Shown: positions 1 to 64,000 of the stretch, in pieces
Numbering within the stretch: position 1 is the stretch's first letter
Layout of the letters: each line of letters opens with the position of its first letter
Assembly: GCA_028583405.1 (NCBI GenBank)
Contig: CM053247.1
Coordinates: forward strand, 9,988,946 to 10,052,945
Direction: 5' to 3'
DNA: 64,000 nucleotides
From: Pogonophryne albipinna
Taxonomy: Eukaryota; Chordata; Actinopteri; Perciformes; Artedidraconidae
Program-made: the position numbers and the translations under genes
Notes under the pieces: model-generated
The model's input: the letters and a program-made list of their open reading frames with translations, nothing else
Told to the model about the DNA's origin: nothing
Database searches by the model: none

Positions 1-1029
1 TCTGTCCAGCACGCACTCGTGGGGTTGTGGGGCATATTTACACATTAAGCTCAAGGAAGAAACAGCTCCTCCTCATCACAACGAATCTTAATACAGCTGC
101 CGATTGACTCTGTTATTCTTTGTGAGGGGACAACAACACCAATTCTAATATAGTCTGCATCTCTTGAGCTCAGCTGCTGGCTAGTGTGAGTGTGTGGGTG
201 TTTGTAGTATTCAACTTCTCTGGTATTTGGACTAAAAGTGTATATAACATTTTACAATGCAAATGTGCCTTTAATTTATGGTTGTCTTTATTAATGTTCC
301 ACATTGGAAAAACACATAAAAACAACAAACAAAAAACGACAATAAATAAAACAGTTAATTAAAAACCAAAAGACACCGACTGACATCAAATTGCTTATAT
401 GAATGTAAATCATTGAAATACAAATGCATATTACATATGTGGTAATGATAATGAAAAATATAATGAAAACATATATAAATAATAATTTATTAAAACATGC
501 TGTTAATAATTGTCATATTAATGTTGTTCAAGATGAAACAACACATTTAAGCATAAATGTTATATGTTAACAGAATGTGATAAGACAGAAATAAAAAATT
601 AAAAAATAACATTGTAAAATAATAAAGATATAACAATTAAATAATTAAATAATAATCAAATAAGAAAATTAGTTCTTATAATAATAATAAATAATCAAAA
701 AAAAATCTTATGCATTTTGCTCATTGGCATAAAGTCTGTCCCAAAGTTATGCTTCAATTTAGTTAAAGGTATTACAAGCCTTTCCCCCAGGATACCATAA
801 TACATATTCATTATGATGTCAAGAAGAATTCAAATAGTCGGAAGTACTTAGAGTAAATACTTCTGTCAATATACTTTTGTCAACTTCTTGTTAGTGACGT
901 ATCTGCATGTTTTTAACTGTATTGTCCAAACAGAACACCTTTTGTGCCCATTTCTGATTCTGCGTTGTTTTACTTGGTACCTTATTTTAATTAACCTTTT
1001 CCCAATTATTGGAGAGGAATTGTGAGAAT
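1..1029. other. AT-rich unique DNA, no gene seen
   Basis: Very AT-rich stretch with runs of AATAA-type sequence between about 300 and 700. No open frame of useful length, no TE terminus and no RNA gene signal recognised. The last five bases (1030-1034, GAGTC, just outside this entry) are the left target duplication of the LTR element. Confidence 0.6.
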
Positions 1030-1150
1030 GAGTCTGTCAGGGTTTGAGTTTTTGTGTGTCTAGTTTTGGGGTTATTTTGATGTTCTGTCCTCCCTGTCGT
1101 TAGTGTCCCTGGTGTGTCTAATTGTCTGATTATGCTCACCTGTTACCCTT

Positions 1151-1834
1151 AGGCGCGTTCACACCGCAGTACTTTTCCCACTTTAGTTCCGATATAGTTC
1201 CGAAATGTTGCGTTCACACCAAAAAGAGCCGGAACTAAAATTAGTTCATGAGAACCTTTTCACCCCCTTTTCCGTCCCTGCTTGAGAGCAGGGACTTTCG
1301 TGGGAGAAAAAGGTTCCTATGTCTGATTGGCTGGGAGGATTGCAAACCACGCCCCGTAAAACTCCCAAAATGTTTTGTGAAGCCGCCATTTTATTATCCT
1401 CGCATTAGCATTATTAGCATTAGCATTAGCCCAGCGCAGAAACACAGAGAGACTAACTTATGGCAACACAAAATAAAACATGGGAGCGGTGGAGATGAGG
1501 AGGTGTCGGCGTTCTTTGCGATTTACTCGGAAGGCTTCAGTAGAAGCTGCTGGGACTCCCAGCAGCTTCTACTGAAGCCAGTCCCCAACTCCGGGAACTT
1601 CCGGCCGGGGACTTTGGGCGGCAGTATACGCCGTGAAGTGGTTTGCGGCCTGCAAGTAAACCCAAAGCAGAAGAAGAAGAAGTGACGTCAGCGGCTTCAT
1701 TTGCCTAATCCTCCCCCAGGGACTTATTCCGGTGTGAACGCGATCTGTACTTAGTTCATGAGAACTAAAGAGTTCTCATGAACTAAGTTCTCATGAACCT
1801 TTGTGGGAAAAGTACTGCGGTGTGAATGCGCCTA
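1151..1834. mobile_element. TIR element (MITE-like, AGGCGCGTTCACACC ends)
   Basis: Terminal inverted repeats AGGCGCGTTCACACCGCAGT on the left and its near-complement at the right end. Comparison with the intact 3' LTR shows the element sits between CCCTT and TTGTG, implying a duplicated TT of about 2 bp. The interior is related, in reverse orientation, to 59690-59900 of the copy at 58801-60199. The frame at 1248-1685 lies wholly inside it and looks fortuitous. It contains two strong palindromes (1533-1579 and 1749-1788). The superfamily is not certain. Confidence 0.75.
1533..1579. repeat. Perfect 23-bp-stem palindrome
   Basis: A 23-bp arm (1533-1555) is followed by one base and then its exact complement (1557-1579). 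The related copy near 59830 lacks it, so it looks like an insertion or local inverted duplication in this copy. The RNA would form a near-perfect hairpin. Confidence 0.9.
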
Positions 1835-2127
1835 TTGTGTTTCTCCTCCCCTGCCCGGCTGTTTCTCGTCTTGTGATTACCCCTCCCTGTATTTAGTCTT
1901 GTCTCTTCCTGTGTTCAGTGTTGGTTCATTGTTTGTCGTTCATGTCCCCCTTCATGTTGGTCACAGTCACCTTTGTTTGGATGCTACCTCGTACCTGTTC
2001 TTGGTTTCTTATTTTTGTTCAGCTTTTGTTAAATAAAGCTCGCCTTTTGTTTCCTTTTGAAACCTGCTTCCTCCTCAATCTGCATTTGGATCCTATTTTT
2101 CCCCAAACCTGACAGAATGAACCAAGA

Positions 2128-3378
2128 ATGGACCCAGCAGACAGTTTGTACGAGGTGAAGTACAATTTGACATGCTTGAGGAATGACTTTAGATATGCCT
2201 CCAGTTGTGAAGAGAGGCAGTCAGTTATTTCTGCGGCACGCCAGGAGGTAACCTCAAGGCCCTGGTTGAGGGAGTTGCTACCCGAGTGGGTGGAGGACTT
2301 TTTTGGCAGCTTTGAGGTCAAACCTGTTTCCCGGCCTGCTAGCCCCCGGCATGCTAGCCCCCTGCCTCCCAATTCCCAACCTGACACCATACGTATCGGT
2401 GTGTTCCGTCTGGAGTCAACCCCTGCTTCTTCCCCATTTCCTGCTCCTGTCCAGGAGCCGTTCTCGGGGACTCGTCTGGCTTTTGGAGGTCCACGGAGCC
2501 TCCAAAAGGCTCCTAAGAGAAGGAGTCGCTAGTCCAGGCTAGCAGCCCGAGCCCCAGAAGCCATGCTTTGTGCTCCAGTACAGGCCCCAGCAGCCATGGT
2601 TCCGGCTCCAGTACCGGCCCACACAGCCATGGTTCCGGCTCCAGAACCGGCCTACACAGCCATGGTTCCAGCCCCAGTTCTGGCCCCAGCAGCCATGGTT
2701 CCAGCCCCAGCAGCCATGGTTCCAGCCCCAGCAGCCATGGTTCCGGCCCCAGTTCTGGCCCCAGCAGCCATGGTTCCAGCCCTGGTTCCGGCCCCAGAAG
2801 CCATGGTCCCTCCTCTAGTCCCTCCTCTAGTCCCAACTCAATTCCCTTCTCAAGTCCCTCCCCTAGTCCCTCCCCTAGTCCCTCCCCTAGTCCCTTCTCC
2901 AGTCCCTACTCTAGTCCCTACTCCATCCCCCTCTCGAGTCCCTTCTCGAGTCCCCTCTCCAGTTTCCTCTCAAGTCCCCTCTCAAGTCCCCTCTCGAGTC
3001 TCCTCTCGAGTTCCCTCTCGAGTTCCCTCTCAAGTCACCTCTCGAGACCCCTCAAGTGCCAACCCTATATCCTGTGCCGTTGAAGGTTCCGCTGGAGGTC
3101 CTGCCAACTCCATGTCCTGTCCCGTTGGGGGTCCCGTTGACTACTCTTCTGCCGGGGGTCCTGCCAACCCTATGTTCTGTGCCGTTGGAGGTTCCGCTGG
3201 AGGTCCTGCCAACTCCATGTCCTGTGCCGTTGGTAGTCCCGCCGACTACTCTTCTGCCGGGGGTCCTGCCAACCCTATGTTCTGTGCCGTTGGAGGTTCC
3301 GCTGGAGGTCCTGCCAACTCCATGTCCTGTCCCGTTGGGGGTCCCGCCGACTACTCTTCTGCCGGCGATCCTGCCAAC
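2128..3378 (+). pseudogene. gag-like start plus Pro/Ala-rich repeat frame, 5' part
   Basis: An ATG at 2128, 13 bases after the 5' LTR, opens MDPADSLYEVKYNL, a start typical of fish sushi-type gag proteins. The first 135 codons end at a TAG (2530-2532). The same frame then stays open through a long Pro/Ala/Val/Ser-rich repeat up to the hAT insertion at 3379. The first ~70 residues are non-repetitive and acidic or aromatic (PEWVEDFFGSFEV), and the rest is minisatellite-encoded. No zinc knuckle or enzymatic motif is visible. The protein could be a short structural gag or simply a readable minisatellite. Conservation of the frame over about 400 codons argues weakly for past coding use. The TAG may be a recent mutation. 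Confidence 0.55.
2570..3378 (+). repeat. Coding minisatellites (15-30 bp, 12-15 bp and 105 bp units)
   Basis: Three adjacent arrays. 2570-2815 has units around CCAGCAGCCATGGTTCC. 2816-3050 has short units such as CCCTCCCCTAGT and CCCTCTCGAGTC. 3056-3378 has a 105-bp unit with starts near 3056, 3161, 3266 and 3371, continuing after the hAT insertion. All periods are multiples of three or nearly so, which keeps the reading frame open. Confidence 0.8.
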
Positions 3379-4489
3379 TAGGGGTCGACCGATTATCGGC
3401 CTGGCCGATTATCGGGGCCGATATTCCGCATTTGACCGATTATCGGTATCGGCCTTTTTTTTAAAATAAAATTGCCGATAACACTTTGACTCTGATGCGG
3501 CCGTTTCTCTGGCTGCAGTCACCACTCTCTGTACACGAGCAATGTCCCGCCCACAGCGCTATCTGATAGGCTATTACTGAAGTGTCAATCAACACTGAAG
3601 ATTTTCCGGGCGAGAGCCAGCCAGAGAGGCGGGACCTTCTCAGATTACAGGCAGGTGCGAAGAACGCAGACACAGACAGAGGCAAGCAGCAGCGCTGAGC
3701 GGCAGTGCCATACATGTGTTTCGAAGGTAAATCAGTTGAAAGCCGAAGTTCAATAAACATCCCAATCCCCTATGCTGAAGTTGCAAAAACACCACGATCT
3801 ATTGATCCAATTCTATCAGCTTCCCAGTTACACAGGGACGCGGGAAGTCAGTCAGAGTTGGGGGTGCGTGCAGCGTCTCGCAGCGGAGTAACTGTGGTGC
3901 GGAGGGGGGGCTGCGAGTGGAGCCTCGCAGTTTTTCAGGTTGATATGTGAAGCTCATTAGCTAGCCAACATGCATTTAGCAAATGTTTAGCAAAATATTA
4001 GAAGTGAGGCTACTAGACTAACGTTAGGTCTACTGTAATAGCCTCACTTTTAATAGTTTGGAAAACATTAGCTAGCACTAGTGTTTTGCAGTTGCTAGCA
4101 ATTTATTGGGATTTTATGCTAGATAGATAGGCATTGGTTTGATATAATAAATTAAGCATTATTGTTAGTTAAGCATGTCAGCCTGCAGCCCCACTTCTTG
4201 TCTCTAACTCATAGCAGATGGCTGCACTAAAGAAAAGGGCACAGAGAGGAAACTATTTGTAAGATGTTTAAAAGTTCATTAAACATAATATATGCTTAAA
4301 TGCATTTCAAAGAAGTTGTGTTGAGTTGTGTTGGAGTTTGTGTTATTCTACATTTTGACACCAAGATTTTCTGATTTTACTGCAAATGTATATCGGTTCC
4401 AAATATCGGTTATCGGTCTCCTTGATTACTAATAATCGGTATCGGTATCGGCCTTGAAAAAGCCATATCGGTCGATCCCTACTGCTAAC
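3371..4489. mobile_element. hAT element with 8-bp duplication
   Basis: The element proper is 3379-4481. It begins TAGGGGTCGACCGATTATCG and ends in a matching inverted sequence CGGTCGATCCCTA. The flanks are CTGCCAAC (3371-3378) and CTGCTAAC (4482-4489), an 8-bp duplication with one mismatch, as expected for hAT. The subterminal GATTATCGG/TATCGGT repeats are typical of fish non-autonomous hATs. No transposase is recognised inside; the frames at 3461-3760 and 3705-3950 are unrecognised. Confidence 0.88.
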
Positions 4490-5284
4490 CCTATGTCCGG
4501 TGCCGTTGGAGGTCCAGCCGACACCTGTTTCGTCGGGGGTCCTGCCAACTCCATGTCCTGTGTCGTTGGGGTTTCCGCTGAGAGTTCTGCCAACCCCATA
4601 TCCTGTTCCGTTGGAGGTCCCGCCGTCACCTGTCTCGCCGGGGGTCCTGCCAACTCCTTGTCCTCTTCCGTGGGGGATCCTGCCGACACCTGTCCCGCCT
4701 GGGGGTCCTGCCTACTCCTTGCCCTGTTGCGTTGGTGGTCCAATCGACATCAGCCATTGCTCCATCCGGGGTCCCATTGACACCAGCCCATGTTATGTCC
4801 AGCGGGTCCTGCCCGTCCTCCGGAGCTGTCCCGTCAGCGCCTACCTGCCCGTCCTCCGGAGTTCCCCAGCCGCGGTCTTCGCCCTCGAGCCCGGCCCCCT
4901 GAGAGCCGCGGTCTTCGCCCTCGAGCCCGGCCCCCTGAGAGCCGCGGTCTTCGCCCTCGAGCCCGGCCCCCTGAGAGCCGCGGTCTTCGCCCTCGAGCCC
5001 GGCCCCCTGACTCTTCCAGCCGCTGCCTTCGCCCTCATGCTCGGCCCCCTGAGTTCGCCCGCTGTGGCCTTCGCCCCTTTATGAACTCTGCCTTGCCCCC
5101 GGGCCGTCCGCCCGAGACCCCCACCATGGACTCTGCCTTGCCCCCGGGCCGTCCGCCCGAGAACCCCTCAATGAACTGTGCCTTTCCTGGGCTGTTGATC
5201 CAGACCCGTCCTCCAGACCCCCTCCACCCACCCGGTTTGAAATGTTTGACTTTGTGTAGGGACGTCTGGAATCCATCCCTTGAG
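4490..5284 (+). pseudogene. Pro/Ala-rich frame of LTR element, 3' part
   Basis: This continues the 105-bp-unit frame interrupted by the hAT. The insert plus duplication is 1111 bp, so the frame resumes one phase over and runs on at 4490-4700 with the same GGPA..SM-type units. Near 4700 the meaningful frame changes phase (short indel), and it changes again before 4800. It then encodes a 12-residue repeat built on RPRARPPESRGL and a second PPGRPPE repeat, and ends at a stop inside the 3' LTR (5323). No known domain. Codon composition is strongly GC- and C-rich compared with the AT-rich flanks. Confidence 0.45.
4869..5012 (+). repeat. 36-bp tandem repeat, 4 copies
   Basis: Unit begins GCCGCGGTCTTCGCCCTCGA, with starts at 4869, 4905, 4941 and 4977. 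Copies are almost identical, pointing to recent expansion. The period is divisible by three. Confidence 0.9.
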
Positions 5285-5294
5285 GGGGGGGTTA
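5279..5294 (+). promoter_or_regulatory. Polypurine tract of LTR element
   Basis: The run TTGAGGGGGGGGGTTA lies directly before the 3' LTR start TGTCAGGG. It is positioned as the plus-strand primer in LTR elements, and sushi-type fish elements have a similar G-run here. Confidence 0.7.
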
Positions 5295-5680
5295 TGTCAG
5301 GGTTTGAGTTTTTGTGTGTCTAGTTTTGGGGTTAATTTGCTGTTCTGTCGTTAGTGTCCCTGGTGTGTCTAATTGTCTGATTGTGTTCACCTGTTGCCCT
5401 TGTGTTTCTCCTCCCCTGCCCGGCTGTTTCTCGTCTCGTGATTACCCCTACCTGTATTTAGTCTTGTCTCTTCCTGTGTTCAGTGTTGGTTCATTGTTTG
5501 TCGTTCATGTCCCCCTTCATGTTGGTCACAGTCACCTTTGTTTGGATGCTACCTCGTACCTGTTCTTGGATTCTTGTTTTTGTTCAGCTTTTGTTAAATA
5601 AAGCTCGCCTTTTTGTTTCCTTTTGAAATCTGCTTCCTCCTCAATCTGCATTTGGGTCCTATTTTTCCCCAACCCTGACA
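5295..5680 (+). repeat. 3' LTR, intact
   Basis: 386 bp, TGTCAGGG to CCCTGACA, followed by the duplication GAGTC. It carries AATAAA near 5597. It serves as the uninterrupted reference that defines the insertion in the 5' LTR. Confidence 0.88.
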
Positions 5681-5685
5681 GAGTC

Positions 5686-6513
5686 ATTCTTATAAGTGTT
5701 GTACTTGAACTCCTCTGAACATTTATTTAAGAAGCACTTTGTTTCGTCAAACAACAAAAAAGCGTGTTTTCGTCTTCGCGCCCACTCGTCGTTTCCTTTA
5801 TGTGCAAGCTTGCGGACACGCACCCCTGCCCACATGCTGTTGCATCTGTGTTTATTATATGTGCTCGGGCTCTCTGACGGAGTAGCAAGAGCACGGAAGG
5901 ATTTCCCCAGCGTCCCAGGTGCCGGAGTGTGTGCTCAGTGAAGGGTGAGGACCATCTGCCGGGGCTGGGTGAAATCAGTGCAACATGCAGGTGCTGAGGT
6001 ATTTACCCCAGCACGCAAGGTAGAAAAACAAAGCAGGGGGTGAGGGGGGGTCACGACCCACAGAGAGCAAGGTGTTTGGCCTAGAAAATTCAGACCTCAT
6101 GGTCAGATGCAGCGTGCATAATTTAAAGGTCTGTCACACTTTTTTGTTTGACCATTAAACAATATGGAGCTACTGTATGTATTTTGAGTCAGTAAGCAAA
6201 ATCCATATTATATCCATAATGTAATCAAAGTAAGGGCTGTAAATAACCATCGTTTCCGTCATGGATGATTCTGACTTTTTTTTTCTGGATTATTTATTAA
6301 TAGTTTGGTCTTCAAAATGTCTTAAAGTAGTAAAAAATGTCCATTCAGTCCAAGATAATGTTTTGTTTTTTCAATTCGTCCTGTTTTGGTCACTCCAAAA
6401 CCCAAAGATTTTTCAGTTTAATTTAAAGGCCTGTATTATGTAAAGTATTTTAGATTTTTCCTACACCGTAGTTGTGTATATGTTATGAAAATAAACCTTT
6501 GAATCCTGAATCT
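5686..6513. other. Unique DNA, no gene recognised
   Basis: A frame at 5696-5941 (81 codons) resembles nothing I know. The rest is AT-rich with no TE ends seen. Confidence 0.5.
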
Positions 6514-6606
6514 TCCTGTAGTGTGTCAAATAGAGTTTTGTGCAAGTAAATGGTCTGCAAAGGCTAACATCCCAAAGTTTCTCTCCCACAGACTCCCCCC
6601 TTTTTT
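6514..6606 (-). mobile_element. Fragment of TTAA-MITE family A
   Basis: Contains GCAAGTAAATGGTCTGCAAA and a following CCCAAAG..CTCTCCCACA segment, seen in reverse in the complete copy at 44533-44998. Both ends are lost. Confidence 0.7.
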
Positions 6607-6616
6607 GCACTTTTTT

Positions 6617-6790
6617 AAGGTTAGTTTATTTATATAGCACATTTTCAGACACAAAGGCAATTTAAAGTCCATTAACACACAATAGTTATGAAAGAAAAGA
6701 AAAGAAACACAATACATAAACACAATGGAGCAACAGGTTCATAAAGACTATTCATTAAAGAAATACAAAGCAGTGTAGAGAACATCAAAG
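6617..6790 (-). mobile_element. LINE 3'-end fragment (TTTATTTATATAGCAC type)
   Basis: Starts AAGGTTAGTTTATTTATATA and continues with ..CACATTTTCAGACACAAAGG.., a common teleost LINE 3'-end sequence seen here as its complement. No coding part remains. The boundary at 6790 is approximate. Confidence 0.5.
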
Positions 6791-8640
6791 CATCTAAAAA
6801 ATTCACAATTGTGGAACCCTTGCGGATGGGATTTGCTTCCATTCAGCCACAAGAACTCTGGCTCACAGATCCAATTCATCCTAAAGATGCTGGATGGGTT
6901 GAGGTCGGGGCTTTGAGCAGACCAGCAAAGGTCAACCTAACCAAACTGGGAAATCCATTTTTTATGGACCTGTAGTAAACATGGGAAAAGCCATATTAAA
7001 ACACAAACCCCCAAAACTGCATTTTGGTTGTTTCATTCTTTTTTCCGCATTGATTCCATTTCCGATTTTTTGTTTGTTGTGCCGTCCATCATTTGAATGC
7101 ATTAATATAAGCAAAACGTTATAAATCCAGCCTACCAGATCGAGATTCATTAAATTGGAAGCCGCTGTATAGATGTCCAGTCCAGTAAAGTGCAACAGCA
7201 AACCAACGGTATGCCATCAATATATATAACAGATGCTCATAGCATAAACCAATTAATTCTGTTTCCATTATTTATGATCTGCCTCCGTCAGTGAGGACAC
7301 TGGGATTCTGAAATACAGACAGCTTAGAGCCCTCCAGTCTGCCATACATAATTCTTTCTGATGAATTGTTGTACAGATGTTTGCATGTTCAGTCTGCAGA
7401 CTGCAGTACACGTGCTCAACAAAAACCCAACCCTCTCACTGTAATCCTGCATGTGGGCAGGGGCGGGTGGATGAAATTAAACAGATATGCTTATCCAAAC
7501 TATTTATTAAAGAACCATATCCGAGATATAATCCTAATATGTTATCTAGAGCTGGGGGGATTTTGGACGTACGTGCAACGCAGAAATCCAGGTGTACTGG
7601 CTCGTAAATCAGGGGATTAGCAGAAAGGTTATTGTAATTTTTAAAATAACACAAAAGCAGATTTCATTATTAAAAGGCTGAACGGACCATCTGGGAGGAG
7701 GAAAGTACTTTAGATTCATACTGTACCTCCACACACACCAATTACTATTATTGTTTTTCATCAACTCTGACCACCAGGTCAGAAACAAAAAGCATTTACA
7801 AAAGCATATCAGATCATGTACTCGACTTGTAGTATGAGGACACAACAGTCTCTATGAATAGATTAACAGACTGTACTAGTCTGAGTTATATTAGAATCAC
7901 ATTATTCACCATGTACAATGGTTTAACAGTAGGAGTGGGCGGCTTAACCTGTGCAAAGGGCACACCAGTACAAACACCAGGATTTGGATAGTGCTGTGCA
8001 ATTTGTATCGGTTTAACCCAGATTAAATATGTTAATCAGTGCCTGCAACAGTGCACCTCACTGAATGTTAACCAGCACATCTGCTAACCTGAAATAACGT
8101 ATTCAATATAAATAAAAAAAACTCAAAAGAGGTTTCCCTTTTTATGCTTAAACAATGCACCACCAGACGAGTACAAACACTGATATCCGAGAATTCAGCA
8201 ACACATACATCTTTACAATTTAAAAAATGTTTTATTATCACTCTGTCAATCTACTATATGTGTGCATGGCAGCAAAAGTATGGTTAAGGTTAGAGCAGGT
8301 TATGGTTATAGCAAATAAATCATTACTAAGGTATGGTTATAATGAAGGGTGCAAATATTTTGGTATCTCATGATTTGATTCTAGATTTCTAACAAGTTAA
8401 CAAATGAATTGTACTCAAATTAACAGAAAACTGGTATTTTAACAAATAGAACAATGATGCTAAACTACTTTGACTCGATATCTTGTTAATATTTAGATTC
8501 TCCTGAACAAATAAAACTTTGTAAAATGAAAATTGTTCAATTCTAGATTACAGGAATCTTGATTTTGACATGTGTTTAGCTATTTACTGTTGCAAAGGGT
8601 TACTGATGAAGCACAATAATGATTTGACTTATATGATGTA
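6791..8640. other. Unique DNA, no gene recognised
   Basis: Short frames at 6962-7201, 7366-7620 and 7609-7845 have no recognisable similarity and overlap each other on both strands. No TE termini or RNA gene seen. Confidence 0.5.
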
Positions 8641-8870
8641 TTAGTTGATATTGGTTAGCTTGTGATTGGTCAGACACTTAGAGATGTCCCGCCCCTTAGC
8701 CTATCACGTAAAATGTGTTGCATAGTGATGTCATCATGTTGCGAAAATAAACAAAGGAGTCAAATTGTGGTGTTTCAGGCAGGAGGGAACTTCCATTTAC
8801 ATGCACCAAAAACGATATAACACACTGCAGGAAAGGGAAAACCCCAAAAAGTATAACATGGCCTCTTTAA
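8641..8870 (+). mobile_element. TTAA-MITE family A, 3' half
   Basis: Shares GTCCCGCCCCTTAGCCTATC, the AATAAACAAAGGAGTCAAAT segment and the terminal ACACTGCAGGAAAGGGAAAA..CCTCTTTAA with the other copies. The right end abuts TTAA (8867-8870). The left half is missing. Confidence 0.8.
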
Positions 8871-9440
8871 AGATTATTAACAAATATGGAGGAATTTATA
8901 AAACAAAGGATGTTGCAGCACTTCAACCGAGTAGGACACACTGATGTAAAACAACCTAAAGATACTACAAAGATGGGGGGAAAAAAGTCAGGATAAGAAA
9001 GTGCTGACTGATGCAGACTCACTGTGTGCACGCTGCTGTGCTCATATTCGTCAAAGACTTCCTGAGCAGATTACTGTGACACCAGCCACCTCGTTTTTGA
9101 ACTGCGCGTGCAGCTTTCTGTGACAGGTACGCCAGTCGACATCAACATATCCAGCCGCAATATCCGCGCCTCACGGGCCCGCAGCCTCATCCGTTCTGAC
9201 GGATATTTTCTGTTTGTTGCCCGAGGGATTACAGGCTCTGATGAAACAAAGGCACAAACATAATGTTTTGTGTTGGAGCTGCTTCTATCTGCTGGCTTCT
9301 GCAGAAACTATCTGCTAAAAGGGATTTTTGTTGTTCTTGCCTAGACCTTGATCAAAGTGATATTTCTCCTATAGACTTGACATTTCTTGTTACAGATTTG
9401 TTTAAACACTGGATATGTAAAACAAATGTAAGCTTATGTA
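8871..9440. other. Unique DNA, no gene recognised
   Basis: Moderately GC-rich around 9000-9240. Nothing recognised; the small frame at 9263-9478 runs into the next hAT end and is not supported. Confidence 0.5.
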
Positions 9441-9755
9441 TAGGGCTGCAACAAACGACTAATTTGATAATGGATTAATCTATCGATTAATGAAACGATT
9501 AATCCACTATTCGGATTATCCCTTGGACATTTCTCGAATGCTCTTAATTAGCCATCAACTTTTAGATTTAGCTTGAGGTTGTTTTAGGCATGTGGAAACT
9601 AACAATGAAGACAATAAAGATGAATACTTGATTCAAAAATACATATTTTATTAAACTTTCTGCTGAAAGATAAATAACAAATCTGTCCGTCAAGATTTTA
9701 AACCAAGGATAGCAGATCAGCACAGATAAAAGATAACCTTTTTCGCATTGTCAAG
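9441..9755 (+). mobile_element. hAT left end (TAGGGCTGCAACAAACGACT)
   Basis: TAGGGCTGCAACAAACGACT followed by repeated ATTAATC motifs (GATTAATCTATCGATTAATG) is the familiar left end of a fish hAT family. The matching right end is absent: another hAT terminus begins at 9756, so this copy is truncated or interrupted there. Confidence 0.7.
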
Positions 9756-10430
9756 TAGGGATGGGTATCGTTAAGGTTTTAACTGTACTACCACTTTTAT
9801 TGATACCGCTTATCGATCTGGTCCTTTAATGGTACTCTTATCGGTTCTTTGGAAAAAAATAAGGTAAATTAACTAAACAAATTGTGAACAAAATTAACAT
9901 TGCTTTTTATTTAAATTAAATATATAATATTTCACATCAAAAGAAACAACAATGTTTTAACAAATCGTATTAAATAATGTGACAACAGAACTGTAAACAG
10001 AATAGCTGAAACTTTAACAAAATAAATAACTCAGTTACCTCTAATCATTAACCCATGTTTGTATAATTTTGTTAACTCCATGTATTGCTGCTAGCATACA
10101 TAACATACCTGACGTGACTCTTATTGCACTTTTGGCAATGAGCATTGTCCACCTCAAGACGGGTAACATTTAACCACACCTCCCTTAGTTCTCTCCGCCA
10201 TCTCCGCCGTGTGTGTGTGTTGCATGCATGTAGCAGCCACGTGTGTGTGAACTGTATGAAGGGCCGTGTAGGCCAACATTGAAACTCACCTCGCACACAC
10301 ACTAATGAAAACATCTGGCCTCACACACACAACTGAAATACTCTCACATTCACTACTGAACACCTCACACACAAACACAACTGACAATTAAATCTCACAC
10401 ACATACTACTGAAAACATTTTACTGAAATA
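9756..10430. mobile_element. hAT element, left end plus degenerate body
   Basis: Begins TAGGGATGGGTATCGTTAAG, with subterminal TTGATACCGCTTATCGATC, typical of fish hATs with GGGTATCG termini. The body includes a minus-strand BED-finger-like stretch (10100-10200). No matching right terminus was found, so 10430 is only where hAT-like features stop. Confidence 0.6.
10100..10200 (-). pseudogene. BED-type zinc-finger remnant of hAT transposase
   Basis: Minus-strand frame (within 10072-10314) contains EVWLNVTRLEVDNAHCQKCN. This is the W..(F/V)..D...C..C arrangement that opens a BED finger at the N terminus of hAT transposases. The expected downstream His pair is not seen, and the frame ends soon after. 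The position inside a hAT terminus supports the reading. It is a short, decayed fragment with no function expected. Confidence 0.4.
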
Positions 10431-10439
10431 ACGTACCGA

Positions 10440-10602
10440 TTGATCACCATGGCCCTTTCTAGAGAACATATTACTTTCATACCTTAAAAGGTATGAAAGG
10501 AGGGAGGGTACATTTCTCATAAGGAAACAGTTACAAATGCTAGCAGAACAAGACGACCCACCCCCATATACAGATATTGATGAAAATGATGAGATTGTTT
10601 AA
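10440..10602 (+). pseudogene. Possible retroviral Env cytoplasmic tail remnant
   Basis: A frame closing at TAA (10600-10602) reads a basic, leucine-rich stretch and then an acidic tail with the motif DDPPPYTDID. A PPPY-type late or sorting motif near a protein C terminus, followed downstream by purine tracts and an LTR-like block, would fit the 3' end of an endogenous retrovirus. No transmembrane segment or upstream env domain is visible, because the frame is closed by a stop at about 10439. Weak call: a chance frame or another TE gene is possible. Confidence 0.25.
10474..10499. repeat. 12-bp-stem hairpin
   Basis: CTTTCATACCTT, two A, then its exact complement AAGGTATGAAAG, followed by a GGAGGGAG purine run. 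A similar but imperfect ACCTTAAAGGAT motif followed by GGAGGGA occurs at 11080-11106. Confidence 0.85.
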
Positions 10603-11091
10603 ATGATATGGATGTTCAATTATGAGATTGTTCAAAGAATGTCCAAATGATGTGATACTTCAAATGATGAAATCATTAGAATGAAGAACCAGCTACAAAG
10701 TAGTAGTAGTAGTAGTACTTTGTACTATTCTAAAATAGTTTGTTTCTTTTTATACTTTGTAAAAACAAGTGCCTTAACACTGAATGTGGTATAGGAACGA
10801 TTTCTGTGAAAGGAGGGAGTAAGAAATGTTCTGATACCGAGCTAATTGCTGCTATTTTGAAGAGTGATATTGAATGTTAACCATAGACTACTGTATATAT
10901 AAAGATGTTAACACAAAGAAAAACTTTTATGTTGAAGACCAACCAAAGTATTTTTTGTATTTTTGTATTTTTGATGACGGTTATTGAACCATTCCATTTT
11001 GATTGTATGTTTTTGATATGAGTTATGTACTATGCAAAGTTCAGATGAATAACTCATTGATTTCAGTATTATTGACATACCTTAAAGGATA

Positions 11092-11741
11092 TGTAAGGAG
11101 GGATTGTAAGAAATTAAAATCAATGTTTAATGATGTAATATCTCATCATTTGGCTCGTCCTCTTCAATGGCGGCTGTGGTGACGTAGAGGGACCTCCCTC
11201 ATTGGTCTTCTATGTCCGATATCACGTAAAACAGAGGATTTAGACGTTGTGTTATTCATTGTATAACTCCACACGCCTCTTCTCCCCATACTCTCTTACA
11301 TGACTTTTTATTTAATGCATTTGAACGGCTGTGATCGTTATTTACGTAAAACTGGAAGTTAAGCTCACTGTTGATATTCCGGAGACTTCTTCCGGTAAAG
11401 CTTTTCAAAATAAACTTTAGCATCAACGTTAGCCACAGACGAATGCTAACCGGAAATGTTTTCACAATAAAACAGTTTTAAGATTACTGTACGTTTAAAC
11501 TAAATATAGTTAGGTGACGGAGCTTTGTTCGCTCTCTTCTCCACGGCCGCCACTGCGAGACACCGCTGCAGCTGCGCTCTTCCCACCACCTTCTGTTTGT
11601 TCCATTACCGCGCTATTGAATTAAAGTACCCATTTTAACCTTTTCAGAGACTCCATTAGTCTCTTTATTTTAAGCTTCTCTCCTGGGACGCGAGAACAAC
11701 GAATACTTCTAATACTAGCGCTCCAACCATAGGCTCCAACA
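11092..11741 (+). repeat. Possible solo or 3' LTR of a retroelement
   Basis: A purine tract AAGGAGGGAT is followed at 11108 by TGTAAGAAAT. The block then contains AATAAA near 11466 and ends shortly before the LINE in ..CTCCAACACA. A similar GAAAGGAGGGAGTAAGAAAT occurs near 10806. No second copy of the LTR lies in the window, so the ends are guesses. It could equally be unique DNA. Confidence 0.25.
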
Positions 11742-11743
11742 CA

Positions 11744-12610
11744 TTGTATGTTCACACGGTGAATCATCAGATCCTCCTTCGCACTCTCCAAGAACTTGGA
11801 GTTTCAGGCTCTGCACTTTCCCTCCTCACCTCATACCTCAAAGACCGCACCTACAGGGTTACTTGGAGAGGGTCGGAGTCCGACCCTTGTCAATTAACTA
11901 CAGGGGTCCCTCAGGGCTCTGTTCTTGGTCCCCTCCTCTTCTCCTTGTACACAAACTCGCTCGGATCTGTCATTAGCCCGCATGGTTTTTCATACCACTG
12001 CTACGCTGACGACACCCAATTAATTCTGTCCTTTCCCCGAGACCCAGGTCGTCGCACGCATCTCTGCTTGTCTAGCTGACATCTCTCAGTGGATGTCTGC
12101 TCATCACCTCAAGCTCAACCTTGACAAGACTGAACTGCTTTTCCTTCCAGGAAAAGATTGTCCCACTCTTGACCTAACAATCAACATCGGCACCTCTGTT
12201 GTTTCCCCGACTCAGACTGCAAGGAATCTGGGTGTGATCCTAGATAACAACCTGTCCTTCACTGCAAACATAGCTGCTACAACCCGCTGCTGCAGATACA
12301 CGCTTTACAACATCAGGAGGATACGTCCCCAGCTGACCCAGAAAGCGACGCAGGTTCTGGTCCAGGCTCTCGTCATCTCACGCCTAGACTACTGCAACTC
12401 CCTCCTGGCTGGTCTACCTGCATGTGCCATCCGACCTCTGCAGCTCATCCAGAATGCAGCGGCTCGTCTGGTCTTCAACCTTCCTAAATTCTCCCACACC
12501 ACTCCGCTCCTCCGCTCCCTCCACTGGCTTCCGGTAACTGCTAGAATCCACTTCAAGACAATGGTACTTGCGTACCATGCTGCGAATGGATCTGGCCCTC
12601 AAGAAATAGA
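11744..12610 (+). pseudogene. LINE reverse transcriptase (L2/CR1 group), truncated
   Basis: Codes the palm region of a non-LTR reverse transcriptase. In order it has TVNHQILLRTLQELG, GVPQGSVLGPLLFSLYTNSL, the catalytic YADDTQL (about 12000), then WMSAHHLKLNLDKTELLFLP, NLGVILDNNLSF, LDYCNSLLAGLP and LHWLPVTARIHFKTM. A one-base shift near 12050 separates frame 11744-12079 from 12093 onward. The endonuclease domain and everything N-terminal are missing, as usual for 5'-truncated LINEs. The C-terminal ~60 codons are deleted after SGPQ (about 12597). The same family's C-terminal piece and tail occur at 26148-26465. The catalytic aspartates are intact, but the protein cannot be complete. Confidence 0.9.
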
Positions 12611-13625
12611 ATTATTAAAGGTCACATGTCATGCTTTTCCGGTTATTACCCGTCCCCTTGTGTGTTATGAAGGTTTTTATGCATGTAAATGGTGTGCAGA
12701 GTCAAAACCCTCAAAGTACACCATGTAGCGAGTAAACTCGACCACAGAAAATACCTCCCCAAAACGCCTCGTTGGAGATACGTCACTGTCCATTTGATTC
12801 TTCCGGGTACATCATGATGTCATGTCGTCCCCGGAACGAAATGGACCAATCCGTGGAGCCGTTACGTTACGTCCGCGGAGCCGTTACGTTAAGCCCCCGC
12901 TGATTGGTCCAAATTGACCAATCCACGGACTTCCTCACACACTCAGTGCAGGCAGCTCTGCTGATTTCTCCTCCCTGGCTGCAGGCTGATAACAGACAGT
13001 TGGGATCACGGTGAAATTCTCTCTGCAGACCCATTCTCACAGCGTTTATCAACCTTTTTCTTACTCAATATCAAGCCACACTTATTGTTTTTACTTCGGC
13101 TGTGACTTTGTGTGTGCTCAGGGTGAGTTTGGCTGTTTTTCGCTGTGTATCGCTAAACAAGGAAAACACACCTCCACGGAGCTCAGCTCGATTCACAACG
13201 TCCCGACTGGTCCCGACCAATCGGAGCACACTGGGCTCACAGGGAGGGGAGGGCAAGAGCTGCAACGAGCCGTTTAGTGGAGAGAGTGAATACTGCTGAA
13301 TACACATACTTTACAGAGATGCTGTATGCGAAACCAATGTGAGTTTGGAAAATTGCACAGTATAAATCTATTCTAGTAGACCTCAACAATGGAATTATGA
13401 TCAGTGGAAATGGCCATGACATGGGACCTTTAACAAAGCACTTATATACTAATAAAGGACTGGCTTACCTAAAGCCAGTTGAGTAGCACTTGAAATGTTT
13501 TTCCTCTTTGAAACCTGATGTACTTATATGATTCTGTTTTCTTCAAGTTTGTATTTTGTTGGTCGAACGCACTTATTGTAAGTCGCTTTGGATAAAAGCG
13601 TCAGCTAAATGCAATGTAATGTAAT
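11753..13625 (+). mobile_element. 5'-truncated L2-like LINE
   Basis: Reverse transcriptase fragment (11753-12600), then 3' UTR resuming at 13434 after a MITE. It ends in GTAAGTCGCTTTGGATAAA, AGCGTCAGCTAAATGCAATG and repeats of TGTAA, the stem and tail used by L2-type LINEs and partner SINEs in fish. 13434-13625 matches 26275-26465 closely. Confidence 0.9.
12615..13433. mobile_element. TTAA-MITE family B inside the LINE
   Basis: Flanked by TTAA at 12615-12618 and 13430-13433. Ends are AGGTCACATGTCATG and CATGACATGGGACCT, a 15-bp inverted repeat with one mismatch. Removing one TTAA and the element restores the LINE 3' UTR as in the copy at 26260. The TTAA target points to piggyBac- or Kolobok-type mobilisation. 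No coding capacity: frames at 13011-13307 overlap on both strands. Confidence 0.88.
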
Positions 13626-13859
13626 AGGCTAAGGGGCGGACTTCTCTTAGCGGTTGACAAATCACAACGGAGCCGGCCAGCTAACCAATCAGAGCAGACT
13701 GGGTTCTGGTTTCAGACAGAGGGTGAAAAGAGGTGCTGCAGCACACCAGTGTGAGAAAAATAATTATCTTTTTGAACATTAAAGCATGTTAACATGTAAC
13801 AGTAGAGGCACAAACTATAAATATGAAACCTCAAAATTAGCACCATGTTTCCTCTTTAA
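13626..13859 (-). mobile_element. TTAA-MITE family A, partial, reversed
   Basis: Reverse of family A: CTAAGGGGCGGACTTCTCTT, GCCAGCTAACCAATCAGAGC, CAGACAGAGGGTGAAAAGAG, ending CCTCTTTAA with TTAA at 13856-13859. It directly abuts the LINE tail, so the LINE probably inserted into it. Confidence 0.8.
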
Positions 13860-16186
13860 CCGTGGCAGCTTTTACCTTTACGTGTGTCAATGTAAACAAA
13901 CAAGGTCCATTTAGAGCTTCCAACCGCATCTCCCTAATTTACTCTGGTGGGAAGGTTGTAATGGAGTTATTTAGAAAAACGACACATTTTCTGTATTTCT
14001 AATTTCGGTCATGCAGCTGATGCCATTGTTAGCTTCATGTCAGGGGTCAATGAGTTATTCAAGGACATCTCATCAGGACTCTTTGCCTGCAGAGCGGATC
14101 CTCCCTGTGACCTTCTGATTATAGTACACACACTTCAACCATCAGGCCCAACCTGCCACCTCACAACACGGTCAAATCCCCCAGACTGCTCATTTCACCA
14201 CGGCAGCGCAGACCACTGGTATTTACAGATGATGAGCACACTCAGTAGGGGCCCGTCCGTTGATGTATGTGGAGAGTCACAGTCATGCTTGAGCAGGGGT
14301 AAATTCTGAGGCATCGCACAGTCGGGGACTTCACAGCCGCAGTATTGTTTGGAGCGAGGAGGAGGTTGGGGCAGAAGGTCAGCGGCGTCATACACAACAC
14401 AATTAGAGGAAGACACACTGTGGCGTGACTTATGCGTACAAAATATCACAGAAGACATTTCCAGTAAAATTACTAAGTAAACGTAGACACAACAAAACAT
14501 AGTACATTTTTAAAGATGTACCAAAAAATATAATGTCTTTTAGTAGATCCAACATAAAGGTACAAATCGATTATAGCAATATATTGTGTGTGGGGGAAGC
14601 TGTTGAGGGATATTGTTCTCTTAACAATACACATGATTTTGACCTCTCCATCTTTCAAACCCCATAACCAGAACATTGATTTTAGAAGATTCTTGAAACA
14701 CTGGGCCCACAAACCACAGTGCAGTGATGGCGTATCTTTGTAGGCCATCCAGGAAGTTACCATTCAAAAGTGAATGGGATTATACTATTGGATTGTGGAA
14801 TATTGTTCAAAATAAGATCTTACACATTTTATGTTTTTTCGGCAGGATCGCCACATTTACCGGCTTTTATGATTTTTAAGTGCTTAATACCAACGGCACG
14901 TGAAGAGCCTTATCACGGCTATATCTTGTTCTTGTTCGTTTTAGTACATCCTGTTGTACATTTCTGCTCCACACTACCTCTTTTTATATATGCATAGCTC
15001 TCCACTTTGAATATAGTATATAAAGTATTTCTCTTATTTTACTGTACTTACAGTTTCTCACATATTTATATTTTGTGTAAATATTGTCTTCATTTTTTAT
15101 CTGGTATCTGGATTAAAATCAGCAGGAGATAAAATCATGACATAAAACATATTTGATTGCAACAAATTGAGAAATACTAATGCAAAGAAGCACTCTTTGT
15201 CTCAGGTTCGCCATGTTCAGATAGATATCAGAAAATACCAGTAATATCAATATCAGTAAGACAGAGCTTTCATATTGCTTGGAAAACAGAATTAATTATC
15301 ACCAGGACAAATGTCTGCTGTCTTCATCTGTGGGTGTATGTGTTTATACGTGTGTTCTTGTACTTGTCCGCCTGTGAGAAGCAGATTGAGTTACAAGCAT
15401 TTGGGGAGAGGATAGTTGTACAAACTAAAGTTATGGTGTATATCTCTCACAACTGAAATAAAAAAACGTTGTGTTGCTTTTGAGAAATGTTGATCAGGTT
15501 TTTCAGGTCCATGGTGCCAATGCTGTCCAACTTTATTTATTCACTAAATATTTGAGTGAGAGGAAAGTATCTGCAACTCATTCAAACAGTTTAGATGCTC
15601 CATCATCTATTGTTGCAGTTTTATATTTGCAGAAATGCTTTGAACTCAAAAGCAGTGCTATACATTGGCATTAGAGTTTTGCATAAGAATTATAAAACAT
15701 CTACGATAGTGTTGTGGCTTGTTTGAGATTACTGTTTGAGGGAAGTGCTAAAATAATAACATGGATTACGTTAGGGAATATGTAAGGGTCTAACAACAAA
15801 CTGCAAAGTTCTTATGTTAATTTCACCATAGAAAATATACAATATTTTAGTTTTAGTTAATATTGTCTCACAACAAAACTGACTGAATAGTGATCTACTA
15901 TCGAGTTGATGTTATAAAGTTGTAGAGGGCATCGTATTTTGGGAAAATAGTTTTTTTAACACATTTTGTAGCCAGCCTAACCAACATAAAATATGAAAAA
16001 TACAATATAATAAAGATGAGTGAGTTAAAAGTTCTTCATTCAAAATTTAAAACAAAAAAGTAATTGCTTCCAGACGGATCTCAACATGGAAACATCCAGC
16101 ATCTAAGAGATGGCCGTGCTAACAGTGCTAATGGCGCTTAAAACGGCAACATTGCTAACGTTGTTAACCTGAGGTGAAATCAGAGG
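13860..16186. other. Unique DNA, no gene recognised
   Basis: Frames at 14037-14309, 14195-14500, 14473-14763 and 14770-14997 are short, overlap on opposite strands and match nothing known to me. No TE terminus seen. A GC-rich patch around 14040-14400 could be functional non-coding DNA. Confidence 0.45.
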
Positions 16187-16662
16187 GCAATTTTCCAAAC
16201 TCACATTGGTTTCTCATACAGCATCTCTGTAAATTATGTGTATTCACTCTCTGTCCTAAACGGCTTGTCGGAGCTCCTGCCCCACCCCCCCCCCCCCCCC
16301 CTCCCTGTGAGCCCACTGTGCTCTGATTGGTCAGCTCGCCCACTCTGGTCTGATGAGTCCACCACCGTTACAGCGGAACATCAGTGTTTATGTGTTACAA
16401 TGGCGTTAGCAACCAGAAAATCACATCAGCAATGACAAACAGATGAGAATGCTGCGTGGGGTCTGGGTGCCGTGTTGGCGGGACGTTGCACGGCTCGCTG
16501 CTGCGAGGAGCGGACAGTGTGAGCTGGGTTCATTTCCTGCTTGCTGCGTGGGGTCTGCGAGACAGCGAGACATCGCGAATGGACGCGGGAAGGGGGGGGG
16601 GGGGGTGCTGAGGGAGCTGCAGCACCCCCATCTGCGAGGCTCCACTAGCATGGGACCTTTAA
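16187..16662. mobile_element. TTAA-MITE family B, rearranged copy
   Basis: CAATTTTCCAAACTCACATT to GAACATCAGTG is the complement of 13220-13370 of the family B copy, and the right end GCATGGGACCTTTAA is the family terminus with TTAA at 16659-16662. It contains a C run (16277-16297) and a G run (16589-16605). The outer left end is missing. Confidence 0.7.
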
Positions 16663-17030
16663 GATTCATAGGTTAAGCTTACTTCTTGGATTAGAAAGAG
16701 GATCAAAGAAACAGTGAAGATTGGAGGTTTAACCGTAAACTACAGATAGTTCTTATAAATCTGACTGATACAAATGTGTGTGTCCCTTCTTATGGCTTTC
16801 TTCCTTGCTCTTCACAGATCACTAGCGGTCCTCCAGCTCCGGCCCCCGTCTTGATGATGTAATTATTTCCCAGTGGCACCTGGGAGCCCCGGCCGCCGTT
16901 TGGAGGCATCGCTCACAGCCAAGTATGCAGATGTTTCTAATTGCTTTCCATTACCAAGAATAACAGCTGTTTATATCTATCTGCAAATAATTCACAAGAG
17001 TTCCAGACTGTTAGGATAACATATCCCACC
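16663..17030. other. Unique DNA, nothing seen
   Basis: No frame, repeat end or RNA signal recognised. The block at 16800-16930 is GC-richer than its surroundings. Confidence 0.5.
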
Positions 17031-18118
17031 TGGGGCCTGTACTACGAAGCTGGTTCAACCTAACCTGGATATGTTTGAGTTAGCCGGTTGGCCTAATCCA
17101 AAACATAAGCGCTCTCGCTAAACGGTACTACGACGCGGGTTATCAAGTGGATCGCTCAAGCCAGCCGTGTCCTATCTAGTTAGGTGCGCGTTCACATGAA
17201 AGGGGTGGTATTTGGAGCATTCGACCAATCACAAACATGGACAAGCGTACTGACAGCGCAGCGTCATACTTCCTGAATGAAAAGTCAACTATAATATTAG
17301 ACATATGAAGAAGTTAAACTTTAAACATCCATGACTTAAACACTTTATCCAGGATAAAAGCCACATAGTTACCAGCTGTATTACCACATCTGTTACCAGC
17401 TGTATTCACCTGCAAGGTGAATACAGCGTTTGAATGCGTACAAAGTGTTTGAATGCGTACATTAACAGGTTTATGATATCACTGCCCCGTCTAAAACACG
17501 AGTGGATCTGACTTTAATTACATTTGTCTCGAGTGTTTCGTCAACTTAATGTGTTGCTTAAAATAATACTTCTGCATCCAGTATGTGACACTGTGAGTGT
17601 TGCACGGCCAGATACGGCTCAGCTGACTCAGATAAGGAAATATATGATACATTATGATGTGATATGCCGCGGACTGTACTTAATGTTACTCTGATCCGGT
17701 TACTTATGTTGTGGCAGATATTTAAGTAAGCTTTCTTAACGCTAATGTTATAATAGTCAGATTGCTCTGAAGATGGAGGTGATATTCTATTAATGTTCAC
17801 GTTCACACAGTCGGTGATTTTTGCCGGCCGTATTTCCTGCAACGGCAGTTTTTCTGTATTTCCTTTCTCCTGTAATATGACTTGATCGCTTTAAACTCCG
17901 CACACTGAGCTCTGATTGGTCAGCAGGCAGTGCTTTCACTGAGTTGAGCTCTTAGCCTGCAACCTAACCTGGTCCCGACCAGGTTAGCCGCTAAGCATAA
18001 GTTACCATGGAGATCTAGCCTGCTAAAAAGAGAACCAGCTTCGTAGGACCGGAAAGCCGGAGTTTTCCCTGAATTTAGCCGGCTAAGCGAAAATCCTGCT
18101 TCGTAGTATACCCCCCAG
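17031..18118. mobile_element. TIR element with CTACGAAGC ends
   Basis: The left end TGGGGCCTGTACTACGAAGC is matched by the right end GCTTCGTAGTATACCCCCCA. Subterminal AGCCGG/TTAGC motifs recur (GAGTTAGCCGG left; TAGCCGGCTAAGC right), and an internal inverted GGTCCCGACCAGG lies near 17970. This end sequence is familiar from a fish PIF/Harbinger-like non-autonomous family. No clean target duplication could be fixed. The frame 17558-17842 is unrecognised. Confidence 0.75.
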
Positions 18119-18553
18119 GTCACTATCACCAGTTGTCAACAGCGGAGCATTGCGCTAGCCAGGCCTCTCGTTTACCGAATCCACCAGATAAGCTCGGGCT
18201 TAGAGTCACCTTCAGCCATCTTGCTTTGCACCTACAAGGATTTCCTGTTTTGCCTTAAGAGTCAATATTTTATTATTGGCCCAAGAAGACAGAACAAAAC
18301 ATTTTTGTCCTGCGCTTTCATCATGCCCTTCTACATTGACTTTTCAATTTTGGGGATGGCATGTGTAAATGGTCCCAGGCCGGGTTCAAACCTGGGTTCT
18401 CTGCATGGGGGTGGCGCCTTGTACCTGTGCCGCAAGCTCGCCCAGATGAGCATATGGGGCCTGCTTTAGTGGTTTAATAGTGTGATAGGGTTAGGGTTGT
18501 GTGTCTCTTTTATTTTTTCAACCGAAGTTGTCAAACTATGTAAATTAATAAAG
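18119..18553. other. Unique DNA, nothing firm seen
   Basis: A B-box-like GGGTTCAAACCTGGG at about 18382 has no matching A box or cloverleaf around it. The frame 18221-18469 is unrecognised. Confidence 0.45.
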
Positions 18554-19112
18554 CTCTGAACTAGGGATGGGAATTTGAAAGCAAATGTATATTCCAATAT
18601 TCAACCCCCAAAAAAACGGTTAACCGATTAACCGAAATGTACATATCCTGTAAAAAAAAATAAAAATGTGAGATTTTTTTTTTACAAAAAACAAAATATA
18701 TATATTAATTTGGAAAAATAAATAAATACATGTTCAACTAAGTATAGAAACCAAGTTGAATTTGTCAGATGTATTGAACTGGTGATCACAGTTTGAACAG
18801 TTGACAGCGATAGGCCATAAACGCGAGTGAAGTATAACCGGACGCGAGAGAGAGATCAGCACCTGCAGCTCTGTCCGCTGTGAGGGACTGTGAGCGGAGC
18901 AACACACCTTTAGACCTAACACATTTAGCTATGGCACTGTCGTATACATTGAATTATTCCATTTGATAATATGTAATCAACTTAGGCACCCCTCCCAAAA
19001 AAAAATATATTCATAACTCATATTCTCATATTCGAATACCTGAATAATTTCGAATATTCTAATATTTGAATATTCGATTATTCGATTAATCATTCCCATC
19101 CCGACTCTGAAC
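18554..19112. mobile_element. hAT element with perfect 8-bp duplication
   Basis: The element 18562-19104 starts TAGGGATGGGAATTTGAAA and ends ATCATTCCCATCCCGA. It is flanked by CTCTGAAC at 18554-18561 and 19105-19112, an exact 8-bp duplication. Internal clusters of TTCGAATA/ATTCGA and GGTTAACCGATTAACC are subterminal repeats. At 543 bp it is non-autonomous; the small frame at 18734-18922 is not a transposase. Confidence 0.93.
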
Positions 19113-19896
19113 CTAAAACTTATTCAAGGTTAAAGTTCCAAGACTACTTTTGCCTATAGAAGTGAGGCTTAAGAACCTAATTCTTCCCTTTGGAATTGGG
19201 AAGAATCTCAATATTCTCAAAATGCCTTGGTTTAATAATTCAGTGAAAAACAGAATCGTTTCAAGTTTAAACTCTTGTTTGAAACTACAGCATCGTGTGC
19301 TAACATACCATGGCGTTTACAATACCATTTTTGTAGAGGTCTTTATCATAAGAAACATCATTTGTAATAGATGGTTATTGGGTCGTTCTACTGCTGCAGC
19401 TATCAGACTCACCGTGTGACCACAGAGCTGTTTTATTTCCAGAGGTGATGACTTAGTCGCATGTTGCTTTAAATATTATTGGCCTTGCAGCTCCTCTTAA
19501 ATTCCTTTTCATGGGGCATCAACCTTAATTTGGTCCAGCAGTGAAATCAGGGAAGCTCATCATTGTCCCTCCCTTTCACTTAACCAAAAGAACTTCAGAT
19601 CTACGATGTCTCTCTTTATGCTTCTTTCGGTTTGTCAAATACAGATCTATGAAACATGAACCGGTGAGTTTAACCCTTTATGTGCCACAGTCCTACTCCT
19701 TACCAGTCTTTAAGATTGCAAGTTTTAGTTTGTGTATGTTACCTGTACTGTGTACATAGAATGCATGTTTAATATTAATTACAGTGTATGATAGAGACTG
19801 TAGTTTGCATACAATCAACAATTTATGTTAATTGTTGAAAAAAATATTTTCCTGATGTTTTACCTTAGTATTTTAAATGTCTGCCATTACTGTACC
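19113..19896. other. Unique DNA, no gene recognised
   Basis: Frames at 19150-19419 and 19541-19759 are unrecognised and AT-rich. No TE ends. Confidence 0.45.
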
Positions 19897-20090
19897 TTAA
19901 ACGGGCCCTATTATGTTCATTCTCAGGTTCATATTTGTATCGTGTGCTTTGACTGCAACATGTTTCCATGCTTTAATGTTCAAAAAGGTTCTCATACTGC
20001 CTGTGCTGCAGCATCCCTTTTTCACCCTCTGCCTGAAACCAGAGCCCAGTCTGCTGTGATTGGTTAGCTGGTTATCTCTGTTGTGATACG
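19897..20090 (+). mobile_element. TTAA-MITE family A, 5' half
   Basis: Starts after TTAA (19897-19900) with ACGGGCCCTATTATG, then TCTCAGGTTCATATTTGTAT, TGTGCTGCAGCATC, CACCCTCTGCCTGAAACC and GATTGGTTAGCTGG. The copy breaks off near 20090 and lacks the right end. Confidence 0.8.
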
Positions 20091-21555
20091 TTCAATGGGA
20101 ATTGTCATTTTGTGGGTGAAATACATCTTTAACCACATTTTAGTTGCAATTTCCACATATCGTCCAAACATTTCGCCATGCTTTAGTTGCCATGAGCAAA
20201 TAGTTTCTCACTGAAGGTAACCAGGAGTTTTACAGTCTTGCAGACATGAGTTGTATTTCTATTATCCTTAGGCTCATTGAAAAAGATAAGATTGGAGATT
20301 GACATCAATTCATTGATGGATATAAAGTTGTGAGTTAAGGTACCATTGTTTTCTCTGTTCAACCTAATTCAGTTGTACAAACTACCCTGTTGTGTTCCTG
20401 AGATTTATTCAGGGATCACGTGCCCATCACCATTTTAGGAAACGGTTACAGTAAACGGTTAGAAAAGCATGAGAGAACAGCTCAACAGAACCTTCTTGTA
20501 TCACAATGTCACAGATGATTACATTAAAAGTAACATGCTGACTAGACTGAACACTCCGGCCTTCCCACAATTAAAGTCTGCCTTTTTAAGCTCCAGTTCC
20601 TGTTGCCCCCCTGTTACTGGCGGCGAGGCCCGGCCCAGTATTGTGTGTGTGCTCTGTCTGACACGCTGGCTGTTGGGAATGAGCCATCTGACGGGGAGTG
20701 ACTGCCAACAAGAGCAGAATGTCATTATGAGTGGAGGCTGCTGCGGGCCTGCCACCATCATAGGGAATTCATCATCACAAGTGAAGATGATAATGGAGTT
20801 TGCTGCAAATGACTTTGGATGAGCAGTGTTTTTTGGCAAGCTGCGCAGAGTCTGACTGGAATATTTTCTCCATACCTCAGAAACAGAGAAGAAGGCTTTC
20901 GGGATGCCAGCTGGGCTGTGGGTGCCCTGTGGTTATGGGGTTGACATGTAAATAAATAAAGTGATTCAGGAATGAGTCCTACAACTGGATGCTAACTCAT
21001 TTCTAGGTTGCAAAAAAAAAGCATGTCCTTAGTTTTTATGTGTCATGCAACAGATGTTTGCTAATAAGGCTACTAAACAGTATCACACCAAACATGAGTC
21101 TGCCTTTAGCTTAGCTAAAGGCAGACTGATTAAAAAATCATTAAAGTATTGTTTACACTTAAATGGCACATCAATATATAAATATATACTGTATATAAGC
21201 ATAAACAGTAAATATATTTTTGGGAAAACATTGAGTAAATGAAACAAACGTTTAATTAATACATTCTAATGTACCAAGGCTAACATTACATTACATTCCA
21301 GGATTTCTTTCAAAATATTACCTTTATTTTCTAACTTGCACTCTGTATATTTATGTTTACTGTATTATATACTTTCATCAGGCCCATGTTACGACCATAT
21401 TGCACCTTTATTACAACCATAACACACATATTACACAATCTTACACCCATGTTACACATATCCCCTAGGATACAGAAACCATTTAAGTTAATATGTGGAG
21501 ACATGCTCAACAAAAAGTGTAGGTATAATAAACGTATGTGTGCCTCTACCTTATT
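20091..21555. other. Unique DNA with one palindrome, no gene recognised
   Basis: The frame 20469-20822 (117 codons) and its antisense are unrecognised. The GC-richer 20580-20830 block could be conserved non-coding DNA. AT-rich repeats occur around 21170-21230. Confidence 0.45.
21097..21127. repeat. Perfect 15-bp-stem palindrome
   Basis: AGTCTGCCTTTAGCT, one T, then AGCTAAAGGCAGACT: an exact inverted repeat with a one-base centre. Confidence 0.9.
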
Positions 21556-21762
21556 TCGGAGGCGTGTGGTGCAGTGGGATGTACGTTGGTGTTCGGATCA
21601 GGGGGTCACAGGTTCAAACCCCACTGCAGTCAGCATGTCGTTGTGTCCCTGAGACACTTCACCCCAAATTGCTCCTGTGGGGATTGCCCACAGTATAGAG
21701 TATGTAAGTGGCTTTGGATAAAAGTGTCTAACAAGTAACATGTGATGTAATGTAATTTCCTG
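21556..21762 (+). mobile_element. tRNA-derived SINE with L2-type tail
   Basis: The head has GTGGTGCAGTGGGATG (A-box region) and GGTTCAAACCCC (B box, about 21611-21622), as in a Pol III promoter. A conserved middle CCCTGAGACACTTCACCCCA follows. The 3' part GTAAGTGGCTTTGGATAAA ..ATGTGATGTAATGTAA resembles the tail of the LINE at 13434-13625, so that LINE family probably supplied its reverse transcriptase. A second scrap of this SINE lies at 45797-45857. Confidence 0.88.
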
Positions 21763-22249
21763 CAATATTCGAAAATCTGATGGAAAAATCCCATTGCTAT
21801 TTTTCCAGGGAGCCTACACAAATATGTCATCACTGCAACACTCTTTTGTGATTGTGATAGGGTCAATGTTAACTAAAAACACTTTTACTATCTGTCCTTT
21901 CTGAATTTGAAAGAATAAATGATATTTTTAATATATAGTACTGTTCAAACTTTTTTAATGACTGCATGATTCTCTCACTCACATAAAATGAATCCTATTT
22001 GTCCTAAAGACGTATCCAATAACATCACAAACACTGCTTTATTTTTATTTGTTCAATAAATCAAATTCAATAATTGGCCGTTTGCCTCCTCTGAGAGTCC
22101 AGGGATTCAAAAATAATTGTCCAACTTTGCCAGAGTGCTCAGAGCAAAACTCATCAAGTGATAACTTTAACCGCCTGGCATCGTCACGACAGGAGAACAT
22201 GGCTGTGGGGAGGGGGAACACTGACTACTCCATTATGATGTAAAGGAGA

Positions 22250-22680
22250 ATAACATTTAACAAGTCCCAGGCTCATTATGAATAGTGACAAACAGTTAGT
22301 TGGAATCGGGGAGGTTTTTTATCACGGATTCTCTTTCAGGGAATATGAAATGCCTCATTAAAGCACTTGAAAGCTTGCACAATTCTACGAAAGATCAAAA
22401 TGCAGGTTAGAGATTTCATGTGCAAATTAAATGGAAGGTAAAATGGCTGATAGACTGTTGACCGCATAATTAGCAGTTTCAAGGCTTTTTTTCACCATCA
22501 ATGCAACATTCTGTCATGCATATTCTAATATGTGCCCTGCTCTGCCATTTTAATTGGTTAAAGAGTTTCAACTGACAACAGAGGGGAGAGCACGAAGGCT
22601 CTTTTTAGGCGACGCTTTGGCCTCGCCTGAAAGAGCCATCACTCTGTCTGTCATGCAAAACATCTTTCGGGGTTTGTTTA
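22250..22680. promoter_or_regulatory. Candidate conserved non-coding element
   Basis: Free of repeats and rich in homeodomain-, POU- and SOX-like words (GCATAATTAG, ATGCATATTC, CATTTTAATTGG, GCAAATTAAAT), with balanced composition unlike the AT-rich surroundings. Judged by eye only. Confidence 0.3.
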
Positions 22681-24639
22681 CCAGGCATGTAGCAGAGTGA
22701 GCATTCTTTGGCTGCTAATGTGACAGTTGCACTCTGGCTTTCAGTTCAGTGGACATGTTGTTTTGGAGAGAAAGCAGGAGGATGGTACCCAACTTATCTG
22801 ATTACCGATGATGTACATCACACATCCCCGACCGACTTCGCAGTGAGACAGCCAAGCGAGAAGGAAAGGATGTTGGATATCTGTAAACAAAGCTTGACTG
22901 ACATGGCGGCAGACAATTTGTGAGGCTCAGCTGAAGATCAGTGCCACATGCATGCCACTGAACTGAGGGATATCAGAGTACAGGCAGGCACACAGCAAGA
23001 CCCTTTGGTGGCCATCCGTCCGGTTTTCGGTCGGTCCAGTTTTATATTTGTGTAGTCTGCCGGTCGAGCCTTAAGAGCTCATTGGTCCTTACTTTTTGAG
23101 ATCATCCTTTATTCTGCAGGTATATATCCTGTTAAGACTTGCAGTCTTTCAAATTATTGGCTGAAAACGGTTTCTTGTGTTTCATTCTTATTCAAAGTTA
23201 CCATGAAACGAAACATAAGCAGCTCATGAGTCATCTACGACTATTAAGGTTAAACCGCAGAAATGCATTCAATGCTTCATCTGATCCAGACTCGTCTCAC
23301 GAGGAAAAAGCAGAAGGGACGACTTCAGTGCTTTTTACAGACAAGCACAAAAGCTTTTACAACTCAGCTAAGTTACTATTCGTTGTGCATTATGCAGTAA
23401 AAGTACAGACTAATGCTGATTAAACTGTATATGTAATTCCAAACCGACCCCTACACCCTCCCCCTACACACACAGGTAGTTGCGCGTAAACATTCACTAG
23501 TAAACTGCAAAATAAAAGACATTTAATATTGTCACACTGATGATAACTTGAAGGTTCCATTTTAATTGTATTTATTATATGAGTGACTAGTCTAGAAAAC
23601 GGTAGATTTGATAATTTGGTATTTATTTTTTATATTTACAGGGATTGTTGCAAAAACCAAGCAGCTCATAAACATCCAATTTAATACAGAAACAGGTTTA
23701 CGAAATAAGCATGTAAGTACCAAGATTAGAATCTTCTAAGAATGTGAAGCAGCTCACCACTTCTAAAAACATTCATTTAGAAAAACTGTATTTTGCTACT
23801 TATTGACAGTAACCAAGTCAAAGTTGTGTCAAGCATTATTTTTACATCACAAAACAAAAGTTTTTGTGTTATTTTGGGAAAAACTAATTTTAGAAATATT
23901 CATGAAGTTAGAGACATCCTAAAAAATCATTTTTTTTTAGGTTTCTCTTTGTGTGTTTGTATTGCTGCCATCAGTCGATGAAGGTTTTTCAAATAATAAA
24001 GCTCCGTCATCTTATGCACACTTTCTCTACTTACCTACCATTATCTGCCACACTTCATTTCTGAGTGCATAGTGGACTTAGGTACATCCTAAAATGAGAA
24101 ACCCTCCGTACAAAGTTGGGAATCCATTTTGAATCACACCCCTATGAGGTCAATCACTGATGTTGGGTGATAGTGCCTGCATTCCAGTTAAAGCTCTTTA
24201 TTTCTCAATGACTCACTTACGGTACAGCCTTCTGCGTTAGCACACAATCTCAAAAACCAAACAGCAGAAGCGCTATAAGCCTTTGAGAACATTAAACCAT
24301 ATGGAATCATATATATCTCTGGTGGCCTATATCTTTAACATGCAGTCAACATGCCACCTGATGTTCCAGTAAATAGCTGCATGAACAGCTAAGGAGGTAA
24401 CACACCATGAAATCATCTTCATCATATGGCAGATGCATTTTCACAAACATATGGTCATCTCTACTCTTCTTTACTGTTATAATCTATGGGTAGCTCATAA
24501 CTCTTTCGGCATCATGTACTCTTATTTAGTTGTGCCTAAATAATGCCTAAGGGACCTTCGCTAACTGTAACCAGCCTTAATCTCAATTTGCAATGCATAT
24601 GTTTCAGAAAAGAGCCCCACAGTTAGAACACAAAACCCC

Positions 24640-25140
24640 CCATGAGTGCCCAGGCAGTGACTGCTGTGGCGGAGGTCCATTAATATGCATAGCTTTGCTA
24701 AAAGCTCCAAAGTGACCTACATGACAAGGTTCAGTATACACTCCAACTGTGTGCTACACTTGTGGGACTTAGCCGCCCGTGTTACCTTAATTAGTGTCTT
24801 CTTGCCATGGACGGCTTTTTACCTGGAGAGGCTGTTGAACTTACCCGCACACTTGTATGCCGAGGTCACCGCAGGTCACCGAGGTCTCTCCGAATGCCTG
24901 GCCCTTGACAGCTTGGGCGCCTCTCAACAGCCAATGAAATGGCTGCCATTAGCCTTTAGAGGACGAGCGCTAACATCCCCATTAGATGCACTTTAAACTT
25001 GTGCTGTGTGTCTCAGCCATCAGACGATGACACTCCAGCTCTTCCAGGTAATCCTCGAGGCCCTTCACCGATGGCATGTATCAATTAACAGATTTGTTTG
25101 CTTTCCTCTCCTCCGACCTCATTTGCATAGCAGCCGGCTA
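24640..25140. promoter_or_regulatory. Candidate conserved non-coding element
   Basis: Contains octamer-like ATTAATATGCATAGC and ATTTGCATAGC, plus a direct repeat GGTCACCG (24864-24882), in a GC-balanced repeat-free block. The frame 24685-24996 has no known domain. Judged by eye only. Confidence 0.3.
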
Positions 25141-25944
25141 ACGCACCACTCGAGTTCAAGAGCACTGTTGACACTGTGTTTTTAGTTTTTACTTTATCCT
25201 CTACAACAAGCAGCAGAGGGGCCAAAAATGGAAAATTACCATACATATTACAACTCAGCTGCTCTGTTGATGTAAAAGTATCCAACAGAAGTGGTTTGGA
25301 GCACAGAAAGTTACAAGATATTAGCAACCACTCCAGGGTGAAGCATTGTTGACACTCATTCCCGTTCAGTCTTCGTCAAAGTGGAACTTAGCATTTCCAA
25401 TGCCAAAGGACAGCTGTTGCTGGCAGGCCTCTTTCTCACTGGCGAAGGCACCACTGTTTGGGGCAGTAATCTGTCAGGGCGATGGCGTAGCCAGTGGTGG
25501 ACGCAGAGAAATGTGGCTCCGGGCTCTATGCATAACAATGAGGCCAGACAGATGTAAAAATCCTCTCAGATTTTATAGCCTCAGTGCCTTTCTCTGGGTG
25601 TTTGCCTGGATCCTCCCCGTCAACCTTTTGAACACATCCATTCCCATGATGCAACACTGTTGCAAGGACACACTTATGCTGTTTGAGTGGAGGTCTTCAC
25701 CGTGATTCAGAGAATGAATATGTTCCCTTGCATGATTGGGTGCATTTTTACGACGGAGTATTAGGGCCACACTTAGAAAAAAAAAACAGAGATTTCGAGA
25801 ATAAAGTCGTAATAATACGAGAATAAAGTCATAGTTACGAGAATAAAGTCGTAATGTTACGAGAATAAAGTCATAATTACGTGATTAAAATCGTAGTTTC
25901 ATAAGTGACTTGAGAAGGAGACAACAGGAGCGTCCTGCAATAAA

Positions 25945-26148
25945 ATGAGGAATGTGGAGCATCTTGTAAAGCAGTACTTTAGTTTAGGTTTCTCAAATAA
26001 CGAAATAGGAGGAAATGGCTGGTTCTGGCCGACTACAAGGCTATCGTTGGTTACATCTACGAGCTGTTTAAAGGGGATTTGTTGTTTCACAAGAAACGAT
26101 GAGACTTGTAATCAAGGCTTTGGATCCAGAAGGAGTCGAACCTTGTAG
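25945..26148 (+). pseudogene. Integrase-core (rve) transposase remnants
   Basis: Two scraps resemble a fish transposon-encoded protein with an rve integrase core. RNVEHLVKQYFSLGFSNNEI (25945-26005) looks like its N-terminal helix-turn-helix, and TMRLVIKALDPEGVEP (about 26088-26135, another frame) looks like the segment before the core. The sequence between is deleted, and no D,D,E residues remain. It sits between the arms of the fold-back element, so it is a deletion derivative of an autonomous relative. Confidence 0.5.
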
Positions 26149-26465
26149 TGGAATCGGAATGAGCTCCCCATTGAAATCAGGACAGCAGAAAGCTTACACA
26201 TCTTCCGGCGCAGACTGAAAACTCATCTCTTTCGACTCCACTTCGAGCGATAGAATTACTAACAAAGAATTGCTAACAAAGCACATATACTAATAAAGGA
26301 CTGGCTTATCTAAAGCCAGTTGAGTAGCACTTGAAATGTTTTAGCTCTATGAAACCTGATGTAGGCTACTTTTCTGTTTTCTTCAAGTTTGTATCTTGTT
26401 GGTCGAATGCACTTATTGTAAGTCGCTTTGGATAAAAGCGTCAGCTAAATGCAATGTAATGTAAT
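26148..26465 (+). mobile_element. L2-like LINE 3' end
   Basis: Starts in the reverse transcriptase C-terminal tail (ELPIEIRTAESLHIFRRRLK in the proper frame, then HLFRLHFER and a stop). It then runs through a 3' UTR nearly identical to 13434-13625 and ends GTAAGTCGCTTTGGATAAA ..CAATGTAATGTAATG. It inserted into the fold-back element. Confidence 0.9.
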
Positions 26466-26721
26466 GTAGTCGGCCAGAACCAGCCATTTCCTCCTGCAGG
26501 AAGGAGACAATCTCCTCCAAGCCCGCTTCTCAAGTCACTTATGAAACTACGACTTTAATCTTGTAATTATTACTTTATTCTCGTAATGTTACGACTTTAT
26601 TCTCGTAATTATGACTTTATTCTCGTAATGTTACGACTTTATTCTCGTAACTATGACTTTATTCTCGAAATCTCTCTGTTTTTTTTTCTAAGTGTGGCCC
26701 TAATACTCCGTCGTACATTTT

Positions 26722-28501
26722 TGAGTGAGCACATAAGAATACAATATAAGTGAAAACCATACACAACTACTGTATTTTAACATATTGTAACATACATGAG
26801 GCATGCATAAGCAATCAAAGCATTCATTATATCAAACTTAAATATCCCAAATAAGTTTTGTTTGTTTCCACCCACACCATAGTATCTTAAGCTGCTACAT
26901 ATTCCACTTTTTGGACCAGCTACCCTTACATTTGTTTGTCTACTGTTTAATGCTGGACAGAAAAAGTTTGCCGCATTTAATTTTTTTGATAGCCAACCAC
27001 AGAATGAGTGCCGTTAGCCTAACATGAACTGTATGCTACCTGCTGTAATAGTTAATAGTGTATTTAAAATGTAATGAAAATAAGTTAACCGGAATCTCTT
27101 GTACTGCATTATTCACGGTATCTCCAAGCTGCTGTCTGTTAGTACGGTGGCCGACAGGTGCAAATACATTACAAAGGCACAAACATTTACATTACGAGAA
27201 ATGCGCTGCAGTTTTAAAAACTGCAATGAATTAACATCTTCACCAACTTGACAACAAATGGGCAGGCATTTACTAAACGAAAATGCCTAATAGAGTTAGT
27301 GATGGAAACGCCCCCTCAGAAAGTGTTCCGTATTCTACAAATAGTTACAGTAAACTACTACTACTAGTATCCCTGAGAACAAGATTTTTAGGATGTATTG
27401 TCTTATCATGTAGTATGCGCCTTATAAGTCCAGTATTTCATTACAAAACCTTAAAACATTGGTTGCTTCTCTCACAAAACGATTGACTGCATACATAAAA
27501 CAAAAATTGTTTTTAGTTATTTAAATATCCGGTTGGCATGATGCTTAATATTTGCAGTATTCTTCATGTTTTTAAGATGAATATTTTTGCATTAGGAAAC
27601 TATTTATTCAAAAATTATACTTTTTTTTGTTGTATTCTTCGTTACAATTACAGTGGCCTTTCACAGTCAAGAATGATTAGCATTTCGCACTAACATGCAT
27701 TTGAGAAATAAAACCCCAGACACGCATATCCACTGACACTCCCACAGATAATTATCAGTACCACTTGCATACTGTTTTCATGATTAGCTGTCAAAGTTCG
27801 GTATTCACTAATGATTGCGACCGCACATCATTTCCTGGCTGTACAATTTGTGGTTAGTTGGTTTCTATGAATTTAGAAATGTCAGTCAGAATGAACGAGC
27901 AGGGAAGCAGGAACTAAATGTAAACACAGGAAATATTTCTGAGACGACACATAAGGAAGCTAGGCGAATTAGTCAGGATGCGACGCTGTAAATATAGAGC
28001 CTATCCAGCTGCTTAATTTATCTAAATATGCTAAGGTCTTCTTAATTACTACCACAACACTTTCCATCACTGATGCTTCTGGTTTAACTGCCGCATCCAG
28101 CAAATCAGTAAATTGCACAACCTTTCTCGTTCAACACAAGCCTGCAACTATACTGATTTCTATAATTAACATGTATGTTTTTATAATCAGACACAATGTC
28201 TTGGACAACAACAATCAGAAAGCCTGTTAGCTGCATTACAAAACAAAACAAAAAAGGAAATACTTATTTTCCCTCTGCTCTAGTATCTTTCCTTTGGGCT
28301 TATTCTTACAGCTTGTAAAAAAAAACGTGATTGGTCCTTTATCATTTTTACTATTAAAGACATGCAAATTGTCAAGCTGTGTGCAAAAAGGGCACCGGTG
28401 TTTGTTTATGAGGAAACTGTCTTATTTCAACATTGACAAAACAATGATGGTCTTGAGTCCATACTGTCTTTTTCTTTATTGTCATGGTTTGGTGAACTCT
28501 C
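26722..28501. other. Unique DNA, no gene recognised
   Basis: AT-rich, no TE ends. The frame 27283-27486 is unrecognised. Confidence 0.5.
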
Positions 28502-30022
28502 TTAGACCCCGTCCACACGGAGACGAAACGGGTTGTATTCGCTACAGTTCTCTATCGTATAGACCAGGGGTCGGCAACAGGCGGACCGCGGTCCAGATCC
28601 GGACCCAGACGCCGACCTATACGGACCCGGACCTATAATCAATACATTAATAGGGGATTTTTCGGCGCATCCCGCTTTTTTTTTCAACTTCTCACTTAAA
28701 AAAAGAAGAAGAAATCTAGCCCGCAAAAATAATTAATCAAGCGAGTACCTGTTTTTCCTGGCCAAGGACAGGTTCCTTGAACACAACACGAGCGTAACAT
28801 GTCTTCACGTGGTATATGTTTCGTCTGAAAGGAGTGCTGACAGAGAGCACCGGAACGCCGCTCCAGCCCTTCAAATATTGCAGTACCCATAAGGAGCAGT
28901 ACACATGCCGCAGTGTTTTCGTGGCTGTGTCTTTAGTTGTAAGCACAGTGGCGATCTGTTGTTATTAGCATCTGGTTAGCTAGCTATGCTAACGAATTTA
29001 AAGAGCTTTTCTACAACCAGGTGGAAGAGAGCTCTCCTGAGAGGCTCAAATAACCTCAGCTCAGTGAGGTTAAGGCACACCTTGATATGATCATTATTGT
29101 TATTAATGAGACATTAGAGACTAAATGAAAAACAGGTATAAAATACTATATGACAGTAACAAAAAAGTTGTTAAAATAACAAGAATAGAGTTTAAAAGGG
29201 GAGTGATTTGTAAAATATCCAAAAAGAAAAAGATGCTTACAGTTCTGTTTCAAATGGGTGTTGAGAGATGTATCCATAGATCTCCTCATGTTGCTCTCAA
29301 AGTGCACCAGATTGATGCTTTTAATTTCAATATTTAAACAAAAAATCTTCCCGGGGGAGCATGCCCCCGGACCCCCCTAGAGGAGGTTAGTTCCCCCCCC
29401 CCCCCCACTTAAATCATGTTCACATGGATAGGATACTAAATAAATTTGCACACATCTTGTGTCCATATCTTTGTTTTGGTGGTCATGCCACAACCGTGCA
29501 CATGCATGCATGCGTGAGTCATGGTGAGATATCTGGATTAAGAGGTTGCTTTTTCTTTGCACAGCATGAAAGAAAGGCGAAATGAATGGGCTGTGATTTT
29601 TTTTTTTTAAGCAGAGGTTGAGTTCAATAATTTGTACGACCCTCGGAGGATGTTGTAAAAATTCAAAGGAAAAAGGTTCCCCACCCCTGCTGTAAATAAT
29701 AATAAAAACCCTTGATTTATAACTTAACATCTCTGTCTCCTATTGATCTGAGTATATTATAAAGAATAGCCAGTTAATTGTAGCATTATAGCACAGGCCT
29801 TTGTCAGATGGTATATTACGCTGTTTTGTTTCTGCTTCCAATAGTTCTCTCTTTTTTCACCATACCTGTGTTTGCATCACTGTAACCAATGAGCACCTGC
29901 ATGTGTATGAGAATGGCCCTGACACCATTTCAGCCCAGATTTACAAACTCCTGGCAGGACAAGCTCGAGCTCAAGGTATCGAGGTTCGTTTTCATTTTCG
30001 TTTCTGTGTGGATGGGGCCTTA
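28502..30022. mobile_element. PIF/Harbinger-type element with TTA duplication
   Basis: The element 28505-30019 starts GACCCCGTCCACACGGAGAC and ends CGTTTCTGTGTGGATGGGGCC. TTA flanks both sides (28502-28504, 30020-30022), the 3-bp target of PIF/Harbinger. Most of its interior is a hAT (28565-29689). No transposase of its own. Confidence 0.8.
28565..29689. mobile_element. hAT (Charlie-like) inside the PIF element
   Basis: Left end CAGGGGTCGGCAACAGGCGG, right end AAAGGTTCCCCACCCCTG, the CAGGGGT..ACCCCTG form of Charlie-type hATs. Interior 28957-29060 (TAGCATCTGGTTAGCTAGC, TTCTACAACCAGGTGGAAGA) is related to 55730-55790. The expected 8-bp duplication is not evident, so one end may be displaced. 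No intact transposase. Confidence 0.7.
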
Positions 30023-30040
30023 GTCAGATTGGTCTAGCAG

Positions 30041-31240
30041 ATCAGAATCCGAATCAGAAACAGGTTTATTGCCAGGTAGGTTCACACATACGAGGACTTT
30101 GACTTGATGTCATGGTGCATACATAAAATATAAAACAAGAAATCTAATACAAAACAAAAAATCTTTAAGGACACCGTAATAAAATATATTTAAATAGCAA
30201 TAAAATAAAGCAGTCATTTACATGGAAATAGAATGAATAAATTATAGGATATAAAATATGAAATATCAAACAAGAAATATGTGCAGTAAGCAGTATGAAC
30301 ATGCATTAATGTAATGCATATAGAGACTGCGTTGTGTCCGAGGTAAAGTGTCAGTGGGGGGGGGCCGGGCCTTGTTTAAGAGGCCGGTAGCGGAGGGGAA
30401 GAAACTGTTCAGGTGGCGAGAGGTGTTGGTCCTGATGTAGCGCAGCCTCCTGCCAGAGGGGAGGGGGGTGAACAGTTTGTGTCCAGGGTGGGAGGGGTCG
30501 GCCACTATCTTCCCTGCCCGCCTCAGGGTCCTGGAGGCGCGCAGGTCGTGGAGGGATGGCAGATTACAGCCGATCACCTTCTCTGCAGAGCGGATGAGCC
30601 GCTACAGCCTGCCCTTTTCCTTAGCTGTGGCTGCAGCGTACCAGATGGTGATGGAGGAGGTGAGAATGGACTCGATGATGGAGGTGTAGAAGTTCACCAT
30701 CATCGTCTTTGGCAGGTTGAATTTCTTCAGCTGCCTCAGGAAGAACATCCTCTGCTGTGCTTTTTTGATGAGGGAGCAGCTGTTCTGCTCCGATTTCAGG
30801 TCCTGGGCGATGATGGTGCCCAGGAAGCGGAAAGACTCCACAGCAGTTACTGGGGAGTCACACAGAGTGATGGGGGCGGGTGGGGCTGCGTACTTCCTGA
30901 AGTCCACAACCATCTCCACTGTCTTGAGAGCGTTGAGCTCCAGGTGGTTGTCCCCACACCAGGTCACCAGATGGTCCATCTCCCACCTGTAGGCAGACTC
31001 GTCCCCACCAGAGATGAGTCCGATGAGCGTGGTGTCGTCTGAACTTCAGGAGCTTGACAGACTGGTGACTGGAGGTGCAGCTGTTGGTGTACAGGGAAAA
31101 GAGCAGAGGGGAAAGAACGCAGCCTTGAGGGGAACTGGTGCTGATGGTCCGGGGGTCAGAGACGTGTTACCCCAGCCTCACGTGCTGCTTCCTGTCAGAC
31201 AGGAAGTCTGTGATCCACCTGCATTGGTGAGTCACAGCCA
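30041..31240 (-). mobile_element. 5'-truncated LINE, minus strand
   Basis: Reverse transcriptase frames run from about 31215 down to 30266, then a 3' end containing (on the plus strand) ATCAGAATCCGAATCAGAAA CAGG TTTATTGCCAGGTAGGTTC, a tail of short GAATC repeats common to a fish LINE family. It abuts a TTAA MITE at 31243. Confidence 0.88.
30266..31215 (-). pseudogene. LINE reverse transcriptase, 3' half, broken
   Basis: Minus-strand reading in order: WITDFLSDRKQHVRLG, a stop, SPQGCVLSPLLFSLYTN, a frameshift, the catalytic-region DDTTLIGLISGGDESAYR, then HLVTWCGDNHLELNALKTVE, SFRFLGTIIAQDLKSE, QQRMFFLRQLKKFNLPKTMM and IWYAAATAKEKGRL. The second frame (30577 down) has VIGCNLPSLHDLRAS, LRRAGKIVADPSHPGHKLF and a terminal SRHLNSFFPSATGLLNKA. 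The order matches the palm, thumb and C-terminal tail of a fish non-LTR reverse transcriptase. The YADD-type motif is damaged to FRDD by an indel. N-terminal domains are absent. The plus-strand frames here are antisense shadows. Confidence 0.88.
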
Positions 31241-31242
31241 AA

Positions 31243-31560
31243 CCCTATTATTCACATTTTCAGATTTCATAATTGTATGTTGTGCCTCTACGGTTACATG
31301 TTTCCATGCTTTAAGGTTCAAAAAGCTCTTTATTGTTCTCATACTGCCTGTGCTGCAGCACCTCTTTCCACCCTCTGTCTGAAACCAGAGCCCAGTCTGC
31401 TCTGATTGGTTAGCTGGCCGGCTCTGTTGGTCAACCGCTTAGAGGTGTCCCGCCCCTTAGCAAATCACGTACAATGTGTTGGAGCGCTAGCCAATAGAAG
31501 CACGATTATTACGTAATGATGTCACATTATCGCAGAAGTAAAAAAGAAGTCAGATGGACC
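31243..31560 (+). mobile_element. TTAA-MITE family A, 3' end lost
   Basis: CTATTATTCACATTTTCAG, TGTGCTGCAGCACCTCTTTC, GATTGGTTAGCTGGCCGGCT and GGTGTCCCGCCCCTTAGCAA match other copies. It ends near 31560 without the right terminus, and no TTAA is left at the left end next to the LINE. Confidence 0.82.
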
Positions 31561-31603
31561 TACGAGTACAAATAAATAACCGGACTGATATAGTGTTCTT
31601 TAC

Positions 31604-31989
31604 TTAAAGGTGGGGTAGGTAATTTTGGAGAAACCAGCTCGAGTGCGCTAGAATTTGAAAATACACAGCCGGAAAAAATCTGCCACTTCCTTACAGAGCC
31701 CCTCCTCCAACACACACAAACGTGCACATGACCAATGAGGGCACGAGATAAGTTTGTGCACAAATGGAAGGCTGACAGGCAGGTAGGCCATCCAGTTACT
31801 TTAGCCGGGCCGGCTCAGATGGTCGTGCTTTTTACAGTACCACAGCTTCAACAGATGACATTTTTGTATGGATTTTTTGTCAAAGCACTTCAGATATTCA
31901 TTGCTATCAGGATGTTAAGAGCATTCCATGTAATATATCAAAAAGTGTATCTCGAGCCGGTTTCTCAAACTTACCTACCCCACCTTTAT
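31604..31989. mobile_element. TTAA-MITE family C
   Basis: Starts after TTAA (31604-31607) with AGGTGGGGTAGGTAATTTTG, and ends with the near complement ..AACTTACCTACCCCACCT at 31985, followed by TTAT. The inverted repeat is about 35 bp (to CTCGAG). No coding capacity; the frame 31735-31992 runs across it by chance. Confidence 0.82.
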
Positions 31990-33751
31990 TAAAGACAACA
32001 AATAATGCTTAAAACCTCAACCATAAATGTAAACATAACTTACAACTGGCATGTAGTATAATATTATACACATCATGTCACATCAAGGCAATTTAATTGT
32101 AGGGGTTTAGAGACTGTAATAGTCTTGTAAGTACTCAATAGCTTCTCTTTGACTATTGGAACTTTCCCCTGCACCTTTTAAGAGACTTTTTGCCTTTGAA
32201 GGCAGGCACTATGGTCCAGATTATGTTTGTATGTCATTAATGTGAGGATAAAGTTGGAAATGCAGATGACAATGGGCTGAAGTAACCTTCCTTAAAAGGT
32301 AATGTTGGGATTAAATGTTCTAAAATACTGAAATACTCGCATCTGCCTGCTTTTAAATACAACATTATCCTCACAATTGATTACTGTATAATACATTCTC
32401 TCCTTCCAAAAGCCTTAGGAAAAAGGAAAAGAGAAGATAATGTACAGCAGTTAAGATACGGATAGCTTTTTCTGATATAGTAGTACCATTTTCTTGTGCT
32501 AAATAAATATAAAGTTAGTCCGGCCAGGATTGTGTTCTTTTATAGGAAATGTTTAAATAAAGTTCCCTGACTAAGTTTATCAAACTGTCTTCCTTGTAAC
32601 TTCTTTAATATATAGGACGAAAATAAATGTACAGTAAAGTGTTTTTTTTTTAAGTTAAAGGAACTGGAGTCAGATTTGTTTTGATTCCGTGCTGCTCAGC
32701 GTGGTAAAACAGATTACACAAACTGTTTAATAAATGAACAGCTTGTTTATTCATGCAACTCTAGTGTGTCTGGCCTGGGGTATCCTAAATACTATAAAAT
32801 AAAGTAAGTACACCTGTACAAAACCATTTGAGTTAAAACATCTGAATAGAAGTTAGGAACCTTTAGCATTAAATGCAGATGGACTACAGTAAGTGACTAT
32901 GTGAATCACAGGGGCATACAACGCAGCCTCTCAGCCTAATGCTAATGATTAATGAGGCACATGGGTAAACCTAGCATCAGACTCAGTCTTCTCCCATGTG
33001 CACATGTCATCTGCAATAAAATTGCTCCCTCAGTTTGAGAACTTTAACAAAACATTAAGTATGACATGATTCCCTGCGTGTGAGGTCAGGTTTTAAATCT
33101 TCAAACTAACAAGCAGACATCTTCGAGTGTGGAATCAAAACTTTGAATTCCTACGAGACATGATTTAGGGTTTAATGTCTTTAAAGAACCCCAAGGTCCA
33201 TAATTTGAGTCCCTTTGGATCTTGGCTGAATCCCCAAGTGAATTCCTAGTTTTAATGGTGAAAGTCACACATGGTATGTTTTCAAGCCTCTTATTAACAC
33301 TTCAGATTAGCAGGCCTGCAGTTCACACATTTTAGTTATTGGCCTGTTAGGATCCACAGAAACATGGTCCTTTGGACATGGTCACACTGCCAACAGATGG
33401 TGACAGCATCTTTAGGCTTAGCGCATGGAGACAGACAGCAGATAGCCGAGTGTTTTGGTTTAAGAGAGCCCACCAAAAAAATCTTCATAGCCGTGACAGG
33501 CAATGTATGTTCCCCTGAGGCATAATTAATGTCTGTTTTAAAATGTATTGGATGTGATGAAGCTCTCACCAGTAACTTAAGGAAAACTGAGACATGTGAG
33601 GGCAGGTTTTCCTGATGGCCAATAATTGGATTAGCTCAACGTGGGTTTAGATCACAGTTCACTTCAAGTCATGGACTAGAAAATATCTTAGATGAAATGC
33701 CTGATATTACTGTACTAACGTTAATGGATTAAGCTGCATCTCTAAAAATGT
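31990..33751. other. Unique DNA, no gene recognised
   Basis: AT-rich, with no TE ends or known frames. The 33336-33569 frame is unrecognised. Confidence 0.5.
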
Positions 33752-33854
33752 ACAAATACTAGGGGTGTAACGGTTCACAAACATTTCGGTTCGGTACGTA
33801 CCTCGGTTTTTAGGTCACGGTTCGGTACGTTTTCGGTACAGCAGAAAAAATTAT

Positions 33855-34158
33855 CACAAAACATAAAATATTTTTTGGGTTTTTTAAAATTATTATTAAA
33901 CTGTGAATAATGTTTTCACTCAAATAAATACAAAATATAATAAAATAAACATTAAGGTGCAGCATTTCGATGAACTGAAATAATCTGTATTTGAACTTTA
34001 CTGTAGTACTCACAAAACATAAACTATTAGTTTTGGGTTTTTAATTATTATTAAACTATGAATATTCACTCAAATAAATATAAAATATAATAAAATAAAC
34101 ATTAAGGTGCAGCATTTCGATGAACTGAAATAATCTGTATTTGAACTGTACTGTACTA
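33855..34158 (+). repeat. Tandem duplication of ~150 bp inside hAT
   Basis: Unit 33855-34010 is repeated at 34011-34158, including AACATTAAGGTGCAGCATTT and CGATGAACTGAAATAATCTG in both. The second unit has small deletions. Confidence 0.88.
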
Positions 34159-34216
34159 GTACCTAAGCAGCCAGTTTGACATTAGGACTTGCTTGTCATT
34201 GTATTTTCATGTTTTT

Positions 34217-34370
34217 TTAAAGAAAAATGAACTTGTCCACATTGCTTACCGAAAGGGCAGATCTGCTCGCACTAACAATGTCTCCTGCTGTGGAGAACAC
34301 CCTCTCTAGGGACAGCGGTAGCAGATACAGCCAGGTAGCGCTTTGCTAACATGGCAACATAAGGATATTT
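34217..34370 (-). pseudogene. hAT transposase C-terminal (hATC) remnant
   Basis: Minus strand, two frames: KYPYVAMLAKRYLAVSATAV, then after a one-base shift VFSTAGDIVSASRSALSVSN and VDKFIFL before a stop. This is the hATC dimerisation block (consensus SATS.P.ERVFS.AG.I....R..L....V..L.FL) at the end of hAT transposases. The shift removes the S/ER of the motif. The rest of the transposase is gone or unreadable. Placement inside a hAT with an 8-bp duplication fixes the identity. Confidence 0.85.
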
Positions 34371-35008
34371 GGCGTTTGTAATAGTTTGGCTCGGTCTGAA
34401 CTTTTTGCAAGTGGTGGAGGCTTAAATGCTCGTGGGAGTTGGGTTTGCACTTCAGTCTTTTTTCTTTTGGTACCGGTGATATTCACGTTCGGGTGATGCC
34501 TTTTCAAATTAGTGTGCAAGTTTTATGTATTGCCAGCCGCGTAACCAATTTTAGTTTAACAATGCTGACAAACAGCTTTGTTTTGGTCCACCTGTCTTTG
34601 TCCATCATCCTTGTACGTAACTGCAAAACCAAAATGTTCCCAAACCGGAGACTTCAATGATGCTGGAGGATTTTCGTGCTCAACTTTATCTGTTCGCCAT
34701 TTCGACAGTTCCTCAAATTACTGACTACATTTGAACGCATCCCTGTGACCAGCTCTCATAGTATGCCTCTCGTCCAATGAAATGACTTGGTCGCTCTATG
34801 ACGCGTTGAATGTGAGAAAATTACTCTGAATGCTGCGACGCAGCACCTGAGATTACTTCCAACAAGTTGTTCACGTTCTCAATTTTTTACGTTTAACGTT
34901 ATATTCGTTCGGTACACTTCGGTACACACGTGTACCGAACCGAATAGCCCGTACCGAATAATTTTGATATGGGTACGTATACCGGACAGGTACACCCCTA
35001 ACAAATAG

Positions 35009-35450
35009 AGTGCTTAAAGGATAATATGTCAGTCCAAACGGATGGATAGCATCACTAACACTAACTTTACCATGAACACATAACTTCAAATTCAACAGCA
35101 CTGATTGCAGTGCTAGACTTAGTTTTACCTTATTCGTGAGATAAGATAAGATGAGATATACTTTATTTGTTGACGGAAATTTGTTTTGTACTCCGTCCTG
35201 TGGTTCCACAAATGCAAAAAAAACATACATACATAGTACACGATAAAAGACTATAACATATTAACACATGACTTCAGTACATATAAACAGATTGCACATA
35301 CACGTATACATTGAAACATACTGACAATGGTGACCTGTTGTACAAACCCCATGACCAACATTGAACCGATACATTACATTTGATTGTTGAGAGGCTTGAT
35401 GGACACAAATGTAATTGGTCACTTTATTTTGTGTTAATCAAGACCATGCA
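35009..35450. other. Unique DNA plus LINE tail
   Basis: 35141-35300 is entered as a LINE tail. The remainder shows nothing. Confidence 0.5.
35141..35300 (-). mobile_element. LINE 3'-end fragment (AGATAAGATATACTTTATT type)
   Basis: GATAAGATAAGATGAGATAT ACTTTATT followed by a partly conserved segment is the complement of a teleost LINE 3' end with GATAA repeats. No coding sequence. The right boundary is approximate. A related piece lies at 50424-50620. Confidence 0.55.
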
Positions 35451-35452
35451 TA

Positions 35453-36197
35453 CCCAGGGGGCAAAACCCACTTTTTTAGGAAATCAGACATGGAATGTTG
35501 TAAAAGGTTGTCCACCAGAAATGATATCTAGGACCTTCAAGGATCACAACCTGGGTGGACAACCCGGTCAACTAGCTACTGGAAAGTTACAGTGTGGGTC
35601 CAAACAATGCAACCCCTGTATGAAAAAAAGTCAAATATTCTGGCTCGATCAGATGCCATCATTCTCTTTCTGATTGAATATCTCTGTGACAGTTCATAGT
35701 AAAGACAAACTGAGCCAACCTATTGAAAGAGCAGAAAATAAGCTTTCAGGTGATGCCTTGGTTAAGCCTGTTCTCAATAAGGCCACTAGATGGCTCTGTG
35801 CCTTTTTTGTCTCTCCAAAGCGAAATCCATTTCAAGCAATGCACTCGTGGTCCTCTGGATTGTTTGCTGTGTTCTAAATGGGTAAATATACTTAAACGAT
35901 TATTTCTATATAACATATTGAAGGGTTTACATTAATATACACAAGGTTTGCTGCCGATGCTAAGTTGAATTGTTTCAATGTTTACAGATTTTTCAGTTTA
36001 CAGACTGGAAAGCTAAAGGCAGCAAAATTCGAAATGGCCGCCGCTTTCTTTGCAAAACCCTTGAATTGAAGGTTTTATATGTTATAAGACAAGGAAAACT
36101 GAGTTAAACTTATCTGGAAGTTGACATTAAGTTCAACTTAATGTCAAATCAATACCCTTTTATTATTTGTGCAAATTAATGTATCCTATTTTGATCA
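35453..36197 (+). repeat. Left terminal inverted repeat (~745 bp)
   Basis: Complementary to 40311-41064 with few mismatches, for example AGGAAA near the outer end and a ~20-bp deletion near the inner end, after CAAATTAATG. It contains the frame 35380-35877 with one in-frame TGA (35671-35673), with CGSKQCNPCMKKS and FFVSPKRNPFQAMHSW. 36199-36265 repeats part of the arm (35926-35990) directly. Confidence 0.92.
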
Positions 36198-36784
36198 GGT
36201 TTACATTAATATACACAAGGTTTGCTGCCGATGCTAAGTTGAATTGATTCAATGTTTACAGATTTTCCAGCAAGTGAGAGGATTTTAAGCTAGCCAGCAC
36301 TGTTACTGTAAGCAAAAATTATTTAATAATTTGTAAATCAGTTGTACAGTATTATTCATTTAATCAATATATATATATTTATTATCATTTGATTAAGTGT
36401 TTCATGTGTGTAATCTTTTTGTTTGTGCAGTGCTGTATGGATGAATACCATGCCACCTTGACATTCACACTTTAAAACCTCTTGATCGCGATTGCCCCTG
36501 GTACCGGGGGCAGACGCAGCATCTTGTAAGAAACACCATCCCAGGGCTTGTTAATATTTAACAACCTATTAATGTGGCATACCCACTTAACGGGAAGAAA
36601 CTCAGCTAATAGAGGATAATAACCATTTTACCTAACGGAACACAATTCCAACACCAAGCGTCTAAATCAGCACTTAAAAAAAACATGCTAACGCTACATT
36701 AGCGTTACCTTAGCATCTGGCGTATCAACACCTTTGGGCATAGCCACTACCTACCACTTATTCAACCAGACACGTAGTAAATCA

Positions 36785-37950
36785 CTCATTATGATGAACA
36801 ACAGATTGGGGCTTGGGATCAGTTATGAACGTTATGCAGTTATGCAGCGTCAGCTGACAGCACAAAGTTAGAAGGTCATGCAGCAGGTTGAAACTGATGG
36901 TGTTTACATCCCAGAAACCATGATGAAAAACAGCGAGATCCCCCATGTGTTTGCCATGGACAATCTGGACTGGAAGAAGACACTGGAGGGTGGGAGTTTG
37001 AATGCCACCACTGCAATCATAATTGAAAACCAAAAGATTGTGCAGGTCCAGGAGGGTGCCAGACTCCCCACTTCTACCTCAGACAGAAAGAAGACTCTCT
37101 CAGTACCTGCTCCCATGTGTCACGTCTCCGCTAAAGACAGGCAGAGGTCCAGATCACTTGAGCATATTGAGAAGCTAGAGAGTCTGGATACTTCCTCAGA
37201 TGGCACAGCTGAAGACCTGTTACTTATGTGGCATCTAGCAAGAATGGCTACAACTTCAGAATTGCTGGATGCTCCTCCAGATGCAGAAGCAGGACTGCCT
37301 GGCTTTTCTGCCTTCTGTGCAGACCTCCACCCACACAGACCGGCCAGTATCATTGGCTATCTTCCTCTCATCCCAGCATCTCTAACTGATCCTGCTGTCC
37401 TGAAAGAAGAAATTAAATGGCTGATCAAGACATCACATGCACTGGGAGACAAGTATACCATTATCATTGGAGATCAGGCTACATATGAACTCGCAGTTGT
37501 CATCAAAGACAAGCACAGAGATGAGTTCTGCAATGTAGTCCTGCTGCTGGGAGGATTTCACCAAGCTCATAACTACATGAAGGCTGTTTGCAAGATCATC
37601 AGGGATGCAGGTGCAGAGGATATTCTTGTTGCAGCTGGTCTGTTTCAGGAAGGGACTGCCAAGAAGATGTTTGGTGAGAAGGCTGAGCACTACCAAACCA
37701 TGCATGCTCTCAGGATCCTCAGTGAGGCCATGTGGCGCTTGTACTGGCAAGCATTTGAGGCATGTGCAGCAGACAGAGAAACACAACACTGGCAGTCACA
37801 AGTAGAACATGTTGTGAAGATGTTGTTTGAGAAAGACACCACTGCTACTGAGAAGTTAGAGATCATCCAGATATCACGTCCACAGATATCAATCCTACAA
37901 GAACAGATGTTACTTTTCCAGGAATCTCTGCAGTTTTCTGGTGAATCTTT
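36785..37950 (+). pseudogene. Long-TIR transposon protein, N-terminal/middle part
   Basis: A readable frame from about 36790 (LGLGISYERYAVM) passes a TAG at 36866-36868 and continues as the 36878 frame. Visible family landmarks are HVFAMDNLDWKKTLEGGSLN, where relatives read AVDNIDHNPSATT, then KYTIIIGDQATYELAV, NVVLLLGGFHQAHNYMKAV, EDILVAAGLFQEGTAKKMFG and MHALRILSEAMWRLYWQAFE. Family function is unproven; it occurs with transposon ends here, so a transposase role is inferred. About 400 residues expected upstream are not found. Reading shifts phase near 37950. Not a host gene. Confidence 0.7.
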
Positions 37951-37956
37951 CTGGAG

Positions 37957-38787
37957 ATGTCAGACATTCTCCACAGGTTCATCTACTACCAGCGGGAAGG
38001 TTACTGGGCAGGACATTTCTGTGAATCAGCACGAATGCTACCTTACCACACTGCAGCAGGACACTACAAATATGAGCAGCAGTCTTTGCGTCTGTATTTG
38101 TCTGAGATGAAGAAACTGCCAGAGACAGCCCCTGAGGCACATGAAGCACTGATGGCAGGTGCATTTGTTGGAAGGAGAGCAGATGGCAACCACAATGGTG
38201 TCTCTCCTGACATGCTTCTGGAGCAGACATATAATGCAGATGCCAAGGAGGCAAGTGGTCTGGATGACATTACACTCAATCATGCTGCCAGGATGAAGTG
38301 GGTCTACACAAAACCACTCACTGCAGCTATCTCTGCAGAGCTCAAGTCTATGCTGCACCTCCATTCCTCCAGCCCCCACCATGAATCTGGTTGGAGTTGT
38401 GTCAACAGGGATGCAGAGATGGTAGTCAAGGTCATGGCAGCAGTAGAGACCAACCCATTCACTACAGCCACACCATCCCTGATCAATATATCTACTGGTG
38501 AGTGTGCAGATCCCACAGTCAAGGACAACCTGACAAGTGTGAAAGCAGATGGTTTGAAGGCGTTGTCAGAGTCACTGTCCAGTGACCAGAAGAAGACAAG
38601 TGTTGTAAAGCTAAACACCTTCCATACACAAAACAGGATGAAACCAAAGAAGTCTGGGAAAACCTCTTCACCTTGCAAGAGCAATGAAGTCACTGCCCTT
38701 CTGCGCATGACCCAAATCATTGCCAGTGGTGGAGAACTCAACATTGTTGACTTCCCCCAGCCCTCTTCCAGGAAGATGGCAAAATGA
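37957..38787 (+). pseudogene. Long-TIR transposon protein, central part
   Basis: Continues the preceding piece one phase over. It has SDILHRFIYYQREGYWAGHF, MLPYHTAAGHYKYEQQSLRL, EMKKLPETAPEAHEALMAGA and DGNHNGVSPDMLLEQTYNAD, which correspond in order to the conserved centre of the family (..ML.YF.A..H.NYARW...L..M..LP...PE....F..G.F..). Then comes a less conserved Ser/Thr/Lys-rich linker to a stop at 38785-38787. No catalytic motif of a classical DDE enzyme is recognised. The boundary with the next segment is another phase change. Confidence 0.7.
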
Positions 38788-38864
38788 GTACAGGGACCAA
38801 GGCGAGCCTTGTGAAGATCTTGAAAGAGAAAACCAAAGACACTGGTCTTTCCACAGAGGAGAAG

Positions 38865-39930
38865 GATTTGGAGTGATCGCTGAGCGATACAGGCACCTGC
38901 TGCTGAATGATGTGCCTCCTGGCACTGACATCATACACTTCTGTTGAGACAGATACAGTATAACCAGCCTCAAGTCAGCTGAGCAGGAACAGAGATATGC
39001 CAGATCCAAACCAGCGAAAGTGTATGAAGTCAGTGAGCAGTACACAGCTCTGGATCCAAAGGAGTTTTTTGCAGTGTCTGCTAACAAAGCAAACCTGCTG
39101 AGCCTCCTTTGTGAGAAGTGGTGTGAGGATGAACAACTGGAACCTGGTCTTGGCCCCACTCATCTCTACCTGGGTGGTGGATTCAAAGAAGAGACGAAGA
39201 GTGTGGTGCTCACAGCATGGTCTGTTATGGATGTTCCTGCTCTTGAATCAACACAGCATGAGGCTGACACTAGGATCTTCCTCCACATTCTCTACAGTGT
39301 CCAGAATGAGGGAGTTGACAGAGTTGTCGTATGTCAATGACACCTACATCATTACCAGATGCCTGTACTATGGTGCTACGCACCTCAGTGATCTAACAGA
39401 GCTGTGGGTGAGAACAGGCCAGAATGCATACCTGCCTATACATGAAATGGTTGTGGCACTGGGACCTTCACAGTGTTGTGCCATGCCCTTCATCCACAGT
39501 CTGAGTGGTAGAGATACCACTAGTTATCCATATTTCACTGGCAAGAGGGCATGGTTCAAGAGCAGCATGAGTCTGGACATACCTGCACTTGAAGAGTTTG
39601 GTGAGAACCCCGCCAATGCCATAACAGATTACCTCCTCAATCAGGCACGAGACCTCACCATAACTGTATATACATCCAAAGCTGATCACTTTGAGGGTTC
39701 TGATCTGGGCAAACTGAGAACATACAAGTTCCTGAACAACAAATTGTCGCTCCTAAAGCTACTACCCCCAACAGAGAATGCATTTTTGCTGCACCTGAAA
39801 AGAACGCACACATCACCAAGCCATAAATCCCCCCATGCACAGAATTGGGATGGTCTCTGGACAATGGATAGTTCCAGTACCATCTACAAAGCCAGCTTGG
39901 CCTGTGTCGATGAATAAGACAATCTCATTT
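38865..39930 (+). pseudogene. Long-TIR transposon protein, nuclease-like C-terminal part
   Basis: The frame reads VIAERYRHLLLNDVPPGTDI, a TGA (38945-38947), then the 39020 frame with LDPKEFFAVSANKANLLSLL, THLYLGGGFKEETKSVVLTA and ESTQHEADTRIFLHILYSVQ. After a shift near 39335 it reads NDTYIITRCLYY, LGPSQCCAMPFIHSLSGRDT, TSYPYFTGKRAWF and a tail to 39917. Relatives have EADT, (E/S)DTDV and (S/T)GCDTTS at these places. Spaced acidic residues of this kind recall XPG/FEN-PIN nucleases. Here the middle motif is NDTY, losing one Asp. The usual Cys-rich C-terminal knot is decayed. Confidence 0.7.
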
Positions 39931-40310
39931 GGCTGTCAGAATAAGGCAGTTCCATGCTACATAGGGTGCCGTTACCAAGGACTGATGCACCAAATGCAGA
40001 AGGATACACACTGCCACACTTGAGAGCAGTGACAGCAGCTGTGACTCAGAAAATGAATAGAAAGCAAAAAGCTTTCTGGGACACTACCATGAATACCACC
40101 ATGTGTACATTGAAAACATTTGTACTGTATATTCAGTGTAGGTTACTTTTTTCCCTTTTCTTCTTAAAAAATTCACATTTTTCTAGTTCTGGGCCATGTG
40201 AATGATTATTTTGTGTTCAACTTCTGATCATATCTGTTGATTTTTCGTTAATAACTAAGAAGAGAGTATGTGAAATAAATGTTTTGCCACCAGGAATTTT
40301 GTTTATTTCA

Positions 40311-41064
40311 TGATCAAAATAGGATATTTTTCACAAAAACAAAGACATTAATTTGCACAAATAATAAAAGGGTATTGATTTGACATTAAGTTGAACTTAA
40401 TGTCAACTTCCAGATAAGTTTAACTCAGTTTTCCTTGTCTTATAACATATAAAACCTTCAATTAAAGGGTTTTGCAAAGAAAGTGGCGGCCATTTTGAAT
40501 TCTGCTGCCTTTAGCTTTCCAGTCTGTAAACTGAAAAATCTGTAAACATTGAAACAATTCAACTTAGCATCGGCAGCAAACCTTGTGTATATTAATGTAA
40601 ACCCTTCAATATGTTATATAGAAATAATCTTTTAAGTATATTTACCCATTTTGAACACAGCAAACAATCCAGAGGACCACGAGTGCATTGCTTGAAATGG
40701 ATTTCGCTTTGGAGAGACAAAAAAGGCACAGAGCCATCTAGTGGCCTTATTGAGAACAGGCTTAACCAAGGCATCACCTGAAAGCTTATTTTCTGCTCTT
40801 TCAATAGGTTGGCTCAGTTTGTCTTTACTATGAACTGTCACAGAGATATTCAATCAGAAAGAGAATGATGGCATCTGATCGAGCCAGCATATTTGACTTT
40901 TTTTCATACAGGGGTTGCATTGTTTGGACCCACACTGTAGCTTTCCAGTAGCTAGTTGACCGGGTTGTCCACCCAGGTTGTGATCCTTGAAGGTCTTAGA
41001 TATCATTTCTGGTGGACAACCTTTTACAACATTCCATGTCTGTAAAATGACTTTGCCCCCTGGG
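40311..41064 (-). repeat. Right terminal inverted repeat (~754 bp)
   Basis: Complement of 35453-36197. It keeps the short segment (40320-40350) missing from the left arm, so the right arm is the less damaged copy. The mirrored frame (41111 to 40632 on the minus strand) shares the single stop with the left arm. Confidence 0.92.
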
Positions 41065-41066
41065 TA

Positions 41067-43829
41067 TATACAGTTATAATCATTTTTACTCATGTGTGAT
41101 TTTAATAACAAATGTAGTGATTACAAATGATCCAGCAAGATTAATTAAACCAAGCTCAATACACAATGCCTGCTTAGTTTTGGCTTTACTTTAACTGTAA
41201 TACATAATATTGGAGTAAGGAGATACCTTAAAAACCCAAAGTTTTCATTTTTGATGCCAAATGAGTGTTTGTAACGGTTTAGCGTGCTTTGGTGAACCCG
41301 TAATCTCCTAGCAGTATAGGTGAGAGCTGGAGCTCTTGGTGAAGTGGGTGGGATCAGACATATTTTGTTGTGCCTGTCTAATGATGGACTGCTTATAGAT
41401 GTTTTGGAGAGATGGATGTTTTTAACCCCCATCATTTGAATAGCAGTCTGTACCTACCAGGCGAGTGATCTTTAAACATGAATCTCTAACACAGCATAAA
41501 CCTCTGCTTAACTCCGATGGCCCTAAGTCGAAGCAAAACATATATATCCGCTGTTGACTATTAACATGGACCCTCCAGCTTAGTGCACTATCATGTGAAC
41601 TCCCAGGTATTTACAGGAGCTGACCTGTGTTGTGATGGGTAGTTTATGGAGAACTACCAGCCTTTGTGCACTTTGTGAATAAATAGATGACCTTTATAAT
41701 TCCCGACAACTTCCATTGTCTCATTTAGCCACTTAATGGCAACAGCCTTAACCGTGATATCTTTATAATACACAAAGAAAGAAACACACGTTAAAATATA
41801 TTATAGAACTTATTTCAGGCACCTAAGTAAAAAAAAACATTTAAATTTGAGACAGACAAATTGACTATTTGTGTTAAGAAATACAATTTAATTTTGTATT
41901 GGCCAAAGAATTCACATTCCTGTTGCATTTCCAAATCCCATTTTCAAGAGGGAACTAGTAAAATCATGTACATGTATCTCTGATTGAGGAATGTTCATGC
42001 CAAAACATTTATTCAAAAGGATCATTGTTAATGTATTTGATTTGTTTTTCAATCAATCCGTTTTGCTATAATATGCACTTGCAACAATGTGGCGTGATTA
42101 CATTTGCTGTAATGTCAAGGTAACTCAAAACACTTGTATTTAAATATGGTGAGAGAGTCTGACTTTAAGAACCAAACAGAATGTGTTTCATTTTTAACAA
42201 TAACAATATGTAATGGAGGATAAAATATCAATGATTATATGACTCCAGATCTCATACTTGATCAAATGAAATAACATAATACAGAGATATATAGTTTTGT
42301 GCAATACATGACAACTGTCAGACAAGACAAATCATGATACCAATGGTTGCTCTTTTGGTACTTTTTATCTGCACTTTCAGATCATAAACACTCTGCAGAG
42401 GAGCACTGCTTGTGTATAAATGAAGCTAGTTGAAGCTGAGCCTCTCCTTTTAGTCACAGCGACACACAATATGTCTAATGAGGCACCCGGATGAAGTAGT
42501 TTGTTGTCTCGTGTAACCAGATGGATGTAGGCTGTGATTAAAACCAATTAACTCTCCCCCAGATCTAAACAACTTTTCGGTCATTAATGCACATATTTTA
42601 CACCTCATTAGAGGCACGGTGATTGGAGGTAGGGGGGGAAAAGAGAAAGGAGACTCATTTGCATTTTAGATTCACAATATGCTTAGAATGGGAAACCAGG
42701 ATATGTATGCAGAGAGTAAGAAAGATGATGGGAACGGGTTTAAAACACTCCAGGCCACATCTGTGTGTGCTGAACGAGCTTCTGGAGGTGACACATGACT
42801 TCTTCTAATTAACTGTAAGATTTTGGGGGGGGGGTGATGGTGTAATGGCCGTGGCAATCATTTCCCCTCATCCCCCTCCCTGCGCTGAAATGTGCATCGT
42901 GGGGTGAAACGGGCAAGATGTTAACTAATTTTATTTTTAATCTTCCCTTTTGCCGCCGAGCGTGTCGTTCGGCTATCGCGTCTTCTGAAATTTCCTCGCC
43001 TCTTTCATGGAAACATATTGGGGCAGAATTCGCCAGCTGTCAGCCTCCTCTCCCTTCTGCTGCCATTATCCTCAGGCCCCACCCCACCTTATGGCCGGCC
43101 AGCCTGCCAGGAACGGGGCCTGTCCAAAATCAAAAGGTGGCTCTTTTCAATTCAGGCCGTCCCCAAACCCATAAGCCAACCCCCCACCCCCCACCCCGCA
43201 TCCTACACCCTCCACCCGTGCGTACAACGGTGACGCTTCACAAACACGCGATGCATGTTTCTTGCCACGATGCATATCATACACAAGGCATGGCTTTGGC
43301 TCTCCAACTCGTGATAGTGCCTCTCGTGTGACCATATGCCAACCCCTCCATCCCCTTCACCCACACCCACCCTACCCCCTCCCTTTCTACTACTATACCA
43401 CCCTTACCAACCTCATCCTCCCTCAATATTTTTTATGCACACAATCTATAGAAAAGGCTTTTCGCAATTGCAATACCCTTCCTTTTTACTCTCATTCACA
43501 CAAAATAAGGACTTTATTGTTTACTACAAAGTTGATTGCTGAATTGGGTTGAGTAAAAACAAGCTTTGTATAGACATAATATCATAATAAATCGATTAAA
43601 GAATTAAAAAAAAGTGAAAAACACATGGCAAAAAATATATACATATCAACACTGCATCTCCGTGCGTTACCTGATAATATAAAGATAAAATAAAAAGTAA
43701 AGATAAAACTTTAAAAATATTGTTTAGTTAATTAATGTAAACATAAATATAACCTTGGGAATGTTGCATAATAAAACAGCAATCCAGAAAAAACAAGACG
43801 AATGTGTACATACAATGCAATCCATATAA
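41067..43829. other. Unique DNA, no gene recognised
   Basis: Frames at 41145-41435, 42623-42808, 42918-43331 and 43262-43552 have no known domain. The 42880-43330 block is GC-rich. A G run lies at 42823-42833. Candidate regulatory DNA around 42440-42660 and 42930-43110 cannot be judged without alignment. Confidence 0.45.
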
Positions 43830-44235
43830 AACACACAATATATCTGCTCCCTGATCTCACGGAAAATTGTAAGTGGCTACTGCCTGAGATCGAATGCTGT
43901 GGTTTTATTAAATGTGCCAACTGCTAGGACTGTCTTAGGGAAGACAGCTTTTAGATGCGCAGCTCCTCTGTCTTGGAATAGTCTTCAAATTAAATGGAAA
44001 CTGAACAATCTGGTGCCACTAAATGTTTTTAAAGTTCGGTTGGATGCTGGTCAATCGGAAGCTATTGGTACCTGTTTATGTGGATAATTATGTAAATGAT
44101 GCTGTATGATGTCCTTTTGTTGTTCTGTTTATGTTTTTATGTTTCATGTGGAACTACTTGAGCAGGTCTCCCTTGAAAAAGAGATTAATGATCTCAATGG
44201 GATTTATCTGTATAAATAAAGGTTTGAAATGAAAA
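43830..44235 (+). mobile_element. LINE 3' end with reverse transcriptase C-terminal scrap
   Basis: The frame 43899-44087 reads NVPTARTVLGKTAFRCAAPL and SWNSLQIKWKLNNLVPLNVF, the C-terminal tail typical of fish LINE ORF2 (..R...GK.AF...AP..WN.L...LK...L..LN.FK..). It is followed by GGTCTCCCTTGAAAAAGAGA ..TCTCAATGGGATTT..AAATAAAGG, a well-known LINE 3' terminus. The element is strongly 5'-truncated. Its family differs from the LINEs at 11753 and 30041. Confidence 0.8.
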
Positions 44236-44532
44236 CAAGCAGTGTCACAAAGATACCCATAATTAATTCTGTGATCTACAGATCATTATAAATAACCTTT
44301 TCATGGGAGGAGCATTGCTCACTAGCCTTCAAAAACGTAAGAACTATTGCATTGCAACAACAATCACATTTACATTTTACATGGGAATCCAGAAGATTAT
44401 AGGCTGCTGTGTTTCTGCTCAGGCTCAAGATTATGTCTAACTGATTTATGGGAAGCATGGATCAATTCAATTTAATATTTTTCAATACTTTCATTTTCAA
44501 TAGTTTGAAGGTATTCATGTAGCACTTTTTTG
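44236..44532. other. Unique DNA, nothing seen
   Basis: No frame, TE terminus or RNA signal recognised. Confidence 0.5.
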
Positions 44533-44998
44533 TTAAAGGTGCCCTATGCTCATTTCAGGTTCATAATTGTATTCTGTGCCTCTCCTGTGACATGTTTACA
44601 TCCTTTAATGTTCAAAAAGGTCTTTATCTTTCTCAATCTGCCTGTGCTGCAGCACCTCTTTTCACCCTCTGTCTGAAACCTCTGTGATTGGTTAGCTGGC
44701 CAGCTCTGTTGTGATTGGTCAACCGCTCAGAGATGTCCCACCCCTTATCCTATCATGTACTGTTGGAGCGCTAGCCAATTGAATATGTTTGTTACAAAGT
44801 AATGTCACTATGTTACAGAAGTAAACAAAGGACTTCAATGGGGGCGTTTCAGGCAGGGGGGGAGTGTGTGGGAGAGAAACGCCCTCTGGATGGAGCTTTG
44901 GGATTTTAGCCTTTGCAGACCATTAACATGCACACAAACCTATACAACACACTACAGGAAAGGAAAAAAAAAACAAAGGCATAATAGGGCTCCTTTAA
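44533..44998 (+). mobile_element. TTAA-MITE family A, full-length reference copy
   Basis: TTAA at 44533-44536 and 44995-44998. Ends are AGGTGCCCTATGCTCATTTC and GGCATAATAGGGCTCCT. Conserved interior: TGTGCTGCAGCACCTCTTTT, GATTGGTTAGCTGGCCAGCT, AGATGTCCCACCCCTTATCC, TTTGCAGACCATTAACATGC. No coding capacity. The interior CCAAT/ATTGG words recur in most copies. Confidence 0.9.
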
Positions 44999-45796
44999 AA
45001 CATGTTGTGTAATACTGCTCATGATAAGTGTAGACAAAATGATGGGTTCAAGATTTTCATAATCAAATCTAAATTTGACAAAAATAATGAAAAATGCTTT
45101 TGAAAATCCATTTAAATGTATATTTTTGAGTGAAAAACAAAACACACATAGGAAAAGTAAATTACACAGACACTGTAAAAACGTTTTCATTGATGTTCTT
45201 ATGATCTGCATTTAATTAATATATTCTAGCTTTAGTCCACATTTGCTGTTGTCCTTTTGGAAGCCAGTTTGAGTCGTTATCAGTATCAGTGGTACCACTG
45301 CTGCAGTGGACTGTCGTTAATATCTCCCCCACATTAAGTGAGTCTGTCTCCTGTGAAGCCCGTCCAGTGGATTAAGTAAGGCTGAGTTACTTCCTCTGCC
45401 CTCAGGCTGTGTGTCATATGCTGCTTCAGGACCTGAGGGACAGAGGGGCCCCGTCCTGTCCTCTGATGGAATCTAGCTTCCACAGAGAGCTACATGCTAT
45501 GTTATGGCTCGTCACTTAGGGGCCTTGCGTGGATCCAAAAAGCCTTGTCAAAATGAGTGTAATATGGCTGGGTGGGACAGTAAGGTGGGGTGTCAGGGGT
45601 CTCTGAGGTGACTCCTCAGGAAACGTTGAAATATTTGAGTAACTCAAAATGATCCAACCGAATAAGTATTATAGTTTTTGTTACTTTGGTCCAAACCACT
45701 GTAAACACTTTCGGTTCTCATTTTTGTTGTGCTTCCAAACCCAGAATTTGTAAATTGCAAACACAATGTTCATATCAGATTTGCGTGTCTTGAATA
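44999..45796. other. Unique DNA, no gene recognised
   Basis: The AT-rich part (45000-45230) has an unrecognised frame at 44906-45211. 45300-45640 is more GC-balanced, without known motif. Confidence 0.45.
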
Positions 45797-45857
45797 TGTC
45801 TACATTACATTACATGTTACTTACATACTCAATACTGTGGGCAATCCCCACAGGAGC
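45797..45857 (-). mobile_element. SINE 3'-end fragment
   Basis: Complement of the SINE middle and tail at 21672-21762 (TGCTCCTGTGGGGATTGCCC, GAGTATGTAAGTAACATG), lacking the GGCTTTGGATAAA segment. The head is missing. Confidence 0.8.
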
Positions 45858-46289
45858 ACTAATCCACTGCGCCCCGTCTATTTTTAGTTCATATAGATGT
45901 TTTTTTAATATAACTTCCACCCAGGAGGCTTCCTTTTTATTTTGATTTATGTGTCTGTGCGTCACCATGATAACGGTAAAAGTCCAGATTGTTGTGAAAT
46001 GTGGTGATGGCATGAGCCAAGGAAGATCTCATTTAACTTTGAAAGGGACTGCAAAAAAAGCAGACACATTGCGGCACTACATTATGGACAGAAATTAAAT
46101 AATGTCTGTGTCTTGGATGGATGGTACCAATATACCAAGTTTAAATAAACATTTTTTAATTCATTTCACTGATGCACAAAGGTTTTTTAGCAGTTTTACC
46201 TCCAAACCAACTTTTGATGGACAAACAGGAAAAATGTACCTAAATTGTTGAAAGATTTGTATTGAACATGCTGGTGTTTGATTTAGAGG

Positions 46290-46520
46290 TCAGTTCGTTT
46301 TTGCTGCAGCTTGGGTTCCTCTCTCCCGGGGCCAGCTAACTGGTGCTGTTGGAACAACGGTACATGGCTGGCATTTCCTCATTAGATATTCGTTAGCCTC
46401 ATTTTGCCGCTGTCACAGCCAATCTCTGTTACATCTCTCCACCTCCGTCGTTTCAGAGAGGGAGAAAGGCACCGAGAGAATCCATCTGAATATCTCAATA
46501 AATACTCTCTCCTCTATTCA
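46290..46520. promoter_or_regulatory. Candidate conserved non-coding element
   Basis: Repeat-free block with GGGCCAGCTAACTGGTGCTG, CTGTCACAGCCAATCTCTG and TCATTAGATATTCGTTAGCC. Balanced composition inside AT-rich DNA. By eye only. Confidence 0.25.
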
Positions 46521-47329
46521 AGGGCTCAAGGCTCATTAGAAGAACGGGGAGATGTAAAAGGAGGCTCGGATGGTTTGTGTAAAAAGACAAGACAGAAAGT
46601 AGGACTAAAACCAAGGTTGACCGACATTAAAACATTACAACATTTTTTATTTGATATTGTTAGGTGTTTGTCCTTTTTAATTAAAGAGCTGTTGGTTATT
46701 GTGAAAGTAACAGTATGTTGGTGTCAGGTGCACTAATTACTTTTGGATCATTAATAGTCTCTTATGACTCCTGAATTTTGAATACAATACCTACAATAAA
46801 TTAAGTACAGTAATGATTGTTTATCTGTTTATTTTTTTTATTATAGTCTTAGTGCAATCATTTAAGTTTTTTAGATGTATGGGCCAATTCCAATCCAATA
46901 TCGGAAATGACATATTTTAAGAGGCTCTACACTTTGTACAGAATACAAAACCCTTTGTCCTTAGACCCCCGCATCGTACAAGGAAACACTTCCAAAGAAT
47001 CCCCAGTTAATAGGGAGAACATATTAAAAACCTCAGGGAGGGCAACAGAGAAAGGATCCCTGACCAAGGATGAAGAGATATGCAGTAGGTGTTGTGTGTG
47101 TACATTAAAAGGATACTACATGTACAACATACAGTTAAAATGTTATAAAGATAATGTGTCTATATATTAGAACAATTTTGCATTGCATCTAAAACATGTA
47201 TCACTATTCAATACAACAAATATAAGAATGTCAGCTAGTAAACTGTGTGTGTGTGCATGCGTCTGTGTGACAAAAAACAAATGCTACGCTTACACTATTT
47301 TTTTTGCTTGTACCCGTGTTAATTCGGTC

Positions 47330-47860
47330 TAACGAAAGCGCTCATTAGTTCTAATAAATGCTGTGACTTTGCCTTGTTCCACTGGAGCCTGACCTTTCTC
47401 CGTGCACTGCCCGTAAAATCTTCTGCTAGGATTTTCACTGTTTGATGCCTCCGCTAATTGGGAATGATTTGAGCTTTTTCTTCTGCTTCTGTCGCCCGCC
47501 GAATTCAACATGGAGATAATGGCAAATGTCACAGTGAATTGGCGGCTACATTAGCCGGCATTATTTTTTTTCTCTCTCCCAGTGTATACACATCACTAAA
47601 AACAGACTCTCGGAAGGCCATTGTCCTCATTATTGGGGGGCTTTTTTTTTTTTAAAGGGAGCTACGCAACAGTTGTGGGCATCATGTGGAATCATCAGCA
47701 ACAACAGGATTATTTCAACCTCACTACCTCGCATCGTTAGCCTCTGCCCTGCACATCTTAAACGCTGCTAATGAACAACGGCGATGTGGCGGTGCAAAAC
47801 AATTGGCCGGGCAAAACATAAGAAAGCAACAGGGTGATCAGATCTAATTATGCTTGTACA
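47330..47860. promoter_or_regulatory. Candidate conserved non-coding element
   Basis: Repeat-free, with many homeodomain-type and paired words (CGCTCATTAGTTCTAATAAA, CCGCTAATTGGGAATGATTT, TGGCGGCTACATTAGCCGGC, AACAATTGGCCGGGC). It looks like a developmental enhancer block but is unproven. Confidence 0.3.
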
Positions 47861-48027
47861 CCTCAAACAGCATGGCATTTGGCTGAAAGGTCAAGAGAAA
47901 TCCCCAGCCTTAATCTGCCGAACCTGTGCCTTCTAGCCCTCTTGGATATTGACTAACAGGAGCCAGCAAAGAATGAAACTGAAACTTAAACCCCCGAAAG
48001 AGAGAAACTAAACTTATTTTGCTTTCT

Positions 48028-48387
48028 TTAAAGAGGCTCGATTGTGCTTTTTAGGCTTTTCCCTTTCATGTACATCGTTATATAGGTTTTTGTGCATGTA
48101 AATGGTCTGCAAAGGCTAACAACACTTGCTATTTTATTAGCTAAAGCTCCTACACATTGTATGTGATTTAGGGCTCAGGGGAGGGACAGCTTTAAGTGGT
48201 TAGCCAATCATAACAGAGCCAGCCAGCTAACCAATCAGAGCAGACTGGGCTCTGGTTTCAGACAGAGGGTGAAAAGGGTGTTTAAAATAAATAACCTTTT
48301 TGAATATTAAAGCATGTAAACATGTTACAGTAGTTGAGGCACACTCCACATATGAACCTGGAAATTAGTATAGCAGGACCCCTTTAA
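48028..48387 (-). mobile_element. TTAA-MITE family A, reversed, internally shortened
   Basis: TTAA at 48028-48031 and 48384-48387. Ends are AGAGGCTCGATTGTGC and ..TAGCAGGACCCCT. The interior AAATGGTCTGCAAAGGCTAA, GCCAGCTAACCAATCAGAGC and CAGACAGAGGGTGAAAAGGG is the complement of the reference copy. Confidence 0.87.
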
Positions 48388-48751
48388 AAAAGTGAACCAG
48401 GGAAGTGTTGTTCAGCTTCATATTCAATTATTTATTTTAGGGGCAGTGATGTGAAGCAACTTTATTACAATCTAATCAAGGGAAGGATGTTGTACACTTC
48501 CAACGTAAAGGTATACAATTACTGAAATTAAAAAGTCACACTTGACAGCGCGAGACACTTCCTCAGTAGAAGCAATACTTGTTTCCACTTATTCGCGGAA
48601 ACTCTTGTTAGTTCCAGACACACTGCTGACTTCTAACTTAATCCGTCAGCTCAGCCAAATAATGTGCTTATGCCCTTATCTGTATACTCCGTCCCTCTCT
48701 CAAATTGTATTTTGTTAACAAACATGAAAAATAGCAGGCATCAGATTGCAG

Positions 48752-48791
<40 letters not shown>

Positions 48792-50423
48792 GAGACTGTG
48801 TCCTCTCAGCCTGATATTGCCTTCCATCCCAGCGGATCTATTTGGAGATTGAGGATAGGGACGGGCCATTTTCAAAATGCTATATTCACCCATCATGTGC
48901 TAAAAACATAGTCTGTCATAAAACTGATTATTTTTTTGCTGTTAATGTGCATTGTGGGGGAAAAAAGGATGGCAAGCAGTGAGACGGAGGGGTGGAGTGG
49001 GGGGTGATAGGGAGAACCTTGATTAAAGTAAGATGCATGCGCCTCTATGAATCAGAAAATATAAATCAAGAGTCAATGTAGCAGCGTGGAATCTCAGTGA
49101 GTAAACAGCCCATTAGGTTTTACTGAGCATAATCACGCTCTCAAGTATCTCTCTTCTCCCTCTTTTTGTAAAAGCTTTATTTTCTGCATCTCCTGATTCC
49201 TTAATGCTTCAACACACTGACTTTCTGCCTGACTTCTATAAATACGTTGCACTAAATATGTTGCGTTATACATCCTCCAGTTTCCTCGGGGAAAGAAAAA
49301 ATGTGTTTGTCGGCATGGTAAATAACTGCAGTCTGACAGACTGTGGCGTGACTGAGCTCGCCTCTGTGTTGGGGTGTCTCTTCGACGCCTTGTCTCCTTT
49401 AACATGATTCACCAGAGCAATTATGGGTCACTTAAGCATGCTCCGGTTTTTGCTTTTGCCCACATCATCTTCACGCATGGACCTTTTGTCCCCCCTGCAC
49501 ATCGGGCAGTAAGGCAGCAAAGGTATGTTTCATATGCAGCAGCAGCTGGACGATAGCAGATGCACTTCTCCAAAACGAGATGCAAGCGTAAGACGTGTGG
49601 CAGAAATGCGGGGGAATGGGACGAGAGCGCAGTGTCAGGGCCCGGTTTGGTCTCTGCTGCTTGTCTTGTCTCGTTGAGTGTATCCGTCGTCCTGCTTCTT
49701 ACAGGCAGCAGCTGAACCAGTCGCAGTGGGGTCTGCACACTCCCCACTCCACTCAGCCTGGCATCCGCCGGCTCCGGGGCTGACATTTCCAGAGGTGCTA
49801 AGTCACTCAGCATCTTGTTACGCCCTCTGACAAGTCAGGCTGCATCATAGCGAGCGCCAGCAGACTTGAGCCGAGGCCAGGAGGAGAGGCCTCTTTCACA
49901 CAAGTCACCGATCTTCCCTGCTGGAGGTGCCGAGATCTCAAGGTGTTTACAGAAGATCGCGCATTGTGTCAATCACGCTTTTGGCCCCGGCACGCTACCC
50001 CTGGTGCCAGTCAGGTGTGAGGAGTGGTGCAAGATCGAGGCGGGGGATTGGGTGATGGAGAGGAAGGGCATCACAGTGACAGCTCCGCGGTGTCAGCGGT
50101 CAGATTGCCCAAAACCAAACTTCATGGCTGATTTTCTTGGGTGTATTGGTCGAGAGTGACACAAGTCCCCCCGCCCGGAGGTAAAAATAGAAGCTTGATT
50201 CACTTGTACCAAGTGCAGTCGCAACACACCATGAAGGAGTCCGGGATCATCTGCTCATTCGACCTGTCAGCCGGAGAGTTATTGGAGGGTTTAGAGAAAA
50301 GGTCACTCCACTGCTGAACTGACTGTTCACTCTGTTAGTGAAGGAGATGCGTACTGAGAAGACAGTCATTAAGGCGTGCAGAGATACAGCTGCAGTGTCG
50401 ACTCATCACCAAAACATTCATTT
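48388..50423. other. Unique DNA, no gene recognised
   Basis: Contains a CA array (48757-48787). Frames at 49133-49405, 49204-49407, 49421-49813 and 49866-50159 overlap on both strands, without known domains. The 49590-50160 block is GC-rich and deserves alignment, but no splice-flanked exon was recognised. Confidence 0.45.
48757..48787. repeat. CA dinucleotide array
   Basis: Uninterrupted CA repeat of about 15 units. Confidence 0.95.
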
Positions 50424-50620
50424 GAGATAAGAGGTACTTTATTGATCCCAAATTGGGAAATGTTTGCGTTGCCGCAGCATAAAAAAACAAAGTATAAACT
50501 AAAGAGTAGAAATAAATAATTCTTGAAATTAAACATCTCAAAACAGAAGTAAAACAGGATTAAAAAGTAGGAAATATACAGTAGACCGTGAAGAAGTATT
50601 AAACAGTCTTAGACAGTTAA
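50424..50620 (-). mobile_element. LINE 3'-end fragment (TACTTTATTGATCCC type)
   Basis: GAGATAAGAGGTACTTTATT GATCCCAAATTGGGAAATG followed by an A-rich decayed segment is the complement of a common teleost LINE terminus. Same family type as 35141-35300. No coding part. Confidence 0.65.
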
Positions 50621-52185
50621 TATGCATTGATTCCCATTTCAAAAACCAAGTTAAATCTTCCAATTTTAGCTTTTTACTGCCTTTTTCCCAAACTTGTTGA
50701 CTTTATTCATCTCGTCCTTTGTTTGAGAGACAATCCAAGAGATATGATCCACTTTCCTATTTGAACAAAGTAACACAACAGATGTCATTTGATGGCTCCA
50801 TTTTTAATTCCTTTGAAGTCACTCAGACAACGAGGGGAGGCAGAGAACCACTGTTCTATTATGCATGTGTTGCCATTACCCAGTGAAGAGCTCGGCCTGA
50901 CAAGGTGGCGTATCCCATCATGAATTAATCACCCTGCGCTATTCATCAGAGGTGACTTTGAATTTTTTTGTCTGCAGGTTAAAACAGCCAGACTGATTTT
51001 CTTTCTGGGCATAATTTATTCAACTTTAGGTTAACGCAGTGCATTATCAACCGTGCTTCAGCGTGCAATTGTCAAAAGGTACTGAAGGATTTAATAATCT
51101 GCACACAAAGATTAACAATAGAGACATGACAGTCAGTAGGAGAGGAAAGACAAATGGCAATGTTCATTCACGAATCTCATCTGAATTTATAGAGTGGATC
51201 CCGAGTGTTTGACTTCCACTCTGATAATGGTTGCCTTCCTTTCAGATTACGTCACAGCAGAGTTCTTTTTACTGAAAGCTATCACTACACAGGACAAGGA
51301 AGGCCTGGCTGATAAGCCTGGCTCTCAAATTAATCTATTGGAAAAGGGGAATATTTGGCTATCAGCTCTAATTGTAACATGTTCTACAAGGCTGAATCTA
51401 GTGCATGTGGTGTGGACTACTAATTGACATGGTGAAGACAAAGGGAGTGTGCTCAATAAAAAGAAGTGCGATGAAAGAGAAGGGCGAGTAAAAACGATGT
51501 TAAAAATAGGCCGTTGAAGATTTTTAGTGGAGAATGAGCTGGAGTGTTACTACAATGCCTTATATTCCAGGCAACAGTTGAAAAGAGGTAACTATCATCA
51601 CATTACTGTTACTCAAGAAAATACATAAAGCCTAACACTGTGGAAAACCTGAACATGCCTAAATAAACTTTAAAAAACTTGAGGGCACCCCACCCGATGT
51701 ACTTCAAAACCCCTGCAAAAGAGGACAGAAGTAACGACAGCGGTTGCACCATTTTTTGTTTACCTAATCTCTGTGCATGTGGATGATTTACATTGGTTAG
51801 TGACTAGACCAGCTCACATAGGTTTCGATTTTGTCCTACATCTTGAGCCTCTCGTAGCTACAAAGAAGCAAACTCAAGTTCTGAAAAGTAAATTGCCTAA
51901 ATCTGCATTCTCTTTAAGAACCAGCAGGAGGCGACTCCCCAGATTGCAAAAATATAAACAATTGTATAGAAGTCTATGAAAAACTGTACATCTCACTTTA
52001 TTTACTACCTCAGTAAACATGAGTTTATGTTAAATGTATCACATTATGGTCTCATTTAAAGAAAAATATATAGAAGGTATGCTTAGGGGTATGTTCTATC
52101 GGGGTTGTGACTATAGCCATGCGCACCTCCGCCAAAAAAAGAGCACATGGTCATTTGAAAAAAGGCGCATTTGCGTACCAACATT
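50621..52185. other. Unique DNA, no gene recognised
   Basis: Frames at 51194-51427 and 51773-51979 unrecognised. A possible conserved block at 50790-51010 is entered separately. Confidence 0.45.
50790..51010. promoter_or_regulatory. Candidate conserved non-coding element
   Basis: Repeat-free block with ATTATGCATGTGTTGCCATT, GATGGGATACGCC in complement and CATCATGAATTAATCACCC. By eye only. Confidence 0.25.
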
Positions 52186-52195
52186 GAGAGAGAGA

Positions 52196-52250
<55 letters not shown>

Positions 52251-52297
52251 AGAGAGAAGGGAGAAGAGAGAAGAGAGGAGAGAGAGAGAGAGAAAGA
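52186..52297 (+). repeat. GA-rich purine tract (~110 bp)
   Basis: Nearly pure GA and GGA/GAA repeat with a single T (about 52210). The apparent low-complexity proteins here (REREREG and SLSLSLS) are artefacts. Confidence 0.95.
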
Positions 52298-52809
52298 TAT
52301 TTGCGAGTTGCATATTAACTCAGGGCCGGCCCGTAGCACTGGCTAGATGTTCGCCTAGGGCGCCAGATCTGGGGAATCGCTGCGCTGGCAGTTCTGGGAG
52401 GGAAAACATTTTTTTGACCGTTGGCGCTCATCCTAATTTTCAACCTTGATGTAACAACATTCAACCCTGTCTCCTAAAAATTACGTTCCCACAGAACTAA
52501 ACTGCATTCTCAATTACGTTTAGCCAGAAACGTATTTTCTCCCACGTTATGTTCGTTATGAACGTATCTCAAATACGTTTATTTTCTACATATCTTCTAG
52601 AAACATATTTTCTCCCACGTTACGTTCGTTATGAACGTATCTCAAATACGTTTATTTTCTACATATCTTCTAGAAACATATTTTCTCCCACGTTACGTTT
52701 CTTATGAACGTATCTTAAATACGTTTATTTTCTACATATCTTTGCCATTTATTGTCTTGCTTATAATAATGATAATAGTCATTTATAAATATCATTTTAG
52801 TGCACACAT

Positions 52810-52998
52810 TTGAAATCAGTAGGCGAGGCTGTAATTTCGCCAGCTGTTACTCTCATGAGCGAGGCAGAAAATAATAGTTTTAACATGCCAAAAAGCTGCT
52901 GTGTCGTTTATTGCACCTCAAACATTAAAACAAATCCAGAGTTACGTTTTTCTGTACTTCCTCTAAGAAGAAAGGACAGTAACAGAAGATCTCTGTGA
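52810..52998 (+). pseudogene. THAP zinc-finger N-terminal fragment, left arm
   Basis: The 62-codon frame includes FNMPKSCCVVYCTSNIK, NPELRFSVLPLRRKDSN and a stop. MPKSCC..YC with C-x3-C spacing, then a (L)RF..LP strand and basic residues, is how THAP (C2CH) DNA-binding domains begin. The rest of the domain (C-x2-H half and AVPTIF) is cut off. It lies at the inner end of the left arm, as if a first exon was captured with the terminal repeat. The mirrored copy at 55058-55258 differs in CCGVYC and reads three residues further (LWLQS). Not a functional protein by itself unless spliced to something. Confidence 0.65.
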
Positions 52999-53832
52999 CG
53001 CCAGATGTGGTGTTCGTAATGCGATATGATATCCGAAAAAAAAAATCAGTTTAGGATGGCCGAAGACACTACACTACCCATAATCCCCAGCTATCGTTTG
53101 GGACTACAGTCCCGTTGACAAACCCCGTGATTAATCTTCAAACTCTGAGATTGGATGTTGGAGTGGCAGAGCGCCAAGGTTACGCCGAGCGTCAAGCTCT
53201 TTGAAATGGAACGAAACCACGGCAGACTATTCAAAACTGGACTCGAACGCCCCCCCAGAACTACACATGCTGGCTATTGTGTTTCGCAACATGTTCTCTA
53301 TTGCACGTCTCTACTGGGAATTGTAGTTTTAAAAGACGTTTTCGTTTTTCCCAAAATTAGAAGTTGACAGTATTAAACTGTGTACAGCCCTGGAGGTTTA
53401 GGCGATAGGAAACACATTGGTGTGTACACATTTAAAACATGTAATTACTAAATGGGTGAAAATCGCTTGTATCCATAATGGGCAGCATTAATATATACCC
53501 ACATGACAGCTCATTGTTACTTTGTAATTCTACTCCACTACAATTCAGAGGTTAACCTGGTATTTTTACTCCACTACATTTATTTTAGTTACTTTGCAGA
53601 TTCTGATTAATGATGTGAAATATAAACAACCCTTAAAGCAGACTTTAGTTACACCTGAGTAAAATTCAGGGAAAGGTGATTGTCAAGTGCCAAAAATCAG
53701 GAGAGATATATAGTTGGTGCTTGAGAAGACTAAACATTTATCTGCAGATCTCTATAAAGTATATTCATTACTCGTTATTCTCTACTAATAGTTAATTAAA
53801 AACTGTATTTAATTGCTATGTTTGCACATCCC

Positions 53833-53990
53833 TTTCAAGATTTCAAGATTTTCTAAGGTTTATTGACATATCATATACACAACTACGATGTAGTTATGCA
53901 ATGAATGAAAAACTTGGGTCACAGGTTCCTCAACAGTGCATTACAAGACATCTATCAATATGTGTGTACCTCCACCATTAAACTGTCATT
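53833..53990 (-). mobile_element. LINE 3'-end fragment (TTTCAAGATTTCAAGATT type)
   Basis: TTTCAAGATTTCAAGATTTT ..TTTATTGACATATCATATAC ..GTAGTTATGCAATGAATGAA ..GGTTCCTCAACAGTGCATTA matches a frequent teleost LINE terminus read in complement. It lies in the centre of the THAP element. Confidence 0.75.
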
Positions 53991-55057
53991 CTGCAAATTT
54001 CTTATACTATCTACATACATAAGAGTATAATTAATGCGTATAATATCAGTTAAAATAAATGCAGTTAACATCGCAGGAAAGCAATATATTAGACGTTAAG
54101 TACTTTGTCAGGCTTAATATTTATCTGTAGATAGATACCCCCAAAGCTTTTTTCTTATTTGAAAGAAGACCTTAACCTAAAGTACTCTTTAATGTGTTAA
54201 TAAAGGTAAACTACAAGTCCTTTTCTATCAGCTCTGCACCGTTATGGTGTAAATATAATCTACTAATTGGATCAAATATAAAAGTCAGCCGAATTACTAT
54301 TGATACTGCAAGGAGACGTATTTTGTGAAAAGAAATGCAAGATGCAGTTCTTCCAGTTTGTCCAGAAGTCTTCTCATCAGGGCTCTATAAATAAAGAACT
54401 ACGGCAGATGTGTAATATTTAATGCAGCCGAACCGTGTATTACAATGCCGTTATGTGATGACTTCCAAAGAGAAAAGCAAGAACACTCGGAATAAAGTAT
54501 TATTATATATTTTTTAAATGTTTTCGGATATCATATCGCATTAACATCATATCCCAACATGCATTGCGGCTAAAACATCCAATCAACAAGCTTCAACCTG
54601 AGGATCTTGGGTAATCTGTTCAGTGGGTTTGTGGTGTGTATCGCTTGAAATGTCCCTTATAGGCCTATGTCTGTTTCCGGTGACTTTATTTACGGTTAAA
54701 AAGCCCAAGATTATAGAATTAAACGAATAAATAAAAACAAGGATAATTGTGTGTTATTGTTGAGTAAATAACAGTGTGTTATTTCGAAAATAATAACAAA
54801 TTAGAAGGAAACAAAGATTTTCAAAAATACAGATTTCAGTATTTTGAGGCTCTGAGCCCCATTTCTTTTCCTCACAGACGGAAAAAAAGTCCGACATTAT
54901 ACGATTTAAAATAAAAACAAATAAATAAAAAGATAAAACACTGGCATGTAATTTACGTTAGAATAAATAGAATGGTTTTGAATAATAGGAGAGTAAAATC
55001 TACGTCACTTTACAGCCCCGCCCACTTTTGGGGAAACCAACGTCATTTGAACGGCGA

Positions 55058-55258
55058 TCAAGACTGAAGCCACAGAGCTCTTCTGTTACTGTCCTTTCTT
55101 CTTAGAGGAAGTACAGAAAAACGTAACTCTGGATTTGTTTTAATGTTTGAGGTGCAATAAACGCCACAGCAGCTTTTTGGCATGTTAAAACTATTATTTT
55201 CTGCCTCGCTCATGAGAGTAACAGCTGGCGAAATGACAGCCTCGCCTACTGATTTCAA
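55058..55258 (-). pseudogene. THAP zinc-finger N-terminal fragment, right arm
   Basis: Mirror copy of 52810-52998: FNMPKSCCGVYCTSNIK, then NPELRFSVLPLRRKDSN, RRALWLQS and a stop. Reads toward the element centre from the right arm. Only the first half of a THAP domain is present, followed by an abrupt end where the inverted repeat stops (55071). Both arms preserving an open frame could reflect constraint on the terminal repeat or simple recent duplication. The second Cys pair and His of the zinc site are missing. The orientation shows the element is an inverted duplication of its own 5' end. Confidence 0.65.
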
Positions 55259-55878
55259 AGGTGTGCTCTAAAATTATATTTATAAATGACTATTATCATT
55301 ATTATAAGCAAGACAACAAATGGTAAAGATATGTAGAAAATAAACGTATTTAAGATACGTTCATAAGAAACGTAACGTGGGAGAAAATATGTTTCTAGAA
55401 GATATGTAGAAAATAAACGTATTTGAGATAGTTCATAACGAACGTAACGTGGGAGAAAATACGTTTCTGACTAAACGTAATTGAGAATGCAGTTTAGTTC
55501 TGTGGGAACGTAATTTTTAGGAGACAGGGTTGCAACATTCATAATTAAGTAAATGTAACACCCTTTTCACCCCGGTTACACGTTTCATTTGCCCTGTATG
55601 ATGGGCGCTGCAAGTGATGAAAATGGGGGATGTTGGCTTATCTGGCGCCCGCAGCTCACAGCCAAAATGCGAGTGAGCGAGGGAGAGAGTGAGAGAGGGA
55701 GGGTGCACCGGTACCGGCGCTGTTGTTGTTAGCATCTGGTGCTAGCTGCTCTAACGGATATAAGAAGAAGATGTTTCTACAATCATGTGGAGGGAGAGTC
55801 CTCTCCAGTCAGACTAAGAGGCTGATAACTACAGCTCAGTGAGGTAAAGGACTCAGAGTGTTTAGATAGTTCACTTTA

Positions 55879-57326
55879 GTCTAAGTCAGGGATGGGCAAA
55901 TGGCGGCCCGCGGGCCGCATGCGGCCCCCACCTCCTCTTTTTGCCGCCCTCAGATTAATTTATAAACAACGTAATTAATTAAAAAAAAAAGTTTACTTGT
56001 AGTACTGATACCGTCCACTAGACTCCTAGTTACGTCGCGAGCTGCATAGATGATTTCAAATACCGCGAAATAATCTGTGACACATTTGTGTGTATTGTGT
56101 TTGTTTCCCGGGGAAACCCTCACAAGAAACACCGGCTGTTGTTATGCCTGCTGTGACGTTAAGTTGCCTCTTGTAATTATGCCTTTACAAGCTTAAAAGT
56201 TGTTTTTATCATCTGAATTTGGCGAAACAAGTTTAATATTCTAAAAACCAAGACTTTGTTTATTTGAAATCAGATGAAAACAAACTGTCACGGACCCTGC
56301 CGTGTTATCTATGATTACTATACGCTTTTCTTTCATAATTTCAGCGGGAGGGAGGGGGAGCGGTGGTGAGGAACAGCAGAGTGCGGGCTATTTAAAATAG
56401 TTTTATTCCACTGTTTAATAACCTGTTAAATACAAACATGCCACTTGTAAAAATGAAATAACATTTCTGTGAACTGATATTTGTTTAGTGAACTTATTAG
56501 AGGATGTTCCCATTTTTGGGGATGTTCCCTTTGATTGTAAAATGTCAATGAAGATGTCAGACTAACGGTTCGTCCACACAGCAGCTTTGAACAAATCTTG
56601 AAAATCTTGGAGCTGGGCGTGTCTGAAAGCTTGGGGATTTTTTGCGAGCAACGCGACCAACAACCAATCACATGAATCTCCCGCCCCCGACATACATAGC
56701 AAAAAACCCCGGGGATTTTATGCGAGCAATATATATATATATATATAAACTCCCCAAACAGGCGAAAACCTACCAGTTTCACCCACTGTCTCTGCCACCT
56801 CCCTCCATGCCTGGTTCCTCCGGTTTGTATCCCGTTAATAGTTCTGGTCGTAAAGAACCGGGTGATTTGCTACCGTAATTTCTCGTTTGGAATATGAGGA
56901 AATGAACTGCGGTCTGGTTCTCCCTGCTTACATGCGGTTTGATTGGCTAGCGCTTCTACTGTCAGATTTGCATACACAGGATTTGATTGGCTGACACTTC
57001 CAGCTCAGCTTCAAAAGTTGAACATTGCTCAACTTTTGAATCCTGGAAATCCTGGAAATCTTCGCTTCGCTCCCCCACAATGCAGTTCGGCGAAAAGCGA
57101 GACAAAGTGACGTCATCCCCATTCAAAGTCAATGGGCAGAGAAGCGGTGGAAGATTCGTCTAAAGCTGCTGTGTGGACGTACCGTTAGTATATTTGTTAA
57201 TAATTACATACAACACATGGAATTTTTGTGTGTGTGTGTTCCAAGTGAATCTGCGGCCCCCTGGTGGCCAGTACATCAATGATGTGGCCCCCACCACCAT
57301 CAAAGTTGCCCATCCCTGGTCTACGT
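55879..57326. mobile_element. hAT (Charlie-like) with 8-bp duplication
   Basis: The element 55887-57318 starts CAGGGATGGGCAAATGGCGG and ends AAAGTTGCCCATCCCTG. The flanks GTCTAAGT (55879-55886) and GTCTACGT (57319-57326) are an 8-bp duplication with one mismatch. GCGGCCC words at both ends (GGCGGCCCGCGGGCC; TGCGGCCCCC) are typical. It contains a MITE at 56563-57187. No transposase recognised. Confidence 0.9.
56563..57187. mobile_element. TIR element (CGTCCACACAGCAGCTTT) inside the hAT
   Basis: Left end TAACGGTTCGTCCACACAGC, right end GTGTGGACGTACCGTTA, an inverted repeat extending through AGCAGCTTT. TAA/TTA at the edges may belong to the repeat or be a 3-bp target. Internally it has inverted GTTGAACATTGCTCAAC (about 57015) and an AT run (56727-56748). 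The type fits PIF/Harbinger MITEs. Confidence 0.8.
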
Positions 57327-57608
57327 TACCTCAGTGGGTCTCAAACGGTTTGGTCACAATTTATGTAAACACATATTTCCAAGGCACTCCTTTATAATTA
57401 TTGGGATAAACAGGTTTGAAATCATTTCAATATGACAGTAACCAAAAATATCATTTAAAACTGGAGATAAAGAAATATAATATAAATGTTTTAGGTAAAA
57501 TAAGATATGAATGAACAAAACAAATAAAATAAGTTACATTAATTTGTTATTGGCTATGGTAGGTTATTGGTTATGTTCACATACTTATTTGATTACATCC
57601 ACTTGTCT

Positions 57609-57782
57609 AAGATGACAACAGAGACTTTCGACCCAAAACCAGCTGTTGACTTGTGGATGCAAGCAGCTAATCGCAGACTCAACCAGAGAGAAAGTAGTAG
57701 GCCTACATCATCAGCTACCATGTCTGACAGAGAGGAAGACAGTGAGGAGAGCAGTCAGGAGGGTAGTGATGACAGCTTGTAG
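57609..57782 (+). pseudogene. hAT transposase C-terminal tail remnant (tentative)
   Basis: The frame reads ETFDPKPAVDLWMQAANRRL and then an acidic Ser-rich tail (SDREEDSEESSQEGSDDSL) to a stop. Several fish hAT transposases end with F.P..A..LW...RR. followed by an acidic tail. A poly(A) signal AATAAA lies near 57868. No hATC motif is visible just upstream, because that part is absent. Context between hAT pieces supports the call, but the match is by memory. Confidence 0.35.
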
Positions 57783-57976
57783 GAATACTGCTCGTGGTAA
57801 TGTTGTCTTGTGTTCACCTCTGCATGTGTGTTCACCTCTGTGTGTTCAGTGCCGTGTGTCTGGCAAATAAAGACCCCCTCAAAAGGTACGGCTTATTTCA
57901 TTTTAAGGATGAGCACCAAGCAACATCTCCAGGTGCTCCTTTGAGAACTAGGGCAAAAAAGTTATGTGCACCCCTG

Positions 57977-58482
57977 ACTATAGCTGAGTGTTCTCATTGT
58001 TTTTGTCTTTTGAATTGAATCCTTTCAGTTTGCTTTTCACTTCATGAGAGTACATTTTAACATTTGGTCATCTTAAAATGTGTTATTATCATGCTATATT
58101 GACATTTGTTTTGGCACTTCTGGACCTCAAATTCTGCCACACTCATAACGCCAAACTCTAGGCTTCTCAGTGGACTTAGTCGAGTTCTTATACACAGTCT
58201 ATTGAACAGATTTAGCTTGAAACTTTTGACAGCATTTGCAAAGCATGCTTTTGTCAACATGCTTGCTGTTTATAGCTTCTTTTTAGTTTATGTCTCTTAG
58301 CAAAGTGTAAGTGTATACAGACTACAGTATAGACAGCTTAGCATTTAGATTGCTATCAGTGAACTAAGGATTTGCTTGAGTTGGCATTGGACTCCTGTGT
58401 GAATAGTTCTCAGTTAGTTTGGCTCATGAGAAAATCCATTTATAATAGGCATGTGACTTTTCTTGTCCCCTATTAGTTAGTG
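57977..58482. other. Unique DNA, no gene recognised
   Basis: AT-rich, with the frames 58057-58260 and 58106-58300 antisense to each other. Nothing else. Confidence 0.5.
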
Positions 58483-58800
58483 GAATGCTGTTTACAGCAT
58501 TCCACTATAGTTCTTCAAATCTTTATTAGTGCGAATGCTGTGCCATATATGTTATACTTTTTGAAATATTCAGCTTTTTAAACTTTTTTTTTAACATGGA
58601 ACTCAATGGGAGGAACCTTCAAATCCTCTTTTACCTACACCTTGCGCCAAATGCTACTCCTTCCACATACTTTCAGCTAGAGACTTCATTCCAACTTTCA
58701 AATGATCACAAGACATTCAGCTATAAAACTCATCTTTCAGATTTTTGACTTATCAACGTATAAGTTTTGGTACATTTTCAGGCCGTGTTCGATTTTATAA

Positions 58801-60199
58801 TAGCCGCTTTCACACCAAGTACTTTGCCGTACTTAGTGCCGGCACTTATGGCGCGTTTCCACTACAGCGGGTAGCTCGCTTTAAGCGTGCCGAGCCGTGC
58901 GGGGCCCGTTTTTGGTTGCGTTTCCACTTGGCCTAGTTTTGGCCCGGGGCTACTTTTTCACCTTTTTTCTGGCCCGACTAAATCGTGGTTCTAGGGCCAG
59001 GAACAACCAGGCTGAGTCGGGCTGAGTATGCTAAACTAGAGAGAGAATCGCTGGCATGGGGGCTACAACTACAACAAGATGAACATATTTGACCGTGATT
59101 TAATTGAAATACACGTTTCAAAATGATGCCGAAGTAACAACATACTGATACCGGTTAGTAAAAACCATGAATTAATGCTTTGACAAGTCTGCAGACAGAC
59201 GGCAGGCCAAAAACCCTTTTAAAATGCGTGCTTTCTAAATGGAGCTTGGCTAAGCTAACGTTATATATGCTCCGACCGTCCACACTCACAACAACGGCCT
59301 ATACAGACATAAATAAACCAGCGACTGTATTCTCCATGACACAGGCAGTCTGTAGTTTGTACTTGTTTAACCTTTGTCTAGTTTCTGAACAGATAAGAAG
59401 AGCTGTGAGCTCTGAGTGCTAAGAGCTAACGGCTGTGTTGTTTTTTTGGGGCTCTCATTGAAGATGACGTCACGGCTCCGCCTACACTGCGTTACTATAG
59501 TAACTACCACAGTTCCTAAACTGTAATGGAAGCGCAGCATTAAAGTGAGCCGGGCCTAATAAGGCCTAACCAAACCGAGCGAGGCCGAGTGAGGCCGAGC
59601 GAGGCCTGCAGTGGAAACGCGCCATTAGTGCCCCGGCACTTAGTACCCCAGGGCACTAAGTACCAATCGCGTTCACACCGGAGTACTTTTCCCTGAGGGA
59701 AGATTACGCAAATGAGCCGCTGACGTAATTTCGTCTTCTTCTGCTTTGGGTTTACTGGCAGGCCGCAAACAACTTCACGGCGTATACTGCCACCCGAAGT
59801 CCCCGGCCGGAAGTCCCCGGAGTTGGGGACTTCCGAGTAAATCGCCAGAACGCCGACACCTCCTCATCACTCCACCGCTCCCATGTTTTTTTTGTGTTGC
59901 CATAAGTTATTCTCTCTCCTTTGGTGCGCGGGGCTAATGTTAATGCTAATAATGCTAATGCCAGCAAATACAATGTCAGCTTCAAAAAACTTTTCAGAGT
60001 TTTACGGGGCGTGCTTTGCAATTCGCCCAGCCAATAGAAATTGGTACTTTTTTGGTACCACCTCTCTAGCAGGCACTACAAATGGGGGTAAAAGTTCCCG
60101 GCACTAAGTACTCTTTTTGGTGTAAACGCGACATAAGGGGTACTAACGGAACTAAACGGGAAAAGTACGGGGAAAGGTACTCCGGTGTGAACGCGCCTA
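58801..60199. mobile_element. TIR element, same family as 1151-1834, reversed and interrupted
   Basis: 59690-59900 (GTTTACTGGCAGGCCGCAAA, ACTTCACGGCGTATACTGCC, CGGAGTTGGGGACTTCC) is the complement of 1560-1690. The right end CCGGTGTGAACGCGCCTA matches the family terminus and the left end TAGCCGCTTTCACACC is diverged. Interrupted by 58849-59624. Confidence 0.75.
58849..59624. mobile_element. PIF/Harbinger-type MITE with TTA duplication
   Basis: Begins TGGCGCGTTTCCACTACAG and ends CTGCAGTGGAAACGCGCCA, with TTA at 58846-58848 and 59625-59627. Subterminal GAGGCCGAGCGAGGCC repeats on the right side. 776 bp, no transposase; the frame 59180-59422 is unrecognised. Confidence 0.9.
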
Positions 60200-60839
60200 A
60201 TGGGTGTCTACGTATGGGACGACTCTTCAAATCTTCTTTTACCTACACCGTGTGGAAAATGCTACTCCTTCCACATTCTTTCTGCTAGAGACTTCATTCC
60301 AACTTTAAAATGATCACAAGACCTTCAGCTACTTCAACTCATTCTTCAGATTATTGATAATTTTTACACTTTTTGAGATATTTAACTTAGTTTGGAGCTT
60401 GGCAAAGAGGCCTTCTTCAGATTTTAACATTAGTGTGTATTGCGCAGCTCGTTAAGTCTAGAGTGCTTTGATCTCAAAACAGAGTGGAGGAACGCTTGAA
60501 ATTCGCCCCAAACTGTTTTTTAAACCTGCCATAATTCCCAAACCCTACACTCCTTGGACATAATCTTTCATGAAAAACGGAGGAAAACCTCTCCTACGTT
60601 GAAAAAAATAATAATTAAGCACAAATAATTAAACAAAATGCCTCTTGAGGGCATGAAGTGACACAAACTTAGCAAACCGATATCTGCTACGGTTCTTCAA
60701 CAAAACGTTCACATGTAAGAGGTTTTTCTCTCATTCAGAACAATGGAAAGGCTCTCCTCTCACTGATTACTGCACATCACCATGGAAACCTTTGATCTCT
60801 GGGCTCAAGCACAGGTGTTTCATAACATTGTTAGCTCAA

Positions 60840-61600
60840 ACATACACACCTGTGTCATGGAAAACAATGATGTCATAACTCCAACTGATATGCTCAGAAC
60901 GCCACCAAACATCACATGATAGTTAACACTGTGGCCCTGAACAGCTCTACATCAAATCTAATGTTACATAATGTGATGTTACCATGGCAACGCATCCCTC
61001 GCCATAAAACACGATGTCGCTGTAACTCCAATTGACACGGTCCGATCATCCCCCAATCTTCACTTGTATATAACCGGTCCATGCCTCAACAGCTCTACGC
61101 CAAATCTGAGATCTCACCATATGCCGTTTCCATGGCAACGCATCCCTCGCCAAAAAACACGATGTTGTCGTAACGCCTATGAAAAGGGTCAAAACAGCAT
61201 CAGACTTCAGATAATGGTTTATGGTCCAGCCCTCAACATGTCTATGTGCCAATAGTGAGTTTTCCTCAAAAGTTATTGCCATGGCAATGCATCCCTCGCC
61301 ATTAAACACAAGATTGCTATAACTCCTATGAAAATTGTCAAAAAGTGCTCAAAATTCACATTTGTGCTAACAGTCCAGCCGTGAAGACATCTACGGGAGA
61401 GTTTTGAGATTTCTTCAAAATGCTCACCGTGAAACACAGTTTTCTCATAACTTCAGTGAAAACGCTCCAAACGGCCCAACACTTCACAGCTTTGGTAACG
61501 ATGCAGCCATCAACACATCTAAGCGTATTATGGGGTTTCATCAAAGGCCGTTCCCATGGCGACAGATCACTCGCCATCAAGTTAGTTCAAAAGTTTGCAG
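60840..61600 (+). repeat. Degenerate ~145-bp tandem array
   Basis: CATGGCAACGCATCCCTCGCC recurs with variation near 60983, 61131, 61280 and (weaker) 61555. Each is followed by an A-rich run, (C/G)ATG or equivalent, TAACTCC(A/T)A, and ..CAACA/GC/TCTACG. Periods are about 147-150 bp. Short frames here (61046-61309, 61356-61580, 61404-61604) are products of the array. Confidence 0.8.
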
Positions 61601-62094
61601 TTAAAATATTCTGATGCTTTTCAAAGCGTTTTTACTTTCTTTTCTCTTCTTAATGCATATTAATTCACTACTACTTACATTTAATATCTAACTCCTTCAG
61701 CCTACTTTCAGCTACAGAAACCATTCAACTATTACATTATTCAGCTATTTCAGGACATTGAGGCTATACATTTTGTTGTTTACACCTTTTAAAACCTTTT
61801 CTTTTAAATATTTAGTTTCCTCGCTGTTTTTCCTATTCTTCCAGTTTAAGATTTCACTTTTAAGTTTTCAACAAAGTCATTGCAATGCATTTGAGCTGTA
61901 ACAATTTTGATTCGAAACATTTCACTTTTCTGCATTTCTCCGCAACACACTTACTTGGTTTTTGTAGCTAAAAGCAGCTACAGAGACCATTCAACTAATA
62001 ACATATTCAGCTTTTTCTGCATTTTCAGCTAAATTCAGCAACAAATGTAGACAGTTTACAGCATTCGCACGCATTTTCAGCAGGAAATGCATTT

Positions 62095-63770
62095 TCTAGT
62101 TGGCATTACAAGGCTTCTTTTTTTTCTTTGTTGTTCATTGTTTGGACTTTCTCTGTGTCCCTCTGTCCTTTTGTTAATTTCTCTCTCTTCCTCCCTCTTT
62201 CTCTTTTTCCCTCTCGGTCTCTGAGAGGAGTTTAGTTTGGGGAGAGGATGTGGGGAACAGCTGGGCCCCATCACTTCTCATTGCGGGCCTGGGAGAGACG
62301 TAGCTGACAGAGTGATGCACAGAGCCTGTCCTTGCTAATGACTGCGCCATTCTCCATCATTATCACCATCATTAGGAAATTAGGGGGACAGAAGGTATTT
62401 ACTGTAAACCTGCCACCTCCCAAGGAGAGATAAATAGAAACTGATAAATGTGATCGTGTGACGCTGCCTGTCTATTAACCTTCCCATTTTCCAGCTCCAG
62501 CATATGCACATTTAACAATCATTAATATTCTTTAATTGGGCCAGATTTTAGTGAGGAAAATACTCTGGAAGACGAAGGACTCGTAGTACTTGTAGTTAGA
62601 GTTTAGTGTTAAACTGGGGAAGTAGTGCGGTACCCTGAACACACTACCACTTACAGTTAGCTCTTAGCTGTCAATCTGCGAACTGTGGAAATTCATATTC
62701 ATGTCACATACAACCATATAACAATGTGTTTTTTTGTGTATTTGTTTATTTATTTATTTTTATTCTTAGACTTCATTGGACCAGAAGTATTTCCCATTTA
62801 GATTTAGAATCTGAAACGGGATGCTATCCAGAACAACATTGAAATCTCACATAAAAGAAACAGACAACAGACTTAAAACAAACAAACGTTATATAAAACA
62901 CTGACATTTGCAGCGTTTAATAATGAGAAATGTGCAATTAATGTTCAATAAATGCATCATCGTACTTTTTTTAGACACCCTTCTTAGAAAAAACCCAGGT
63001 AAATACAAACAGATGTTTCATGTTTTCATGTTTTCACTTTCAAATGTTTACATTTCTAAAGTATCACAATGAAAGTTGAATAGTTGCCAAACATCCGGTC
63101 TATAATTTAAAGCTCTGTTCATGTATGCCTGATATGTAAATCGCAGGAAGACACCACAATGTTGGTTTACAGTTGACCATGTGAGCTCCACTGTGTGACT
63201 GACTCGATGCTAATGTAGATCCTGCTAACTGCTTGGCAGCGCTGCAGAGGCTTATTTTCACTGTGTGATGGCGTTACAGCTGGATAACAACAGGGCAGTA
63301 CTGCTGTCAAGGGCAACCAACAAAAACCCCCACAAACGTTCCCAGTACATGTTGGTCTGGGGGGGAGACCAGCTTGCTCAGCATATACTTACAGTATGTT
63401 CTATGTGGATGCTTACTGTATGAAAAACACACACATAGACACACTGACAAAGACACATAATAAGCTGGGGGCAAGGAGACTGTCGATTGTAGGATAAAGT
63501 AAGCTTTCCCGACTGTTTATCTTTAGTATATCCAGTGACGTGTAACCTTGTTCCTGTGTGGACAGCAGATGTTTTGATCTGCATTTATCAGATTTTAATC
63601 ATTTTATGCCAACTAATTTGAGCATTTATTAACCTGCTGAGTTAGTGTAGTCTTTTTTTTTGAATGTATCTAAACCAAGGCACATTTCAGGGGACTTTAT
63701 ATCTACCAAATATGTCAACGTCAAAGTTGAGAAGCACTGCTCTTGTGGATTTTTGAGATTCTATGTTGCC
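62095..63770. other. Unique DNA, no gene recognised
   Basis: TCTCTC-rich patch 62140-62225 and TTTAT repeats around 62745. Frames 62077-62274 and 63378-63584 are low-complexity or unrecognised. Confidence 0.5.
62260..62550. promoter_or_regulatory. Candidate conserved non-coding element
   Basis: Repeat-free block with CCATCATTATCACCATCATT, AGGAAATTAGGGGGACAG, GAGATAAATAGAAACTGAT and TTCTTTAATTGGGCCAG, in the style of developmental enhancers. By eye only. Confidence 0.35.
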
Positions 63771-64000
63771 CTAAAGGGGCCCTATTGTTGATTCATTTTT
63801 GCTTTATGGGGGGTTTTCCCTTTCCTTTAATGTGTTATATAGGTTTTTGTGCATGTAAATGGTCTACAAAGGATACATTCCCAAAGCTCCTACCAGAGGG
63901 AGTTTATTTCCAACACTACCTCCTCCCCCTGCATGAAACAACTACATTGGATTCCTTTGTTTACTTACGGTACATGACATCACTATGTAACACAACAGAG
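63771..64000 (-). mobile_element. TTAA-MITE family A, cut by window end
   Basis: CTAAAGGGGCCCTATTGTTG ..TTATATAGGTTTTTGTGCAT ..AAATGGTCTACAAAGGATAC ..TTTGTTTACTT is the complement of the 3' part of the 44533-44998 copy. The left TTAA is mutated to CTAA; the other end lies beyond the window. Confidence 0.82.

What the first reader, a model, noticed from the sequence alone, without database searches (positions are those of the whole stretch)
35453..41064. DNA transposon with ~750-bp near-identical arms and a little-described protein family
The arms match almost base for base, and the body codes, in pieces, a protein family seen in many animal genomes but usually named only as uncharacterised. 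Finding it bounded by CCCAGGGGGCAAA inverted ends with TA or CATA/TATA flanks ties this family directly to a DNA transposon. The terminal acidic motifs (EADT, DT, GRDTT) suggest an XPG/PIN-like nuclease instead of a DDE transposase. That would fit the Academ group or a sister group.
Basis: partly seen in the sequence, partly recalled or inferred. Interest (0 to 1): 0.88.

Follow-up and report, generated by a model that had tools for sequence, protein, structure and literature searches.

The report
Degraded Academ-type jumping gene copy
This is a worn-out copy of a cut-and-paste jumping gene, best placed in the known Academ group, whose intact relatives appear to carry a DNA-joining enzyme and a second DNA-cutting nuclease in one protein.

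The parts
35451..41066 (+). whole element including the terminal TA on both sides (5616 bp)
35451..36193 (+). left inverted arm, tip TACCCAGGGGGCAAA, left-type subterminal sequence
   Evidence: 709 nt of it (35485-36193) match the right arm at 98%; tip types
40334..41066 (-). right inverted arm, same tip, right-type subterminal sequence
35448..35450 (.). left flanking triplet GCA; does not match the right triplet
41067..41069 (.). right flanking triplet TAT; no 3-bp duplication at this copy
36794..37936 (+). gene piece 1 (one stop inside): start of the DDE region, FAMDNLD at 36950-36973, GDQ at 37463-37492, GGFH at 37544-37576
   Evidence: DUF6589 19.3 bits
37939..38760 (+). gene piece 2 (shifted frame): helical part and SPDMLLEQTYN (putative third acid) at 38203-38250
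38757..38873 (+). gene piece 3 (shifted frame): linker to the nuclease; the stretch that would hold the first nuclease aspartate is broken here
38867..39334 (+). gene piece 4 (one stop inside): nuclease part with CxDRY at 38936-38959 and HEADTR at 39254-39283
39336..39914 (+). gene piece 5 (shifted frame): nuclease part with NDTY (NDTD in relatives) at 39336-39359 and GRDTTS at 39498-39536
39928..39981 (+). remnant of the cysteine-rich tail (GCQNKAVPCYIGCR)

Best explanation
A decayed cut-and-paste DNA transposon of the Academ superfamily, nuclease-bearing (AcademX) branch. Intact relatives make one protein of about 1590 aa: two Cys/His clusters, a DDE transposase domain with a helical insertion, a FEN/XPG-type nuclease domain and a cysteine-rich tail. 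Inferred mechanism: Cys/His clusters and/or tail bind the long inverted ends; the DDE domain cuts the element's 3' ends and joins them to a target opened with a 3-bp stagger; the fused nuclease removes or resolves the other strand (5' ends, flaps or a hairpin). Shown here: anatomy, the two predicted folds, two sets of conserved acidic residues, the 3-bp duplication, empty sites for one copy, and movement of already broken copies, which implies transposase supplied in trans. Inferred: which residues are catalytic, DNA binding by the Cys/His parts, and the nuclease's role. The window copy cannot act itself: its frame is broken at several places, its N-terminal third is missing, and one nuclease aspartate reads tyrosine.
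Confidence: 0.87

Rival explanations
1. A separate superfamily, sister to Academ, that also combines a DDE transposase with a FEN/XPG nuclease and makes 3-bp duplications.
For: No Academ reference sequence was on hand; the family is only named DUF6589 or uncharacterised in the hits.
Against: Nuclease and 3 (3-4) bp duplication are the printed hallmarks of AcademX/Academ, and Academ is already reported from three teleosts.
Confidence: 0.1
2. An XPG/PIN-nuclease transposon with no DDE transposase.
Against: The DUF6589 region matches DDE transposases in the first 28 rows, with conserved acids at the expected places.
Confidence: 0.02
3. A TA-target (Tc1/mariner-like) transposon with 2-bp TA duplication.
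For: 35 of 36 element ends are preceded by TA; 10 of 11 pairs have TA on both sides.
Against: A further 3 bp repeat beyond the TA in 8 of 11 pairs; the empty sites lack the TA pair.
Confidence: 0.01

Closest known systems
Academ superfamily, AcademX lineage (PMC10045372 passages; PMC5199201 passages; original Kojima 2020 paper not held)
   Same: DDE transposase with nuclease, 3-bp duplication, element size (5.6 kb here; mean 5565 bp for curated bivalve Academ, PMC10294476 passage), presence in teleosts (PMC4746887 passage)
   Different: nothing tested separates the family from AcademX; this copy is dead and without a clean duplication; direct sequence comparison not possible
AcademH lineage (PMC10045372 passages)
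   Same: same superfamily
   Different: helicase instead of nuclease and 9-10 bp duplication; no helicase match in six relatives, 3 bp here
P element and hAT (Hermes) transposases
   Different: P makes 7-8 bp duplications (PMC5199201 passage); neither is listed with a fused FEN/XPG nuclease (recalled)
FEN1 / EXO1 / XPG nucleases
   Same: fold and acidic cluster of the C-terminal domain
   Different: cellular repair enzymes not fused to a transposase; 10-14% identity for the EXO1 and FEN1 rows

Membership tests
Academ / AcademX | DDE/D transposase domain (PMC9587614) | tested here: met
   predicted fold and conserved acids of relatives; moderate Z
Academ / AcademX | encoded nuclease (PMC10045372); XPG type recalled | tested here: met
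Academ / AcademX | 3 bp (3-4 bp) target duplication, family level | tested here: met
   8 of 11 two-ended copies exact, mispaired control 7 of 110; 13 of 13 empty paralogues for C8
Academ / AcademX | 3 bp target duplication at the window copy itself | tested here: not met
   GCA versus TAT; chimeric or altered copy suspected, not shown
Academ / AcademX | sequence homology to described Academ transposases | not testable with these tools
   no Repbase; key papers not held
AcademH | helicase and 9-10 bp duplication | tested here: not met
   no helicase among Pfam hits of six relatives; 3 bp duplication
Tc1/mariner | TA target duplication | tested here: not met
   TA lies inside the element
P element | 7-8 bp target duplication | tested here: not met
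   3 bp; only the fold resembles it
KDZ (Zisupton and kin) | KDZ transposase domain | tested here: inconclusive
   no KDZ match among the Pfam hits of six relatives up to E 1; a remote relation is not excluded

The most novel reading that the evidence does not exclude
The fused nuclease is a working part of the transposition reaction: the DDE domain makes one strand cut at each end, and the FEN/XPG domain makes the other cut or opens the product by its structure-specific activity. That is a two-nuclease division of labour inside one polypeptide; DUF6589 proteins in animal gene sets would then be transposases of this kind or derivatives of them.
Probability: 0.4. Interest if true: 0.65.

Novelty: new member of a known kind. 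Interest (0 to 1): 0.36.

Why it matters
It ties Pfam's functionless DUF6589 to a DDE transposase fold and, in the same protein, to a FEN/XPG nuclease fold, with a measured duplication and empty sites. That gives a concrete, testable model of how Academ-type elements cut DNA, and it warns that DUF6589 'uncharacterised proteins' in animal gene sets are likely to come from transposons.

Tried and rejected
Sequence routes to the fold failed: the alignment profile against PDB sequences gave one chance hit (E 3.8); Pfam gave no meaningful family besides DUF6589. Foldseek gave no match with E <= 0.001 for either model: for the two-domain model its best hits were nevertheless Xrn1, Rat1 and FEN1 nucleases (E from 0.004), while for the DDE model the listed hits were unrelated proteins. 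The DDE fold thus rests on the VIA-align rows and the conserved acids; other DDE families absent are not excluded. A scan of viral contigs found 19 pattern matches, none encoding a relative.

I first read the TA as a 2-bp duplication (notes) and counted an A-rich base before it (18 of 32, p 0.0017); the empty sites overturned this. The inner C8 paralogue was undecidable on its own. A second empty-site test with the C22 flanks did not complete.

Dropped rows: of 12 candidate pairs, C4 was left out of the count of 11 because its right end lacks TA. C14a and C14b have an end that is truncated or altered and were not paired. The 32 ends are the 35 TA-preceded ends minus three that share flanks with another. 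For the 16-bp deletion 12 of the 15 copies held cover the site; two of the three copies without it, C12c and C12d, share a flank at 94% and may be one insertion duplicated. Lower bounds: 40 of 52 candidates were scored, 27 of 946, 40 of 1229; only the roughly 8000 candidates sharing most words were scored.

Full report
What is there. The window holds one such element, 35451-41066. Its arms match over 709 nt at 98%, with short tips that differ between left and right ends. The gene between them lies in five frame-shifted pieces. Against P0001, a 1749-aa sea urchin protein, the readable part begins near residue 558, so the N-terminal third with its two Cys/His clusters is missing; the first nuclease aspartate is not readable and another reads tyrosine.

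Relatives. A search with the read-through protein gave 31 proteins, several of about 1590 aa. A profile search gave 23, one of them new; a search with the divergent member P0029 gave 11, nine of them new, one from Hydractinia. Three of six relatives scanned exceed Pfam's DUF6589 cut-off. A 21-row alignment shows two separate sets of conserved acidic residues.

Ends and target. In the whole genome (1.07 Gb) the left-arm query has 41 matches and the 13-mer tip 44 (reversed control 1). 35 of the 36 tips with element sequence inside follow TA. When the boundary is moved outward from the CCC, equal 3-mers stand at 8 of 11 pairs two bases out, and at 0 or 1 of 11 at every other offset from 0 to 8; mispaired flanks give 7 of 110. 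The C8 copy sits in a high-copy repeat. The search with an uninterrupted copy of that repeat listed 40 places, its own included, all matched across the site. All 13 that I read (12 fetched and the C8 paralogue) hold a single TAA where the filled site has TAA and TCA outside the element's TA ends. So the TA is terminal to the element and the duplication is 3 bp. The window copy (GCA/TAT) and C9a (CTG/TAA) do not show it. A 234-bp copy on C9 with both tips and a TTA duplication is a miniature derivative.

History in this genome. Nine of the 12 copies that cover the site share the same 16-bp deletion; they lie on nine different contigs, and three copies lack it. Of the nine, four (C7, C22, C12a, C13) have exact 3-bp duplications and a fifth (C8) has empty sites. 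So copies already broken were moved by a transposase supplied in trans; this last step is inference. In the protein search of the genome none of the 41 listed pieces covers more than 654 of the 1749 residues of P0001 (27 of 946 candidates scored), so no intact copy was seen. Arms within a copy differ by 1.9-4.5% (7 copies); arms between copies differ by 3.3% (left) and 2.6% (right) on average.

Placement. Printed values, all seen as passages: Academ is listed among superfamilies with a DDD/E transposase (PMC9587614); Academ makes 3-bp duplications (PMC5199201); AcademX makes 3-4 bp and has a nuclease, AcademH 9-10 bp and a helicase (PMC10045372); Academ is present in zebrafish, medaka and stickleback but not tetraodon (PMC4746887). 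The family agrees with AcademX on each family-level feature tested; the window copy fails the duplication test. The AcademH paper and the catalogue of transposase domains were not held, and Repbase could not be searched. The library has no paper with the word DUF6589, none with Academ, XPG, transposons and nuclease together, and none with Academ, AlphaFold and transposase. The explicit link of DUF6589 to Academ may therefore be unprinted there, but I expect Repbase curators to know this family.

Host. That the genome is a fish is my inference from its size and the repeat content; it was not tested.

Noticed in passing
window 52462-55532: A second inverted-repeat structure: arms of 102 and 367 nt at 97-98% with 73-bp tandem units inside; the two outer ends share CAACCCTGTCTCCTAAAAATTACGTT. 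Possibly another DNA transposon.
   Followed up: no
window 11660-12728 (+) and 30602-31045 (-): Open frames that read like pieces of LINE reverse transcriptases (judged by eye, not searched).
   Followed up: no
window 2517-5088: GC-rich tandem repeats (33-36 bp and 105 bp spacing) open in several frames, with a 224-bp direct repeat on either side (1835 and 5400, 96%).
   Followed up: no
genome C8:10166935-10167200: Part of a high-copy repeat (40 places listed at 97-100%, 1229 candidates) into which the C8 copy of the element inserted.
   Followed up: partly
copies C9a, C7, C22, C14a, C12a, C5 (about P0001 residue 846): An insertion of roughly 500 bp at the same codon in these copies, absent from the window copy; in C8 the gap there is about 4.7 kb. 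It marks a subfamily that kept moving after the insertion.
   Followed up: partly
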